NCBI RefSeq assembly: GCF_013402915.1
Contig: NC_050724.1
Location: 248,001 to 312,000, forward strand
Source: Zygotorulaspora mrakii
Lineage: Eukaryota; Ascomycota; Saccharomycetes; Saccharomycetales; Saccharomycetaceae
Direction: 5' to 3'
DNA length: 64,000 bases
Position numbers and translations under genes: made by a program. The notes under the pieces were generated by a model, which ran no database searches, was not told the origin of the DNA, and saw only the letters and a list, made by a program, of their open reading frames with translations. Below are positions 1 to 64,000 of the stretch, piece after piece (position 1 is the first letter of the stretch; each line of letters begins with the position of its first letter).

Positions 1-1140
1 GGGGGATGACACACTATTCTCTCTCAACCATTTCTTTTTTAGTCTATCAGTATCATCACCACCTCTAAAAGTCAACCTCGTCTCATCTGGAATTTTCCAA
101 AGCATGGCGGTTTTATCACGAGCACCCACGGTAACACATCTTTCAAGCCCCAAAGAGGATACATCAACTACTATATCATGATGTCCATATAAAGTTTCCA
201 ATTGAGATAATTGATTGATAGAGTATGTCCTTATCTTGTAATCTGCGCACGCTACATAAAGTTGGTCAGTGTTTCTCCTGAAAAGTAACGATATTACTTC
301 GCCTCGACGGTCTTTTGTAGGAAAAACCCTCAACGGTGCCAATGACTCTGTGCTCCATACAATCACCTTTTTGTCCCTACCTCCTGTAACAACATATTTA
401 CCATCTGGGGAGGCTGCTACGGTTAAAATCTCTTTATAATGACCCATAGTTGTATTTTCGTATTCGTGAGGATTCTCAGGTATGTATTTTGCACCTCCTT
501 TTACATACTTCAGTTTCTTAGGTCTCTTACTGAAATCCGTAACGTCGTATTTTGTCAATTGCAAGTCCTTGCTCACAGTGTATGCGAAAAGTTTGCCTCT
601 ATTTTTTGCACTCCTTTGATCATCAAGATGATTGAATTTATTTACAGGGGGAACAAAACAACTTATACACGTCAAATTATTTTCTCCCACCCTCGTGAAG
701 CAAGTAGTAGCCTCGGATAAAAGTAATTTATCAGCGATGAATCTATGCACCCGCCCGTGTTGTTCTGCAACGTCTTGTTGCAAACGAGATGCCAAAATAT
801 CCTTATCCATTTCACGTGCATCAAAATTACTATAATCATCTACCAAACCCTTGTTTACCTCCCCTTCTTTAGTCTGTGATTCTTCACGCATGATATCATT
901 TGCTTCGTCTTTTAAATTTTCCAAATATTGCTTTGCAAGCCTTCTTCTTTTATCCGCTGGATTCTCCCCGCTGAATTCTTCATCAGAACTTAGCACTTCT
1001 GCATCTGAACGTTCTGACGACTCATTATCAGAATTTTCGACTTCTTCAGATGAGGGATCAGTTATTTCCTCATCACCATTTTTTGGAAGCTGCTCATTGT
1101 TTCTCTTTCTCTTACGTCTCGCAGTTTGTATTTCTGCCAT
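1..1140 (-). CDS. RRP9: RRP9 (U3-55K) homologue, 5' part, runs off window
   Basis: Open for 380 codons from the ATG at 1140 to the window edge, so the C-terminal part is missing. The product is the WD40 protein of the U3 snoRNP, which acts in the nucleolus in early 18S rRNA processing. The N-terminus is basic (RRKRKRN) followed by an acidic Ser/Glu/Asp-rich stretch, about residues 18-60. WD-type repeats then begin, with 'GHYKEILTVAASPDGKYVVTGGRDKKVIVW' type blades near residues 240-275 and a second blade with 'ARDKTAMLWKIP'. S. cerevisiae Rrp9 is about 573 aa, so roughly two thirds is present. Its neighbour CTF4 is on the same strand, as for YPR137W and YPR135W. Assignment rests on WD signatures, N-terminal composition and synteny. 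Confidence 0.9.
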   Translation of the reverse strand, partial: MAEIQTARRKRKRNNEQLPKNGDEEITDPSSEEVENSDNESSERSDAEVLSSDEEFSGENPADKRRRLAKQYLENLKDEANDIMREESQTKEGEVNKGLVDDYSNFDAREMDKDILASRLQQDVAEQHGRVHRFIADKLLLSEATTCFTRVGENNLTCISCFVPPVNKFNHLDDQRSAKNRGKLFAYTVSKDLQLTKYDVTDFSKRPKKLKYVKGGAKYIPENPHEYENTTMGHYKEILTVAASPDGKYVVTGGRDKKVIVWSTESLAPLRVFPTKDRRGEVISLLFRRNTDQLYVACADYKIRTYSINQLSQLETLYGHHDIVVDVSSLGLERCVTVGARDKTAMLWKIPDETRLTFRGGDDTDRLKKKWLRENSVSSP

Positions 1141-1492
1141 TATATATATGTTAAAGAGTGTAACAATTGGTTATTGGACTAGACTTTTATCCAAATGAAC
1201 TCAAAGCTACTACTAACTATTACTTCAAACCTCATCGCATCGAACTTAATTATTAAAAACCTTGAAATTTTTTTTCATCTCACTTTAAACGGAATGGACA
1301 TATGTCTCTGTTACCCGGATATCAAATACTTCGGCGGTTAATTTCATTGCAACAAATGCTTGCAAACACCAAAAGTAACTCATATTCAACGCAAGCTTCT
1401 TGGGTATTAGAGTTATATCTTAAATATCGAATACATGTTCTTCGATTGGTTTAACTCTATGATGTATGATTACAAGGCCTTCTTTGAGATAA
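1141..1492. other. RRP9-CTF4 intergenic region
   Basis: About 350 bp separates the CTF4 stop from the RRP9 start (both genes on the minus strand). It should hold the CTF4 3' end and the RRP9 promoter. I see no ORF with coding character, no RNA gene and no repeat. Confidence 0.5.
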
Positions 1493-4261
1493 TTATTGCG
1501 CATAATTCATTTGTTGCTCGAACCTTGCCTCTCTAAGATCGTTTACCCGTTTGACCAAATTGGGCAGCTCTGCCCTTTCTGATATTTTAGCTGCTGCAAT
1601 CAGCGCTCTATCTTGTTTTAACTCTTGTGCCAATGATAGGGCCATATCCGAATTCTGATCCGAGCAGGCCGTGGCAAATAATCTCAGGAGCGACTTGTCA
1701 TAAGCGCCATTCAATGAGGCCAGTAGCTCATTTTCATTACCGTACAACTCACCGTCGTTCTCCAAAGAATCACCTAGTAACGATGAGAGAACTTTAGATC
1801 TGAGGAACTCTTCCTCTGCAGCCATTTGTGAAGGAACAGCAACCTCCGTGAGTTCTCTTTCATGACCTGTATTAGTGGCAGCTTCTGCCTCTCCAGCGAG
1901 AGCTTCATCCCTCTTTTTTTTAATTTCTTGGAGTATAACACTTTTGACATATATTGGTATTCTGACTTCCATTTCTGAAGGTAGTGGCAAAGGGAATTCT
2001 GGCCACATATTCTTTCCTTTAACCAGGATACAATTCAGCGTATCATATGTGAGTCCCAGAGGCCATATATGCACTTGTGATTTCTCATTGCCTCCCGAAA
2101 TCCTCCAAACCTCCATATTTGCGTCAAGAAGTGGCAACCATTTACTTTCTGCGGAGTGCCGCCATTTAGACAATACCAATAGAACATTGTCGCTAGCGAA
2201 AATACAGGGATCTCCGTAAGTAGAAAAAAATAAGCTTTTAATCCCAAGGGGGTTGAAACTTGTGAAATCTGTCTCAATATTAGAGTTTCCTCTCGCGATA
2301 GATTGAGGAAGTGCTATAGGTAGAGAGCATTCTTTCTGGTAGTATTTTGATAAATGAGAAGATTGCTCAAAAATAGAATACGAAACACCATTATATTGTG
2401 AATAGTGGACTGCAAACACTCTGTAATCCTGCGCGGAAATGGCTACCACAGGAGACATCTTTTCAACCGACAATGGAACACCGAATTGATTGAAAGTCCT
2501 CATGTAGCCGAATGAAGTACCCAAGAATATTCTCTTTGGTGTTGCTGCAACACAAGTAATCTTTTCTCCTTGTTGTATTGGAATAGTTTTGGTCCAGTTT
2601 GAGTTCAACATGGTATGGGACCTATAATGAACTTGGCCTGATCTTGATTGAGCAAATAATGCCCCATTTTCATTCAATGAGCAGACATCATAACCAAAGA
2701 TATCCTCAAAGTGGTATTCTTTAAAACGCCCAATATCGAAGAAGGATACCGTAATACTGTTTTGTAGATTGTTTTTCACCAAAGAAACGTATCCAACATT
2801 ATTCATTGTCAGGTATCTTCTGTCACTATTACCAAATGGGGTGGCACCAGGCGACAAAGGTTTATAGTGATAGGTGTGTGAAGCAGGTGTGATAAACTTT
2901 CCCTGATAATTTTTTGAGTCAAATGTTGATCTATCATTTTTATGCTTCTTTTCCGTGACATAACCGGCGCCATCATCATCGTCAATGAAGTCTTCTTCAT
3001 CATCGAAATGATAAATTCGCTTAGAACCATCTTGGTCCCTATTTTCATCGAACACATGTTCTCCATTTTCAATATGTTTGTCGGAAGGCCCTTGATGCCT
3101 TCCTGTAGCAAAATCCGAATCGCTCTCCTCCAGGTCCGACTCCACGAATAAACTCGTCTTCTTAATTCCATCAACATTTGATTGATAGTCAGAGTTGACA
3201 TCTTTGACAGATTCAACCGCGCTATGAACGATGATTATCTCGCCCGACCAAGTCCCCATGATGAGATCCAACGTTTTCGAATCTGGTTGAGGCCTCCAAA
3301 CAAAGTTTGTAATCTTTTGCTTGAATTCTTTCTTAAATGAGATCTCAGAGGTAAGCCAATTCCATATTGTTAATCTGTTTTGCAGGTCAACTGCAGCCAC
3401 GTAGTTACCGTGCAGTGGCTCAAATTGTAGATCAATAAAGTGGGATTTAGAAAAGGAGGAATTGACCAAAGTCTTGATTAGTTCGTAGCCCTTTACAGAG
3501 AAAATTTTTACTGTCGAGTCTTCACAAGGTAATCCGAATTGTAATCCTGTAGGATGCCATGCTGGACGGGTGCAAATTCTATTCTCGTCACAAAACTCAG
3601 CGTCTTTGATGACATCATGATCTTCACCATCGTCTGGAGTTTCAGGATAAGTCACCTCATCTATTTCATTCAACTTTTGCAAAAGTCTATCTGTGTGGGC
3701 GTCGTTATATGAATTGGCAGGAATATAGCCCTTCAATTCTTGCACTTTATTGGGTCTTGTGGAGGACAGAGAAAAGAACTGTACATTTCCGTTAATAAAT
3801 GATACAGAAAGTAGATTGGTCTGTGTACTGTATGAAAGTTGTGATATTTGTTCGTCTACCTTCACGACATGCTTTGTAAAAGCTTCATTGTCTAATTCCA
3901 CGATCGACATCTCTAGGTCATCTCCGCCGAATACTGCCATCCTTCCACCATGCAAAATGGTACAATCGCGAAAAGGTAGAGCAGATCTTACAAGCAATTG
4001 ATCCATGGGGTGCTCAAGATCATACCTATAGGCGTCACCTTGTAAAGTTGTGACAAGGCAGGTAGTATCGGAAGCACATCGAATAGAAGTCAAATTCTTA
4101 GCAATCTCGAGAATTTCAGGCTCGTCTTCTGGTTTGTTGATTTGTAACACTTTGCTTAAACCGTTTTTGTTAGCAACACAAAGTGTCTTGTTATCTGAAG
4201 CAAGGGACACCAAAGTCTTTCCTCCGTAGTCAAAGACTGACTTGTCGATTATTTTTGACAT
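1493..4261 (-). CDS. CTF4: CTF4, replisome hub / sister-chromatid cohesion protein
   Basis: 922 codons against about 927 in S. cerevisiae. Ctf4 is a trimeric adaptor that ties the CMG helicase (through GINS) to DNA polymerase alpha and is needed for cohesion. The N-terminal third (about 1-360) reads as WD40-type beta-propeller blades (for example 'GLQFGLPCEDSTVKIFSVKGYEL'). An acidic, Ser/Asp-rich linker covers about 365-440. The second beta-propeller covers about 460-790. The C-terminal helical domain (about 830-922, ending in 'LREARFEQQMNYAQ') is the client-binding part in S. cerevisiae. It is divergent from COG2 with a 378-bp shared promoter. An ACGCG core (4423-4427 read on the minus strand) in that promoter fits MBF control in G1/S, but it is a single weak site. 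Confidence 0.95.
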   Translation of the reverse strand: MSKIIDKSVFDYGGKTLVSLASDNKTLCVANKNGLSKVLQINKPEDEPEILEIAKNLTSIRCASDTTCLVTTLQGDAYRYDLEHPMDQLLVRSALPFRDCTILHGGRMAVFGGDDLEMSIVELDNEAFTKHVVKVDEQISQLSYSTQTNLLSVSFINGNVQFFSLSSTRPNKVQELKGYIPANSYNDAHTDRLLQKLNEIDEVTYPETPDDGEDHDVIKDAEFCDENRICTRPAWHPTGLQFGLPCEDSTVKIFSVKGYELIKTLVNSSFSKSHFIDLQFEPLHGNYVAAVDLQNRLTIWNWLTSEISFKKEFKQKITNFVWRPQPDSKTLDLIMGTWSGEIIIVHSAVESVKDVNSDYQSNVDGIKKTSLFVESDLEESDSDFATGRHQGPSDKHIENGEHVFDENRDQDGSKRIYHFDDEEDFIDDDDGAGYVTEKKHKNDRSTFDSKNYQGKFITPASHTYHYKPLSPGATPFGNSDRRYLTMNNVGYVSLVKNNLQNSITVSFFDIGRFKEYHFEDIFGYDVCSLNENGALFAQSRSGQVHYRSHTMLNSNWTKTIPIQQGEKITCVAATPKRIFLGTSFGYMRTFNQFGVPLSVEKMSPVVAISAQDYRVFAVHYSQYNGVSYSIFEQSSHLSKYYQKECSLPIALPQSIARGNSNIETDFTSFNPLGIKSLFFSTYGDPCIFASDNVLLVLSKWRHSAESKWLPLLDANMEVWRISGGNEKSQVHIWPLGLTYDTLNCILVKGKNMWPEFPLPLPSEMEVRIPIYVKSVILQEIKKKRDEALAGEAEAATNTGHERELTEVAVPSQMAAEEEFLRSKVLSSLLGDSLENDGELYGNENELLASLNGAYDKSLLRLFATACSDQNSDMALSLAQELKQDRALIAAAKISERAELPNLVKRVNDLREARFEQQMNYAQ

Positions 4262-4639
4262 ATCAAGGCCAATGGACTACCAATTCACGATTTCTGTTTC
4301 AGCCTACTTAGTCTACGATGAATACGTGACAAATAATGAGAAGCCGCGATAGAAGCGTTGCTTTATACCCGTAGTTCAAACTTCCATTGATAGTTTTATT
4401 GCGTAATTGTCTTGATGTGTCGCGCGTCTCACAAATTTCAAGTCAACACATTCAATTCAAATTTATGGGCCAAATTGTATAAAGCAAGGGGAGGCTCAAT
4501 CCGCTTCATATTTGACCAATTGTTCAGTATTACAAGCCTGGTGAGGACTTTTTCTAGCTCCGTGAGTTACAAAAAAGGTTAAATAACTTTTATTTCGGTT
4601 TGAAGCAATAGTAGGCCCTTCTAGCAGCAGCCAAGAACC
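4262..4639. promoter_or_regulatory. divergent CTF4/COG2 promoter with an MCB-like core
   Basis: 378 bp between the CTF4 and COG2 start codons. 'CGCGCGTC' at 4421-4428 gives GACGCGCG on the CTF4 strand, an MCB-like core (canonical ACGCGT). This fits periodic G1/S expression of CTF4 but does not prove it. No other element is clear. Confidence 0.35.
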
Positions 4640-5416
4640 ATGGACTTTTTAGAAGATGATGAAATTGACTTAGATTTACCTACTGTTACAGACATTGATA
4701 GAGACCTGTTTACGAAAGAGGTTGAAAAGGCAGGTGATATCTCTGCTGCCTGTATTTCCTTTGACGTTGATGACTTCCTGATGAATAACAACTTTCAGTA
4801 CATGCCGTTGGAAGACTTGATCAAAGATTTTTCACATCTTTCACAGAATATGGTACACATATTAATGGACAAAATCACGAACAAATATGACGATTGCTTG
4901 AAATTTTGCGAACCGTACATAGATCGTGACAACGAAAGCGCATTGGATTTGCAAAAGGCGAAGATGGACGTAAACCAATTCATTGCACAGCTAGATAAAT
5001 TGATGCATAAGGATTTAGCGCGCACAAGAAAAGTGATTTCAGAAACATTGGACTACGTGCGAAAGCTGGACGATTTTTGGCATCAACTAGATGATCAAGC
5101 ACGAATACCTGACATGCTAGCCTTGGCGAAGCAGTTGAGTAAGACATTACATATGATGTGCGGCACGGAAACCTTAGAAGAAACTCTATGTATAGAGCTG
5201 ATGGCACAATTGCACTCGCTAGTGATAAGGATTAGTTCAGTGTTGGAAGGTTTATCAATCATCAATTCAACATATGTGCACCACTTACAAAACGAGTATC
5301 ATGGTCTCCTGCAAGAGTTTCAGATATCCCTCAAAATACTCACTGATAGATGCCTTCAAGATCCAAAACAATACGAGAAACTCTCAAGAGCTCTCGTGTC
5401 AACTCTTCATCAATAG
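4640..5416 (+). CDS. COG2: COG2, conserved oligomeric Golgi complex subunit 2
   Basis: 258 codons, close to the 262 of S. cerevisiae Cog2/Sec35. It belongs to lobe A of the COG tethering complex, which works in retrograde vesicle traffic within the Golgi. The N-terminus is acidic (MDFLEDDEIDLDLPTVTDID) and leads to 'DVDDFLMNNNFQYMPLEDLIKDF', the conserved Cog2 N-terminal signature. The rest is predicted almost all-helical with heptad-like spacing, as expected for a CATCHR-type tether. It lies 5' of NUP57 on the same strand, the same pair and relative order as YGR120C/YGR119C. The start codon is the first in-frame ATG. Confidence 0.93.
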   Translation: MDFLEDDEIDLDLPTVTDIDRDLFTKEVEKAGDISAACISFDVDDFLMNNNFQYMPLEDLIKDFSHLSQNMVHILMDKITNKYDDCLKFCEPYIDRDNESALDLQKAKMDVNQFIAQLDKLMHKDLARTRKVISETLDYVRKLDDFWHQLDDQARIPDMLALAKQLSKTLHMMCGTETLEETLCIELMAQLHSLVIRISSVLEGLSIINSTYVHHLQNEYHGLLQEFQISLKILTDRCLQDPKQYEKLSRALVSTLHQ

Positions 5417-5602
5417 TCAATTTGATACTGTAAATACGGGCATTTTGTATCTTCGTCACTATACACGCCATTTTTAGAAAGTTTTCCATTTTGGCATTTC
5501 GATTGAATAATAATAGTCAGTCGCTGAGATCAAAATATTAAACAAACGCACGCTTGTATTACATGTGCAAAGTACCAGCATTGAGTGATTTGGGTGGCGT
5601 AG

Positions 5603-7636
5603 ATGTTCAGTTTCGGATCCACAAATAATAATGTGGGCGGTTCCGGCACTGGAAGTACTCTCTTTGGGAGCAAACCTTCTGGAGGCGCATCGTTTTCCTT
5701 TGGCCAAAACAGCACTGGTAATGCTCAACAAGCTGCACAGCAACCTGTAGGTAGTTCCACAGGATTTGGATTCGGTAACAATCAACCCGGTACGCAAAAC
5801 ACGGGCTTGTTCACAGGGGGCCAACAGAGTAACGTAAAGGCAGGCAGTCCGTTTGGCAACTCAACTACTAGTGGTGCAGCTGCCAACACCGGCACTGGGC
5901 TCTTTGGAAATAATCCGGGTTCTACAAATAACAATGCATCTTTACTGGGTCAACAATCAGCTACAGGTGGTGGGCTATTTGGCAATAAGAAACCTACGAA
6001 TGGCCTTTATGGAAGTTCTAATCAGACTTCTCAGACCTCCCAGAACAATAGCGGGGGTGGGCTATTCAACAACAGTCAAAACAACCAGACTGCTCCTGGT
6101 GGTGGATTATTTGGAAATAACAATCAGAGAAATGCAGGTGGTGGTGGATTGTTTGGCAACACCAATCAGAGCACTACGGGTGCATCGGGCGGTGGTGGAT
6201 TATTTGGTAATGCCAACCAGAGTACTGCGGGAACATCTGGTGGCGGTGGGTTGTTTGGTAATGCTAACCAAACAACTGCAAATACATCTACCGGTGGTGG
6301 CTTATTTGGAAATACCAATCAGAACTCTACTGGCGCATCTAGTGGCGGAGGGTTATTTGGTAACACAGGCCAAAATTCGGGGAGTTTGTTTAATCAAGCT
6401 GGAAATAATACTAATAACTCTCTTTTTGGAAATAGTAATACCGGGGTGTCGACAGGAGGTGGCCTTTTTGGGAACCAGTCTGGTTCTTTAGGAAATCAGC
6501 AGACTTCAAGTACAGCAACAACAGGAGGTCTGTTTGGTAGTAAACCACAAAATACCACAGGGGGTGGCCTCTTTGGCCAAGGTAATACAGCAAGTGGTTT
6601 GTTTAATCAAACCAATGGCCAATCCGAGGCTCAATCTCAACAAGGAAAATTTGGTGCAAATTTTTCCACTTCAACACAACCATTATTCGCCTGGTCAAAC
6701 TCACAACCAAACCAGTCTGTCTCACAACAACAGCAGCAGCAGCAGCTACAACAACAACAATTACAGCAGCAACAAAATCAATTATTTCAGCAACCCCAAC
6801 AGCTGCATTTACAGCAACAAACGAACTACCCTCTACAAATACAGGAGCAAGTGATAAAATGCAAAGAATCTTGGGATCCAACTTCAAGCAATACGAAACT
6901 AAGAGGTTTTGTTTACAATAAAATAAATGAGAACGAAGCCATGCTATATCATAAACCCCCATATGTGAGTCAAGAGGAATGGGACAATGTTTCAGACAAA
7001 AAACCTTCAGCGTCATTCACTCCAGCGGAAATACTCGGGTTTGAAGGATTAAATCAACGTACACAATTGCAACGAGAAAATGTGGCTCAAGCTAGATTAA
7101 TATTGAATCAAATATTGGAAAAATTCACTCAGTTACAGCAAAAGCATGAATTAGATACTGCTGCAAGAATACTGAAGGCACGATCGAGAAATATTCAAAT
7201 AGAAAAGAGAATTCTACGTGTGGGCACACAATTGGCTATTTTAAAAAGCAGAGGGCTGCCATTAAGTGTCTCAGAAGAAAAAATGTGGTCTCAATTCCAA
7301 TCACTGTTACAGCGTGGTAACGATCCTGCTGGATTGGGTAAGACAAATGAGTTATGGGCTCGTCTAGCAGTACTCAAAGAACGCGCTAAGAATATATCCG
7401 ATCAATTAAACAGTACTTTGGTTGTTGTAAGTGAAAATGGTGGGGCACTCTCCAATTCGATTCAAAACGAAGAGGAAAATAACACGAAAAGGGCAGATGA
7501 AGAGGTCGAAAAGAGGATTGATAAAGTCGTCGAAACGTTGAGCAGTCAGCAGCGCGGTATATCCTATTTGAGCAGCGTTCTTGAAAAAGATCACAAAACC
7601 GTGGATAGAATATTAAATAATAGGTCATCTAGATAA
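5603..7636 (+). CDS. NUP57: NUP57, GLFG nucleoporin of the Nsp1-Nup49-Nup57 channel complex
   Basis: 677 codons, clearly longer than the 541 of S. cerevisiae. Residues about 1-350 are a low-complexity Gly/Asn/Ser/Thr region with roughly a dozen GLFG repeats (mostly 'GGGLFGN') plus related GLFN/SLFG units. These form the FG permeability barrier and bind karyopherins. A glutamine-rich tract follows (about 372-412). The structured C-terminal part (about 420-677) starts with 'CKESWDPTSSNTKLRGFVYN' and is largely coiled coil ('ILEKFTQLQQKHELDTAARILKARSRNIQIEKRI'). That part assembles with Nsp1 and Nup49 in the central transport channel. The extra length lies in the repeat and poly-Q segments. The repeats are also visible at DNA level. 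Confidence 0.95.
   Translation: MFSFGSTNNNVGGSGTGSTLFGSKPSGGASFSFGQNSTGNAQQAAQQPVGSSTGFGFGNNQPGTQNTGLFTGGQQSNVKAGSPFGNSTTSGAAANTGTGLFGNNPGSTNNNASLLGQQSATGGGLFGNKKPTNGLYGSSNQTSQTSQNNSGGGLFNNSQNNQTAPGGGLFGNNNQRNAGGGGLFGNTNQSTTGASGGGGLFGNANQSTAGTSGGGGLFGNANQTTANTSTGGGLFGNTNQNSTGASSGGGLFGNTGQNSGSLFNQAGNNTNNSLFGNSNTGVSTGGGLFGNQSGSLGNQQTSSTATTGGLFGSKPQNTTGGGLFGQGNTASGLFNQTNGQSEAQSQQGKFGANFSTSTQPLFAWSNSQPNQSVSQQQQQQQLQQQQLQQQQNQLFQQPQQLHLQQQTNYPLQIQEQVIKCKESWDPTSSNTKLRGFVYNKINENEAMLYHKPPYVSQEEWDNVSDKKPSASFTPAEILGFEGLNQRTQLQRENVAQARLILNQILEKFTQLQQKHELDTAARILKARSRNIQIEKRILRVGTQLAILKSRGLPLSVSEEKMWSQFQSLLQRGNDPAGLGKTNELWARLAVLKERAKNISDQLNSTLVVVSENGGALSNSIQNEEENNTKRADEEVEKRIDKVVETLSSQQRGISYLSSVLEKDHKTVDRILNNRSSR
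5930..6620 (+). repeat. GLFG-encoding imperfect tandem repeats within NUP57
   Basis: The unit is about 45-60 bp and carries 'GGTGGTGGATTATTTGGTAA'-like cores, repeated with short spacers. Near-identical neighbouring copies at about 6140-6370 suggest recent expansion by slippage or unequal exchange. It is followed by a CAA/CAG tract (about 6725-6830). Confidence 0.75.
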
Positions 7637-7707
7637 TGTTTAACAGTATGTTAAACGAACTTTTATTGTATAATTACAATGCTAATACAAACTAAATGCA
7701 CAGAGCC

Positions 7708-8604
7708 TCACCCAAAACCTTTGAATCCATGCAGTAAAATGTCTAACCTGTCTGATTGTGCACGTTTGTCTTTAAAACTCATATCAAGTCTGTCTATATC
7801 ATGCAGCCATTTTTTCAGACCAACGGGAAAGGAATCGTAATTGTAGTATAGCTTCGGAGTTAATGCCAGATATTGGTGATGATTAAATTTTTTGCATTGC
7901 CCAATATAATCATGAAAATGCCTGGCAGCATCATCCAACATAAAATTGCTTCCTTTCTGCATCTGTTGCAGTTCGGGATGATGAAATTCACTCTGCTTAG
8001 CATTTTGAGCAAATTCATCAACTTGGAAGAACGTGCTTGTTTGAGGATTTGTCGTAACACAATCGGATTGTAAACCTGGCGATCGACTTAAAGGTATCAG
8101 TTCATTTGTTGCTGAATAGGCCGCTTCAACAGGTCTTTTATTAAAAAACAACGACGATACGCTGATTAGAGGTTGTAATGCACTTTTTCCGTAGCCTTCT
8201 CTGTGACTTGCAATATTCCACTGCTGTTTCAAAGATTCATAGACCGAATCTAGCTCTCGATATTCCGTAACTGAGTCGATGGACTCCTCTACTGGGTTCA
8301 GTATTGGCGTGGTCTCTATTTCATTCTCATTCAGCTTTATACCACGCAAATTAAATATAATCTTTGCAAGTCGAGTTACATTGCTGCTGCTCAGGACCAA
8401 ATCCAAAGTTGGCTGATGTCGTGCCACAGAGTTTGCACGGTACGAAAATGTGTTCCTAGCGTACAAGATATTGCAAATCTTGCTTAATTCAGAGGCGATG
8501 TTACGAGTCCACAACAATTCGTTCGGCGGGGATACAGATCTATGAAATAACCCCAAGGTCAATAGGAGACAGTGATCCTGCAAAAAGCTAAGACGTTTTG
8601 ACAT
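7708..8604 (-). CDS. MSS18: MSS18 homologue, mitochondrial intron splicing factor
   Basis: 298 codons (S. cerevisiae Mss18 about 268). The assignment rests mainly on position, between CTF4/NUP57 and TOM5/SPN1 and on the expected strand (YPR134W), and on a matching N-terminus ('FLQDHCLLLTLGLFHR...PPNELLW'). In S. cerevisiae Mss18 helps excise group I intron aI5-beta of COX1. There is no recognisable enzymatic domain, and I see no clear cleavable presequence. Its 3' end converges on NUP57 with about 70 bp between the stops. Function here is inferred, because the mitochondrial intron content of this species is unknown. Confidence 0.75.
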   Translation of the reverse strand: MSKRLSFLQDHCLLLTLGLFHRSVSPPNELLWTRNIASELSKICNILYARNTFSYRANSVARHQPTLDLVLSSSNVTRLAKIIFNLRGIKLNENEIETTPILNPVEESIDSVTEYRELDSVYESLKQQWNIASHREGYGKSALQPLISVSSLFFNKRPVEAAYSATNELIPLSRSPGLQSDCVTTNPQTSTFFQVDEFAQNAKQSEFHHPELQQMQKGSNFMLDDAARHFHDYIGQCKKFNHHQYLALTPKLYYNYDSFPVGLKKWLHDIDRLDMSFKDKRAQSDRLDILLHGFKGFG

Positions 8605-8782
8605 TTCTTTTGACTGTTTATTTCAGCATTCTTTTGTTCAGGTTAATAATTTATTAAGTTCGATCGATAGGTTTTTGCCTTGCTTAAAATATATATTTCT
8701 TATCTACAAGTCCCATATGTGGTGAACAATCTACACATAAATTATCTACATATTCTCATTATGATGTATTCGTCTTTACAAA

Positions 8783-8935
8783 TCATTTCCATTGTTTCTT
8801 TACAAAATGCCAGACAATTGGAGACACCCATAGGAGTGCACTCAGGTAGGCAGCATTAATCAAAGTTTGATTGGTAGCCTGTTGATGAAGTTTTTTCTCT
8901 TCTTCCGAAGCTTCTTGTTGTGGTAATCCAAACAT
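8783..8935 (-). CDS. TOM5: TOM5, small subunit of the mitochondrial TOM complex
   Basis: A 50-codon gene that is easy to miss. The protein starts MFGLPQQEASEEEKKLHQQ and ends in a single membrane helix (about 28-44, 'LINAAYLSALLWVSPIVWHF') with the tail VKKQWK. Length, N-terminal MFGLPQQE and C-terminal KKQWK are nearly identical to S. cerevisiae Tom5. Tom5 is a tail-anchored outer-membrane protein that passes precursors from Tom22 to the Tom40 channel. It lies between MSS18 (same strand) and SPN1 (divergent), exactly as YPR133W-A does. Confidence 0.96.
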   Translation of the reverse strand: MFGLPQQEASEEEKKLHQQATNQTLINAAYLSALLWVSPIVWHFVKKQWK

Positions 8936-9156
8936 TTATTAATAAGTAGCTAGGACGGTGAGTGATGCTCTAGTTTGCTGCTTTTTGATCTTGCGTAGGA
9001 ACCTTCTGCTAGTATCAATTTTTATATATATATTTTTCACAATTCGGTTATTTTTTGAAATGTACGCAGGGAAAATGAAGCACATATGAGAAATAAGCAA
9101 AACACCAAGATTAAACGGTGGGAATTTTATCAAACAAGAACATCTAGATAAACGCG

Positions 9157-10281
9157 ATGGAGGACGAAGGACTTATAAGACCTGAAGAAGGCAGTAATAT
9201 TGATGAAGCTTTGGTGGAAAGACCGGAGAATACAGAATCGAATAATGATGATAATCAACAGGACAGACAAAGAAAACATATTGATGCGGATGACTCCGAT
9301 GAGGAAACAGACAGATTAGATGTGAAGAATATGTCAAATTTTGTACCTAACGGCGGTAAAACTGGAGTCAATGAGAACTCACTAGAGATTGATGGATCGT
9401 ATCGTAATCGTCAAGAGTTGGAAGATAAATTAGATCGTATCTTGAAGAAACCAAAAGTGAGAAGAAGTAGACGTGATGAAGATGATTTAGAGCAGTATTT
9501 AGATGAGAAGGTTTTGAGACTAAAGGACGAAATGAACATCGCAGCTCAGCTGGATATTGAAACCCTAAATAAAAGACTTGATACTGGAGATAATTCATTA
9601 ATCGTTATGCAAAAGGTCAAATTACTCCCCAAAGTTGCAAGCGCTCTATCAAAAGCTAATTTAGCCGATACCATATTAGATAACAATCTATTACAAAGTG
9701 TACGGATTTGGTTGGAACCATTACCGGATGGATCATTACCATCCTTCGAAATTCAAAAGTCTTTATTTGCTGCAATAGAAAAACTGCCAATTAAAACTGA
9801 ACATTTGAAAGAGAGCGGTCTCGGCAGAGTAGTAATTTTCTATACAAAATCAAAAAGAGTTGAACCCCAATTAGCAAGGCTTGCTGACAGGATTATTGCA
9901 GAATGGACTAGGCCAATTATTGGTGCCTCTGATAACTACAGAGATAAAAGAATCATGCAATTAGAATTTGATGCAGAGAAATTAAGAAGAAAATCCGCAC
10001 TGGATTCCGCGAAGAGTAGAAAGAGAAAAGCTGGAAACGGTAAACGTGCAAGCTCCCATGGATCTTCAGCACAAACGTTATATGAACAAGCTGCTGCAAG
10101 AAGGAATAGAGCAGCTGCGCCAGCGCAAACGACCACAGACTACAAATATGCCCCAACGAGTAACCTGAATTCGACCTCAAACAACGCAAGAACAACCGGT
10201 GTAGGAACGACGCTAAACAATAGTGAAATGTACAAGAGACTATCATCCAGATTAAATAAAAACAAAAGAACCGCGAAATAG
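9157..10281 (+). CDS. SPN1: SPN1/IWS1, transcription elongation factor
   Basis: 374 codons (S. cerevisiae Spn1 about 410). Residues about 1-130 are acidic and disordered, and the C-terminus is basic and disordered (about 285-374, KSRKRKAGNGKR). The folded core, about 150-275, is the TFIIS-N/IWS1 helical domain ('AQLDIETLNKRLDTGDNSLIVMQKVKLLPKV...'), which binds Spt6. Spn1 travels with RNA polymerase II and helps nucleosome reassembly and SAGA/SWI-SNF control at inducible genes. Its partner SPT6 lies at 20496-24857 here. The start is the first ATG of the frame. Confidence 0.93.
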   Translation: MEDEGLIRPEEGSNIDEALVERPENTESNNDDNQQDRQRKHIDADDSDEETDRLDVKNMSNFVPNGGKTGVNENSLEIDGSYRNRQELEDKLDRILKKPKVRRSRRDEDDLEQYLDEKVLRLKDEMNIAAQLDIETLNKRLDTGDNSLIVMQKVKLLPKVASALSKANLADTILDNNLLQSVRIWLEPLPDGSLPSFEIQKSLFAAIEKLPIKTEHLKESGLGRVVIFYTKSKRVEPQLARLADRIIAEWTRPIIGASDNYRDKRIMQLEFDAEKLRRKSALDSAKSRKRKAGNGKRASSHGSSAQTLYEQAAARRNRAAAPAQTTTDYKYAPTSNLNSTSNNARTTGVGTTLNNSEMYKRLSSRLNKNKRTAK

Positions 10282-10480
10282 CAACTTTATACTCAGAGCC
10301 TTCCAACTATATGTAGAATTAAAACGTGCAACTTTAAAAATGTTTTTTTTGTTATACATTCCTTAAACAAGTATGTAAAATTAAATGAAATCTATCTTTC
10401 TGATTAAAGAAAATATCATTCGTGCGGCGTGGAAAGTAAGAAAATACAATGGCAAGCGATATAATAAAATCTCGATTTGC

Positions 10481-11155
10481 TTATGATCTTGGCTTCTCCT
10501 TCTTTTCCTTCCACAAAGCTAGCAAGGAAACACCAGACACTTTAACGACCTTGAATCTGACACCTGGAATATCACCCTTAGCCTTACCTTTTCTACCGAA
10601 ACCAGCCAACAAGACTTCGTCATTTTCATCAACAAAGTTTAAACAACCATCGTTAGGAACGAAAGCAGTAACCTTCTTACCGTTCTTGATCAATTGAACT
10701 CTCACACACTTTCTGATAGCAGAGTTTGGTTGTTTGGATTCGATACCTAATTTTTCCAAAACGATACCTTTAGCGTGAGAAGAACCACCAAATGGAGAGG
10801 ACTTGAAAGCAGTACCCAATAATCTCTTCTTATAGTTGTTTTCGGCCCAACGGCTGTCAAAAAATGAAAAAAATAAAGTTAGTAAACGCTCTTAGAACTT
10901 GTTCCAACCTAAATGCAATGCCAAACTGGAATACTAATCACATTTCGGTCCTGATTTCAAACTCTGCCCTTCAATTCTCGAAACCATGATTCTCGAATCA
11001 GATATCAACCCTCCTCCACGGCACTGCATTCCGGCTTCGGCACCTGTCAATCGACAGCTCTTTTCCATTCAAGATATCTCTATAACATACTTGTTTCTTC
11101 TGTGGACACGCAACTTTCTAGCGGAGTTCAAACCTCTTGGCTTACCCTTACCCAT
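10481..11155 (-). CDS. RPS23: RPS23, ribosomal protein uS12, one intron
   Basis: Two exons on the minus strand. Exon 1 is 11155-11091 (65 nt, starting [20 protein letters not shown]). The intron is 11090-10854 (237 nt, 5' GTATGT, branch TACTAAC at 10884-10878, 3' CAG). Exon 2 is 10853-10481. Splicing gives 145 aa, the same length as S. cerevisiae Rps23, and almost every residue visible is conserved. uS12 lines the decoding centre and carries the hydroxylated proline in the 'KQPNSAIRK' loop. It is present once here where S. cerevisiae has two copies (YGR118W, YPR132W). Tandem Rap1 sites lie unusually far upstream, beyond a GC-rich island. Confidence 0.98.
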
Positions 11156-11290
11156 GTTTGGCTGTTGTTAGTTGTTCTAATTTCTACGTAATATGAAGTA
11201 AAGTCAGAAACTGAATTTAAAGTCTACTATAAGTTTAATAATTTCAACCAACATCCACTAACAGAATCCAACCACGTTCAAACAAAATCT

Positions 11291-11626
11291 CACCAGCTGT
11301 CCATGAGCTGGTGAATCTTTGCTTACTTGCTTCCTTGCCCCCTGGCTTCCTGGCTCGCTTCCATCAGGTTCGTTCTGGACTCCCTTCCAGGCAGGACAGC
11401 AGCTCAACGACGGGGGGACGTGAAACCGTTTCAGCTCGCGGCGGTATGCTGCCGCGAGCCTAGGCTCCCTGCCGCCAGATTGAATCGCTGCTTGGCTTTC
11501 CCAGGCCAACCGCCTGTCTGGGCTCCAGCGGGCGCTGCGAACAGTATGTCGGTCTGGGCAGAGACGTGCTCTGTCTGGCACGGGCGGAAAACAACCTCGA
11601 CTGAAATAATTTCGCGGCACGCGAAA
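11291..11626. other. GC-rich, hairpin-rich island in the RPS23/YGR117C divergent promoter
   Basis: Composition changes abruptly from AT-rich to visibly GC-rich (about 60% by eye) for some 330 bp. Perfect or near-perfect inverted repeats lie inside it: 11291-11298 with 11306-11313 (8-bp stem), 11434-11442 with 11451-11459 (9-bp stem, GCTCGCGGC), 11558-11563 with 11569-11574, and 11610-11616 with 11620-11626 (7-bp stem, 3-nt loop). No start- and stop-bounded ORF in it resembles a protein; open frames on both strands are a by-product of composition. It could be a structured non-coding RNA or leader, or an inserted sequence. I looked for RNase P/MRP, SRP, U1, U2, U3 and U5 core motifs and found none. 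Confidence 0.5.
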
Positions 11627-11642
11627 CGAATATGGAGAAGAG

Positions 11643-11663
11643 GATGAACGGGTGTATGGATGT
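11643..11663 (-). promoter_or_regulatory. tandem Rap1 (RPG-box) sites for RPS23
   Basis: On the minus strand ACATCCATACAC (11663-11652) overlaps ACACCCGTTCATC (11655-11643). Both match the yeast Rap1 consensus ACACCCRYACAYM or its RPG-box variant ACATCC. Overlapping Rap1 pairs are typical of ribosomal-protein promoters. Here they are about 490 bp from the RPS23 ATG instead of the usual 200-400 bp, with the GC-rich island in between. Confidence 0.7.
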
Positions 11664-11783
11664 ATGAAACAGGAGTTGGGTGTTAGTCAAGGATGCAGTC
11701 ACAAGAAAACAAATGAATCATGAAGACTTCAAAGACTATACATTTATATATATTTCATTAAGGGCATCGCAAGGGAAATCGAG

Positions 11784-11807
11784 GTGAAAGTGAAAGTGAA
11801 AGTGAAA
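11784..11807 (+). repeat. (GTGAAA)4 microsatellite
   Basis: Four perfect GTGAAA hexamers, about 75 bp upstream of the YGR117C-like start codon. Probably a promoter microsatellite. Confidence 0.8.
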
Positions 11808-11880
11808 GTGGCTGAGATTGGTAGGAATCTGGCTGTGTCGGTATAAATAGTGTCACGCCAATTTTATTATTTTCGGTGCA

Positions 11881-13272
11881 ATGAATCAAGAACAAGCTGA
11901 GACTGTAAAGGACTGCTGCAAGATTATAGTAGCCAACTATCTGAAAAAAAACGGATTCTCTCATACGTTGAATGCGTTTTTGAGGGAGTCTGGTCAGACA
12001 TCCAAGGTCCTGATGGATAGTGACAATGGTAGCATTTTTGAGGCATTGGAGACCCTGGTGGGCGAAAGGATCGAATTCGGGCAAGAGGTTGTTGCACAGG
12101 AAATGCAAAAATTGACTGTTAACGACAGGCTGGTGGCCATTGACACCCGGAAGCATTTCGTTCCGTCGTGGAACCATCTTCTGAAATTCAGCGCGGTCCC
12201 GTTGGCAGTGGACAAAGATGCTTTGCCGGGCGGACTACCGCTCAGTGTCTCCTGGTGCGACCCAGACGACTCATTGATAATCTCTACCTCCATTAAGGAA
12301 GTGTGCATTTACAAGGAAGGCCGGCTGTACAGCGATTTGAGCGAATTAGGCAAGAAAAACGGGATTATCAGACAGTGTGGATCCATTGGGCACACAGGAG
12401 CTTATTACCTTTGCTGTCTGGATGGAACCTTATTGGTGGTGAACGAGGGTACTTCGGATTATAAATTCAAGCTGCATCAAAGGATTATCAGTCATATTAG
12501 CTTCGTACCGCAGGTGGAGGGCTCCTGGGTGATCGTTTCCTGTGGTCTGGATAACTATTTGAAGCTGCATAAACTAGATCTGGCAACCGGAGATTTTGAA
12601 GAATTGTGGAAAGTGAAATTACTCTCGCCATGCACATCATTACAGATAGCGCGCAAAGCCAATGGCTGCGGGAGTTCAGATGAGATAATGATTTTTCTCA
12701 CGAGGCAAGACTATACTCATGTTATGTGCTATACAGTGGCGCGCGATAGATTACTTCTAACTTACAAAATCGCTTTGAATAACTCACAATTTAATGCTTT
12801 CTCCTTCAACGTGAGAGATATGGTTATCTTGGGTGACAAATGTATTGATGGGATACCACAACTGTCTTCAAGAAGTACTCTAGCTGTAGCGACTTCGCAT
12901 ATACCTTATATGAGGTTATTACTTGTAGAAATCCCGACCTGGGAGAGTGCAGCAACTGCAGAAACCACAGAAAAAACGTTTTATGATAAAATGTTGCGTA
13001 ACATGGCTACAGAAGTCTCGCAAGATTCTTATTCGCAACCAATTTTGAGGACGCTTGGTAACGGTAATGGCGGCATACTTGTTGGCGGAAATCAGGGACT
13101 CTATGCAATCGACATACTTAGAAGTGATTCCTGGCTTATTACAGACATTCCGGAAGTTTTCAGATCTGAGAGAATTAAATGCATGGAAACCAATAAATCA
13201 GGCAATAAACTTGCCATCTTCTTCTCAAATCGATCATCCTGTATATTTAAGGTAGCGGAAATGGTCACTTGA
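11881..13272 (+). CDS. YGR117C homologue, LisH-motif protein of unknown function
   Basis: 463 codons (S. cerevisiae YGR117C about 476). An N-terminal LisH-type helix pair is visible at about 10-40 ('DCCKIIVANYLKKNGFSHTLNAFLRESG'), a dimerisation motif common in WD40 scaffold proteins. The rest alternates short beta-strand-like segments ('LIISTSIKEVCIYKEGRLY', 'WVIVSCGLDNYLKLHKLDLATGDFEELWKV') and looks like a degenerate beta-propeller. No catalytic residues are evident. Divergent from RPS23 and 3' to it in the ancestral order, matching YGR117C/YGR118W. The function of the family is not established. Confidence 0.85.
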   Translation: MNQEQAETVKDCCKIIVANYLKKNGFSHTLNAFLRESGQTSKVLMDSDNGSIFEALETLVGERIEFGQEVVAQEMQKLTVNDRLVAIDTRKHFVPSWNHLLKFSAVPLAVDKDALPGGLPLSVSWCDPDDSLIISTSIKEVCIYKEGRLYSDLSELGKKNGIIRQCGSIGHTGAYYLCCLDGTLLVVNEGTSDYKFKLHQRIISHISFVPQVEGSWVIVSCGLDNYLKLHKLDLATGDFEELWKVKLLSPCTSLQIARKANGCGSSDEIMIFLTRQDYTHVMCYTVARDRLLLTYKIALNNSQFNAFSFNVRDMVILGDKCIDGIPQLSSRSTLAVATSHIPYMRLLLVEIPTWESAATAETTEKTFYDKMLRNMATEVSQDSYSQPILRTLGNGNGGILVGGNQGLYAIDILRSDSWLITDIPEVFRSERIKCMETNKSGNKLAIFFSNRSSCIFKVAEMVT

Positions 13273-13354
13273 AATTTGAAATATGAAAATCGAAAATTCA
13301 ATCACAGAAAAAAAGGTCCATTTCGAAACTGAAGATAATGAAAAGAACCAAGAA

Positions 13355-13945
13355 ATGACATCATTACAGCCTTTTGAGGCCACGGATCTCTTCCGATTAA
13401 ACAACATAAACCTAGATATACTAACGGAGAATTTTCCGTTGGGATTCTACTTCGAATACTTAGTATTCTGGCCTCAATTATTCTTCAAAAGTATTGAAAC
13501 GACAATAGATGAAAATGATAACTGCAGTAATATATCTGGATACATGATGGCAAAAACAGAGGGAAAAGGCCATGACTGGCACTGTCATATAACTGCCGTC
13601 ACGATTGCTCCAACATTTCGTAGAGTTTCGCTAGCGTCGAGACTTTGCAAAGCCCTTGAAGCAATTACGGATTCACGGCCTCACGAAGTTAATTTTGTTG
13701 ATTTATTTGTTAAGTGCAATAATTATTTAGCAATTAAACTCTACGAAAAATTGGGTTACAGTGTATTTAGGAGAGTAATCGGATACTACAGTTCGGGTGA
13801 TGATGGTTATCCCACCAGTTTGAAGAACACAGATGACAATACCGACGCTTTTGATATGAGAAAGAGCATGCCAAGAGATAAAGAACGAAGTATTAGAAAT
13901 GATGGAAGAAAGCACAAATGTTATCCACATGATGTAAGGTTTTGA
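13355..13945 (+). CDS. NAT3: NAT3, catalytic subunit of N-terminal acetyltransferase NatB
   Basis: 196 codons from the ATG at 13355 (S. cerevisiae Nat3 195). NatB co-translationally acetylates Met-Asp, Met-Glu, Met-Asn and Met-Gln N-termini. The GNAT fold is clear: N-terminal 'TSLQPFEATDLFRLNNINLDILTENFPL', acetyl-CoA loop 'APTFRRVSLASRLCKALE' (about 85-103) and 'LFVKCNNYLAIKLYEKLGYSVFRRVIGYY' (about 122-150). The C-terminal 'GRKHKCYPHDVRF' matches S. cerevisiae closely. The frame is open upstream to an ATG at 13283 (24 extra codons), but the family starts at MTxxQPFE, so I use 13355. It lies 82 bp after the YGR117C-like stop. Confidence 0.95.
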   Translation: MTSLQPFEATDLFRLNNINLDILTENFPLGFYFEYLVFWPQLFFKSIETTIDENDNCSNISGYMMAKTEGKGHDWHCHITAVTIAPTFRRVSLASRLCKALEAITDSRPHEVNFVDLFVKCNNYLAIKLYEKLGYSVFRRVIGYYSSGDDGYPTSLKNTDDNTDAFDMRKSMPRDKERSIRNDGRKHKCYPHDVRF

Positions 13946-14073
13946 GTCACCGATATCGATATTTTGCGCAAATTAAATCTAGGAATGTTACATATATGTG
14001 CATCTTTACGTATATATATATTATGGTTTTTTTGGTAGAAATTTTATTTGGTATGCACCATTTTTTATCCTTA

Positions 14074-15141
14074 CTAAAATTCAATGTTTTGGTTTTGAGT
14101 TTGATGGCTGCCATAGTTGTTATTGTTGTTGCCAAAATTATATCCACCTCTGCCTCTGCCACTTGAGCCACCTCTGCCTCTACCACGACCTCTTCCACCT
14201 CTGCCGCCTCTGTGACCGCCACGACCTCCAAATCGCGGCCTTGCAGATGCTTGCCCAAAGGTATCCAAATTCATTTCTTTCTCCTCTTGCCATCTCATGT
14301 TCGTATTGGTTTCAGTAGAGGTAGAAATAGAATCGAAGAACGATGATTTTTGGTTGTAAAAGTCATCCGCATCACCTGATTTTTCTGATGGCGTTTCCGG
14401 ATGACCATGCGAATCATCTTCTGGAACACTTCCAGTTTTACCGTCTTTTGCAAATTTCGCATTGCTAGTTTGAAAATCGAAATCTTCTGTTGGAATTTCG
14501 ACTTTCTTCTCAGTCGAGCCACTGTGGCCCTTTGGTTGTCGATCTTGATTACGGTTCTTTGACAATGTCTTTTCCTTTCGTGGTTGTTTCGGTTTTACAG
14601 TTTGTTCTGTACTTACAGCAGCAGGGGGAGCGACCATAGATGGGTTAGGAGCGTATACTCCATAACCGGCAACCGCTGCAGGCACTTGTGGTTGGGCATG
14701 TTGTAAAGGTTGAGGAGGCTGCGAAGGTTGCAGAGGTTGGGATGCTTGTGGAGGCTGTGAAACTTGTTGGGCCTGTGGCGAAAATTGTGCTTGTGGATGC
14801 ATCACCTGAGGCTGCACTTGATGAGGTGCCGAAGGGGCTACTGGTGCTGTGCTTCGTTGTCCCGCACCTGGAGGGGGAACAAGCGGCTGAACATCTTCTA
14901 GCTTACAATCTAGGATACTCAAATCCTTGACCTCATTACCGTTAAATTTGACAGACTTGTAGACTGTTGGAGTCGGAAAGATTTCTTCCGGCCCCCAATT
15001 TCGACGACCCTCTGTGCCAAAGCAGCGCACCTCTCTCAAAGTGACTGTGCCTTTGTCTGAATCAACATCCTCCAGTAATCCAATGTACCTGTTATCTGTG
15101 ACGGAGATTAGGGAAATTGTTTTCCCAATGTACTGAGACAT
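14074..15141 (-). CDS. SCD6: SCD6, LSm/FDF/RGG translational repressor
   Basis: 355 codons from the ATG at 15141 (S. cerevisiae 349); an upstream in-frame ATG at 15168 would add nine residues not found in the family. Domains in order are: LSm14-type Sm fold about 1-80 ('[37 protein letters not shown]'), a Pro/Gln-rich linker about 95-190, an FDF motif ('[15 protein letters not shown]') near 220, and an RGG-rich C-terminus about 305-345 ('[21 protein letters not shown]'). Scd6 binds eIF4G through its RGG domain, represses translation initiation and collects in P-bodies. Dcp2/Edc3-type decapping links are known for the family. Confidence 0.95.
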
Positions 15142-15454
15142 AAGTTCGCTCGTTACAGGCTCGTTCAAATGATTTACTGACTTGCCTGTGTCATAATAAT
15201 AGCTTAGGTATTAATTGATTGTTCATAATCCAGCAAGTTTTTCAAGGTTCCCTCAAAAGTTCGTTCCACGCGACTTCACGACATTTCGGATACAAGATAT
15301 TCGATCCGAATATATAGACTGGAGATATTCCGGTCGTTTCTGAGTTTGAATACTAATTTTAGAGGGGATTGTTTGATATATAAATGGGGTCTATCGACAT
15401 TTGTTGACGAGTGCATGGAACAGCTCTGCTAGCTAGAAGTTAACAGTTCGTAGT

Positions 15455-16438
15455 ATGGCGTCTTTTGAGGCTGCACTGACTGGTGCGGTTGCTTCATCTT
15501 TAGCCAATATCGCTGTATACCCATTGGATTTATCGAAGACACTGTTGCAGACACAAGTGGATCAAAAGGGCTATGAAGAGCAAAAATCCGAAGAATCTAC
15601 TCGAGATAGAAAGTACAATAGCGCGTTGGATTGTATCTATCGCATTTTCAAAGCGAGGGGGTTCAAGGGTTTGTACCAAGGTATGACGACATCAGTGCTG
15701 GCTAGTTTTATTCAAAGCTTCTGCTATTTTTTTTGGTATACTCTCATCCGAAAATACTACTCTTCAATAAAGAACAAGGGTGCTCGGGGAAGATATGCTG
15801 GGTTCAGTACCTTCGAAGAATTGCTTTTGGGTGTGGTCGCAGCTGCGACATCCCAGTTGCTCACGAATCCCGTTTCGGTTATATCTACAAGACAGCAGAC
15901 AATGAGCTCGAAGTCTTCCGAGGATGCTAAAGTAGGGCATATTGTGAAACAAATTGTAAAAGAGCAGAACGGCAGTATCACGGGACTTTGGAAGGGACTT
16001 AAAGTGTCATTGGTATTAACTATTAACCCATCCATAACATATGCGTCCTATCAGAAGTTGAAGAGTGCTTTCTTTTCAGCTGACGATTCTTCCCGAGGTA
16101 ACACGCAATTGAGTGCTGGACAAAACTTCATGCTTGGAGTACTGTCAAAAATGATATCAACCATTATCACGCAGCCCTTGATTGTATCAAAAGCATCTTT
16201 GCAGAGAAGGGGGAGTAAATTTACCAGTTTCCAACAAGTGCTGGTTTTCTTGTATCAAACTGAAGGCGTTTTAGGTTTGTGGAAAGGTATCAGACCACAG
16301 CTTGCAAAGGGTGTTTTGGTGCAAGGTCTCCTGTTTATGTTTAAGGGGGAACTTAGCAAATTCATTCATAAGCTTTTGCTAGTCTATGTCAGAAAATTTG
16401 CAAAGCCTACTATTAGAAATGGCAAGCAGTTTTTGTGA
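15455..16438 (+). CDS. ANT1: ANT1, peroxisomal adenine nucleotide carrier
   Basis: 327 codons (S. cerevisiae 328). It is a mitochondrial-carrier-family protein with three repeats. The PX[DE]XXK signatures are 'PLDLSKTLLQTQ' (P23-D25), a degenerate 'NPVSVISTRQQT' (about 137) and 'QPLIVSKASLQ' (about 238). Six membrane helices are expected. Ant1 exchanges ATP for AMP across the peroxisomal membrane and supplies the ATP that activates medium-chain fatty acids for beta-oxidation. The degenerate second and third signatures are normal for the peroxisomal branch. Synteny with YPR128C supports the name. Confidence 0.93.
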   Translation: MASFEAALTGAVASSLANIAVYPLDLSKTLLQTQVDQKGYEEQKSEESTRDRKYNSALDCIYRIFKARGFKGLYQGMTTSVLASFIQSFCYFFWYTLIRKYYSSIKNKGARGRYAGFSTFEELLLGVVAAATSQLLTNPVSVISTRQQTMSSKSSEDAKVGHIVKQIVKEQNGSITGLWKGLKVSLVLTINPSITYASYQKLKSAFFSADDSSRGNTQLSAGQNFMLGVLSKMISTIITQPLIVSKASLQRRGSKFTSFQQVLVFLYQTEGVLGLWKGIRPQLAKGVLVQGLLFMFKGELSKFIHKLLLVYVRKFAKPTIRNGKQFL

Positions 16439-16555
16439 GTTAGCAAAAGCAAACCATGTATTTTGCTATAAAGCATATAAAATTTATAAAAAACATCAGC
16501 GTTTTCAGTGTTCCTCTTTGCGATGTGTATATGACGAATGGTCACTAGTGACACT

Positions 16556-17611
16556 TCAATGCGCCACTTCATAGCGATCACCGGTGGTTTCAAAATTTTT
16601 CAAGAAGTCGGTAATCTTTTGAAATTCTGCCTTTGTGATAACGGTTTTGACTTCATTCATGTTCTCCTCAACTTTTGAAACACTTGAACCGCTTGGAATT
16701 GGCAGGAAATGAGTATTGGCATACTCACTCCGTGAATTCCAATGTCTAACCCAGCCCAAAGAAACTTCCACCAAGGTAATTGGATTATCAGCCGGACGCT
16801 TAGCAACAATTTCCTCCTTCAAGAACTCGACGAGAACCAGGTTTTTTTTAAGACTGTCGTCAGAAAATCTCACCAATAAAGATCTAAAATCACCTTTGGG
16901 TATATCGCTAGTACTCTTCACCTGCCCAGTCAGCAATCCCCTCCCTAATGGGGAATATGCAACAGTAACCAAACCAAAATCGCTATTAGTCTTTGCAACG
17001 CCATTTGTTAGAACCTGAGGACTAAACATCGACAATTCAATCTCAACGGCCACCAAGTAATTGTGCCAGTCCTTGGCTATGGCGCGAATTTCCTCCGCTG
17101 TCACTTCACTTAGAGAGATACCGCCAATGGCACCGTTCTCCACCATTGCTGCCAGGGCTTTGAACGATTCGTATGGGTAAACCGCACCACCTGTGCAGAT
17201 GCTTTTGTCCAATCTGGCCACTTCAAACAAATCAATTGGACCACCAATCTCTGATACACATTTTTCCACGCTGCTGACAACATCGTCATACCGACCCTTT
17301 GGCGACAGAGTCTGATTGTTCATTCCACCTTTACAGCTGATGATAACGCTCTCTCTCAAAGCTGGATATTTCTCGAAAAAGGCTCTTACCAGCTTTAAAT
17401 TCGACCAATCGGGACCGTAGAACTCACCAACGTTGAAAAACGCTTTGTGCCCGTTCTTAACTGCCATCTCCACGCCTCTTTTCAAAGCTGGGAATGCTTG
17501 CTCTTGTGGAATGGGCTCAGCTCTCCACGTGAAAGACATCAAACCATAACCTATTGGAATCTTCGATAGTTCGCTTCTCAGCATCTTGATTTCTGGTGAA
17601 CTTGAACTCAT
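16556..17611 (-). CDS. YPR127W homologue, pyridoxal reductase-like aldo-keto reductase
   Basis: 351 codons from the first true ATG at 17611; the frame is open to 17665 without another ATG. It is an aldo/keto reductase-family (beta/alpha)8 barrel: 'IGYGLMSFTWRAEPIPQEQAF' (20-40), catalytic-region 'FNVGEFYGP' with Y65, 'ISCKGG' with K94, and the cofactor end 'YSPLGRGLLTG' plus 'PIPSGSSVSKVEENM'. S. cerevisiae YPR127W (345 aa) is an NADPH-dependent pyridoxal reductase in vitamin B6 salvage, similar to fission yeast plr1. The whole length aligns and synteny agrees. Confidence 0.92.
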   Translation of the reverse strand: MSSSSPEIKMLRSELSKIPIGYGLMSFTWRAEPIPQEQAFPALKRGVEMAVKNGHKAFFNVGEFYGPDWSNLKLVRAFFEKYPALRESVIISCKGGMNNQTLSPKGRYDDVVSSVEKCVSEIGGPIDLFEVARLDKSICTGGAVYPYESFKALAAMVENGAIGGISLSEVTAEEIRAIAKDWHNYLVAVEIELSMFSPQVLTNGVAKTNSDFGLVTVAYSPLGRGLLTGQVKSTSDIPKGDFRSLLVRFSDDSLKKNLVLVEFLKEEIVAKRPADNPITLVEVSLGWVRHWNSRSEYANTHFLPIPSGSSVSKVEENMNEVKTVITKAEFQKITDFLKNFETTGDRYEVAH

Positions 17612-17906
17612 TTTATTTTTATTAATATCTTTTACCTCTTGATTGTACTTCCCAGATCTTGCCAAACCAACTCAACGATGTGCTTATGCCATCCATAGTC
17701 CCTCTCTTATATATCAATATTCTGGAGGTGCCAAGACTTTTAATCCCCTTATTTCAATTGCCGCGTAGAAATTTTGCCACTCAATTCGCGGATATACACC
17801 TCTGATAGCCGCCAATTGCAGAACATGCTTAATAATCATTATACAAGGAAGGCTCTAGAAGATATGATTGTCAAAGCAGAAAGAATAAAAAGATTATGTA
17901 CAAGTC

Positions 17907-19304
17907 TCAATCGCTACTCTTGGTAGAATTTTGAGAGGCGTCAGCCGATGGCTGGGCTATGGACTGCTGAGGCACTTGCTCTTGCGTTTTTGCCACAGGC
18001 GACATCTTACCAGTAAAAGACAGCGGTGGCGTATGACGAGGCAGTGTTGATTGGTTATCTATGTCATCTAGGCTCAGTTGATCCTTCACACGGACAAGCG
18101 AGTTCTTCTCCTGCTGTTCCTCCTCCTTCATGATTTCCTCTTGCTCTTTCAATTGGACCAACCTCTGTTTGGCGGATACATGGTCTTCTTTCACAATGTT
18201 CACCTTGACTTCATGATACAACTCGTCTGGTATGCCGCTCAGCACGTCACATAGAGCGTCGTAGAGAGATTTCCTGGAGGTAATTTCACCGTAGTTGTAC
18301 GCGGTAGCCATTATCAATAGGGTGGAGGAAATCTTATCCTTCAGTCTCATGTTCAGCCACAGGCGCAAGTTATCTCTCAGGACAGAGTCGTCGACGTTTA
18401 GACACCTGATACCTCTGGAAGAACAGGCGGTGAAGAGCTCTGCTGGGCTGAGTTGATCAATCCCTTCATAGTAGATCGAGAGATCGTCCTTCTTCAACTC
18501 AAGCATCTTGTACCTGATACGATAACGGAGCATAACGTCGGTGCCGAAGGGTTGCAAATTTATGTATTTCGCGATGGCCACCAAGTATGACCGCGTAACA
18601 TTGTCCAGAACGGTGTCATCTGTAAACAACCTTGCAACTTGAATCAGCTGCTGTCTTGATTCTGGCTCACCGGTTTTGCGCACATGCTCGTAGAATTTGT
18701 TGAACACAGCCTTTTGTTCATCTGAAATGTTGACCGGTTTGAAATGTGATGTGTTGTCCTTGATGATTTCGGCCATTAACTTTCTGCTTTTCCTCAAACT
18801 AGCCAGTTTGGACTCTTTATCTTTGCTGGATTCATATGTTGAAGGTAATAAATTTGGAAACAGTTTCAATGCAACAGGCAATAACAATTCAGCAAATGGC
18901 ACTAGGACAAACGCCGCAAACGGTACCAGTCTGATGATATCCTGGGTCGTTCTCTTCAATTGCAGCATTTCTCTACGTGTCAATTCATAACCGGCAGACA
19001 TTTTCGAGAGTAATCTGAAAGATATCTTCATTTCTAGACCCAGCAATTTTGTGCCATCCACATAATGTCTTGCTTCCTTTTTGACTCTTGTCCACAGAGA
19101 GGGCTTTGGTGGTGCCACATTTACCATCTTATTCGCCGAAGGTTTCTCTGATGGGCTTGAATTGAATCGGTAACTAGTATGCCTTGTAATATTAGCAGCC
19201 TTCAGAGACCTAGTAATGGATGAAGTAGGCATAAGTGCGTTATTGGTAGCTGCGACACGATACTTATTGCCCTGAATGAGCATCTTAACTGTAGGTTTTA
19301 ACAT
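17907..19304 (-). CDS. YLH47: YLH47 (LETM1-family) mitochondrial inner-membrane protein
   Basis: 465 codons from the ATG at 19304 (S. cerevisiae Ylh47 454). The N-terminus is basic, Ser/Thr/Asn-rich and acid-free for about 50 residues, a typical matrix presequence. One membrane segment lies at about 124-150 ('IRLVPFAAFVLVPFAELLLPVALKLFPNLLP'). After it comes the LETM1 ribosome-binding-like domain (about 165-390). The C-terminus has a Glu-rich coiled coil ('KEQEEIMKEEEQQEKN') and a disordered tail. Family members (Mdm38, Ylh47, LETM1) act in K+/H+ exchange and inner-membrane insertion of mitochondrially made proteins. YLH47 instead of MDM38 is chosen on synteny (YPR125W). Confidence 0.9.
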   Translation of the reverse strand: MLKPTVKMLIQGNKYRVAATNNALMPTSSITRSLKAANITRHTSYRFNSSPSEKPSANKMVNVAPPKPSLWTRVKKEARHYVDGTKLLGLEMKISFRLLSKMSAGYELTRREMLQLKRTTQDIIRLVPFAAFVLVPFAELLLPVALKLFPNLLPSTYESSKDKESKLASLRKSRKLMAEIIKDNTSHFKPVNISDEQKAVFNKFYEHVRKTGEPESRQQLIQVARLFTDDTVLDNVTRSYLVAIAKYINLQPFGTDVMLRYRIRYKMLELKKDDLSIYYEGIDQLSPAELFTACSSRGIRCLNVDDSVLRDNLRLWLNMRLKDKISSTLLIMATAYNYGEITSRKSLYDALCDVLSGIPDELYHEVKVNIVKEDHVSAKQRLVQLKEQEEIMKEEEQQEKNSLVRVKDQLSLDDIDNQSTLPRHTPPLSFTGKMSPVAKTQEQVPQQSIAQPSADASQNSTKSSD

Positions 19305-20495
19305 TCTTAGGTGAATATAGTTGGCTACACTGGCAAAGATCGACAATTGAATGATTTCACCATTCAGTATTACACTACAAGCTTAAATGTGCGTGCGTGT
19401 GGGAGTCTGCTGTTCAATGCTCGATGCGAGATCTGCTTGACACAGCGCGAGGAATTACCGGTAAATGAAATTTAATTCCTCGGCAAGAATCTCATTTCTG
19501 GGATGATGGGTAAACACTTCCCTGAAATGTTTAACCATACTTATTCCCATTGTGAGGATAGTTCTTCAAAGGAGTAAATTTACGTATGCCCTTGCCCATA
19601 AAACGTATAACTTTCAGTGTGACGTGGAAGTCAGTACAAAAAGTAAGAAATAACCATTGCCTGAGATATTTCATCCAGCTTACATGACAACTTTAGGCAG
19701 TTCTTTTGAATTTTGTTGGAGAAAGAAGATAGTTTACTGTTATTCTGGTAGCTTTCAAAGGGGTTAATGCGCTGACGTGCGTTTTGACAATTGCCTGCCT
19801 TCACTGAGCGGTGTTTTTATTATACAGGGATCCTGAATCCGCGAAGGCTTCGATTACTCATTTGAAGTAGCTATTTTGACCTGGTATGCACTCGTCTTGT
19901 TCTATTTAATTGGGTAAATCCAATGTTTCGTAGCACTTGGTGTACCATTGCAAACGTTATCAAGACTATTATTCAACAAATGCATTTGTAACGGTTTTCC
20001 TGTCTTAATTACAACCTTGTTTACCTCAAATGACCACAAAACCTCGCACCAGCAAGAGACGAATTTCCAGCACCATGTACTGGAATATGTAAATACGTTG
20101 TCATTCTCGAACTGTTATGTGAATAAACAGTAGAGTGATCTTTTACAATATGGGTTTTAAAAATGCTTACATGATCTTGCCTATCAACTTTTTATCGATA
20201 TCTTCAAGACCTTGAGGGAAAATTCGAATTCACTGAGGACCTCAAAAAGATACTAGCATTCTTTAAAAGATGCTCGATTCTTTCTATTTTTGGGTCTAAT
20301 AAGAGGAAGAAAAATTAGTACAAATCTCGTAGTTTGACCTTATGGAAGCCCTGATTATGAATATTCGAAAGACATTTTCTGATTTCTTAAGAGATCAAGG
20401 AAAAGATAGCCAAAATCCTCGCAGCTTTCTTACTTATTACAATTGTTCTAACGAAATACTATGCGAAGAAGGCCGCATATTCTATACAAAAACAA
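19305..20495. other. 1.2-kb intergenic region, YLH47 promoter and SPT6 3' flank
   Basis: No ORF with coding character, no tRNA and no LTR similarity to the copies elsewhere in the window. In S. cerevisiae the SPT6 3' flank holds only dubious ORFs (YGR114C/YGR115C). A 61-codon frame at 19948-20133 has no supporting features. Confidence 0.45.
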
Positions 20496-23400
20496 CTAAT
20501 GATAGGTAGCAGTTTTATTTCTATTCGTACTTGATCTCAGTAATGTTTTGAAACCATTGCACAATTGGATGACACTTGGGTAATTATAGTTCACAAGGAA
20601 AAACCCGGTATGCGTCAATTTGACATTCCAAGTGTATAGAGGACTCTGTGCGTTAACTTTAAACATTAGATAAAACCAACCTGGATTATTATAGTTAAAG
20701 GAAAGATAGTAAACTGATTTGTTTGGATTGACCTTGGAATAATCTTCAATAAACTTCACGACATCTTTTTTATTACCGCTTTTGAATTTTTCATTGGATG
20801 TGATTTCATTCAGGAGTCTAACTTTGTTTTGCAAGCATTCAACAATAACTTGATCTAAATCGTGGTATTTTTGACCTTCCACAACTAATATCTTTCCTAA
20901 TGCAAGGGGATTCTCCTTCTCTAGTTCCAGAATATCTATGTGTTGAAATAAGTCTTTATCCAATTTCCAAGAAATAACCAAATGATCATCACCTCTGCTA
21001 GACTGTCTGATGACAAAATCACCACGTTCCTTACTTCTCAGGTAATCTTCTGCCTGCTTGCCATTGAATGGCACGTAGTAAGGATGATTAATAACACGAT
21101 GAGTTCTTTTAGCACGAGCTTCTGCCATAGTGATCTTTTTCTCCTCTTCTGAGTCCTCCAATTCTTGCTTCAAATCCCATATCGATGGATCTTTACTAAA
21201 TGTGATTGGTACGTATTGATGTTTGATATCATGTTCCAAAAGAGACACTTCTGCCGTGATATTTTCATAGTCAATAAAAATAATCTTAGATCTGTATGTT
21301 TTACCGATCTCATATAGTTCGCTCGGAGGCCTTTTGTATTGAACACCAGCATGTCTTTGTGCGTTCACTATACAGTCAACCTGGGAATTCGTTAGGCATA
21401 GTATGTCATTATGTCTGAATCTTTCGATTCTAACAGGAACAATTGCACCTTTAAAGAATGTCTTTTCGTTCTCGCCGGTCAGACTCTGAAATATTTCTTC
21501 ACCATGTAATGGATGGAAATCATTTCTCAATTCTTCAAACCCTTCCAGGAGCTCTAAAACAATCGTATTTAAATTGTTTAGTTTCTTTTGACCAGTGTTT
21601 TTTTCCAGCTCCTCCGCATAAGAATCGAGATTTAGAGATTCTAGTTTAGATCTTCGATCTGGGTCCTCCCTCAGGATCTCGATAAATTCGCTCATGGTTC
21701 CCTGTTCCTCCTTCTCAGCAATAGCATCGGGATCGTATTCCAGGGCATCGGCAGCCACCTTAGTAGCTAAATGGTAGTCTTCGGGATGGATTCTGGTGCT
21801 ATCTAATTGGTCGTGTTCTAAATCTTCGTATCTCTGCTTCTTTTCATTCCAAGATATATACAGAAACCCTGCAGAATTCATGAATATAGTCTTGTGTAAA
21901 ATATTGTGAGTTATGAGTTGCTGGCGGGCAAGTAAAGGTTCGTTTAATCTTTGCAGAGACTCTAGAAAATCAATAGCTTTACGTTTCCCAAATCCTGCAA
22001 TGTATTTTAAAACACTGGCATAATAGCTGTTATCTGTAGCTTTGTTAGCCTCTACACCAACCAAATTGACAATATCGACAAATGCAGTTTCCAAAGCTTT
22101 GACAAGCTTCTCACGCGGAAGCAGCGATTGATGTGGATGAATAGCCAAGGATGTTAATTCTTCCTCAGATAAGTTCCCATACTCCAATAAAGGCGAATGC
22201 ATATAACGTGCTAAGGCAATACAATATTTTACCAATGGAGGTTTATTTGGAAATTCCTGGGCAGCCCGATCTGAATTTTGATAACGAATTGCAACTTCGT
22301 CTTCTACATAGATGAGAGGAATCGTATGCCCTCTGCTATCAACAATTTGTTTCTTATGCAGAACTTCCTGAACTCGCTTGTAAAACTTTTGAGTCTTAGG
22401 ATTTGGACCATTGATACCAATGGCATTAGGTTGACAACTCTGAATTATATCATCCAACGTTTCTTCAAACTTCTCAGGATTGCCACGGTCGAATGGGTTA
22501 TCCACTATTTTGAAATCCTTCACAAAATCACTTTTACGGTTCAAGTATACAGCAATGATGGCATCTGAACCAAACCTACCTTGGCCACAAGTCAAAGTCA
22601 AAACTTTTGGAATTTTTGGATCCTTTGGATTAGGAATAAAAGGAGCCTGGTCCAGTTTTGTCATGAATTTATGGCGGATTGTCTTTGATACCAACTTTTC
22701 ACATTTTTTGGACAAATCATCCTTAATTTCACGAGAAATGTCGGCAAATATCTTATCCATTGCCTGACCAAAAGCAGATCTACGAAAACTATTCCATTCT
22801 GTTGCTGAAAGAGAAGTGTTTGTAGTTTCCAGAGCAACCTGGAACATATGATCAACATACTGAGCCTGCGAGGACATATGAAGTCTGACTGTTAGTAAAT
22901 TGAGCGCCTCGGCTTCCAGCATACGTAAAAAGACGTCTGGCTCTCTCCGGAAATGCATTGGAGTCCTGTTGATGGCATATTTAATATCCTCATAAATTGA
23001 TCCCCTCTGTATTTCTCTTTTACCCTTTGAAGTTAAGACTACATCGGCGAGATAGTATTTGTAAAAATCAGTCCTGACCTTTTCCCTGATTTTTGTGTTC
23101 TCTGAAAGTTCCAGAGCGTAGTATTTTTTCACAGTATCTAACGCTAATTTTGTATTGGAGGTGAAGACTTGAAGATCAGCACTATTAGCATTTAAAATGG
23201 ATTCTACTGCCTCTTGAGGCTTCAAAGTGGGGTGGTCGACTGGAGTATGGATTTGGTGTTGTGTACTGATATTTTCACCAACTTGATCTGCGGTAATACC
23301 AACGTCATTAATTGCTTGATAGAGCGCACTTGATTTGAACTTTTCATAACTTGAATTTTTCAAGTGCTTTTTGCCTGAATGTCTCAACAACATATCATTA

Positions 23401-24857
23401 ATCTCATGAGCATACTTGAATTCGAGAAAATTATAAATATCTTGCAACGAATTGAGTTCAGCTGTGGATGCATTACTCTGATTTCTGAAATATTCATCAA
23501 CGATAGGATCTGTGACATTCAATTCTTGATAGAAGCTTTTCACATATTCTCTTTTATCTATGATACTGTGAAATTCAATATCTAAACCAACAATTTCCCA
23601 TAAATCATCTTCGTTTAATACGAACCCATCTTTGTCTTTTGAAGATATGTAATTACGACGATAAGCATAGATGAAAGGGACCTCTAAATTCTCATGAGCT
23701 ATGAACTTAATCGCATTGCTTACGCATTCTTTGAATTCTGTGAGATCGTATGAAAGATCAAAGTTCTTATCGATAGAGATTTTATCGCTAATCCAATTCT
23801 TTTCCAGTTCTTGATCTTCCTCCGATAATTCAATGTACTGAGATAGACCGGCCCTCAACTCTTGAAATCTTTCAGGAATATCAGTCCTTCTTATAACCAT
23901 ATCTTCCTCGGTCATTAAATTTCTCTTTAAATCTTGTAAATCATAAATGTCCTGTAGCGTGATTTTCTTTTTGGAGGCCTTTGTCGCACCAAGTTCATCG
24001 CTTTCTTCGTTTTCGTCTGCGGCTGTTTCATCCAAAGTGCCTTGATCCAGTTCTTCGTTTTCGATTTCCAGTGCCCAATCATAGTCATGTCCATCACCAA
24101 AAATATCATACATCTCGTCAATTTTATCTGATGAGAGGCCCGTTATATGTACTGGTTGCTGCATCCTTTGCTCCCTTAAAAGCTTTCTTTCCTCGAGTCT
24201 CTGTAATCTTGTCTCTTCGTCTTCGTCCGAGAATTCATCGTCCTCAATGAAGTCGTCCAGCTCATCAAGGATACCGCTCTTGTTGGAGGAACGATGCCTT
24301 TCATTGTCCATCTCCTCATCCTCACGATCAGTTCTCAAACCGTCCTTGTCGCCCTTATTTTCATTTTCTTCTTCGTCATCAGAGAAGAAATCTTGAAGAT
24401 GGGAATCTGAGCCGTCCTTAGATGGTGCTTCCGTTGCGGATTCTCCACGCTGTGTATCGTCTTGATCACCAGCTCTTTTTAATCTCTTCAATTTTCCTGC
24501 TGAAGTACTAGAAGTGGGACGCTTCACACCTGCATTTTCCATCAAAAGATCCAGATCGTCCTCTGATAGCCTATCGTCCTCTTCCGTTTCTCTGTGCTTT
24601 CTTTTATGTTTTCTTCTTTTCTTATTGGATGCACCTATTTCGCCATCCTCATCTTCATCGTCAACGATGAATCCTTCTTTCACGGTTCTTGCCTCCTCCT
24701 CATCATCTTCCTCATCTTCATCGTCCGATGAATCGAACACGTCTTCCCCTTCTTCTTCATCGCTTGGTACTTTGTCTTCGTCTCCGCCATTGATCACGGG
24801 ATCCTCTTCCTCCTTACGAGTCTGAAGGCCCTGCTCAGCATTCTCCGAATCCGACAT
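20496..24857 (-). CDS. SPT6: SPT6, histone chaperone and transcription elongation factor
   Basis: 1453 codons (S. cerevisiae 1451). Residues about 1-300 are strongly acidic. They include '[18 protein letters not shown]' (about 247-265), the segment known to bind Spn1/Iws1, whose gene is also in this window. The conserved core follows: helix-turn-helix and YqgF-like RNase fold (about 730-900), helix-hairpin-helix (about 930-1050) and an S1 RNA-binding domain (about 1120-1220). The C-terminal tandem SH2 module begins near 1255 ('[21 protein letters not shown]') and binds phosphorylated Rpb1 linker. Spt6 reassembles nucleosomes behind RNA polymerase II and represses cryptic initiation. No frame breaks. 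Confidence 0.97.
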
Positions 24858-25157
24858 TTTGTGGATAGCCCTTCTTATCGCTCAAATCAAAGGCTTAGAC
24901 CTAGCGTAGCCTTCAATTATGCAGTACCACAGTTAATGTTTTCTCTTCAACAAATTTCAAACATTTGACGAAATTGTATCTTAACTTCTCCAAGTTCGTT
25001 AACTTTGTCACTATTGCAGTAAAGTGAAAAGCTAGTATACGTAGGAAACGATACATAAAAATTCTGGAGAGCACCCGACATATAATAGCAGTCATATGAT
25101 TAGGTAACGACATCATTTAATATGACCTATTTCTATACATGTTTATATATGGGGCTT

Positions 25158-26261
25158 TCAGCGGAACTTCTCAGCTGGCATCAAGTTAGAGTCCATGTTG
25201 CCCGACTGTTCTTGAAGTTTAGCATTTTCCATAATTTCATTTTCCATCTGCTTTTCTTGTTCCATAGCTCTGCTGGCGCAGCAGCATGCCGGATCTACGG
25301 CTTCGTTTGTGTTAGACAACCTTCTACTTAGAACTGTTTTCTCATTCGACGAGACGTCTTCTTCGGGGTTACATTGACAATCATTTTCACCCGTCTTTGC
25401 TTTTTCAATCTCAGCTTGTATTTGCCATCTCTTAAGCATGCAGATTTTACATCTGTTGAAGAAAACCTCAGCCAAAGCTAAACCAGTAATCACCGCAAAG
25501 ACATAGGTTAGCACGAGTGACATAGCAGCAAGCATTAGCATGTAGATCAACATGGTTGCAAAAAAAGTCAACACGGTTCTTATGAGGTCATGTGCTAACT
25601 CAATTGTAGAGGGCCTAAATATGTCAAAGACGAAAACAGGAAGCTTTGGGAGATGCGTAACCTGTATAGGTTCATCGTTGTAAAAATCTAAACCCTTAGC
25701 GGCGAGACCCATCGTAGACTTGTGACCTTTATTCCATTTTTTGAACCATTTGACTTCTAGGCACCAACTAACAAACAAAGTAAATTTATAAACGAATGCT
25801 GCAACCACGATTAATAAAAATATACCAAATGCCTTACCTTTGGTGTTTGCAGATAGTCCATGGAAAAGAACTGGGTAGTTCATGTACCTGGGAGTCAAGT
25901 AAGAGTTCATTCCCATATTCATGCCACCCATATCGTTGGCAGAGGCTGTATTCGTACTCATGGACGAACTCGAAGTACTTGTACCCATTTGCATACCCGC
26001 TGCCATGGATCCAGACGTTGAAGAAGCGGCCATTGACATCCCCGACATGTCCATGCTAGAGCTCATGCTGGAAGATGATGCCGCTGCTACAGTGGAAGTT
26101 GGCATCACCATGCTGGAACTCATACTCATATCAGACATTGACATCGTCGTAGACCCCTGAGTACTCGAGCTTATCATGGACATGCTTCCACTCATTGTAT
26201 TTAATGCAGCGCTAGAGCTGCTCATACTCATACTCACACTCATGCTCATGCTCATGCTCAT
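25158..26261 (-). CDS. CTR1: CTR1, high-affinity copper transporter
   Basis: 367 codons (S. cerevisiae 406). The N-terminal ectodomain (1-120) is almost entirely Met/Ser/Thr with many MxM and MxxM copper-binding motifs, including an opening run of alternating M and S. Three membrane helices follow: about 144-163, 230-250 (with the pore motif M243-x3-M247) and 251-268. The cytosolic tail carries CQC and a CCC cluster (about 295-335), likely the copper-sensing and exit ligands. It forms a plasma-membrane trimer moving Cu(I). A Mac1-type box lies upstream. The repeated start (MSMSMSMS, from a repeated CTCATG DNA motif on the plus strand) makes N-terminal length prone to slippage. Confidence 0.95.
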   Translation of the reverse strand: MSMSMSMSVSMSMSSSSAALNTMSGSMSMISSSTQGSTTMSMSDMSMSSSMVMPTSTVAAASSSSMSSSMDMSGMSMAASSTSGSMAAGMQMGTSTSSSSMSTNTASANDMGGMNMGMNSYLTPRYMNYPVLFHGLSANTKGKAFGIFLLIVVAAFVYKFTLFVSWCLEVKWFKKWNKGHKSTMGLAAKGLDFYNDEPIQVTHLPKLPVFVFDIFRPSTIELAHDLIRTVLTFFATMLIYMLMLAAMSLVLTYVFAVITGLALAEVFFNRCKICMLKRWQIQAEIEKAKTGENDCQCNPEEDVSSNEKTVLSRRLSNTNEAVDPACCCASRAMEQEKQMENEIMENAKLQEQSGNMDSNLMPAEKFR

Positions 26262-26456
26262 GCCTAATTCGCAGTAGTGCGTCTCTTTTTGGTGGAATAC
26301 TAATGAAGAAAGTTCCAGCAGCTGTAGGACCTCTTTATTTAATAGTTCAATAAAAATGAGAACGTCTCAAACATCATATCTTATTTGAATCGATATATTC
26401 AACAGCTTCTCAAAAACAAACCAAACGAGCACATATGATTACTTCATAAGACTCTT

Positions 26457-26464
26457 TTTGCTCA
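26457..26464 (+). promoter_or_regulatory. Mac1-type copper-response element upstream of CTR1
   Basis: TTTGCTCA, a perfect match to the S. cerevisiae CuRE (TTTGC[TG]C[AG]), about 195 bp upstream of the CTR1 ATG. A partial second core (CGAGCA, 26425-26430) lies about 30 bp away in the opposite orientation. S. cerevisiae CTR1 needs two CuREs, so a weaker second site is worth testing. Confidence 0.5.
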
Positions 26465-26580
26465 TTTTTTATCTTCTGCATCCTCGACCGGCTGTGTGTA
26501 CCACCGAACACAAAGCGGGAAGAATTTGGGTGTAAGCATTCAGAAAAAAACAACAGCAAGATCGGTTTTTTCACTTCAGA

Positions 26581-27690
26581 TCATCTAAATGGAGGTCTGT
26601 TTGCTTGAAATCTCCTTTTCGTGGGGACACTGTTAGAGCTCTTTTTGGTAGCTGATGCATTTGTCCCGACAGGATGCCCATTAATCATCAGGCCGGTGGA
26701 TCTTTCCGTTGTAGGGCGACCTGGAACAATTCTTGTTGCGCCACCTGCTAATGACAGCCTTGATGATCTTCTTAGATCACTCGTGTCTTTCATGTCTGCA
26801 TTGAAATCTGTTGTAGTTGATATACTATTTCTAATCGTATGCAGTATGGATTTTCTCCGCAGGCTGCCTGAGGAAGGTTTATTAGACTTATGACGCTTAG
26901 CCGATCCCTCCATCCCGGGATTTGATATAAACGATGCTTCACTATTGTTGTCATCATTGTCTATTTCGTCTTCTGCTGTATCTTGATGTTGCTGATGTTG
27001 TGGCCCATTGCTCACTTGATGAAGTGGCATATGCCCTCCTTGTACACGCGGATTAGGGATCCTCAATTGCGTTGAGGGAAAACTGGGAGGTACAAACTGA
27101 GAGACGCCATCGTTTTTTTTAGGTTGTGCTTCATTCTTTAAGGTATTCAGTTCGTGTAACAGTGCCTTCTTCTCGTGCGACAGTGTCTCCAATCTCTTGG
27201 CGATTCTTAGTTCCTCCTCAATGTCGTGAGAGACATGCGGGAAATCAACACACCATGAATTACACATTAAACCATAAAGCAAAGCACCTAGCGACTCATC
27301 AAGATCCACTAAGCTTTCGTGTATGAAGTTTAATTGCGTGAAATTCGCGTCCAGCGTTATCATTGAATCGCTTAACTCTCGGATTTGAGGTAAAATGTAC
27401 TCTTTTACAAAATTCTCATTGTCATCTGCAATTGAATTTATGGTACCCGAACGACTGTTACTCCCTACAGCGAGTCCCTCCGTATTTGTCCCACCCAGTG
27501 ACGATCTTCTTGATCCGGGGTTGCTGGTAATAGACAACCGGTATTCTGTGGCGGATCTTTTTGTTGATGTCTTGGACTTTTCCTGACTCATCGATGCTTG
27601 CGGGTACTGAGAGCAGGGATCTTTGTCTAAATGCTCCTCATTGCTAAGATATGGTATAGGTATTTCTCCATGTCTCTTCTTTATATCCAT
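26581..27690 (-). CDS. DAM1: DAM1, outer-kinetochore DASH/Dam1 complex subunit
   Basis: 369 codons (S. cerevisiae 343). The conserved Dam1 helical core is at about 88-170 ('FVKEYILPQIRELSDSMITLDANFTQLNFIHESLVDLDESLGALLYGLMCNSWCVDFPHV'). It is followed by a short coiled coil and a long basic, Ser/Thr-rich tail. The tail contains several [RK]xS-type Aurora/Ipl1 sites ('RRSS', 'LRRKS') that in S. cerevisiae regulate microtubule attachment. The complex forms rings around kinetochore microtubules. Synteny with YGR113W (SPT6 on one side, SHY1 on the other) confirms it. Confidence 0.94.
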   Translation of the reverse strand: MDIKKRHGEIPIPYLSNEEHLDKDPCSQYPQASMSQEKSKTSTKRSATEYRLSITSNPGSRRSSLGGTNTEGLAVGSNSRSGTINSIADDNENFVKEYILPQIRELSDSMITLDANFTQLNFIHESLVDLDESLGALLYGLMCNSWCVDFPHVSHDIEEELRIAKRLETLSHEKKALLHELNTLKNEAQPKKNDGVSQFVPPSFPSTQLRIPNPRVQGGHMPLHQVSNGPQHQQHQDTAEDEIDNDDNNSEASFISNPGMEGSAKRHKSNKPSSGSLRRKSILHTIRNSISTTTDFNADMKDTSDLRRSSRLSLAGGATRIVPGRPTTERSTGLMINGHPVGTNASATKKSSNSVPTKRRFQANRPPFR

Positions 27691-27813
27691 CGAACTAATA
27701 AACCTTACGCGCTAACGCGAGAATATACGGTGAAAAACAAAAAGGGCTCTCAGCTCAAATACTGTTTCTATTTACAAAGCAAGAGATGGGGGGAATTCGT
27801 ATTTATCGTTTAC

Positions 27814-28938
27814 TTACATGAATTTTTTGGCGTGTCTTAATTTATCCTTTTTCACTTGTGCTTGTGACACTCCTGATCCTTTCCTGTATTTTCGTAATGC
27901 AACAAATAGGAAAACGCTGCTTAGTAGCGAAAGCCCATACCATGTCACCAAGTACTGCAAATGGTTGTTCTTGAGATCTATTTTTGGCACTTTACCAATA
28001 GGAACTCCCGCGTTTCTAAATTGCCATTCATTGAATTCCAAGCCATCCTTTAAATCTGGCTCCTCTGACGTGAAACGCAGTGATTTTTCGTCAGTGCTGT
28101 TTACATTGGCAGCAGTATTTTGTGGCCAAAAATTCCATCTAGATGAGGTGCTATTGCTTGCCTGCGAGTCGTGTTCAATCTCCTTGTTGCTCTCCGGCCA
28201 ATAGTGATCTTTCATGTCGTATATCGCTTGCAAGTGGATTGGTGGACATCCTGAACTCTCAGCCATCTCATAGATATCAGCAACTTGCCATAACCTCGAG
28301 TTTTTATCAGATTTTTCCCATTGAAAGGTTCCTCGCGGGTGAGGAGCACGTACTAAACACATAAGCTCTACATTGTCACCCCTGGGTAGTGAAAGGTGCT
28401 GTAAGCTTCTTGATGTGGGAACAGCTTTGTCCTCACTAACCCATCCTCTTTCAATTAGCAGTTTTTCGCCTGTATCTTTCCTGATGAAAGGTGTAAACAA
28501 TATATACCCTTTCACGCCATTCCTGACCCGTGGCCCCACGAACATCTCCTCTTCATGTAGAAAAGTTCCTTTCAAAGTTACTCTACGGTATTCCCAGTTT
28601 TCACACATCTCTGGAGCAAAACGCTTAGGCAAAGGAGTTGGATCATAGGCTAGCCGACTTTCACATTTGGCAATTAATTTGGTTTTCCACTCAAGTCTCC
28701 GCACCTGCCAGGTTCCTAGATAAAATGAAATTATTGGCATCGCAAACATCAGTCCTAGGACAATCTTCTTTCCATGACCCTTTCCTTTGGACTCTTCCTC
28801 ATTTGGTGTTCTTGTACTTTTTATAGGTTTCCAATCGACTGTCGAAGTAACTACAGTTCTCTTTAAACTGCGTTTTAGAAGTGAAAGTCCCGATAATCTT
28901 ACTGAAGATACGAGGGAACCTCGATGAAGAGGTACCAT
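27814..28938 (-). CDS. SHY1: SHY1 (SURF1), cytochrome c oxidase assembly factor
   Basis: 374 codons (S. cerevisiae 389). A basic N-terminal presequence (about 1-30) is followed by a first membrane helix (about 58-75, 'KIVLGLMFAMPIISFYLGTWQVRRLEWK', the SURF1 signature GTWQ-RR--WK). A large intermembrane-space loop contains 'RRVTLKGTF' and 'LIERGWVS'. A second helix lies near the C-terminus (about 328-348, 'LVTWYGLSLLSSVFLFVALRKY'). Shy1 helps haem a insertion into Cox1 and couples Cox1 translation to assembly. Same-strand neighbours DAM1 and YGR111W match S. cerevisiae. Confidence 0.95.
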   Translation of the reverse strand: MVPLHRGSLVSSVRLSGLSLLKRSLKRTVVTSTVDWKPIKSTRTPNEEESKGKGHGKKIVLGLMFAMPIISFYLGTWQVRRLEWKTKLIAKCESRLAYDPTPLPKRFAPEMCENWEYRRVTLKGTFLHEEEMFVGPRVRNGVKGYILFTPFIRKDTGEKLLIERGWVSEDKAVPTSRSLQHLSLPRGDNVELMCLVRAPHPRGTFQWEKSDKNSRLWQVADIYEMAESSGCPPIHLQAIYDMKDHYWPESNKEIEHDSQASNSTSSRWNFWPQNTAANVNSTDEKSLRFTSEEPDLKDGLEFNEWQFRNAGVPIGKVPKIDLKNNHLQYLVTWYGLSLLSSVFLFVALRKYRKGSGVSQAQVKKDKLRHAKKFM

Positions 28939-29185
28939 ATCTATTAATTGGTGGTTTTTAAAGTACTTCTGAACCCGCTAACTTATAAGTGTAAAAAGAG
29001 AGCTTTGCATGTTCCTGTTTTCGATGATTGCATTTCGAAGCAGAGTACAAAATGACACTGCATAAAGCGGTCATTAAAGAAAAACTATTTTGAAGTATTA
29101 TAAATATTAAATTTTTTATAGAAGTGTTTGAATCAGCAGGCCAAGATGATCACCTACATTAGTACTTTCTGGAATTTTATCCTAT

Positions 29186-30373
29186 CTAAAACCAACAAAA
29201 TTTGGTGTTATTGTCCCATATGACATTATCCACACCAAAGCCTTTAGGTGGCCTGAATGCACTTAGAGAACTGTTTTTAGCATAAACATTTGACTCATGC
29301 TCCATTTCCAATAATTCCTTTTGCAACTCTGGGAATTGTTTAATCTCGATCTCTTGATCCCAGAAGACTAAACTTTTCAGTCCTGTTTTTTTAGTCTCCT
29401 TGACAGCCATTGTAATTAGTTTACAAAGCGTTAATTGTGCATCTGGCTTCCCCTCCTCCATGAATACTTTAACTATAATGAGAGAATCTCCACTCCAATT
29501 ATGATGCCATATTATGTGACTGTTGTCTGAAAGAGCAAAGCCAAATTTCAGATCCTTTTGCATTCTATTAGTCTTTTTCATGATGAAAAGATCACGATGT
29601 GCAAACCATTTATATAAATCGATATCAGCCGAAACCGTGAAGATAAATTTGTAAGGATTGAGCTTGCGTACTTTCTCGAGATTTCTGCTGAATGCTTTGT
29701 CTTGTAGAGCAACGAGCTCTTCATAGCCTCCAAATCCCAGTTCTCTGCCTTCTATGGTACCTTGATGGCAATACCGCTTCTCGATCTCATCCAACTGTGT
29801 CACGATATGCAGTGGTACATGTTCAGACTTGAAGCCCATGTTTGAGTAATATTCTCCCACTTCGCTATATAAGATGACTACCATATTTTTTATGAGATCA
29901 GGAGAGTTCGGGGCATCACGAACACCATCAAGATGGTCATTGAGGGCCTCTATCATCTGTCTGGCATAACCTTTTCCTCGATTTTCCGGCGAAGTATAAA
30001 CACCACCTATAGTCGCCACTAAGCAAGGTTCAACTTTTGAACCGGGATAAACGCAGCTTCCAAGTCTACCTAAAATTTCACAACTGCTCACAATTCGATC
30101 AGTCACCTTTTCAGAATTTACTTCTAGGTTTTCTAATATGAAGTACTTCAGACCGACCCATTCATGCCCTTCAGGAAACCTCTTTATTGTCTCGGTAGAT
30201 TTTCCCTTTTGTCCTATTTCTGACTTGCCCAATACTGCTTCTCTCTGAACATACTCTTCAAGGCTCAATTCTCCTTTCCAGTTATTGCCATTCTGAAAGT
30301 GTGTGTATTTAATGACTTCGGGATCTGTAGTTTCCCGAAACACTAGTGAATCAGAGTTTGGAAGGATGGTCAT
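29186..30373 (-). CDS. YGR111W homologue, GNAT-like N-acetyltransferase of unknown substrate
   Basis: 395 codons (S. cerevisiae YGR111W 400). A GNAT acetyl-CoA-binding motif A is readable at about 123-145 ('VATIGGVYTSPENRGKGYARQMIEALNDHL', with the RGKGYA loop). A second GNAT-like half follows ('NMGFKSEHVPLHI...'). Residues 1-110 are a family-specific N-terminal extension. The C-terminal FCWF and 'FRPPKGFGVDNVIWDNN' look conserved. Substrate is unknown. Position next to SHY1 is the S. cerevisiae arrangement. Confidence 0.88.
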   Translation of the reverse strand: MTILPNSDSLVFRETTDPEVIKYTHFQNGNNWKGELSLEEYVQREAVLGKSEIGQKGKSTETIKRFPEGHEWVGLKYFILENLEVNSEKVTDRIVSSCEILGRLGSCVYPGSKVEPCLVATIGGVYTSPENRGKGYARQMIEALNDHLDGVRDAPNSPDLIKNMVVILYSEVGEYYSNMGFKSEHVPLHIVTQLDEIEKRYCHQGTIEGRELGFGGYEELVALQDKAFSRNLEKVRKLNPYKFIFTVSADIDLYKWFAHRDLFIMKKTNRMQKDLKFGFALSDNSHIIWHHNWSGDSLIIVKVFMEEGKPDAQLTLCKLITMAVKETKKTGLKSLVFWDQEIEIKQFPELQKELLEMEHESNVYAKNSSLSAFRPPKGFGVDNVIWDNNTKFCWF

Positions 30374-31711
30374 ATTTCAATTTGACTAAATCTCACTAAT
30401 ATTGAATGGATAACTTTCGAGGTAGCAAGATAGCGTAACTGTTGCCAATTGTGGGTACAAATCAGGTTAACTTAAATCAGGTTAACTTTATTAACAATAT
30501 ATGTTTCAGAGACTGGCTTTTCTGCGCTCCACAAACATGAACAGAAATTTTTAGAAAGTCTAAGAATGTATTAGAATGGGAAACCTGCCTTCTCCGCGGT
30601 GCTCGCTCCCCGCTGGAAATTTTGCGGAATGAGCATATCATGAAGGAAAAGCAAGGAAGGCAACAGAATCCTCAACTATGACTATAGCACTTATCGACAG
30701 CACCACAATGTAGCAATCATGAAGGAGTCAGAAATCGCTAACCATTTCCTCTCAATCTCAACTCACACGCTCCCAACACTTGCTACATCAGAAGGGTAAC
30801 TCCCAATCCTTGTTGCAACCTATGCGCTCATGTAGTCTAGATCAAGTAATTAGGGCAGAGTTGCCATTATTTATGAGATGTATAATTTGTGGCATGCTAG
30901 CATTCATGTCCTTTCAGTGTCTGTATTTTTAGAATTCACATAAGAATATATTCATTAGTTTTGGTGATCTTCCTAACCCTTAGCAGGACCCATGATAAGA
31001 AGCCTGTTCACCTAATATCTCCGTAAAGCGTGATAAAATTACTCCTGGCTGGTATTGTCCAACTACTAGCAGGACAATGGTCAATCCTGACTGTGACCCC
31101 ATCGTGATTTTCTGCTCTTGCCGTGTCCTCATATATACGCTATGATTCCTAGATTTCGAAACGAGGTCAAACCTTTAAATCCATGAGCTAGGCACTTTTT
31201 TGAAATCTTCATTGAAAATTTGTCATTTCGCTAACGATGTGTATGCGGATATCAGGCTACTCTTCGCTAAATTGACCATCTGGATATGTGAATGAATAAA
31301 TTAGAAAAACTCCCTAACGCATACCAGAGTGGTAATACCTGGAAGTTGAAAACTAAGCTCGAACACGTAGCTCTGTAGTTATGCAGACACAAAATGGCAG
31401 AAAAAGCAATTGATTAGACACATCTGAATTTTCATGGCATCAATTTTGCATTCTAGACGTCAAAGATATATTCATGAATACTCATCCGGCCTCCGACTCA
31501 TGAAAGGCGCATTCTGGAACATAAAACATAAAAGATCGCTTCACAAGGATTATAAAGGGCTCTGAAAGTGTTGTCCCTAGGGAAAGAACACCCTATTCCA
31601 TATATCAACAGGTTTCAGTTTTGTCACGTGCTTTCACATTATATATAAAGTTGCTTCAATTGATAGGGAACTGGTAAAGGTCCCTCTACTATGCTTTTGC
31701 CAGCATCTGCT
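30374..31711. other. 1.3-kb gene-free interval between YGR111W-like and AXL1
   Basis: No ORF of coding character on either strand. A 15-bp direct repeat (AAATCAGGTTAACTT, 30459-30473 and 30474-30488) with a GTTAAC palindrome lies about 90 bp upstream of the YGR111W-like start. A GTCACGTG box lies at 31623-31630. This is where CLD1 would be expected from the S. cerevisiae order (YGR110W next to YGR111W), but CLD1 is found at 45.9 kb instead. Confidence 0.5.
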
Positions 31712-34700
31712 TTAAGCATCTTTGTAGGTTTTGATGTCTTCTATAACCTTTAATGCCACCGCTGGTCCCTTACTTTCATCCCACGCTTGTGCAATCGAAT
31801 TTGTATCAGATCCGCGCGGAGGTCTTAGCCCATACCAGATCATTTTGGTTATCTCCTTTAGAATTGTGGAGCACAATTTCCATGCCTCATTTCTAGCTTT
31901 AAAAGAATGGAAGAGTTGCATCGCTAATAAAGTTGGCTTTCCATTTGCTGCTCTCACAATGTCGGCGACTTCTTCCGAGGAGATTACCAAGCCCTTCATT
32001 TTCAAAAAGAACTCTAACTGGGAAACGAGCCTCCGATCAGCTACATCCCCATCATTCATGGGGCTTGTAATCATGATAGATAGCTTGGACCTTTTGGCGG
32101 AAAATAAAGATATTGTCTCCTTATAAAACTGCGTGTATCTTGGCAATGTGAGCAAACTAATGAAATTTAGATCAACACAGGTTTCTCTATCACAAAATTC
32201 ATACTGTTTATCCAGAATTTGATTCCTAAACTTTTTATGTCTTTTCATTGTGGAACTGTTCAGAATAAAGGCGTCGCCACTCTGAACGTTACCAACAATT
32301 TCATTCGACAGGTTTGCGGGGCCTGCAAATTTCTGTAATTTGTCAGCTGTAGTGCTTTTGTATAAATTCACATAGGGTTTCACGTAATTTTCTGAGAACG
32401 TTTCTTGGCTCAACTTTCCGAGAATCTCCTTTTCCAGATATGCAAAATACTCATCGATATGACTTTCTAATGTCATGCAGTTTGCATCTGACATGACTGT
32501 AATATGTAGTCCCACTGTATCTGAAAGTAGCCGAAGGCCTCCCATTACTAGATAGCCGATTTGCCTTCTATTTCTAAGTTCTGATACGATCGACAAGGAA
32601 AGTAAGTATTCTGTAAACGCAGTGAGAGAAAGGATTTGCATTTCATTACGTTTTCCTGTTTGAATGAAATATACTATACTGTTATTGGGATCATCTTTTT
32701 GACCAGGTTGCTGAATATAGACGTTGGTTCCAGGTTCGAGTTCTTTCGTTGATAAATGGTGTTTGAAAGTAGATTGAACTTTGTAATATTTTTGTAAATG
32801 ACCCGTGAATGAATCATTCAAATAGCTGTTGAGCTCATCAGCACATGAAATATCTCCCTGGATGAACAGATTGAGATATTTAGGGCCATCCAAAAATGAT
32901 CTACAGAAAGCCTTAAAGCCTTCCATATCTATATCTTCTAAAGCATTCATCCTTTCATTGAAGGTCCACATATTCTTTTCTAGGACGACTAACAATCCCA
33001 CACTTGCGACGTCCACGCCGCTACGATTGGCTGCCTCCTGATACGTATTTCTAACCAAAACGCGAGCTTTTCTTAGAAGTTCCTTAGAAGGAAACTCGGG
33101 ATCTGTAGCGATCCTTCTTATGGTTGATATGAGGGAAACAAGAACTGGCTTTAAACCGTCTGAGAATCCCGATATAGTGAAGCTAATGCTCACGTCACCT
33201 TTGGTAGAGCAGCCAAACTCGTAGGAAAAGCCTAGCTTGATGGATGGATATAGACTGGGGCATAAAGATATGAACAAAATTTGGATTAATGTCTCCAAGT
33301 GCATGGTATTTTCAGGACTAGGTTTTATCTGCATGCTTAAAACATCAATAGAAACGACAGACTTAAATCTCAATGAACCAGTCACGTCATCCGGCAATAT
33401 CCACATCTCATGGTGTTCATTCTGGCTGACTAATGTAGGAATCGTTTTAATCAAGTCGCTATTGATAGCAAAACTCAGCGAAGCAGAACGACATTTATTA
33501 GATGAAGTCATCAAGATTTCATTTAAAGTTGAGGAACAGTTCGCCCATTTTGGTTTAAAACAATTCTCTTTGGGAAAATGAAAGTTGTAATGCATGTTAC
33601 AGCTTGGCTTACCATCGTTCAGGTTTAATATGACTTTAAGATACTCAAAATCGTAGGCAGCATCCCTTTTAAGAGCTTTATTAGAATAATCTTGCTGGAT
33701 AGTTTCCGTAAAGAATGGGCATGTACTCAAATCTCCAAGAAGAATCAACCTGATATTATTCGTGGTCATAAATTCTTTAAGAAACATCTGGAAATTAATA
33801 GCTTGACCTATCCACCATCTTTCACTATCCGTATTTTCGTGAAAAAATGAGATGGAAGATTCCTCGGATAGTATAGGTGAACCTTTGAAGAGACATCTCA
33901 GATCTAAGGCCTCTAAATCTTCCTGCATCAAACAACTTAAACTTGAACATTCCTGCATTGGAGAACTCTCCTTTGGTAAGTAGATAAATCGCAAAACATC
34001 GATGCTACATTGATCGCTCAGAAACTTCGAAAGAGTTAAAGTGTCATTCCCGCTGAACAGGGGAATCAAAACATATGATATTGTTTCAACTATAGAGCTT
34101 ATCTTCTTCCAGCCCGTATTTGTTAGGGAGAGTTCAAGCACTAGTCCCATGCCGTTTGTCGCAAAGTCGGATGTAAACGCGTAACAGCTCGTTATCCAGC
34201 CTTCTTGCTTGAAATAGTGACAAAGAGATCCTTCTGATTCATCGCCGAAGATTTCACTCCAGAAGTGTGCAAAAGTTACAACATCTTTCTTAGTGAATCT
34301 CGTATTTTGCCAGTGCACAGGGAAGAATATCCTTGACATCGGAAGTTTATGCACATTGACAAAAATGGCGTTTTGTTTTTCGCTTTCAGAGAAGCATAAG
34401 CAATTGGCATATTTTTCTTTCCATGTGTCGCTTAATATCTTTGTAGTATGGATCTCATCTTCTTCCTGAGTAAGTACCGGTGACGTCAACTTCGATCTCC
34501 TAGAGGACTTTTTCGGCGATCTCAGAGAAGGTTTGATTGAACGAATTATATTTCTTCTTGAAGAAGGGTACATCGGTATGTCTCCAAAACTCTTTATGGC
34601 AATCTTGGCCAAAGCGTTTACAGATTGAGGGCCTCGAATACAAAGAGTCATGTGCGAACTCAAATAATTCTCGTCAAAGTAGTGTTGCAACTCATCTTTC

Positions 34701-35311
34701 AGGTTCAACCCCTGAGCCTGCGCCATACTTTTCAGAGTGGACATGTTACCAGTGCCAAATCGATGAAATGTATGTTTTTCGCTGGATAATAATCGAGCAG
34801 CATGGTAGAATATTTTGGAGCTGGAAGACAGGTTACCATTGTGCTCACTCTCTATCGCGTATATCTCCTTGTTGATGAGATCAGACTGAAACAAGGGTTC
34901 AACAAAGAATGATGAGAAAACCTCTACTGCCTGATGAAAGCTCATCTCCTCGGAAGTATGAATGCTGGGCAACTCAAAATAAAACGACGTCTGTTCTCCT
35001 GTTGTGAATGCATTTTGTAATCCATTATATTTAGCAATCATCCCATGATAAGTTCCCGGAACGGGGAACCTTCTGGACCCTGCAGCTAAGAGCATGTGTT
35101 CGCATAAATGAGCCAAGCCAGGTATCTCGTCAGGGTCATTGTGCGAACCCGTCGCTACCGTGAGAGAACATCCACTTGAATTTTCCGTCGGATCCGATAT
35201 CAAAAGAGTCTCCATTCCGTTGGGTAATTTGCACAGCCTGTGTGTTCTATTCTCGAGAGAGACCGGCGTATAAAACTGGATATCGTAATGTTTAACATTG
35301 GACCACGACAT
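31712..35311 (-). CDS. AXL1: AXL1, M16 metalloprotease for a-factor maturation and axial budding
   Basis: 1199 codons from the first ATG at 35311 (S. cerevisiae 1208); the frame opens upstream only through GTG. The inverted zinc motif H68-x-x-E71-H72 ('GLAHLCEHMLLAAG') is intact, at the same residue numbers as in S. cerevisiae Axl1. The protein has the four-part insulysin/M16 layout, with an active N-terminal domain and inactive repeats ('TFHRFGTGN', 'LRNRRQIGYLVMGG' later). Axl1 makes the second N-terminal cut of the a-factor precursor in a cells and marks axial bud sites in haploids; the budding role does not need protease activity. Its upstream flank is one end of the rearranged region. 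Confidence 0.95.
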   Translation of the reverse strand: MSWSNVKHYDIQFYTPVSLENRTHRLCKLPNGMETLLISDPTENSSGCSLTVATGSHNDPDEIPGLAHLCEHMLLAAGSRRFPVPGTYHGMIAKYNGLQNAFTTGEQTSFYFELPSIHTSEEMSFHQAVEVFSSFFVEPLFQSDLINKEIYAIESEHNGNLSSSSKIFYHAARLLSSEKHTFHRFGTGNMSTLKSMAQAQGLNLKDELQHYFDENYLSSHMTLCIRGPQSVNALAKIAIKSFGDIPMYPSSRRNIIRSIKPSLRSPKKSSRRSKLTSPVLTQEEDEIHTTKILSDTWKEKYANCLCFSESEKQNAIFVNVHKLPMSRIFFPVHWQNTRFTKKDVVTFAHFWSEIFGDESEGSLCHYFKQEGWITSCYAFTSDFATNGMGLVLELSLTNTGWKKISSIVETISYVLIPLFSGNDTLTLSKFLSDQCSIDVLRFIYLPKESSPMQECSSLSCLMQEDLEALDLRCLFKGSPILSEESSISFFHENTDSERWWIGQAINFQMFLKEFMTTNNIRLILLGDLSTCPFFTETIQQDYSNKALKRDAAYDFEYLKVILNLNDGKPSCNMHYNFHFPKENCFKPKWANCSSTLNEILMTSSNKCRSASLSFAINSDLIKTIPTLVSQNEHHEMWILPDDVTGSLRFKSVVSIDVLSMQIKPSPENTMHLETLIQILFISLCPSLYPSIKLGFSYEFGCSTKGDVSISFTISGFSDGLKPVLVSLISTIRRIATDPEFPSKELLRKARVLVRNTYQEAANRSGVDVASVGLLVVLEKNMWTFNERMNALEDIDMEGFKAFCRSFLDGPKYLNLFIQGDISCADELNSYLNDSFTGHLQKYYKVQSTFKHHLSTKELEPGTNVYIQQPGQKDDPNNSIVYFIQTGKRNEMQILSLTAFTEYLLSLSIVSELRNRRQIGYLVMGGLRLLSDTVGLHITVMSDANCMTLESHIDEYFAYLEKEILGKLSQETFSENYVKPYVNLYKSTTADKLQKFAGPANLSNEIVGNVQSGDAFILNSSTMKRHKKFRNQILDKQYEFCDRETCVDLNFISLLTLPRYTQFYKETISLFSAKRSKLSIMITSPMNDGDVADRRLVSQLEFFLKMKGLVISSEEVADIVRAANGKPTLLAMQLFHSFKARNEAWKLCSTILKEITKMIWYGLRPPRGSDTNSIAQAWDESKGPAVALKVIEDIKTYKDA

Positions 35312-35732
35312 ATCTTCGCCCACTACAAATCGATCAAGTGGTATGCGAATTCTCAGACGCTATAATGCTTACAAGCCTCTTCGGAACATATAGCTTGACA
35401 AATCATGTTAAATATATTGAAACTCGTTGCAAGTTTGTAACTGTTAATGAGGCATCAGCATTGAAGTGACCGAATTGGCATATACCGGAGTAGTCATGAG
35501 AAACAATCAAAAACGGCCAATTAATAGCATACTGTCATTAGAAATTTCTTACTGGGGGTATTGGAATGTGCCTGGCACATGGCATGAATGGCGATGGATT
35601 GAAAACAAAAAATGTCGATATGTTATTTACATCACGCCCACATAAAAAAGCGAATTGCACAATACCGTATCGCTTAGATAAGGTTGTAGAAAAAAAGATG
35701 CTGGCTATGGCGAGCCTCAGGTATTGCCCTGG

Positions 35733-35776
35733 TACTGCTCTAGTACTGCTCTAGTACTGCTCTAGTACTGATCTAG
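35733..35776 (+). repeat. 11-bp tandem repeat, four units
   Basis: TACTGCTCTAG repeated four times, the last unit with one substitution (TACTGATCTAG). It lies about 60 bp beyond the 3' end of tRNA-Tyr, within the AXL1-CLB2 interval. Confidence 0.85.
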
Positions 35777-35835
35777 CTTCGAGATGCTAAATTGAAGCCT
35801 GTTGGCAAAAGTGTTTTTGAAATCTTCAAAAAAAT

Positions 35836-35934
35836 TCTCCCGGGGGCGAGTCGAACGCCCGATCTCAAGATTACTTTGTTGTTTTTCAACACACATTACA
35901 GTCTTGCGCCTTAAACCAACTTGGCTACCGAGAG
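35836..35934 (-). tRNA. tRNA-Tyr(GUA) with 24-nt intron
   Basis: On the minus strand the exons read CTCTCGGTAGCCAAGTTGG... and ...ATCTTGAGATCGGGCG, the S. cerevisiae tRNA-Tyr sequence, with 75 nt mature length before CCA. Exon 1 is 35934-35896, intron 35895-35872, exon 2 35871-35836. Anticodon GTA is followed by A, with the intron one base 3' of the anticodon as in all yeast nuclear tRNA introns. The intron is 24 nt against 14 in S. cerevisiae. Boxes A and B are intact. A solo LTR starts about 105 bp upstream of its 5' end. Confidence 0.96.
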
Positions 35935-36038
35935 TACGCTTGTTTAATTTAGTTATTTAGTTTATGGGAATATTAGGAACTGAATGTCCTGCGAACATAT
36001 CAGATCGTTTGCTTTAATTACTGTATGGAGAGGGATGG

Positions 36039-36507
36039 TGTTGAAATATAAATCGAGATTGTAAGATATATTAAAGAGATGACTTATAAGCATCAAAAAT
36101 AAGACAATTGGTCTGTAAAACAAAATAAACGAAGCCAGATGAAGCCCTAACAGAATGTCAATCGATACTGGAAAGATATCGGATGACAGTCTATCGCGAG
36201 ACGTTTACAACTCAGGAGTCTGACTACGAAGGAGTCTATGGAATGAAGACGAAATAACAGTTGTACTGTGGATTCTATGGGACTAGAAATGGTGTGATGA
36301 CGATGAAAATTCTTCACTCGTCGTCCTCTCTTATGGTTCAATAGGTGCGAAATGCTGGGTATAAATACTGACGTATTTTCCAGATATTAATCCAAGTTCA
36401 ATTAGTCTTATCTCAATTCATGATATAGAAAACCAAGGAATTATATATCTCTATAATTGAATATCATAGTATTATCATCAATGTCAAACCAAGTTACTAT
36501 CGACAAC
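36039..36507 (+). mobile_element. Ty1/copia-type solo LTR, copy 1
   Basis: 469 bp starting TGTTGAAATATAAATC and ending ACTATCGACAAC, nearly identical to the copies at 48741-49209 and 49236-49704. The TGTTG start resembles the Ty1/Ty2/Ty4 LTR start. As in Ty1, a gag-like ATG lies just inside the 3' end (36481, MSNQVTIDN...) and runs out of the LTR for 17 codons to a stop. Its 5' end is about 105 bp from the 5' end of tRNA-Tyr, a classic Ty insertion position. No 5-bp target duplication is visible, as expected if the locus has since recombined. A 64-codon antisense frame inside it is not a gene. Confidence 0.85.
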
Positions 36508-38500
36508 GCCGAAGAAAACATTCTTTCTAAATAGAAAAAACCATTAGTAACGATACTACAAAAGGAATGAAGTCAGACGAAGCCCTACTTGCTGCCCTCT
36601 TGAAACTAGGTTGTTTACGATTGTATATTGGCTTGGCAATTGACGATAGACAATAGGATACTTTTCTGCGGCATTCCATACTGGCTCATGAAACGGTATG
36701 GCCATGCTACTCGCAACGCCCAAAGTCGGATTATTGGGCGGATAACTACTTGCTAAACGATCAAGTATCTCAAGGTAAGAATATCTAGCTTTCCTTTTTA
36801 CTTTTAACATGCTCTGTTACCCCATCTGAGATGTGAAGCTGAAAATGAATGCCAGTGATCATGCTGTAAAGCTGAGTGTTCACTTATAACCTCAGTCTCT
36901 AAAATCTCATCAATTGGAGAATACAGAGCTGCGAAACCTGAAGGAGAGCAGCAAATCGAAGCTAAAAGTCTTGATTTCATGAGGCTATTGATCAATTCAC
37001 GATCCAAGTCATCTGATGAACGCTGAGAGCACTGCTTCTTGGTTTTGACGTGGTGGACCCTTAAATGCAAGGTGTAGGTGAAGAATAATTTAAGAAATGC
37101 TCTTAAGTACGTACGTAGGGGAGGGGCAATAACACTAGCGTTGATGATCATACAATAATCAACTCTTTCAATAGCAACCAGCTAGTGGATTTTAACTCAT
37201 AACAGTATATTATCGGTGCAAGACTTTCCTCGCCTTGCCAAGTATACGGCTCGGCAAGTCAAGGCTGTTCTATCAGTGCTTTGCGACCTGCTAAGTTGGG
37301 GTAGCTAGCTCAGCCTTTGTTCCATTGTAAATCATATTATACAAGAATACGCTAAATTGAGGGCATTACTGCGATATCCAGACACTGGAGTCCACCGCTC
37401 ATAAACTATAGTATATCTCGTCTAAAAGATTGGCATGTAATTGCTGAATTGGAGGCATGGTTACTGTGTGTTCGACGAACAAAAGATGGCGACCCAGCGC
37501 CGCATAGCTTATAACCTACTCATGTTGATGGCGCAGAGGTCATAACCACTAGCAACAGCGCTCATAAGGTAAGTCAGTGCTAGACACATTGTGCTTGAGC
37601 CGAATGACCGGACTAGGAAGCTATTACGTATCAAGTGTGTTCTGCACTAAGCGCTAGCAATTCGACAATGGCGCCAGGCGTGGGAACGGCTGCGCGCTCA
37701 GTGTCAGAAGATCCCACATCTATCATTCAAGAGTGGCATAGCAGGGAACTTTTAAACAGGCATACACAAGCAACCCTATATCTGTGTGTCACCAAATTAG
37801 CGTCAACAGTTCTGAATTGCTTAGCTCTCTCAAAATTAATCTGTTCCGTGGATTCATCATGTGAACATAGCTCTTTTTCTCGCAGAAGCTTCTCAGGTAG
37901 TACAGTATGACACGAAAACAAGACATTTCAAATGCAAGAAACTTAAGGCACCTTGGAAACCTTATTGGGAATGCCTGTAGCATCCCCGTTATCAAGCCTA
38001 CTGTTAACCATATGTATATCTGTATATCACGTGCACGGTCTATTATGTAAGATTGACTAATCATTATACAAACGCGCCAACTAGTAATTGAGCGTAGATT
38101 AGACCTGTCTACGCTTAGCTAGTGATGAATGCCATGTCTCGTGTCTCGTCAGCATTACCACCGTGACCTGATGAAGTTGCACAGAACACTGATCTGAGTG
38201 AACTTTTCTTCTTCTCATGCATAGATGCATTGACACGCACAAGTGTCTATTCATTGGAAGCACTGAATGGCAGCATAGTGCACTTCTCGTCGAGATAGAA
38301 GCAAGAAAAGAAAGCTGGACGAGACATAATAGCCACGCAATTATCAAGAAGAGAAGAGACTAATACGGAAGCGAAGGAACGGAGGGGTTTGAGGTTGTTT
38401 CAATCATATTTTCCACTAGTCGTTTTTTGTTTTGTTTTTACCTTTTCTGTTCCACATACACGAAAAAGGAAAATAATCAAATAAGTTTCGTATCCGTTTA
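36508..38500. other. decayed gene-poor interval beside the LTR
   Basis: About 2 kb with no convincing gene. The first 26 bp (36508-36533) is identical to the segment that separates LTR copies 2 and 3, so it belongs to the element or to a shared recombination product. Short frames at 36556-36810 and 36804-37151 (minus strand) and others have no recognisable domain. In S. cerevisiae the corresponding place holds only THI22. I read this as rearrangement-breakpoint debris plus the distal part of the CLB2 upstream region. Confidence 0.45.
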
Positions 38501-38527
38501 TTACCATATCGGGATAAAGGTAAACAA
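38501..38527 (+). promoter_or_regulatory. Mcm1-Forkhead (SFF) composite element for the CLB2-type gene
   Basis: TTACCATATCGGGATAA (38501-38517) fits the Mcm1 CC-N6-GG core with flanking AT. It is followed after one base by GGTAAACAA (38519-38527), a perfect Fkh1/2 site. This is the S. cerevisiae 'CLB2 cluster' arrangement that drives G2/M expression. It lies about 750 bp upstream of the start codon, a distance similar to that in S. cerevisiae CLB2. Confidence 0.8.
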
Positions 38528-39274
38528 ATTGATCAAAGTGGATAAGTGTCAACAATATATATTTCTGTTTGTGTTAAGTGAAATATTCAATTGAACAGAG
38601 TTTAGCCCTGACTTCGAGGTGGAAGAAGTTGCTTTGAAGCCATTGAAACCAACCTGGTCTTATTCCTCTCTACTTCTTTTCTTAGAGAATTTACTACTCT
38701 TTCAGTCTGTTACAAAAAATTTGGACGACCGGTATACACACACCTCAAATACGTACTAGTGGGATCGACATCGCTAGATCGGTTAGCCTATTCAGGGAAA
38801 AGAGAAACAAATCAGTTGTGCAGATATCTTTGGAGAACCGGCATACTACTGAGCGTTGTCCTCTCTTCGACTACTATTTTTTCTTTACTTTGTTTAGCAA
38901 TTCCAGGACGATAGTATTTTACAATTGATCCCTTCCAAGTGCTATTCGATCCTTGATTTTTGTTTTGTGCCTGATTTGATTACAGGTTCTGGATATTTGA
39001 TATATATCCACTGGCCGTACTTTCGTGTGTTGTACTCTCTACATTGTTTGGCACTTTATTTTAGTTTGAGCCCATTGACACCTATTCAAAGATTCGAGGC
39101 ATCAAACTTAAATATAAGTAGAGGAATATTGATCAGAAGTTTATTCCCGAGTGTTGAATATTCATATTTTGTCGCATATACTGTGTCATAACGAACAATT
39201 GATTTCGTGTATCAACATTATTGTGATACTTTTGTTTACAGAGAAAACATCTGTTCTTAAAATTTCTCACATTG
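38528..39274. promoter_or_regulatory. long CLB2 upstream region / probable leader
   Basis: About 750 bp between the Mcm1-Fkh element and the CLB2-type ATG, AT-rich, with several short upstream ATG frames (for example 38925-39191, 88 codons, no domain). A long leader is likely because the UAS is so distant, but the transcription start cannot be read from sequence. Confidence 0.4.
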
Positions 39275-39877
39275 ATGTCCTCATCCTCTGAGAATACAGA
39301 AAATACACAGAATGACAGATCTGCTAAAATTTTGAGAAATGTTCAGCAAAGGTTAGCATTGAACAATGTTACGAACACGATAACAGCGCAACAAAATGCA
39401 TCTCATCAGTCATCTATTAGAAACTTGAAAAGTTCTCTGTCCATGGCAAGAGATGAAGGAAGCAGAATTCCACAGTTTAGTAAAGAGACATATATTCATC
39501 CAAGCTTAGCTAATTCATCAACACTCGATCCACAAAATAGCTCACGAAGTAGCACGACGAATAAATCGATTGACTTCCTGTCCTCCAAAACAGCATCAGT
39601 TGGACAAGGCGAATTAGGTTCTTTCACTGTGTGCGAGAATAAAGAGAACCAAGATCCATTCTCTTCATCGAGACTGTTACCTTCAATAAGAGAAGAAGGA
39701 CATCACAAGTCAGATGAGGAGCACGTACTTCTGAAATCTCAGTCGAGTCATATTACACAAACTGGTAAACCAGATCCAAAAAGCTCACAAATTTTTTTAG
39801 GTAATGATAAAATTGATACCAGCAGTGACTATCAGAAAAGCAATAGCAGTAGTACTAATAATAATAACAATAACAGC

Positions 39878-39909
<32 letters not shown>

Positions 39910-40879
39910 CAGTAAGAATAGCATTAATCCCAGAGATATGGATGCTGGGAAGAAAAGGCCGATCTCTACTTTAGTAGAGCATGATGTGCCTAAGAAGTTT
40001 AAAATATGCGACGAAAATGGTGAGGAAGAATATGAGTGGGAAGACCTAGATGCAGAAGATGCTAATGATCCTTTCATGGTTAGTGAGTATGTGAATGAAA
40101 TTTTTGATTATTTAAGTCATTTGGAGGTAGTTACACTACCAAGTGAAGAAAATCTCTATAAACACAGAAACATTCGTCAAAATCGAGATATTCTAGTAAA
40201 CTGGTTAGTGAAAATTCATAATAAATTTGGACTATTACCCGAGACGCTCTATCTAGCGATAAACACAATGGATCGTTTTTTGAGTAAGGAACTAGTTCAG
40301 TTAGATAAGCTTCAATTAGTTGGCACGTCATGTCTCTTCATCGCATCAAAGTATGAGGAAGTTTACTCACCAAGCATAAAACATTTTGCATCAGAAACTG
40401 ATGGCGCTTGTACAGAAGACGAAATCAAAGAGGGCGAAAAATTCATTTTGAAGACACTGAATTTTAATCTAAATTATCCGAATCCAATGAACTTCTTGCG
40501 GAGAATATCGAAGGCGGATGACTACGATATACAGTCTCGAACACTTGCCAAGTTCCTGCTAGAGATTTCATTGGTTGATTTCAGATTTATAGGTATATTG
40601 CCCTCTTTATGTGCAGCAGCAGCTATGTTTCTTTCTAGAAAGATGTTAGGCAAGGGAAAGTGGGATGGTAATCTAATTCATTATAGTGGTGGCTATACGA
40701 AAGAACAATTAGCGCCGGTATGCCACATGATGATGGATTATCTAGTAAGTCCAATCGTCCACGATGAATTTCACAGAAAGTATCAGTCAAGAAGGTTTAT
40801 GAAAGCATCAGTAATATCCGTTCAATGGGCATTGAAGGTTAGAAAAAATGGATATGATATAATGACACTGCATGAATAG
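39275..40879 (+). CDS. CLB2: CLB1/CLB2-type mitotic B cyclin
   Basis: 534 codons from the ATG at 39275; the codon before it is TTG. The N-terminus carries a destruction box R26-L-A-L29-N-N-V-T-N34 and a KEN box at 123-125 ('CENKENQDP'), the APC/C degrons of Clb2. An Asn tract encoded by AAT repeats occupies about 190-217. The cyclin fold starts near 270: 'RQNRDILVNWLVKIHNKFGLLPETLYLAINTMDRFLS' holds the MRAIL-like helix, followed by 'KLQLVGTSCLFIASKYEEVYSP' and a second cyclin domain. It activates Cdc28 for mitosis. One copy here represents the CLB1/CLB2 ohnologue pair. It is convergent with the CLB5-type gene, as in S. cerevisiae. Confidence 0.93.
39855..39907 (+). repeat. AAT/AAC trinucleotide repeat encoding poly-Asn in CLB2
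   Basis: A run of AAT, AAC and AGC codons with at least eleven uninterrupted AAT units towards its end. It encodes a poly-Asn tract in the disordered N-terminal region and is likely length-variable between strains. Confidence 0.85.
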
Positions 40880-41133
40880 GTTTCAAAAATAGAAACTTTT
40901 CTCATTTTTTTTTTTTCGCTTCGACTTTGCACTAGTTCGTTAAGTCGGATTTTCAACTTTCCGTTCACCTAATCAGTTGTATTTTAATTTCACTCTTTAA
41001 ACTTATTTTAATATATTTTTCCAATTAATTAAAAGTAATTCCAATTTTAAAATTTCAAAAAACTTTCAAAGTAAAATAGTGATTAAATTGATTATTTAGT
41101 TAAATTGTTGATGGGAGTTATCATATATGAATG

Positions 41134-42375
41134 CTATAGCGAAAATAGAGAATTAAGGGACTCATCGGTTTCAACTTGATTTTGACACCATTGAAAAACT
41201 TTGTAATACATGGCACCATTTTTTGGTTTTTTGAATTTCAAATATAGTGAGTCCAACTTTGTGGTTGGAGATGCAATTTCTTTAATTAAATCTTTGCAAT
41301 ACGACTGAAACTCTGCATCAGCGTATGGATCAATACCGCCGCTATAATGCTTAAATGTTTCATCCCAAAGATTTTTTTTATTGTGTGTGCTGGTAATCTG
41401 TTTAGCAACATACATTGCCATTGCACTCATTGTAGAAGGCTTTAAATGGATGAATTTGTGATAGCACATAATGCACTCCAATAGAAATTTTGCGATCGAT
41501 CTCGTTTGGAAATCATAGTTATCAGCTTTAGAGATTCTTCTTAAGAAGTTCATTGGATTTGGCCAACCAATATTAAATTCTAAAGACGACAGCATAAACA
41601 TCTCTGCGTTCTTGATATCATTCTTGGTTGCCGCACCATCCGTTATATATGCATAGTCCGATAATTTTGGTAGATTGACTTCCTCGAATTTAGCGGCTAT
41701 AAACAATGCAGTGACGGCCAATAATTGTAATTTGCTTAATGTGACCTTATTCATCGAAAGAAATCTATCCATTATATTTATCGTCAGAAACAAGGTCTCT
41801 GGATAACACTGAAATTTTTCATGAACTTCGACCAACCAGTCTATCAAAATTGCTCGCATGGACGGACGTAAATTATGTTTTGATTTAGTATCTGTTAGGT
41901 AATTATGCGACGGTAGCGTTTCCATTTCTCTCTTGTACAGGTGACTGAATATTTCATTCGTATATTCTGTCACCATGCAAACATCCTTCCTCTCATTGGC
42001 ATCAAGATCCTTCCATAGAATCTTCTCTTCTTGCGGTTCCTCATCACTTGTTTTTGATGTTTTCCTAGCTTTCACTTTGGTTGTGGGATTCTCTTCTTCT
42101 TGATCCCTATATATCTTTCTTTTTCTAAATGATTGCAGAGTTAGCTCACTGTCCTCTCTTCGTACTCTGCCGCTTATTTCGCTCAGTTCTTTCGTTTGTT
42201 GAGTATTGACGGGAACCTCACTTAATGCTCGCCTTGGTTTGGCATTTGGGGAGCCACTCGTGGAAGAGACTTTGAGATTACACACTTTGGTGTCCAGTGC
42301 CGCAGTATCATTGAACTTTAAATTTTCTGAGCTACTCCTTGTGCTGCTATTTGCACTCCCTGTGAGACTTGCCAT
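41134..42375 (-). CDS. CLB5: CLB5/CLB6-type S-phase B cyclin
   Basis: 413 codons (S. cerevisiae Clb5 435, Clb6 380). A destruction box-like sequence R48-R-A-L51-S-E-V-P-V-N57 is present, which favours Clb5-like regulated destruction. The cyclin box starts near 170: 'NLRPSMRAILIDWLVEVHEKFQCYPETLFLTINIMDRFLS' has the canonical MRAIL hydrophobic patch that docks RxL substrates. 'LQLLAVTALFIAAKFEEVNLP' follows. It drives Cdc28 for origin firing. The single copy stands for the CLB5/CLB6 ohnologues. Its upstream region has a dense MCB cluster, the signature of MBF-controlled S-phase genes. Confidence 0.93.
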   Translation of the reverse strand: MASLTGSANSSTRSSSENLKFNDTAALDTKVCNLKVSSTSGSPNAKPRRALSEVPVNTQQTKELSEISGRVRREDSELTLQSFRKRKIYRDQEEENPTTKVKARKTSKTSDEEPQEEKILWKDLDANERKDVCMVTEYTNEIFSHLYKREMETLPSHNYLTDTKSKHNLRPSMRAILIDWLVEVHEKFQCYPETLFLTINIMDRFLSMNKVTLSKLQLLAVTALFIAAKFEEVNLPKLSDYAYITDGAATKNDIKNAEMFMLSSLEFNIGWPNPMNFLRRISKADNYDFQTRSIAKFLLECIMCYHKFIHLKPSTMSAMAMYVAKQITSTHNKKNLWDETFKHYSGGIDPYADAEFQSYCKDLIKEIASPTTKLDSLYLKFKKPKNGAMYYKVFQWCQNQVETDESLNSLFSL

Positions 42376-43487
42376 AATGATAATGCTGGCGACTGCTGGT
42401 TCTGATGTTCCCTTAGCCTCTAAAGCACGAATGACTTCGAGAAGAGTATTGCACTAAGAGGATGTCTGAAGCCCAAAGCTAATATAGTATCGAGACCAGA
42501 GCTGAGAGGAAGGGCTTCAGAATCAAACGCGATTTGACCACCTCGATCACGATATGCTGCTACCGCCGACGTTTCCTACACCGAGCACAGCACACTGCAC
42601 AAACGCAGCCCAGCAAGACATACTCTACAGGGCAGCTTCGCGATTTGTAAATGCACGTTAATCGAATTACGTTCTACAATGGAACACAAAATACAACATC
42701 TTTGTACCACTGCCTAATTGCGGTGCCTTGACGCGTTTACGCGTTTATGCGTGAACGCGTAAACGCCTTCTTGTCAACAGAACACGAAACGCGTAAGGTC
42801 GTTCTTTTTTCTTTACGCGACGCAGACCAAGAAAAAGACACAAGCCCTAATAGCCCTTGTGCCCTGATCGCTGTGCCCTGAACCGGTTTTTTGCCCTAAC
42901 CCCGTCTTGTCCTCGCAAATTCCTGCCTTCATTTTTGTACACAAACATCTCTTCTCGCGATGCACGGACACGGCTCTAATTTCTCTCACAGTCTAGATTA
43001 ATGCTGCATCTTTTCTTCTAACAATGAAGCAAGCGCAGGCCAATAAGTAGGTTGCATCCCTGCACAGATTAGATTCACAGATTACGGCCAACCGATTCTA
43101 TCTTGTTACTACTGTGTTAATGGCTAATGCCTAAGAGTAGCTGTTGCACTTCTTTGCCTTTGTGTTACTTGGCGCAGACACTCGCGTTTTTTGGGAGTAA
43201 AGAACGGCTAGAATCGGGCGGCCCCCAGTTATCTCTTATCACATCGGTGCAGAGAACTGTAAAGGAAAATGTGACAAGCTACGTAGATGTTTACTTGATA
43301 AGACGGCGCTTCGAAGGAAGGAATATGTATATATAGGTGTATATAAATTAAAGGTATCTTGCATCACCGGAGCTTCGTTGGAGGTCATCTTTTTTTCATA
43401 CTTGCTGTCTTCTGGGTTGTCAAAGTTCAGTAGTCTTTGACAACTATCGAATCAGTGTTTCAATTAGCATCAGGTGCTGTTTAAGAA
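42376..43487. other. 1.1-kb divergent interval between the CLB5-type gene and the 80-aa ORF
   Basis: Contains the MCB cluster (42731-42820) on the CLB5 side and TATA-like runs (about 43325-43350) on the side of the small ORF at 43488. No other gene seen. Confidence 0.55.
42731..42820. promoter_or_regulatory. MCB cluster (MBF sites) upstream of the CLB5-type gene
   Basis: Four perfect ACGCGT boxes at 42731-42736, 42739-42744, 42755-42760 and 42789-42794, plus ACGCGA at 42815-42820. All lie 355-445 bp upstream of the start codon. This is the binding array expected for Mbp1-Swi6 and G1/S transcription. Confidence 0.9.
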
Positions 43488-43730
43488 ATGGGGTTCTGGG
43501 AAGATTTTAAGAGAAAATTTGCTCTATGGAAGCATACCCAAGACGCTACGCCTGTAGAGGGTGAAACCTATCAGGATCCTCCAAAGGTGTCGGAGTTGCC
43601 TAATATGCCTGACAGCTCAGGTAATCTGATTGCAGTTTCTTCGGGTAACAGGGAAATTTCCCCAGTTTTAAGTGCCAAATACGGTATTAACATCCCTGAG
43701 AAACATAATGAGATTGACGACAAAATCTAA
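43488..43730 (+). CDS. small 80-aa protein, not recognised
   Basis: Starts MGFWEDFKRKFALWKHTQD, which would form a basic, aromatic amphipathic helix. A Pro/Glu/Asp-rich middle and an acidic end (KHNEIDDKI) follow. No signal peptide, membrane segment or cysteine. I do not recognise a family. Support for it being real: a compact ORF with a good ATG context (AAGAAATGG), TATA-like sequence about 140 bp upstream, and a position in a conserved interval. It ends 124 bp before tRNA-Cys. It could equally be a lineage-specific or chance ORF. Confidence 0.45.
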   Translation: MGFWEDFKRKFALWKHTQDATPVEGETYQDPPKVSELPNMPDSSGNLIAVSSGNREISPVLSAKYGINIPEKHNEIDDKI

Positions 43731-43854
43731 GAATTTTCTCGCTCTGATATATCTATTTACTGTTGTAACGTTGTACTCTTTTAATTATTTTTTAACTGTT
43801 AGGATCTGTGAGATTTTCACTATAAATAGCTTCAAGCCTTTTTACGAAAAAAGA

Positions 43855-43926
43855 AGCTCGCACTCAGGATCGAACTAAGGACCAACAGATTTGCAATCTG
43901 CTGCGCTACCACTGCGCCATACGAGC
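43855..43926 (-). tRNA. tRNA-Cys(GCA)
   Basis: Minus strand reads GCTCGTATGGCGCAGTGG...GATTGCAAATCTGTTGG...GTTCGATCCTGAGTGCGAGCT, essentially the S. cerevisiae tRNA-Cys gene. 72 nt, no intron, anticodon GCA, intact A and B boxes and a seven-pair acceptor stem. No LTR is adjacent, unlike the other two tRNA genes in this window. Confidence 0.97.
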
Positions 43927-44107
43927 TTTCTTTGTATGAAAGACTGGCAATAATTGTTGAGTAAGTCGACTGTTTTCTCAATGCAATGTGTTTGTGTCAT
44001 AAAGTCAGTAATTTAATGTTTGACAACGATCATATATCTGCAATAAAACAACTTGGCGGTTTTTTCCCTTCAGTAATCTCTAGTCAGAAGAGAAGAAAAG
44101 CTATATA

Positions 44108-44965
44108 ATGAGGCTGATTATACTCTGCTGGGGTACTTTAATTATTCTTCTGCAGGCGACCAAGCTTTGCGCCTACGACTATCAGGTCTCTAGTTTTACG
44201 ACAAGTGTGCTTGATAGGTTGAACAATGCTGAAGGTGATAAAGTATCGATAAATTTTATGGAGCTCTTGACAATAATAAGCAATGAGTCTGGCGAGAAAA
44301 GACTGATCGCTTCAAAGGTAATTGATACAGCAGAAGAAATCATCATATCTGGTGATAACAAGGAAGCTTCACCAAACAAGTTACATAGATTCAAAATTCT
44401 ATGCGATGAAATTATGTTTCTAGAGCAAGTTTTTAGCTCTGAATTAAATAATCATAAGTGGAGTTCGCAATTCTTTCATAAAAAGTCGCTGACGAGAATC
44501 ATTAAGACATACATTGCATATGAATCATACGTTTTGAAAAGGATTTCGGAGCAAACCAATGCCTCATATAGCAAGACGCTTCGAGACGTCACAAAACATC
44601 TTTTAAGCTGTAAGAATGCTTTATTGGCAGGAGTTAGAACTTTGCAGTTGATGCATACTGCGAAGGGAAATGAAATTCACGATTTGGTTACTGCTAATTT
44701 TCATAGTGGTGATACTTCAAGTATAAATGGCGAAAACTTAGTTTATGCGATAATGCCCCAAAAAGGAAATCAGACTCAAGAGATAGCAAGTGATATAACA
44801 TACCTCCGTCAGAATTTTCTTGTGTTGGTGAAGTCCGGGGTTTTTATGATGCTGTGTGCTGCAGTAAGGGTCTACTTTTGTGCTTTCACTTTCGGTGCAA
44901 TGATGATGAGCAGCTCTGTTATTTGGATGTTAGTTTACCTGCAGCTTATGGATAAAGAGTTGTAG
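44108..44965 (+). CDS. secretory-pathway membrane protein of unknown family
   Basis: 285 codons. A hydrophobic N-terminal segment (about 3-17) ending in KLCA looks like a cleavable signal peptide. The middle (about 25-230) is helical and hydrophilic with possible N-glycosylation sites (NES, NAS, NQT). The C-terminal 55 residues hold two hydrophobic segments (about 233-256 and 258-279, 'FCAFTFGAMMMSSSVIWMLVYLQLM'), so it should be ER/nuclear-envelope or plasma-membrane anchored. I cannot name it. The layout (signal, helical lumenal part, paired C-terminal membrane segments) recalls the Kar5/GEX1 nuclear-fusion family, but no family motif is evident. It lies between tRNA-Cys and CLD1 inside the inverted segment. 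Confidence 0.7.
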   Translation: MRLIILCWGTLIILLQATKLCAYDYQVSSFTTSVLDRLNNAEGDKVSINFMELLTIISNESGEKRLIASKVIDTAEEIIISGDNKEASPNKLHRFKILCDEIMFLEQVFSSELNNHKWSSQFFHKKSLTRIIKTYIAYESYVLKRISEQTNASYSKTLRDVTKHLLSCKNALLAGVRTLQLMHTAKGNEIHDLVTANFHSGDTSSINGENLVYAIMPQKGNQTQEIASDITYLRQNFLVLVKSGVFMMLCAAVRVYFCAFTFGAMMMSSSVIWMLVYLQLMDKEL

Positions 44966-45932
44966 ATGGAATTAAATTAGCTTACATTGACTTTCCTTAT
45001 TTAGTTTTTGTTTTTTTGTGCTTCCTTCTTTGCATGAATCAGCTTCTGTAACTATCCAAGACGGTAAATGCAAATAGAAAGATGTATGTTATAGAGTAAT
45101 ACAAATGAGTCACACCTCTATCTACAGCTTGCATAGTTGAATATAACACCCTCCTTAGCAGTAATAAAGAGTATGAAAAGTCCTTGAAACTCTTCGTGAG
45201 CTGGAAGAACAACTAATTTAGGCGATAATATTGACAAGCTAGTTCAGCGAAGACAAATCATTACGATTCGTAAACGCTAGTCCTTCGATAAGAAGTTCTC
45301 GTTTTAGTTTGACCCGTTTTCACTCGCGAATAGGTTTAACACATGTGCTAACCTCACTTGAAAGGCGTGTATGTAGGGGAGCATCCTTTAAAGCACAAAA
45401 GTGCATACTTTTTAATACCCAGTTGCATTTGTCACATATTAAATGGGTGTACAACGTCCCTAGCTTACTGCTGAAGATGTGACTCGTTTATTGTCACCGT
45501 TGCAGTCGTGATGGAAGATCGCTAAATGTTCAATAAATCTGCTCTTGCGGAGTTTCTAGCCCAATCTTGGCTCGGAAAAGAAGCTAAATCATCTGAAAAA
45601 TGAATTGTTCAGGCACAAAATAACTGTAATGTCTCTAAGTTCCAAGAGGATTGCGTGTACAAGATTGGTTACTATGCCTCATCTGTGATGTGTCAGATTT
45701 TTATAGCTAAGCAGGGGTGCAAGCCGATATTCACGGGACTTATAATACATTAAAAATTGCAAAAAAAAAAGCAGTTGACAGCAAGTGCCAGTCTCTATAG
45801 CGACAACCGAGACTAACGAAGTCAAATTTATGTCTTTTTTTGTTTCCTTAATGCCATTAAGATAGTGGTATTGACCGATCTTGTTTGAGTTTAGGTCTGA
45901 AGAGCTAAGAACACTTGTGTTGAAGAAAAGTA
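44966..45932. other. 1-kb intergenic region upstream of CLD1
   Basis: No coding frame with features on either strand and no RNA gene. A minus-strand frame at 45679-45939 is low-complexity and overlaps the CLD1 start. Confidence 0.45.
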
Positions 45933-47250
45933 ATGTCAACTAGGCCAATTTCTGAGACCATTGCATCTTTCATTCGATCATCAACGAGGATCAAAAGACT
46001 TGGGATTTCCAAATCACCTGTTGTAGATACACGTTGCAGAATTTCTGAAAAAGATGTGTCGAATGTTTCAGCCGCACCTACAGCACTGTCGATGTTTGAA
46101 ATTGTACGCCGGCTACCCAATATGTTTCCAAGAAGTCTAGCTGCATCGTTCAAAGATTTTAATGATATCAGAACTCATGGTGATGAAATGTTCCAGCAAG
46201 AATTATTAATGACGCTCCCATTTTATGGAAAAGATAACTCATCGAAAATGGCCGAAATAATAAAAACAAATGTAGATACCGAAGGAAATTATATCAACGA
46301 GTTTTGTATCATACCTAGGTCTGCTGCTCATGAGCCGCCTCTAAACTTGAAACATCTCATTTTCATTCATGGCTATGGTGCTGGTTTGGGTTTTTTCTTG
46401 AAAAATCTTGAGAATATTCCACTATTAGATGATAAATGGTGCATTCATGCAAGATTTGCCTGGATACGGATTCTCTTCCCGTTCGAGATTCCCATATCAT
46501 TATCCCACAAGCATCGTAAGCGACGTTCAAGATTGGTTTCATCAAAAACTCTACAGGTGGTTCGAGAAAAGAGGACTCCTGATGAATCCGGAAAACAACC
46601 TAATTATGGCACATTCTTTAGGTGCATATTTGATGTGTCTTTACGCTGCGAAGTATCCTGACCACTTTAAAAAGATCATAATGTGTTCACCTGCTGGAGT
46701 ATGTCATTCCAATTTGAACAAAAAACTAGGAAATACACGTATTCCCTGGTGGTATACTAAACTTTGGGATAGAAACATATCACCGTTTAGCTTGGTGAGA
46801 AACGCGTCACAATTAGGGTCCAAAATCACTAGTGGCTGGACATACAGCAGATTTAGCAAAGTTTTAAGTGAGGGAACTCCTCTTAGTGTACAGCAGTTTG
46901 AAGCATTGCACAGATATGCGTATTCAATTTTTAACCAACCTGGATCTGGTGAGTATTTGCTTAGTTTTGTATTGAGATGTGGTGGTTCTCCTAGAATTTC
47001 GTTGGAAGATCAAATTTTCAAAGACTGCAATAACGGAATTTATCAAAGCAATTGTGAATGGCTATGGATGTATGGAGAAACTGATTGGATGGATATAACA
47101 GGAGGATTTCGTGTATCTGATATGCTGAACCGATATTCAAATAAAGAACGGAGCCACGTTTGCATAGTTCCAAACTCAGGGCATCATTTGTACTTTGATA
47201 ATTACAACTACTTCAATGAAGTGCTTATCAACGAAATGAAAAGTATGTAG
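45933..47250 (+). pseudogene. CLD1: CLD1 (cardiolipin-specific phospholipase) broken by a frameshift
   Basis: Two overlapping frames together cover a full Cld1 (about 438 codons; S. cerevisiae 445). The first (from 45933) holds the N-terminus and 'LIFIHGYGAGLGFFLKNLENIPLL', the alpha/beta-hydrolase HG(Y)G oxyanion region, then loses homology after 'DKWCIHA' at about 46449-46451. The second resumes one base later (GAT at 46453, '[14 protein letters not shown]') and carries the nucleophile motif 'AHSLGAYL' (GxSxG-type), the acid region and HX4D ('HHLYFD'). So there is a net +1, that is one extra base or two missing. Cld1 removes palmitate from new cardiolipin in mitochondria before Taz1 remodelling. 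No splice sites explain it. Either a recent pseudogene or a base error. Confidence 0.85.
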
Positions 47251-47824
47251 TAGATGTTAGTTATAGGCAACCATTTCTTTTCTCAAAAGTTCTTATTTCA
47301 CTTTCTCGTTTTTTCTGAATTTCATGATTTGATTACATAAATATTAAAAATTATTAGCCTCAATTCACCCCGTTGGCGTTAAGGAAACTAACGAGGGATG
47401 ATTGAAATACATAGTGCTTTGTTAAAACTTATTCATGAGAGAACGGCAGTAATTAGCTGTAAGAAACTGTAGCACAGCTGAAAATCTCACCTTTTTCCAT
47501 TGAATTTTACAAAACCGTTGTGCTTGGATTATTTTTATGCACAAATAAGGGCATTTCACATATGACTGAACTTTGAACGATCAGGATACTTGGCTCATCA
47601 GATTTTCTTTTTTTAACATCTTTTTGTTTTGGTCGAAATTTCTGTTGTTTCCACTTTATCAAGTGTCAGTGATCTTTAGAGTGTTTCCAAGCATTACAGT
47701 AGTCTTACAACAAAAAACTATAAAAATGAGCGAAAATCATATGTGACCATAAGCAAAGCATTGATTTTACTAGCAATTTGCGGTGCTGAATCATTTAAAA
47801 GTACTGAATACTCGCCGATACGAT
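47251..47824. other. 570-bp interval between CLD1 and the 124-aa ORF
   Basis: AT-rich, no ORF of note and no RNA gene. It presumably holds the CLD1 terminator and the promoter of the following small ORF. Confidence 0.45.
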
Positions 47825-48199
47825 ATGTCACAATTGTACTTCAAACCTAAGCTCATCGAACCTGCAATGACGACAATAGTAAATACATTACCAAGTGACG
47901 ATGCCTGGCTTCTTACAGAAAAATTTTCGGTAAACTTACCAATCAATGATGTGTCAGAGAGAAATTGTTTTGTACCAAGTTGTGTTCCACCAGAATATCC
48001 CAAACAATATGAAAAGATGGAGCCAAAATCACTAGAAGAAAGGTGGAACTGCTTGAATGATTCATATTACGAATACTATATTACCGCCACAAGAAAAATA
48101 AGATCTAAAAGAGGAATTGTAATACTTATGTATTCTTTTCTCTTTCTTTTTGGCCTTTTCACGCTTTTTTACACATTTTGGGTTTACAGATACAAATGA
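47825..48199 (+). CDS. 124-aa tail-anchored membrane protein, not recognised
   Basis: From the first ATG (47825) the protein starts MSQLYFKPKLIEPAMTTIV. It has a hydrophilic domain with a proline/cysteine segment ('NCFVPSCVPPEYPKQYEKM') and an aromatic stretch ('DSYYEYYITATRKIRSKRG'). It ends in one strong membrane helix (about 98-119, 'IVILMYSFLFLFGLFTLFYTFWV') with a short YRYK tail. The basic residues before the helix and the tail position suggest a C-terminal anchor facing the cytosol. I do not recognise a homologue. It is next to the relic LTR and close to the right edge of the inverted segment, so it may be lineage-specific. Confidence 0.6.
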   Translation: MSQLYFKPKLIEPAMTTIVNTLPSDDAWLLTEKFSVNLPINDVSERNCFVPSCVPPEYPKQYEKMEPKSLEERWNCLNDSYYEYYITATRKIRSKRGIVILMYSFLFLFGLFTLFYTFWVYRYK

Positions 48200-48329
48200 A
48201 AGCGGTTTACACCGTTAAACTTTTATTTTTGTTGAAGGAATTATTGATATTGAAACACAAGCAAGATGTTACTGTATAAGCATGAGACAGTCTGCAATGG
48301 CATTTTTCTCAATAAAATAAGAAGTCAGC

Positions 48330-48745
48330 TTAATCCCTGACAGAGTACAAGTATCGGCTAATAATATATGGCAGGACGTTTACCATGCAGGGATCTGAAT
48401 ACGGAGGAATATTTCGCATCGAATAAGAAATAACGAGCTACGCCATAAATTATGAGATATTGGAAAATTAGTGTAATGACTGCATTAATTATGAACTGTT
48501 GAATGTGAAATAATTATCTTGATTGGGGCTAAATAGGTGCAGATTTCAGGTATGAATACTGAGGTCTTTTCCAGATTTCCAATCTCATTTCATTTAGTTT
48601 TTATCTCGTGTATCGGGTGCCAAGGATCATATATTCTTATAACCGAACATCACAATACCATCACCAATGTCCGAGCAAGCCAATATTGTTGAAATATAGA
48701 TCGATATTATGAGAGAAGTTAGACGTATGAAAGCGATGACTATTA
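48330..48745 (+). mobile_element. relic LTR of a related Ty family (approximate limits)
   Basis: The part from about 48530 aligns by eye with the 3' half of the 469-bp LTRs ('AATAGGTGC...ATACTGA...TTTTCCAGAT...'). It ends with its own gag-like ATG (48667, MSEQANI). It runs into a second LTR head, TGTTGAAATATAGATC (from 48687), which is itself interrupted by LTR copy 2. So at least two older LTR pieces are nested here. The 5' limit is uncertain. Confidence 0.55.
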
Positions 48746-49209
48746 AAATATAAATCGATATTGTAAGATATATTAAAGAGATGACTTATAAGCATCAAAA
48801 ATAAGACAATTGGTCTGTAAAACAAAATAAACGAAGCCAGATGAAGCCCTAACAGAATGTCAATCGATACTGGAAAGATATCGGATGACAGTCTATCGCG
48901 AGACGTTTACAACTCAGGAGTCTGACTACGAAGGAGTCTATGGAATGAAGACGAAATAACAGTTGTACTGTGGATTCTATGGGACTAGAAATGGTGTGAT
49001 GACGATGAAAATTCTTCACTCGTCGTCCTCTCTTATGGTTCAATAGGTGCGAAATGCTAGGTATAAATACTGACGTATTTTCCAGATATTAATCCAAGTT
49101 CAATTAGTTTTATCTCAATTCATGATATAGAAAACCAAGGAATTATATATATTTATAATTGAATATCATAGTATCATCATCAATGTCAAACCAAGTTACT
49201 ATCGACAAC
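48741..49209 (+). mobile_element. Ty1/copia-type solo LTR, copy 2
   Basis: 469 bp, nearly identical to copy 1 and in the same orientation. The terminal TGTTG is replaced by TATTA, so its outermost 5' bases are lost or were recombined. It ends ACTATCGACAAC at 49209. It faces copy 3 head-to-head across 26 bp. Confidence 0.85.
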
Positions 49210-49235
49210 TATTTAGAAAGAATGTTTTCTTCGGC
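49210..49235. repeat. 26-bp spacer of the LTR palindrome
   Basis: The reverse complement is identical to the 26 bp that follow LTR copy 1 (36508-36533). A diverged version also lies just right of copy 3 (about 49705-49730, CCGAAGAAAACATTC core). It is therefore element-associated sequence, probably the first codons of gag, kept next to three LTR ends. Confidence 0.7.
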
Positions 49236-49704
49236 GTTGTCGATAGTAACTTGGTTTGACATTGATGATGATACTATGATATTCAATTATAGAGATATAT
49301 AATTCCTTTGTTTTTCTATATCATGAATTGAGATAAAACTAATTGAACTTGGATTAATATCTGGAAAATACGTCAGTATTTATACCTAGCATTTCGCACC
49401 TATTGAACCATAAGAGAGGACGACGAGTGAAGAATTTTCATCGTCATCACACCATTTCTAGTCCCATAGAATCCACAGTACAACTGTTATTTCGTCTTCA
49501 TTCCATAGACTCCTTCGTAGTCAGACTCCTGAGTTGTAAACGTCTCGCGATAGACTGTCATCCGATATCTTTCCAGTATCGATTGACATTCTGTTAGGGC
49601 TTCATCTGGCTTCGTTTATTTCGTTTTACAGACCAATTGTCTCTTTCTGATTCTTATAAGTCATCTCTTTAATATATCTTACAATCTTGATTTATATTTC
49701 AACA
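49236..49704 (-). mobile_element. Ty1/copia-type solo LTR, copy 3 (inverted)
   Basis: 469 bp, the reverse complement of copies 1 and 2 with only scattered differences. Its TGTTG end is at 49704 and its CGACAAC end at 49236. With copy 2 it forms a 965-bp palindrome. It lies about 115 bp upstream of tRNA-Lys. Its orientation is opposite to copy 1 at 36 kb, so recombination between them would invert the 12.7 kb between. Confidence 0.85.
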
Positions 49705-49819
49705 ACAACACCGAAGAAAACATTCTTTCCAAACAAATATATAATAAATAGGTGTAGTAAGTTAAAGATCACTTGTCTCTGAAAAGTAGCGCCAAATTAT
49801 AATAAACTTGAAGAACTCA

Positions 49820-49908
49820 TCCTTGTTAGCTCAGTTGGTAGAGCGTTCGGCTTTTAAGCTAAAGCGAGGATAACCGAAATGTCAGGGGTTCGAGCCCCCT
49901 ATGAGGAG
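49820..49908 (+). tRNA. tRNA-Lys(UUU) with a 16-nt intron
   Basis: Exons match S. cerevisiae tRNA-Lys(UUU): TCCTTGTTAGCTCAGTTGG...CTTTTA and ACCGAAATGTCAGGGG...ATGAGGAG, mature length 73 nt. The intron, about 49857-49872, begins one base 3' of the anticodon. It is 16 nt against about 23 nt in S. cerevisiae. It is followed by a T-rich Pol III terminator (CTTCTTTTTTATTTTTTT). Confidence 0.96.
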
Positions 49909-50279
49909 TTCTTCTTTTTTATTTTTTTCTCTCCGTTGCATGAATGAAAAGGCCACTGAGTATTCGATCTTCCTGCAGTTGCATGATGCTGAATAACACG
50001 TTTGCATCTGATTTCACAACGATGCTGGAAAAAATTTACGTCAAAGATGTATTCTATAAATAAGGTTAAAATGTTGCCAATAAAAGCGCGATTAGTTGCT
50101 TCAAAACGAGAATTTATAAAATGCTCATATGTAAATTTGTTTGTTACTTACCAAAGAGTGAGTGCAGTGCCTCCATTTGGTGTCATGATACATTCCCGGT
50201 GAAAGAGTTTCACCACTTCTTAAGTGATTGATACATCGCATGAGAGTCGGCTGTATTTTTCTATCTTTGTTCATCCTTT
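49909..50279. other. interval between tRNA-Lys and SEC61; block junction
   Basis: 370 bp with only short frames. Gene content changes here from the YPR/YGR block to the YLR/YDL block, so this interval (or the LTR cluster just left of it) is a synteny breakpoint relative to S. cerevisiae. Confidence 0.5.
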
Positions 50280-51719
50280 CTACATCAATTCAGATAAACC
50301 AGAAACTAAATTCTTGGAAAATCCACCTTCTTTGGCAGCAATTTCGTAATAGCCGTAAATTGTGGTAGTGGCCATTAAAATTGAAGTACCGGAACCTAAA
50401 GTTCCTAGGAAATCTGAACAAACAGATAAGACACCAATGGTAGCACCACCGAAAGCAGCAGCTGTCGGAATAACCTTTTTCAGTTCTTTGTAAACACTTG
50501 TTTCTCTCTTACCATTGATGACCATACCTTGATCTTTGAATTGCTTGGCTACATCACGAGGAGAAGTACCCGAAACTTCTATCCATGTTTTTGAAAATAG
50601 AGCACAGACGCCAAGAACAAAAGAAACATAAACAACAGCCTTTAATGGATCCAATGGAATTTCTTTCAATGAGGTTGGTGGCTGAATGTAATAAGATAGA
50701 CCTTTCAGGGCTCTTTGTGGACCTGGTTGACCAGGTACAACACCCCATACACCTAATAAGCGAACAACAGGATTTGATGGAAATTTTTGATATAAAATCT
50801 GCGATATTAAAAAGATGTTTGATGTTAAAGCAGCTTGTAGCATGATTGGAGTGTTCGAAGTGTAAAACAGCTTGATTGGATAAGTACCCATTTGTCCTCT
50901 TACTTTTGTTGATCTGATTGGCAATTCGTAACGGAAGCCTTGCAAATAAAGAACAAATAGGAAAATGAATACTGTTGACACAACTTGAAACATGTTTGGT
51001 AAATTAGATCTGTAGAATGCCTCCACCAAAGCTCTTTTTTTATCCTTCCTAACAGCCAGCAAATGGAAAAATGCGATAACTGCACCTTCAAATTCTTTAC
51101 CACGACCTGATTCTACCGTCGTTGGAGCAAACGCCTTCCAAAAAATTTGTTCTGCGATATTTGTTGCAGTAAATAACGAAATACCGGATCCAAGACCATA
51201 ACCTTTTGACAAAAGCTCGTCAAGAAGTAAAACGATGATAGATGCGAACATTAATTGAAAGATTAATAACAAAGAAATTGCAATTCCAATGTCGCTGGGT
51301 CTACCATAATTACCGGTTAAAACAACAACAATTGCTTGACCAAGAGTCAAAACGATAGCACAAACCTTTTGAGCAATTTGGAAAAGGTCGCGTTCCTGCT
51401 TATTTTGCATGTCAACCTGCAAAAGCTGAGTTCCTTGCAAAAATTGGAAAATCATTGAAGAGGTAATGATTGGTGAGACACCGAGTTCCATTAAGGTACC
51501 TCTGTTTGATGCCAGCATAGCACGTAACCAATACAATGGATCTGAAGTTTCACTTGAAACAATACCATATAATGGAATTTGACCCAATACTAAAAAGATC
51601 AGTAAAGAGACACCGGTCCATATCAACTTTTGATTATACGGAACTTTCCTCTCAGGTGCATTAACCTCTGGGAGATATGCCTCAAATGGCTTGAACAGAT
51701 ACAGCAGACCACCAGACAT
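50280..51719 (-). CDS. SEC61: SEC61, protein-conducting channel of the ER
   Basis: 479 codons (S. cerevisiae 480). It has ten predicted membrane helices. The N-terminus is '[36 protein letters not shown]' with the first helix (about 32-52). The plug region is near 60-75. Cytosolic loops carry conserved basic residues that contact ribosomes ('[15 protein letters not shown]', '[28 protein letters not shown]'). It forms the translocon with Sss1 and Sbh1. Highly conserved and unbroken. First gene of the YLR/YDL block. Confidence 0.98.
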
Positions 51720-51962
51720 TTCTTATCTGTTGTTTCAACGAGCACTGTTTCGACGATCGGATTGCCCTCACAGAATCGCAATTTGTAAATACAATCCACC
51801 TTCTGTAGAAGAATTGCCAAAATATCTGACACGTAACGCTACTTGAAAAAAAATAAGATACCGGCACGGCGACCCCACGAAAATGAAGAAAAAAAGAAGT
51901 AAGGGTAACATCCTTTTACTAGTAAATTGAAATAATGATTGATTACATACTTTGAAAGCTAA

Positions 51963-53378
51963 TTAGTGTCTTCTCAGCACGACGACGGTAACGAGTATGC
52001 ATATTATTAGTTGAGCGGATGTTATCTCAAACACTGGTGCGATGCAGGAAGTAGCATTAGTGTCTTCTGTCACACATTTACTATCAAAAATATCAGCGTA
52101 TGCCATACAAGATACGACGGAACCGATTGCTGGGGCAATCATCATACTGCCGTAGGCAGTACCGAAAAGTTTGTCACCCCACATGGCTAAGATTATTACA
52201 GGATATGCAGTGAATAAGCCACCGTAAACCGTACCCATCATTGCACCTATAAGTAGTATCTTGAGTGGTGAAACAACAGTTGTTGATAACGAGAAATTGG
52301 TTATCAGGAATTGAGCCATTAGTGAAAGTGATAGTAACGAGATAAGTATCCATTTTGGCGATATATCTCTTGTTGCCAAAAAATCAGTAATAAAACCAGA
52401 AGATAGTCTTGTAACGGTATTTAGTACTGCGTACACTGACAACAGTCGACTTGATAAGACAGCGTTTTCGCCTACTAATAGCTTTGTTAGCGATCCCATG
52501 TTGGCTAGGAACATTTCGGATGGACCTAATGAAAGTATCATAGATATTCCCACAAACAAGGCAACTGGATCTTTGAAGAATTGTTTTTGGGCTAATCGCT
52601 CCTGAACCGGCTCTACAGCTATAAGAGGGTCATTTTCATTTTGATCCATATCTTCATTTCCATTTCTACATGATTCTTGCTGAGACATAGCTGCGTGTTT
52701 GAACATAGAAACAGTGCTTGTTGCGATCCAAGCCAGTAAGCCAACAACTGCGTAAACACATGCAAAAGTATTGAAAACGCGTCCTAGATTTAGAAATGTA
52801 GAATCGCCATTAGTCGACCAGAAGAATGGCAGGTTCAGTAGCTGTGAGCCCAAAAATGATGATAACCCGTAACAAGTTGTTGGCAAGCTAATTGATAGAG
52901 TTCTTTTATCGGGGTATAATTTTGCACACGTAATCAGAGCACTAAAATACAAAGAACTTGTTGAAACACCCATCACAGTGAAACTCATTAAAATTAAATG
53001 AAATGTATGATCGTTGGATAGTGCTGGGTGATTAAAAATATATGCAACGTACGAGTAACTTGGAATGAAGCCAATGATTCCTAGGGCACTTAACGTAATT
53101 GGCCCATGGGTGTCCGCAAGGAATCCTAAAATAGGAGGAGTTAAATACATTCCTAAATTAGCAAGACTGGCGATCATGTTAATTTGCCATGCTGAATAGT
53201 GCAACTGTTTTTCCCACGAATCTGAATACAATGAAATCATCACAATAAAGCCCGAAGAAACAGCCGACAACAGAGAGAAAACGTACGCTACATGCTTCGA
53301 AGATCGTTTGGAAAGTACATGTGGTAGCAATTGACGAACATGATACGTGAGGTAATGCTCCACCTGTGAAAGGGCCAT
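51963..53378 (-). CDS. MCH1: MCH1, monocarboxylate transporter-like MFS protein
   Basis: 471 codons from the ATG at 53378 (MALSQVEHYLTYH), which aligns with the S. cerevisiae start (486 aa). The frame is open to another ATG at 53465, but those 29 residues are Lys/Arg-rich and come from a T-rich tract. Twelve membrane segments are expected in two blocks with a hydrophilic central loop (about 245-290, acidic). It is related to mammalian monocarboxylate permeases. S. cerevisiae Mch proteins show no monocarboxylate transport and Mch1 is vacuolar, so the substrate is unknown. Neighbour of PBP4 as in YDL053C/YDL054C. Confidence 0.93.
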   Translation of the reverse strand: MALSQVEHYLTYHVRQLLPHVLSKRSSKHVAYVFSLLSAVSSGFIVMISLYSDSWEKQLHYSAWQINMIASLANLGMYLTPPILGFLADTHGPITLSALGIIGFIPSYSYVAYIFNHPALSNDHTFHLILMSFTVMGVSTSSLYFSALITCAKLYPDKRTLSISLPTTCYGLSSFLGSQLLNLPFFWSTNGDSTFLNLGRVFNTFACVYAVVGLLAWIATSTVSMFKHAAMSQQESCRNGNEDMDQNENDPLIAVEPVQERLAQKQFFKDPVALFVGISMILSLGPSEMFLANMGSLTKLLVGENAVLSSRLLSVYAVLNTVTRLSSGFITDFLATRDISPKWILISLLSLSLMAQFLITNFSLSTTVVSPLKILLIGAMMGTVYGGLFTAYPVIILAMWGDKLFGTAYGSMMIAPAIGSVVSCMAYADIFDSKCVTEDTNATSCIAPVFEITSAQLIICILVTVVVLRRH

Positions 53379-53588
53379 ATCTTGAGGTTTGCTGCGCGAC
53401 CTGTGTTTCCCAAGGGACTTAGCATGTATCTCATTTTTTTTTTTTTTAGTTTTTCTGATCTTCATTCACTTGTCTCTTTCTCTAGGCAAAAGGCATGAAG
53501 TGATATTGAGTTATTTCTAGACACAACGAGAGTTTATAGATTATGTATCGAGATATTTATATATGTTTATTTTCTGTTTTTTCTTAGC

Positions 53589-53967
53589 TTAATTCCAAAG
53601 CGCTTGTGCGACTTCATTGAGGCAGCCATATTTTTTGTTCTTATACTTGCTGTTTGTCACAGTGCCCCAGTCAAGGGATTGACCTTGCCTCTTGTTCTGG
53701 ACCATATTGTGATAAATTGATTGACCTGAAAGAGTGGATGAATACTGGTCAAATAGGCTCTTCATATAATTTCTGACCTCATCTCTGTTGTATGATTGCT
53801 TTGCAGATTTCTTTTTGTTGTTGCTAGATGTGATTGGTTTACTTGATGCTGAATTCGATTGCGATGTTGTTTTGTTTCCTTGGGAAATAGGCGATGCTGT
53901 GTTAGATCTTGACTTTTGCAATTGTTGCTGCTGCTGCTGCTGTTGTTGTTGTTGTTGTTGTTGTTGA

Positions 53968-54000
<33 letters not shown>

Positions 54001-54158
54001 CGCTGTTGCGTTTGTGACTGCAGTTGCGGTTGCGTCTGCGCCTGCGATTGCGTCTGTTTGGGCAACGACCTTGCAGCTGCCTGTGCCCAACCTGTCAGTT
54101 TCGTCCTTTGAACGTTGCCGCCAGTTTTTGCACTAGCTGTCGTAGTTGAAGCCATCAT
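53589..54158 (-). CDS. PBP4: PBP4, Pbp1-binding protein
   Basis: 189 codons from the ATG at 54158; a second ATG follows at once (54155). The two ends carry the family: N-terminal 'KLTGWAQAAARSLP' (about 22-35) and C-terminal 'YNRDEVRNYMKSLFDQY' plus 'DWGTVTNSKYKNKKYGCLNEVAQAL'. Both are close to S. cerevisiae Pbp4 (185 aa). Between them is a long poly-Gln/His tract (about 50-85) coded by CAA/CAG repeats. Pbp4 binds Pbp1 (ataxin-2 homologue) and joins stress granules. Its promoter region is shared with FBP1, now separated by the hAT element. Confidence 0.9.
53923..54009 (+). repeat. CAG/CAA-type (TTG/CTG on plus strand) repeat in PBP4
   Basis: A near-pure run of TTG and CTG triplets on the plus strand, encoding the poly-Gln/His tract of PBP4. 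Likely polymorphic. It explains several long antisense frames with low-complexity Ala/Val. Confidence 0.9.
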
Positions 54159-54422
54159 CCACAAACTGTTCGATTATCGAACAAATGTGTTTACCTCTAA
54201 CGATCCTTCCCAGTCAATTTTGTTTTTAATCTATGTGGGATACGCCATCATCAGATAATGCACATTTTTCAATATTGCATACAAACCTTTTCAACGCCGG
54301 ACAGGGCCTTCATTATCAATATTGAGGGCCTGGTTCTCCGGACACTGAAGTCAGCTCTGTGGGCGGGTAACTGTTGCCGGGGATCTTTCCTGCGTTTCCA
54401 TGACGTAAAAGATGATGCCTCA

Positions 54423-54430
54423 CCAACTTT
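54423..54430 (+). repeat. left 8-bp target-site duplication of the hAT element
   Basis: CCAACTTT directly abuts the left terminal repeat and is repeated exactly at 57419-57426 after the right terminal repeat. An 8-bp duplication is diagnostic of hAT transposition. Confidence 0.95.
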
Positions 54431-54451
54431 CAAACTTGTTCACCGAGTAAC
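54431..54451 (+). repeat. left terminal inverted repeat of the hAT element
   Basis: 21 bp starting CAAACTTGTTCACC; exact reverse complement of 57398-57418. Confidence 0.95.
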
Positions 54452-54660
54452 CGGGTAAAGAAAACAACTTACTCAGTAATAATGAGTAAGTAAATCGTCC
54501 TGTGAATAACCCACTCATCGTAAACAAAACAAGTTACTTTTTATGAAGGCATTGTATACGAGTTGAGTAACCCAAGTATTATCGTCCATAATGAGATTTA
54601 TGATATTTGGATTAAGAATGTGAAATGAAATATCTACGATGACGGTGGCCTTCTCATAAT

Positions 54661-57066
54661 TTACATAGCTGAGCCAGGTGTATTAATGCCCTCTTGAGAC
54701 GTAAGCCTTGCAGTTGCAGCACTGTCATCTTGGCTGTCATGCATTTCCTCAGAACTGTCTGATAGGTAACAATCTATGTCATTGTTTTCATTATCAAGGT
54801 CGAGGTCTGTCTCATTTTCTGAGTCTAGCACGAGAATCGGAGAAGGCTTGTAAAAGCCAAATTTCGAAAACCGATCTCTTAAAAGCATTAGAGTTTGTAC
54901 ATTCTTATAATGAAGCCGTGCTCTGTCTTTCCTAACCACTCTTCCCGCAAGAGAAAAGCAGCGCTCTACATCACATGAGCTTACTTTGGTGTATAACAGA
55001 GACATGGCTAGCTTGAAGAGAGATGGATACTTGCAGCGATTTGCGTGCCACCATTTTATTGCGTCAATCCTGGACAGACCACTTGCCACTGGCTCACTTT
55101 GGTATCTGTGCCATTCCTCAAGATTTTCATTAACGTCGCATACTGAGGCTGTGGAATATGTTTCGGTGGGTTGCGGTTGTTCATGAACATTAAAGCATCT
55201 GTAATAGTCTTCCTCTCGCCCGATAGTTGAGAGCTCCGGGCTTGCTTGCTGCCCATTACCTAGCTCAACGCCTTCTTCGTTCAAGTACATTCTAATAAAA
55301 TTGTTAACTTGGTTCATCCTTAGATTGAACTCATCAATTTCCATCATTCTGTAAAGCTGCTCGTGTTTCGCCGTTGGATCGAGCATGACGGCCGCATAAT
55401 ACAATGGGTTAGCCTGAATGTGTGATAAATAATTTTGATAGCATAAGTATGCGACGTTGATGGCTTCAAGAACAATATTCTTTTCATCAAAGGACAATGT
55501 ATCGGGGCCGTTTAGAAAAGAGAAATCCATACCTTTTTTAGATTTAGGAATTTCCTTTCCCGTGGATACGTTCAGGCAACTCTTGTAAAAGTGTCCCAAA
55601 AGGTAGTATAAAGGAACTCCTTGAGGTAAATTGTTATATTCTTCATCTTGGAACTTTTTGTTCACGTAATCAAAAATCTTGCCGCACTCAACAAAATAAG
55701 CTAACATATTGATGGTTTTAGAATCAAACGAAATATGATCTTGAATCCTCGTAACTAAATGGTCTTGACCACGTTCCTGTACGAGTCCAAGCCAATTCTT
55801 GTAGGCTTTGTAATTTTCTAAGAATATTTTGACTTGCTTCCATGTAAAAAGCCACCTAGTGGGAGACTCATAAGGAATTAAAGGTAAATTATTCTTTTTC
55901 AGACTGGAGTTGATTGCGGTTGAATATCGCATTATTTTTGCTAGCTTTCTGATCTTTTTGAAGGCATTAGAGAAAAGAGAATTCCGGGACAAGCTTTTGA
56001 TAATCCTTTGAAATTGCAGATTCAAAACATGACTCGCACAGCGTATAAAACGAACTTTTCCAACCAGCCGATGGCCTCTTGGTCTAAGTCCATTAAAATG
56101 ATCGTATATTAGATTAACGTGAAAGTTGCCATTGTTTGAAGCGTTATCCATAGTGATGGTTCCGAGTTTATCAACAAGATCATATTCCTCCATTACAGAC
56201 ATGAATGTATCACACATATTCTTGCCCGTATGTTTCTTGTCCCCTAAACTAACAAAATCGAGTAAATGAGTGTTGCTCGCTTCACCGTGTATATTTAGTA
56301 ATAACCTTGAACCATTGCTGGCTTCAAGTAGCTCTTTGTTCAAAATATTTGGAGCAAAAGATACCATAATGGCAAGAAAAGACTGACTGTTACCTGCTGT
56401 CCATATATCCAATTGCACGTTGACTAGAGTGGTATCTTTCAAATTTTGCCGCAGAGTATCATTGAGACAGTCTCTAAAATGCTGTATCTTTTTAGTCAAT
56501 GTAGTCCTGGACTGAATGAACGTGTTTCCCCCATATTTTCTATTGAGATGGCTCCAAGTACTTAAACGGACAAAATTGAAAGGAAGAAATCCCTCCGTTA
56601 TTAGAAGTAAGCTCTCCAAAGTACCTGGATGTTTGTTGCATTCTCGTATCAATGCCTCTGTTAAGTGAAGTGATTTAGAAGATTTTGACATTGTATCCAG
56701 TGTCTGCATTTTGAGAACTTTTTTCTCTTTCAGCACAGAACGATGTACAGCCGTTATATGTTTTGACAAATTCCCAGTAGACTCACCTTCTTTGTAAGTC
56801 TTCCCACAGTAATTGCACCTGGCAACTTTCCTCCCATGCTTGAAAAAAAACTGAAAATGCGATTTAAATGAAGATCTTCCCATCCATCCAGATGTAATCT
56901 TTTTCTGCTGCTCGGATTGATTAGCGTTCGAAGTTGAAGCTATCACGTTCTCATTTGGAGGAGTTAAGGGTTCTGAGGAGCTGCAATGCGCCAATGGTGT
57001 GTTCAACGGCATCGTCTGCTCCACAATTGTGACCTCATCATCACTTGATGACTCCAAGCTCGGCAT
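54661..57066 (-). CDS. hAT-family transposase, intact
   Basis: 801 codons. In order: a Ser/Glu-rich N-terminus; a BED zinc finger (C84-x2-C87 ... H103-x4-H108, 'VARCNYCGKT...NLSKHITAVH') for end binding; and an RNase H-like catalytic core. The core has D220 ('LDIWTAG'), D307 ('TITMDNASNNG') and the hAT C-x2-H motif C343-H346 ('RCASHVLNL'). The RW motif follows ('SPTRWLFTW', W405). The C-terminal hAT dimerisation domain includes W672-W673 ('KWWHANR') and 'SSCDVERCFSLAGRVV' with E701, the likely third catalytic acid. All expected residues are present with no stop or frameshift. Related families in Saccharomycetaceae include both mobile and domesticated copies; the intact ends here argue for mobile. 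Confidence 0.95.
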   Translation of the reverse strand: MPSLESSSDDEVTIVEQTMPLNTPLAHCSSSEPLTPPNENVIASTSNANQSEQQKKITSGWMGRSSFKSHFQFFFKHGRKVARCNYCGKTYKEGESTGNLSKHITAVHRSVLKEKKVLKMQTLDTMSKSSKSLHLTEALIRECNKHPGTLESLLLITEGFLPFNFVRLSTWSHLNRKYGGNTFIQSRTTLTKKIQHFRDCLNDTLRQNLKDTTLVNVQLDIWTAGNSQSFLAIMVSFAPNILNKELLEASNGSRLLLNIHGEASNTHLLDFVSLGDKKHTGKNMCDTFMSVMEEYDLVDKLGTITMDNASNNGNFHVNLIYDHFNGLRPRGHRLVGKVRFIRCASHVLNLQFQRIIKSLSRNSLFSNAFKKIRKLAKIMRYSTAINSSLKKNNLPLIPYESPTRWLFTWKQVKIFLENYKAYKNWLGLVQERGQDHLVTRIQDHISFDSKTINMLAYFVECGKIFDYVNKKFQDEEYNNLPQGVPLYYLLGHFYKSCLNVSTGKEIPKSKKGMDFSFLNGPDTLSFDEKNIVLEAINVAYLCYQNYLSHIQANPLYYAAVMLDPTAKHEQLYRMMEIDEFNLRMNQVNNFIRMYLNEEGVELGNGQQASPELSTIGREEDYYRCFNVHEQPQPTETYSTASVCDVNENLEEWHRYQSEPVASGLSRIDAIKWWHANRCKYPSLFKLAMSLLYTKVSSCDVERCFSLAGRVVRKDRARLHYKNVQTLMLLRDRFSKFGFYKPSPILVLDSENETDLDLDNENNDIDCYLSDSSEEMHDSQDDSAATARLTSQEGINTPGSAM

Positions 57067-57397
57067 TTCCCTTGGATATGAGAATGGCGAGGGATGTCTT
57101 TCTGAAGTACTACTTACTCGATATCAAATGGATCGAAAACAACTAATGTGAAGCAATGGCGGCAACGCATCATCTACAGACGCGTAACTGCTATCCGACT
57201 ATACAAATCTTGAACAGAAATAACTAAAGTTAGTGCAGGGAATAGGTGGAGTCATGTGATACAATGTTTTTGAGTAGTTGGTGGGTAACTCTTTTATACG
57301 AATCAGGTAACTCTAATTCTTTCACGTTATATATGATATGTATTCGAGTTACCCATCGTGCTGAAGACTAGGTACTTAATGTAGTTACGTACATAGT

Positions 57398-57418
57398 GTT
57401 ACTCGGTGAACAAGTTTG
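57398..57418 (-). repeat. right terminal inverted repeat of the hAT element
   Basis: 21 bp, exact reverse complement of the left end. Confidence 0.95.
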
Positions 57419-57426
57419 CCAACTTT
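57419..57426 (+). repeat. right 8-bp target-site duplication of the hAT element
   Basis: CCAACTTT, identical to 54423-54430. The target locally reads as part of a small palindrome (CCAACTTTCCAGAGTTGG). Confidence 0.95.
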
Positions 57427-57965
57427 CCAGAGTTGGCGTTGAAAATGACGAGCCCCGGCTCCGAGAGCGGACCCTCCCCTCGCCCGGAGTTTCAGTTTTT
57501 CCAAGAAGATCTCCCTTCCCCGCCATTCGCAGAACACCGTCGCAGGCAATCCTTCGCCCTATTTCCAGCAATGCAACAAAGTAGCTCCGTTGCCCCACAC
57601 TTTGGGCTGACCCCGGAGAAAGAAAATGAGAGTTTAAGCCCCGGGATGACGGCACTGCAATCCCGGGACATCTTTTTTTATTAGCTCCTCGCTGACCTGC
57701 GCTCTCGCACAACCTGCATATGGAGACCAAACTCTCCAATAATTGGCCAAAATGGCCAAATTGGCGTCTCTTTGTAGCGGTTCCGTCTTGCTTTTATATA
57801 GGGCCAGATGCACCAGGCCACAGGCCCACCGAATGGTGCGCCCACTAGATAAAGTCTGTATGCCACTTTAATATATATATATATATACATATATATATCG
57901 ATAATTTGATTTTTAGCTGACTACCGGGTAGTTTTTGGTCTGGGAGGGCACGAGATATATACAGG
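57427..57965 (+). promoter_or_regulatory. FBP1 promoter remaining between the hAT element and the start codon
   Basis: 540 bp, with a GC-rich proximal half holding several CCGGA/CCCCGG blocks (57450-57500, 57610-57670), a TATATA at about 57796 and an AT dinucleotide run (57869-57899). In S. cerevisiae FBP1 is glucose-repressed and driven by Cat8/Sip4 through CGG...GGA-type elements. Candidate half-sites exist here (for example the TCC...CCG pair in 57476-57490) but none is convincing without alignment. Confidence 0.4.
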
Positions 57966-59006
57966 ATGCCAACAGCCACAGGACAACCACTCAAGGAAGA
58001 TTTCGACACAGATATCGTTACGTTACCAAGATTTCTTCTGGAATCGCAAAAATGTGCAAAAAATGCCACCGGTGATTTCACGTTGCTGCTGAGCGCATTG
58101 CAGTTCGCCTTCAAGTTTATATCTCAGACCATAAGAAGGGCAGAACTGGTTCATCTGGTGGGTCTTTCAGGGAGCTCCAACTCGACGGGAGACGAGCAGA
58201 AGAAGCTTGACGTCCTAGGTGATGAAATATTCATCAATGCGATGAAATCAAGTGGTAATGTCAAAGTACTAGTTTCGGAGGAGCAAGATGATCTGATCTT
58301 GTTTCCCACGACGACAGGCACATACGCCGTGTGCTGCGACCCTATCGATGGCTCTTCCAATCTGGATGCAGGTGTGTCTGTTGGCACGATTGTGTCTATT
58401 TTCAAATTGCAGCCAAATTCTACCGGAACGATTAATGACGTGTTGAGATCTGGCCTCGAAATGGTTGGTGCGTGCTATGCGATGTACGGCTCGTCGACAC
58501 ATCTGATGCTAACTACAGGTCAAGGCGTCGACGGGTTCACGCTGGATACAAGCATCGGTGAGTTCATACTTGTCTATCCAGATTTGCAGTTGCCAAGCCA
58601 CCGAAACATATATTCGATAAATGAAGGCAATTCGTTTTATTGGACTCCGTTGATTCGGTCCTTCATTGAGGAGCTTAAAAAGCCACATGAGAAGGACAAC
58701 GGCAAACCGTATTCTGCCAGATACGTTGGTTCCATGGTAGCTGATGTCCACCGGACTTTCCTTTACGGTGGTCTATTCGCTTATCCGGCTGATAATAAGT
58801 TACCCAACGGCAAGTTGAGACTCCTTTACGAAGCCTTCCCCATGGCGTTCCTTGTCGAACAAGCTGGTGGTGTTGCCGTTAATGATGAGGGTAAGAGAAT
58901 ACTAGAAATTATGCCAAACCATATTCACGATCGGACGTCAATTTGGATGGGTTCCACAGATGAAATTAATAATTACTTAAGGCATATTGGTAAACCTGAG
59001 TTATAG
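57966..59006 (+). CDS. FBP1: FBP1, fructose-1,6-bisphosphatase
   Basis: 346 codons (S. cerevisiae 348). It catalyses fructose 1,6-bisphosphate to fructose 6-phosphate in gluconeogenesis. Metal/phosphate motif 'DPIDGSSNLD' is at 125-134, with 'VSEEQDD' at 103-109 and substrate-binding 'ARYVGSMVADVHRTFLYGG' near 240-260 and 'KLRLLYEAFPMAFLVEQAGG' near 275-295. The N-terminal Met-Pro-Thr start is kept, so the Pro N-degron read by the GID ubiquitin ligase after glucose addition is probably conserved. The PKA site RRxS of S. cerevisiae (around Ser11) is not present: residues 5-13 read TGQPLKEDF. Upstream DNA now carries a hAT element. Confidence 0.97.
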   Translation: MPTATGQPLKEDFDTDIVTLPRFLLESQKCAKNATGDFTLLLSALQFAFKFISQTIRRAELVHLVGLSGSSNSTGDEQKKLDVLGDEIFINAMKSSGNVKVLVSEEQDDLILFPTTTGTYAVCCDPIDGSSNLDAGVSVGTIVSIFKLQPNSTGTINDVLRSGLEMVGACYAMYGSSTHLMLTTGQGVDGFTLDTSIGEFILVYPDLQLPSHRNIYSINEGNSFYWTPLIRSFIEELKKPHEKDNGKPYSARYVGSMVADVHRTFLYGGLFAYPADNKLPNGKLRLLYEAFPMAFLVEQAGGVAVNDEGKRILEIMPNHIHDRTSIWMGSTDEINNYLRHIGKPEL

Positions 59007-59034
59007 TTTCTACAATTTTTTCGATTTTATTTAT

Positions 59035-59934
59035 CTACTTAAATTCTTTAATCGTATTGGTAACTCTCTCTGCGCTGTTTTCACTTGAAAGGGCTTCGCT
59101 CGAGTCACTCTCATTAGAATCTTCATTTTCTAATCGTCTTCTTTCCAGTAACTTAACCTCTGGTGGAACGTCAGTATCGCAAATATATGTTGAGTAACCA
59201 ATTTTTTTCAATTCCGTTACCATTAAATCCCTGACATCCTCACTAAATTTACCGATATCTTCTTTCTTCAAATCAATAGTTGGAATTGGCTTCAAAATCT
59301 TGACGTTGATGCAACCTCTATTGAAGATCTTCCACTTTGGGTTCATCAAAGTACTCGTGTTCGAAACAACAACTGGAACAATCGGAATACCACCTTGTTG
59401 TGCTAAATGGAACGCACCCTTTTTAAATGGTAACATTGTGAGTTCCGTTGTATAAGATCTTGTGCCTTCGGCAAACATCCATAGCGCTCTCTTCTTTTTT
59501 TTCATATTCTCGAGACCACGATTCAAAACCGCAACACTTTTAGCCCTATTTGATCTTTCTAAAAATAATGTACCACTTAAAGCCATAAACCAACCCAAAA
59601 AAGGTATGTATTTCAACGATTTTTTAGCTGTCACAGTACACCCTTTTGGAAAAACTCTACCCAGCATAAAAATATCAAGTGCACTTTGATGATTGGCAAC
59701 AATAATAAATGGCTTATTATCTAAATAATGCTCATTTTCCACTTTGACATCAATACCAAAAACTATAGCCATTGCATAGTAAAAAAATCTCGCTGTAACC
59801 CATTGCGCTAAATATTGCTTACCCACAAGTGTGAATAAAATGGATGCCACTGTACCATACAATCCTCCAGCGCAAAGAACAAGCGCTGCTAAAGTTGACC
59901 GAGAGTAATAAATCAAGCCTCTTAATAAGTACAT
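59035..59934 (-). CDS. SLC1: SLC1, 1-acyl-sn-glycerol-3-phosphate acyltransferase
   Basis: 299 codons (S. cerevisiae 303). It makes phosphatidic acid from lysophosphatidic acid at the ER and lipid droplets. The N-terminal hydrophobic segment (about 5-40) anchors it. PlsC catalytic block I is NH82QSALD87 (HX4D), block III 'FAEGTRSY' is at 155-162, and 'FLERSNR' (block II) is near 124-130. The C-terminus is acidic and serine-rich. It is convergent with FBP1 (28 bp between stops) and divergent from PSY3. Confidence 0.96.
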   Translation of the reverse strand: MYLLRGLIYYSRSTLAALVLCAGGLYGTVASILFTLVGKQYLAQWVTARFFYYAMAIVFGIDVKVENEHYLDNKPFIIVANHQSALDIFMLGRVFPKGCTVTAKKSLKYIPFLGWFMALSGTLFLERSNRAKSVAVLNRGLENMKKKKRALWMFAEGTRSYTTELTMLPFKKGAFHLAQQGGIPIVPVVVSNTSTLMNPKWKIFNRGCINVKILKPIPTIDLKKEDIGKFSEDVRDLMVTELKKIGYSTYICDTDVPPEVKLLERRRLENEDSNESDSSEALSSENSAERVTNTIKEFK

Positions 59935-60146
59935 TTTAATGCAAATATACTGGTTAAGTTTGCGAGGATTCTTGTTTAGCAGCTGTCTGCAATAGAATAA
60001 AATTCAACACTTTCTCTTTTATATGAGTTCGACTTTCCGTCCTAGTAGAGATATCAACAAAAAAAAGACTCGAAGCTTTCGCTAAAGAGGACATAAATTA
60101 AAAAAAGAATTCATGAAATGACGCCAAGTTACAAAACCATAAAAGA

Positions 60147-60914
60147 ATGGATGTTCTGGCTCACTGCCGCGTGTATCCTCTTTCTAACGTATGTATGGCG
60201 ATCTAGTAATGGTCCGTCCCCAGTGTTCTTTTTACTAATCTGTTTTGTAATTGTTACAAGAGATACCTCTTTTATCTGTAGTTTTACAAACCCGTTAATC
60301 AATTCGTTAGTTTGCCGCAAAATACTGTAAAAGGAACTTTGTTCTGCAAGGAAATTGCGTTTCTACATGTGATAGAGCATGATTTTAAGCTTTCCACTTT
60401 CAAGAAACAACTATATTTGAATTGCAAGTCGAATGGAAACTCAACAATATTGCTAATCGACATTTTATCTGCGTGGAAAGAGTTTATCAATAGCACAAAT
60501 GATGAGCTGTTTGTGATGAATTCGCTCTCAATAATGACGATGGATGGCTTAGTAAATTTCCTCCTGCATTTGAACGAATCACCACTTTATGCGTTGAAAA
60601 GGTGTCAAAAACGTGATTCGTTTGACAAACAACTCAGCGGTATTATCATTGACAATATATCTTATTTTGCTCACGATCCTACATCGTATGGTTTGCTGCT
60701 AAAGGTGCTGAAGCTACTACGCAAAACATTTGGCTGTTGGATTATAACGATAAGTTATGGACTCGAATATTACAATGGTGTAGAAAATGCAACTTCGCAA
60801 CTTTACAAGGGTGGCTCACAAACGAAAATTCCCACAGGTTATATCAACGAAATGGATGTTGTCTTGATTAGAGATACCGATTCATCTGCAAGAATAAGCT
60901 CTTCGACCACCTGA
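60147..60914 (+). CDS. PSY3: PSY3, Shu-complex RecA-like protein, with an intron
   Basis: Join 60147-60188 and 60282-60914, giving 224 aa (S. cerevisiae 242). Exon 1 encodes MDVLAHCRVYPLSN; S. cerevisiae Psy3 begins MEVLKNIRIYPLSN. Exon 2 continues FYKPVNQFVSLPQN and then 'FLHVIEHDFK', 'ILLIDILSAW' and 'LSGIIIDNISYF', the Psy3 pattern. The 93-nt intron has GTATGT at 60189-60194, a TACTAAT branch site at 60233-60239 (one base off TACTAAC) and TAG at 60279-60281. Without it exon 2 has no ATG near the conserved N-terminus. The S. cerevisiae gene has no intron, as far as I recall. Psy3 with Csm2 forms a RecA-like dimer that helps Rad51 loading in error-free damage tolerance. Confidence 0.88.
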
Positions 60915-61186
60915 TTTGGCCCATGTTTCGCTATATATTCTCCAGATATTTCCCTCAGGTAATGACCGCCATATAAATAGCCATCCTAGCCACTGCTACG
61001 CATCTGCTACAGGAAAGCAATGTTTGAGTATTAAAACATTGCATTTAACGATCACTTTTGACGTAAAGTCCTTGTTGAAGCTCATCGCATCTCGTCAATT
61101 TTCATCATCAGCTTTTGAAAAAAAATGAAGTAAAAATTTGGGCTTGAAGGACAGAAGTTGACAAATATACTAAAGGACAGTTTGTG

Positions 61187-62008
61187 ATGTCTTCTACTAA
61201 AGAATCAGGCCCAGAAACCCACTCAAGACGTGGCTCTTATGTAGCCATCGAGTTTACTCCAGAAATCTCTCAGCAATGTTTGAAACAAGTTGAATTCTAT
61301 TTTTCAGATTTCAACCTACCATATGATAAGTTTTTGCGTATGACTGCTGAGAAGAACGACGGCTGGGTTCCAATTACTACCATTGCGACGTTTAATAGAA
61401 TGAAAAGATTCAGACCAGTGGATAAAGTGGTTGAGTCGTTACGCTCATCCAAAAAGTTAGAAGTTTCAGAAGATGGTGAAAATGTGAGAAGAATTGAACC
61501 TTTTGATTTAGAAGGCGCCAAGAGGGCCAAAATGGAACAAAACAAGCGTACGGTAGCTGTTATGAACTTTGCTCATGAGAATGTTACTGATAAGATTGAA
61601 TTGCAAGATAAATTAGAAGAGTTTTTCTGCAAATTCGGTCAGATCAATCAATTGCGTTTGAGAAAAGATCACACCAAGAAATTCAACGGAACAGTTCTGA
61701 TTGAATTCAAGGATTTGAAAGAAGCAGAGGAATTTCTCAAGACCTATACCGGTGAGAGTGCTGAAACACTGTCATTTGAAACACGTAAACTAGACGTTTT
61801 TACAAAGAAGCAATTCGACCTTCAAAGAGAGGCAACCAGATCCAAAAACTTTAGCGGCTCTGGTCAAAAAGCAAGGTCATTTACTGGTCACAGAAAAAAT
61901 ATGCCAAAGGCTTCTCGTCGCCGTTCCAGTTCCAAAAAGGACTCCAAGCCTGAAATTGAGGCGCCAAAAGCGGAAGAGAAACCAGAAGAGATCAATAAAG
62001 ACGAATAA
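61187..62008 (+). CDS. LHP1: LHP1, yeast La protein
   Basis: 273 codons from the ATG at 61187 (S. cerevisiae 275); the codon before it is GTG. The La motif (about 22-105) includes '[17 protein letters not shown]' (35-50) and '[17 protein letters not shown]', the UUU-OH 3'-end pocket. An RRM follows (about 120-205, '[10 protein letters not shown]...[17 protein letters not shown]'). The C-terminus is basic and Lys/Ser-rich, then acidic. Lhp1 protects the 3' ends of new Pol III transcripts and assists pre-tRNA folding and processing in the nucleus. Synteny with YDL051W. Confidence 0.96.
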
Positions 62009-62063
62009 ATAACTTCCACATATATATATTAACCTATAAACAAATATACTTGAGAAAAAACTT

Positions 62064-62861
62064 TTAAAAAATTATCTTCCTCGGTTTAAGAGATAATTTC
62101 TTTCTAGGATGATACCAATGACCATTTGCTCGTGGCATTGGAGCGGCTGTTGCCCAGTTTGGACCCGTACTCAAGACATACGATACACCAGGAGTAATTG
62201 TAGTTACTTTGTCAGGGGACGGCCTCACCACGGAATAAAATGTAAGGGCACTCGTTTCATGTATCCTTCTCCAGGACACGGCCGTGATCTTGGTCAATGG
62301 CTGTTGTTGCATGGGCGCGTATTTTGCTCTGCCGTTTTGCAAATGATATGGAACTGAAAAGCTTGCGGAATCTACCTCAATTGGTGCATCCATGGTGTTC
62401 ATTCTTAATTCCGGCTGCGGTGGTTCTCTCTCACCACTACTGCTTGCCTTATTTTCGCCCACCATGCCGGTTAACGAAAACCTATTGCAATAATGGATGC
62501 TATACCCATCATTCGCTTGTGCTAGCAGCTGCACATAATAATCGCCGTTCGAACCGACTGTATTCTTGATGTTGAACACATATTCCATTCCTTTCACGTC
62601 GCTGGCAGAGAGCGTACCCAGAGAACTCATGACTTGGATATTTGTATTGGGCCCTGACATCAGAGTAAAAATATAACAACTGATATCTTCCTCTCGAATA
62701 TCATTCTCGGTGACAGCCCATTTTATCCTGATATCCGTCGAGCCTTTGGACACATCGAATTTTAATCCTACCGTGGGCTCTATAATTTGCACGTCACAAC
62801 TTGCTGGAATACATAAAAGAACAATCAGGAGACAGAAGTCCACGACGACCAGTGCTTGCAT
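62064..62861 (-). CDS. KRE9: KRE9/KNH1, secreted factor for beta-1,6-glucan assembly
   Basis: 265 codons (S. cerevisiae Kre9 276, Knh1 268). A cleavable signal peptide covers about 1-22 ('VVDFCLLIVLLCIPASC|DV'). An Ig-like N-terminal domain (about 24-135) starts 'VQIIEPTVGLKFDVSKGSTDIRIKW' and includes 'GDYYVQLLAQANDGYSIHYCNRFSLTGM'. The conserved C-terminal module is 'VPYHLQNGRAKYAPMQQQP...ITPGVSYVLSTGPNWATAAPMPRANGHWYHPRKKLSLKPRKI', the Kre9/Knh1 hallmark. It is O-mannosylated and secreted in S. cerevisiae. Position next to LHP1 corresponds to KNH1 (YDL049C). One copy probably represents both ohnologues. Confidence 0.93.
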   Translation of the reverse strand: MQALVVVDFCLLIVLLCIPASCDVQIIEPTVGLKFDVSKGSTDIRIKWAVTENDIREEDISCYIFTLMSGPNTNIQVMSSLGTLSASDVKGMEYVFNIKNTVGSNGDYYVQLLAQANDGYSIHYCNRFSLTGMVGENKASSSGEREPPQPELRMNTMDAPIEVDSASFSVPYHLQNGRAKYAPMQQQPLTKITAVSWRRIHETSALTFYSVVRPSPDKVTTITPGVSYVLSTGPNWATAAPMPRANGHWYHPRKKLSLKPRKIIF

Positions 62862-63104
62862 CTCTGATGCCTCTTTGCGACTAACCGTCCTAATACAGCT
62901 TCTGGGGAGTCATACCTCTTACCATATATACGTGTTGTAAGTTCTCATGTTTCTCACTAATTAATATTTCCCGAATATAACATTTGCTGTCCTGTAGCAG
63001 AAAGCCATGATTTACTGTCAGAGCTGCTTGCTGCTGTCGCGACACAAAATAATAGCCAAAAATAACAAAAAATGCGACGCACTCGATCTCGAACTTCAAT
63101 AGCT

Positions 63105-63150
63105 ACGACAAGAAGAATTGCGACGACAAGAAGAATTGCGACGACAAGAA
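63105..63150 (+). repeat. 18-bp tandem repeat, about 2.5 units
   Basis: ACGACAAGAAGAATTGCG at 63105-63122 and 63123-63140, then a partial third unit. It lies in the divergent KRE9/ERG25 upstream region. Confidence 0.85.
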
Positions 63151-63285
63151 ACTGTCAGCAGCGGTAAATCCAAACCGTAACGCCCGTATTTTTGACGTCG
63201 TTTCTGTGGTAGTAATCATATTGTATCTTTTAGAGCTTCTAAACTTCGAAATGCACTGAGCAACAACTCACACTTCTTACGAAAG

Positions 63286-63380
63286 TCGTTTAAGATTATT
63301 CTTAACTTCACAAGAAATTCGTTTAATCCCAAAACTGGAAAATTTCTCGTTTAATGTCATCTGGAAAAATTATTAAACGA
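63286..63380. promoter_or_regulatory. cluster of four TCGTTTAA boxes upstream of ERG25
   Basis: TCGTTTAA at 63286-63293, 63319-63326 and 63347-63354, and its reverse complement TTAAACGA at 63373-63380. All lie 300-400 bp upstream of the ERG25 ATG. The core resembles the Upc2/Ecm22 sites of S. cerevisiae (AR1 TCGTTYAG; SRE TCGTATA). Regular spacing of about 26-33 bp supports a binding array for sterol/hypoxia control of ERG25. Confidence 0.6.
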
Positions 63381-63681
63381 ATTATCGAATGGTTTTCAGC
63401 AAGAAAGAAAAAAAATGGTCTTATTTTTAACACGCTGAAGCAGGTATTATGGTTGTATCCGCAACGAAAACTGATAAACTGTGCTGAATCGTTTCGCATT
63501 GTACGATTTGACCGTTATATTTCGGGTTTATACAACGATGAGTTTTCGCCATGGCTAAACGATGATATATCCTTCTAGTATATATAGTGATATAGAGTTT
63601 TTGTTCTTTCCGTAAGGGTACCAGTCGAGCACACTTACTTTGTTTTTACAGAAAACTGCAAGACTTTGACTAGTTACCGAG

Positions 63682-64000
63682 ATGTCTGCAGTTTTCGCTA
63701 ATCAGACGCTTGTTGAATTGATTCGTGACAAAAGTTACTCAGAGACATTGAAGAATGTTTACACCTTTCAACCTCAATTGAGCTTCTTCGAGAAGTACTG
63801 GTCTGCATGGTACACCTATATGAACAATGATGTGTTGGCTACTGGTCTAATGTTTTTCCTACTGCATGAGTTCATGTATTTCTTTAGATCGCTGCCATGG
63901 TTCATCATTGACCAGATGCCATATTTCAGAAAATGGAAGCTGCAACCAACCAAGATTCCAAGCGTCAAGGAACAATGGCACTGTTTCAAGTCCGTTATCC
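63682..64000 (+). CDS. ERG25: ERG25, C-4 sterol methyl oxidase, 5' part only
   Basis: Open from the ATG at 63682 to the window end, 106 codons of about 309. The protein starts [20 protein letters not shown] and continues '[44 protein letters not shown]', nearly identical to S. cerevisiae Erg25 including the first membrane segment. The HxxxH/HxxHH di-iron ligands lie beyond the window. Erg25 removes the C-4 methyl groups of 4,4-dimethylzymosterol with Erg26 and Erg27 at the ER. In S. cerevisiae it is on another chromosome arm (YGR060W), so the KRE9-ERG25 junction is a block boundary. Confidence 0.95.

Follow-up and report, generated by a model that had tools for sequence, protein, structure and literature searches.

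Does the transposase gene in this window, the 64,000-nucleotide stretch of DNA that was analysed, belong to an element that has moved recently and might move again, or is it what remains of one? The initial annotation described positions 54423-57426 as an intact and recent hAT DNA transposon, possibly still mobile. Our analysis of the locus and of the whole genome leaves little doubt that this budding yeast carries an autonomous hAT DNA transposon, which has recently gained copies through cut-and-paste transposition.

Anatomy of the element and its ends

The element is real, but the span first given to it includes both target site duplications (TSDs). The element proper occupies 54431..57418, is 2,988 bp long and carries its transposase on the minus strand, and three other full-length copies in the genome terminate at identical bases. 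Its terminal inverted repeats (TIRs) are as perfect as had been claimed. The 21-bp left arm (54431..54451, plus strand), downstream of the transposase, is 100% complementary to the right arm (57398..57418, minus strand), upstream of it. This inverted repeat is CAAACTTGTTCACCGAGTAAC at both ends, and the element ends read CAAACTTG...CAAGTTTG. Perfect TIRs are found in all four intact copies, in line with the short TIRs of hAT elements. The proposed 8-bp TSD, CCAACTTT, is likewise present on both sides, at 54423..54430 and 57419..57426, and 8 bp is the sole length between 5 and 12 at which the flanks match.

The annotated subterminal repeats could also be traced. GAGTWAC occurs six times in the element, and every occurrence falls in the 582 terminal bases that do not code; the number expected from window bases 1-54000 is 0.10, although the motif was chosen post hoc from the sequence and two of the six lie inside the TIRs. 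On the left (54445..54571, plus strand) the motifs start at 54445, inside the TIR, and at 54565; on the right (57285..57404, minus strand) they stand at 57285, 57307, 57346 and 57398, the last inside the TIR.

With up to three mismatches allowed, the 21-bp end has 11 matches in the 10.45-Mb genome, and all 11 are ends of copies of this element: ten belong to five full-length copies and one to a truncated copy. The same pattern read backwards has no match in the 10.45-Mb genome, which excludes chance. MITE-like derivatives with these 21-bp ends were not found genome-wide at up to three mismatches, a threshold at which more diverged ends would be missed. The GC content is 0.394 in the element and 0.398 in the remaining window, and the GC3 of the transposase is 0.405, compared with a range of 0.331-0.490 for six host ORFs. 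A signature of horizontal transfer, sought in these two measures, gave no sign either way.

Copies in the genome and their history

The genome (10,450,160 bases in 9 contigs) was searched with the whole element (7 matches), the 21-bp end (11 matches), the protein (20 matches, grouped into 12 loci) and the hAT domain family (8 matches). These searches score the best candidates only, and all copy counts are therefore lower bounds. At least four full-length intact copies are present: the window copy and those at C3:1146458-1149445, C6:101391-104378 and C4:98740-101727, which carry 0, 1 and 2 substitutions relative to it, respectively. All four are 2,988 bp long with an open 801-codon frame, and the C3 copy is identical to the window copy throughout. 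Two substitutions among the intact copies are coding, I591V and S734L, the latter present in one copy, and both alter the amino acid.

Additional copies sharing these ends with different duplications were what the initial annotation had suggested looking for, and the three copies above are of this kind. The perfect TSDs are 8 bp long in two intact copies (CCAACTTT in the window, GTTTATCA on C3) and 9 bp long in the other two (ATATATCCC on C6, ATTTACAGT on C4), and at every copy a single length from 5 to 12 gives a perfect duplication. Since an 8-bp comparison fails at six of eight positions in both 9-bp cases, these are not 8-bp TSDs with a lucky neighbour. The 1.5-kb flanks of the four copies have no mutual similarity at E 1e-3. 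No frame of at least 70 codons runs across the joined empty site, with one TSD copy removed, at any of the four insertions, and so none of them visibly interrupts a gene. Together, three further near-identical open copies with unrelated flanks and TSDs of their own point to recent cut-and-paste spread, rather than to segmental duplication or to one isolated domesticated gene, and they support the original reading of a recent intact transposon.

Copies can also multiply by segmental duplication or ectopic recombination, and gene conversion of old copies could imitate recent transposition. Subtelomeric duplication happens in this genome and has carried an older copy of the element, but the intact copies each have their own perfect TSD and unrelated flanks, which conversion cannot create; it could merely make copies look younger. 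We consider such an origin highly unlikely, while gene conversion could be partly responsible for the near-identity of the copies. Segmental duplication of the four intact copies was rejected, there being no similarity outside the element.

Two older copies belong to the same family. L005 (C3:17498-20496) is full-length, with 93% identity, a broken frame and an 8-bp TSD with one mismatch, and L006 (C4:26785-27557) is truncated and lacks a TSD. A comparison of 1.5-kb flanks among the six family copies gave a single similarity, that of the right flank of L005 to the right flank of L006 (98.6% over 1,500 bases). Between the subtelomeres C3:19715-29900 and C4:26785-36960, a stretch of at least 10,190 bases is 98.2% identical. 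On the C4 side this similarity seems to stop inside L006, so that the duplication may have a transposon at its edge. In the element piece shared by L005 and L006, 55 of 794 alignment columns differ (gaps included), whereas the adjoining flank differs by 1-2%; part of this piece lies at the broken edge.

The remaining six loci hold decayed and more distant relatives, at C3:28964-30617, C4:36036-37759, C4:861475-862543, C4:1229293-1230180, C5:401595-403057 and C8:214190-215264. Their similarity ranges from ~68% DNA identity (C8) down to ~20% protein identity; most have several stops, and they represent other hAT lineages. No flanking inverted repeats with duplications were found around these six loci in a search for 10-base exact ends. 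At least eight hAT loci in the genome are broken. Relatives were also sought in viral contigs, where none of 4 pattern matches was confirmed, and in bacterial and archaeal contigs, where none of 19 was.

Comparison of the window copy with L005 over 794 codons, with 4 stop-containing codons omitted, gives a dN of 0.039, a dS of 0.098 and an omega of 0.40 (Fisher p 4e-6); the non-coding divergence of the pair is 0.080 (46/576). Against L006, omega is 0.73 (p 0.41), indistinguishable from 1. Between L005 and L006, both dead, it is 1.01, on just 178 codons and 28 changes. The plain reading of these sequences is that the transposase was under purifying selection in the past, a test of modest power with good support from L005 and a neutral outcome for L006, and that its lineage was probably kept functional while older copies decayed. 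At the S. cerevisiae mutation rate of 1.67e-10 per base and generation, the three private substitutions over the four intact 2,988-bp copies correspond very roughly to 1.5 million generations, assuming a star-like history and ignoring gene conversion.

Purifying selection on the frame is also what one would see if the transposase had been domesticated, that is, if the protein were retained for a host function and its ends were relics. Domesticated hAT genes do occur in yeasts: Kat1 of K. lactis is one, and RSF1 and possibly VID22/YGR071C are others (PMC2675101, in the part accessible). However, an active transposon lineage likewise shows purifying selection before a burst, and domestication predicts a single conserved locus with decaying ends, not a set of nearly identical, full-length copies in unrelated places, each with perfect ends and a TSD of its own. 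The lone-copy scenario under which the initial annotation would have had to be abandoned is thus contradicted by four dispersed copies, and we regard domestication as extremely improbable. A gene of the Kat1 type, at a single locus without mobile ends, was considered as a candidate and dismissed, given four full-length copies with perfect ends.

A more serious alternative to present activity is that the four copies spread recently but have since lost the protein's function or its expression. The copies have started to acquire substitutions (0, 0, 1 and 2), the two coding ones alter the protein, and the broken loci indicate that hAT families in this genome do die. The open frame in every intact copy and the complete identity of two of them argue in the other direction, and we hold such a recent death or silencing to be possible but rather unlikely. 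Judged from its sequence, the element is likely to be still mobile today. It is tempting to speculate further that this is a currently active, self-sufficient hAT family in a yeast of the Torulaspora/Zygotorulaspora group, that its transposase joins the ends to target strands spaced either 8 or 9 bp apart about equally easily, and that the border of the young C3/C4 subtelomeric duplication is likewise marked by its copies; for this broader picture as a whole we would put the chances as even. If true, this yeast would provide, within the Saccharomycetaceae, a live hAT element that occurs naturally and in a setting amenable to genetics.

The transposase and a possible mechanism

The transposase gene (54661..57066, minus strand) has 801 codons without a stop, as annotated. 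The BED finger and the dimerisation domain, both predicted before, score above their Pfam cut-offs. Residues 72-109 (56740..56853, minus strand) match PF02892 (zf-BED) with 35.5 bits against a cut-off of 20.6 (E 1e-8), and residues 653-731 (54874..55110, minus strand) match PF05699 (Dimer_Tnp_hAT) with 56.9 bits against 21.4 (E 1.8e-15). The dimerisation region and the N-terminal BED finger place the protein among hAT transposases; such a finger is common in the hAT superfamily, although not universal.

The residues singled out in the initial annotation, D220, D307, E701 and C343-x2-H346, are all found at their positions. The best matches in a PDB search are four distinct Hermes-type transposase sequences (E 1.5e-13 to 2.4e-12), the two best-aligned of which span residues 556-736, surrounding E701. 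This residue (54964..54966, minus strand), the catalytic Glu, aligns with the Hermes-type transposases 4d1q and 2bw3. D220 (56407..56409, minus strand) is presumed to be the first catalytic Asp and lies in a D-x-W motif that is the counterpart of Kat1 D310-x-W312. D307 (56146..56148, minus strand), which we presume to be the second catalytic Asp, was assigned by motif and not by alignment. Residues 200-420 alone, the stretch with D220 and D307, have no PDB match up to E 10. The CxxH motif C343-x2-H346 (56029..56040, minus strand) is covered by a weak Hermes alignment (6.5 bits over residues 338-444), and has a parallel in Kat1, according to the available portion of PMC4763223. A single-sequence AlphaFold2 model of the transposase has a mean pLDDT of 34.6. 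A DDE-type core is thus presumed, with E701 placed by alignment to Hermes-type structures and the two Asp residues by motif.

We then propose, by analogy, that the whole element should work by a mechanism like that of Hermes and Kat1. The BED finger would bind the repeated GAGTWAC/GRGTAA motifs near both ends, and a transposase multimer would bring the two 21-bp ends together. The D220/D307/E701 active site would cut next to the element and leave the flanking DNA with hairpin ends; the 3' ends would then attack the two target strands at points separated by 8 or 9 bp, and gap repair would yield the TSD. Copy number could increase if the donor gap is repaired from a sister copy or if transposition takes place during replication. 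Subterminal repeats and BED fingers have a role in Hermes (PMC10368747) and in Kat1 (PMC4763223), for which the repeats matter, according to the parts of these papers that are accessible.

Known relatives and neighbouring loci

The hAT families Rover and Roamer were reportedly described in Saccharomycetaceae by Sarilar and colleagues in 2014. According to the accessible parts of the literature, both have been reported from several genera of this family with putative autonomous copies, so the rarity that the first description attached to such elements in Saccharomycetaceae was overstated. In the same sources, 38 Rover elements, some of them intact, are recorded in Torulaspora microellipsoides together with Rover MITEs, and Rover elements also occur in K. 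lactis and K. marxianus. Lachancea lanzarotensis carries 25 hAT copies, of which one is putatively autonomous, and in Kazachstania saulgeensis both Rover and Roamer are present as pseudogenes only. hAT elements are thus already known in related yeasts, and the one reported here is no new class of element. No description of hAT elements in Zygotorulaspora was recognised in a literature coverage that mostly excludes subscription papers, which is weak evidence of absence; in the accessible passages that name the genus, no such elements are ascribed to it.

By description, Rover resembles the present element as a budding-yeast hAT family with intact and degenerate copies within one genome, but its MITEs in T. 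microellipsoides have no counterpart with these ends here (up to three mismatches). Roamer is also a budding-yeast hAT family; compared in the same way, its K. saulgeensis members are pseudogenes in the portion of the source available, whereas four intact copies are present here. The hATm family is reported to have 8- or 9-bp TSDs, a mix of lengths resembling that of this element, but its ends, TAGGGTG...CACCCTA, differ from CAAACTTG...CAAGTTTG (PMC6004678, as far as its text is accessible). Hermes of Musca domestica shares the BED finger, the hAT dimerisation region, the context of E701 (PDB E 1.5e-13 over residues 556-736) and the subterminal repeats, yet it is distant in sequence. Its TIRs are imperfect and its TSD is 8 bp, in the accessible text of PMC10368747, whereas the TIRs here are perfect and the TSDs are 8 or 9 bp.

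A parallel in arrangement of residues is drawn with Kat1 of Kluyveromyces lactis, for which the accessible part of PMC4763223 is the source. D310-x-W312, C402-x2-H405 and E895 of Kat1 match D220-x-W222, C343-x2-H346 and E701, and F704, K713, R715 and R717 lie at the same offsets from E701 as Kat1 F898, K907, R909 and R911 from E895. R908 of the Kat1 basic group, in contrast, has D714 as its counterpart, and the second Asp of Kat1 is given there once as D328 and once as D377. Kat1 is described as a single host gene that has a programmed frameshift and acts on fossil ends at MAT. Unlike Kat1, the transposase gene reported here is part of a mobile element, whose perfect ends enclose it.

The host, likely of Zygotorulaspora or Torulaspora, is one more entry in the patchy record of hAT elements among yeasts, a pattern relevant to whether they spread by horizontal transfer. 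Class II transposons are scarce in Saccharomycotina, and four near-identical intact copies make this a good place to watch a yeast hAT element at work. A genome with four such copies is also suited to dating bursts and to asking what determines whether the target spacing is 8 or 9 bp.

In the window, the element lies 273 bp from the start codon of a 189-codon ORF with a long glutamine tract (53589-54158, minus strand), and 548 bp from the start of an ORF at 57966 (plus strand), which we take to be FBP1-like. Elsewhere in the genome, Hom_end_hint has four matches: a 1,063-codon ORF, presumably VMA1-like with an intein, a 591-codon ORF, presumably HO-like, and an 861- and 674-codon ORF pair on C3, presumably WHO-like. 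The HO-like and VMA1-like genes are at C7:198573 and C7:271027, and the WHO-like pair (C3:1040372-1043602) adjoins the only aldolase (FBA1-like) match of the genome, on its downstream side. WHO genes are known as a pair downstream of FBA1 in Zygotorulaspora mrakii, clusters of them are frequent in Torulaspora and Lachancea too, and only a few genera near Saccharomyces carry HO (PMC7282813, in the part accessible). The Atg17 protein of the host matches that of L. thermotolerans (4hpq) only distantly, which rules this species out as the host; Z. mrakii would be the best guess. Also in the window, two overlapping plus-strand ORFs in different frames (45933-46661 and 46429-47250) look, by eye, like two parts of a single alpha/beta hydrolase gene, separated by what could be a frameshift or an assembly error. 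ARAGORN, run in bacterial mode, calls a tRNA at 49820-49908 (plus strand) whose anticodon is left undefined; this may be a tRNA gene that contains an intron.
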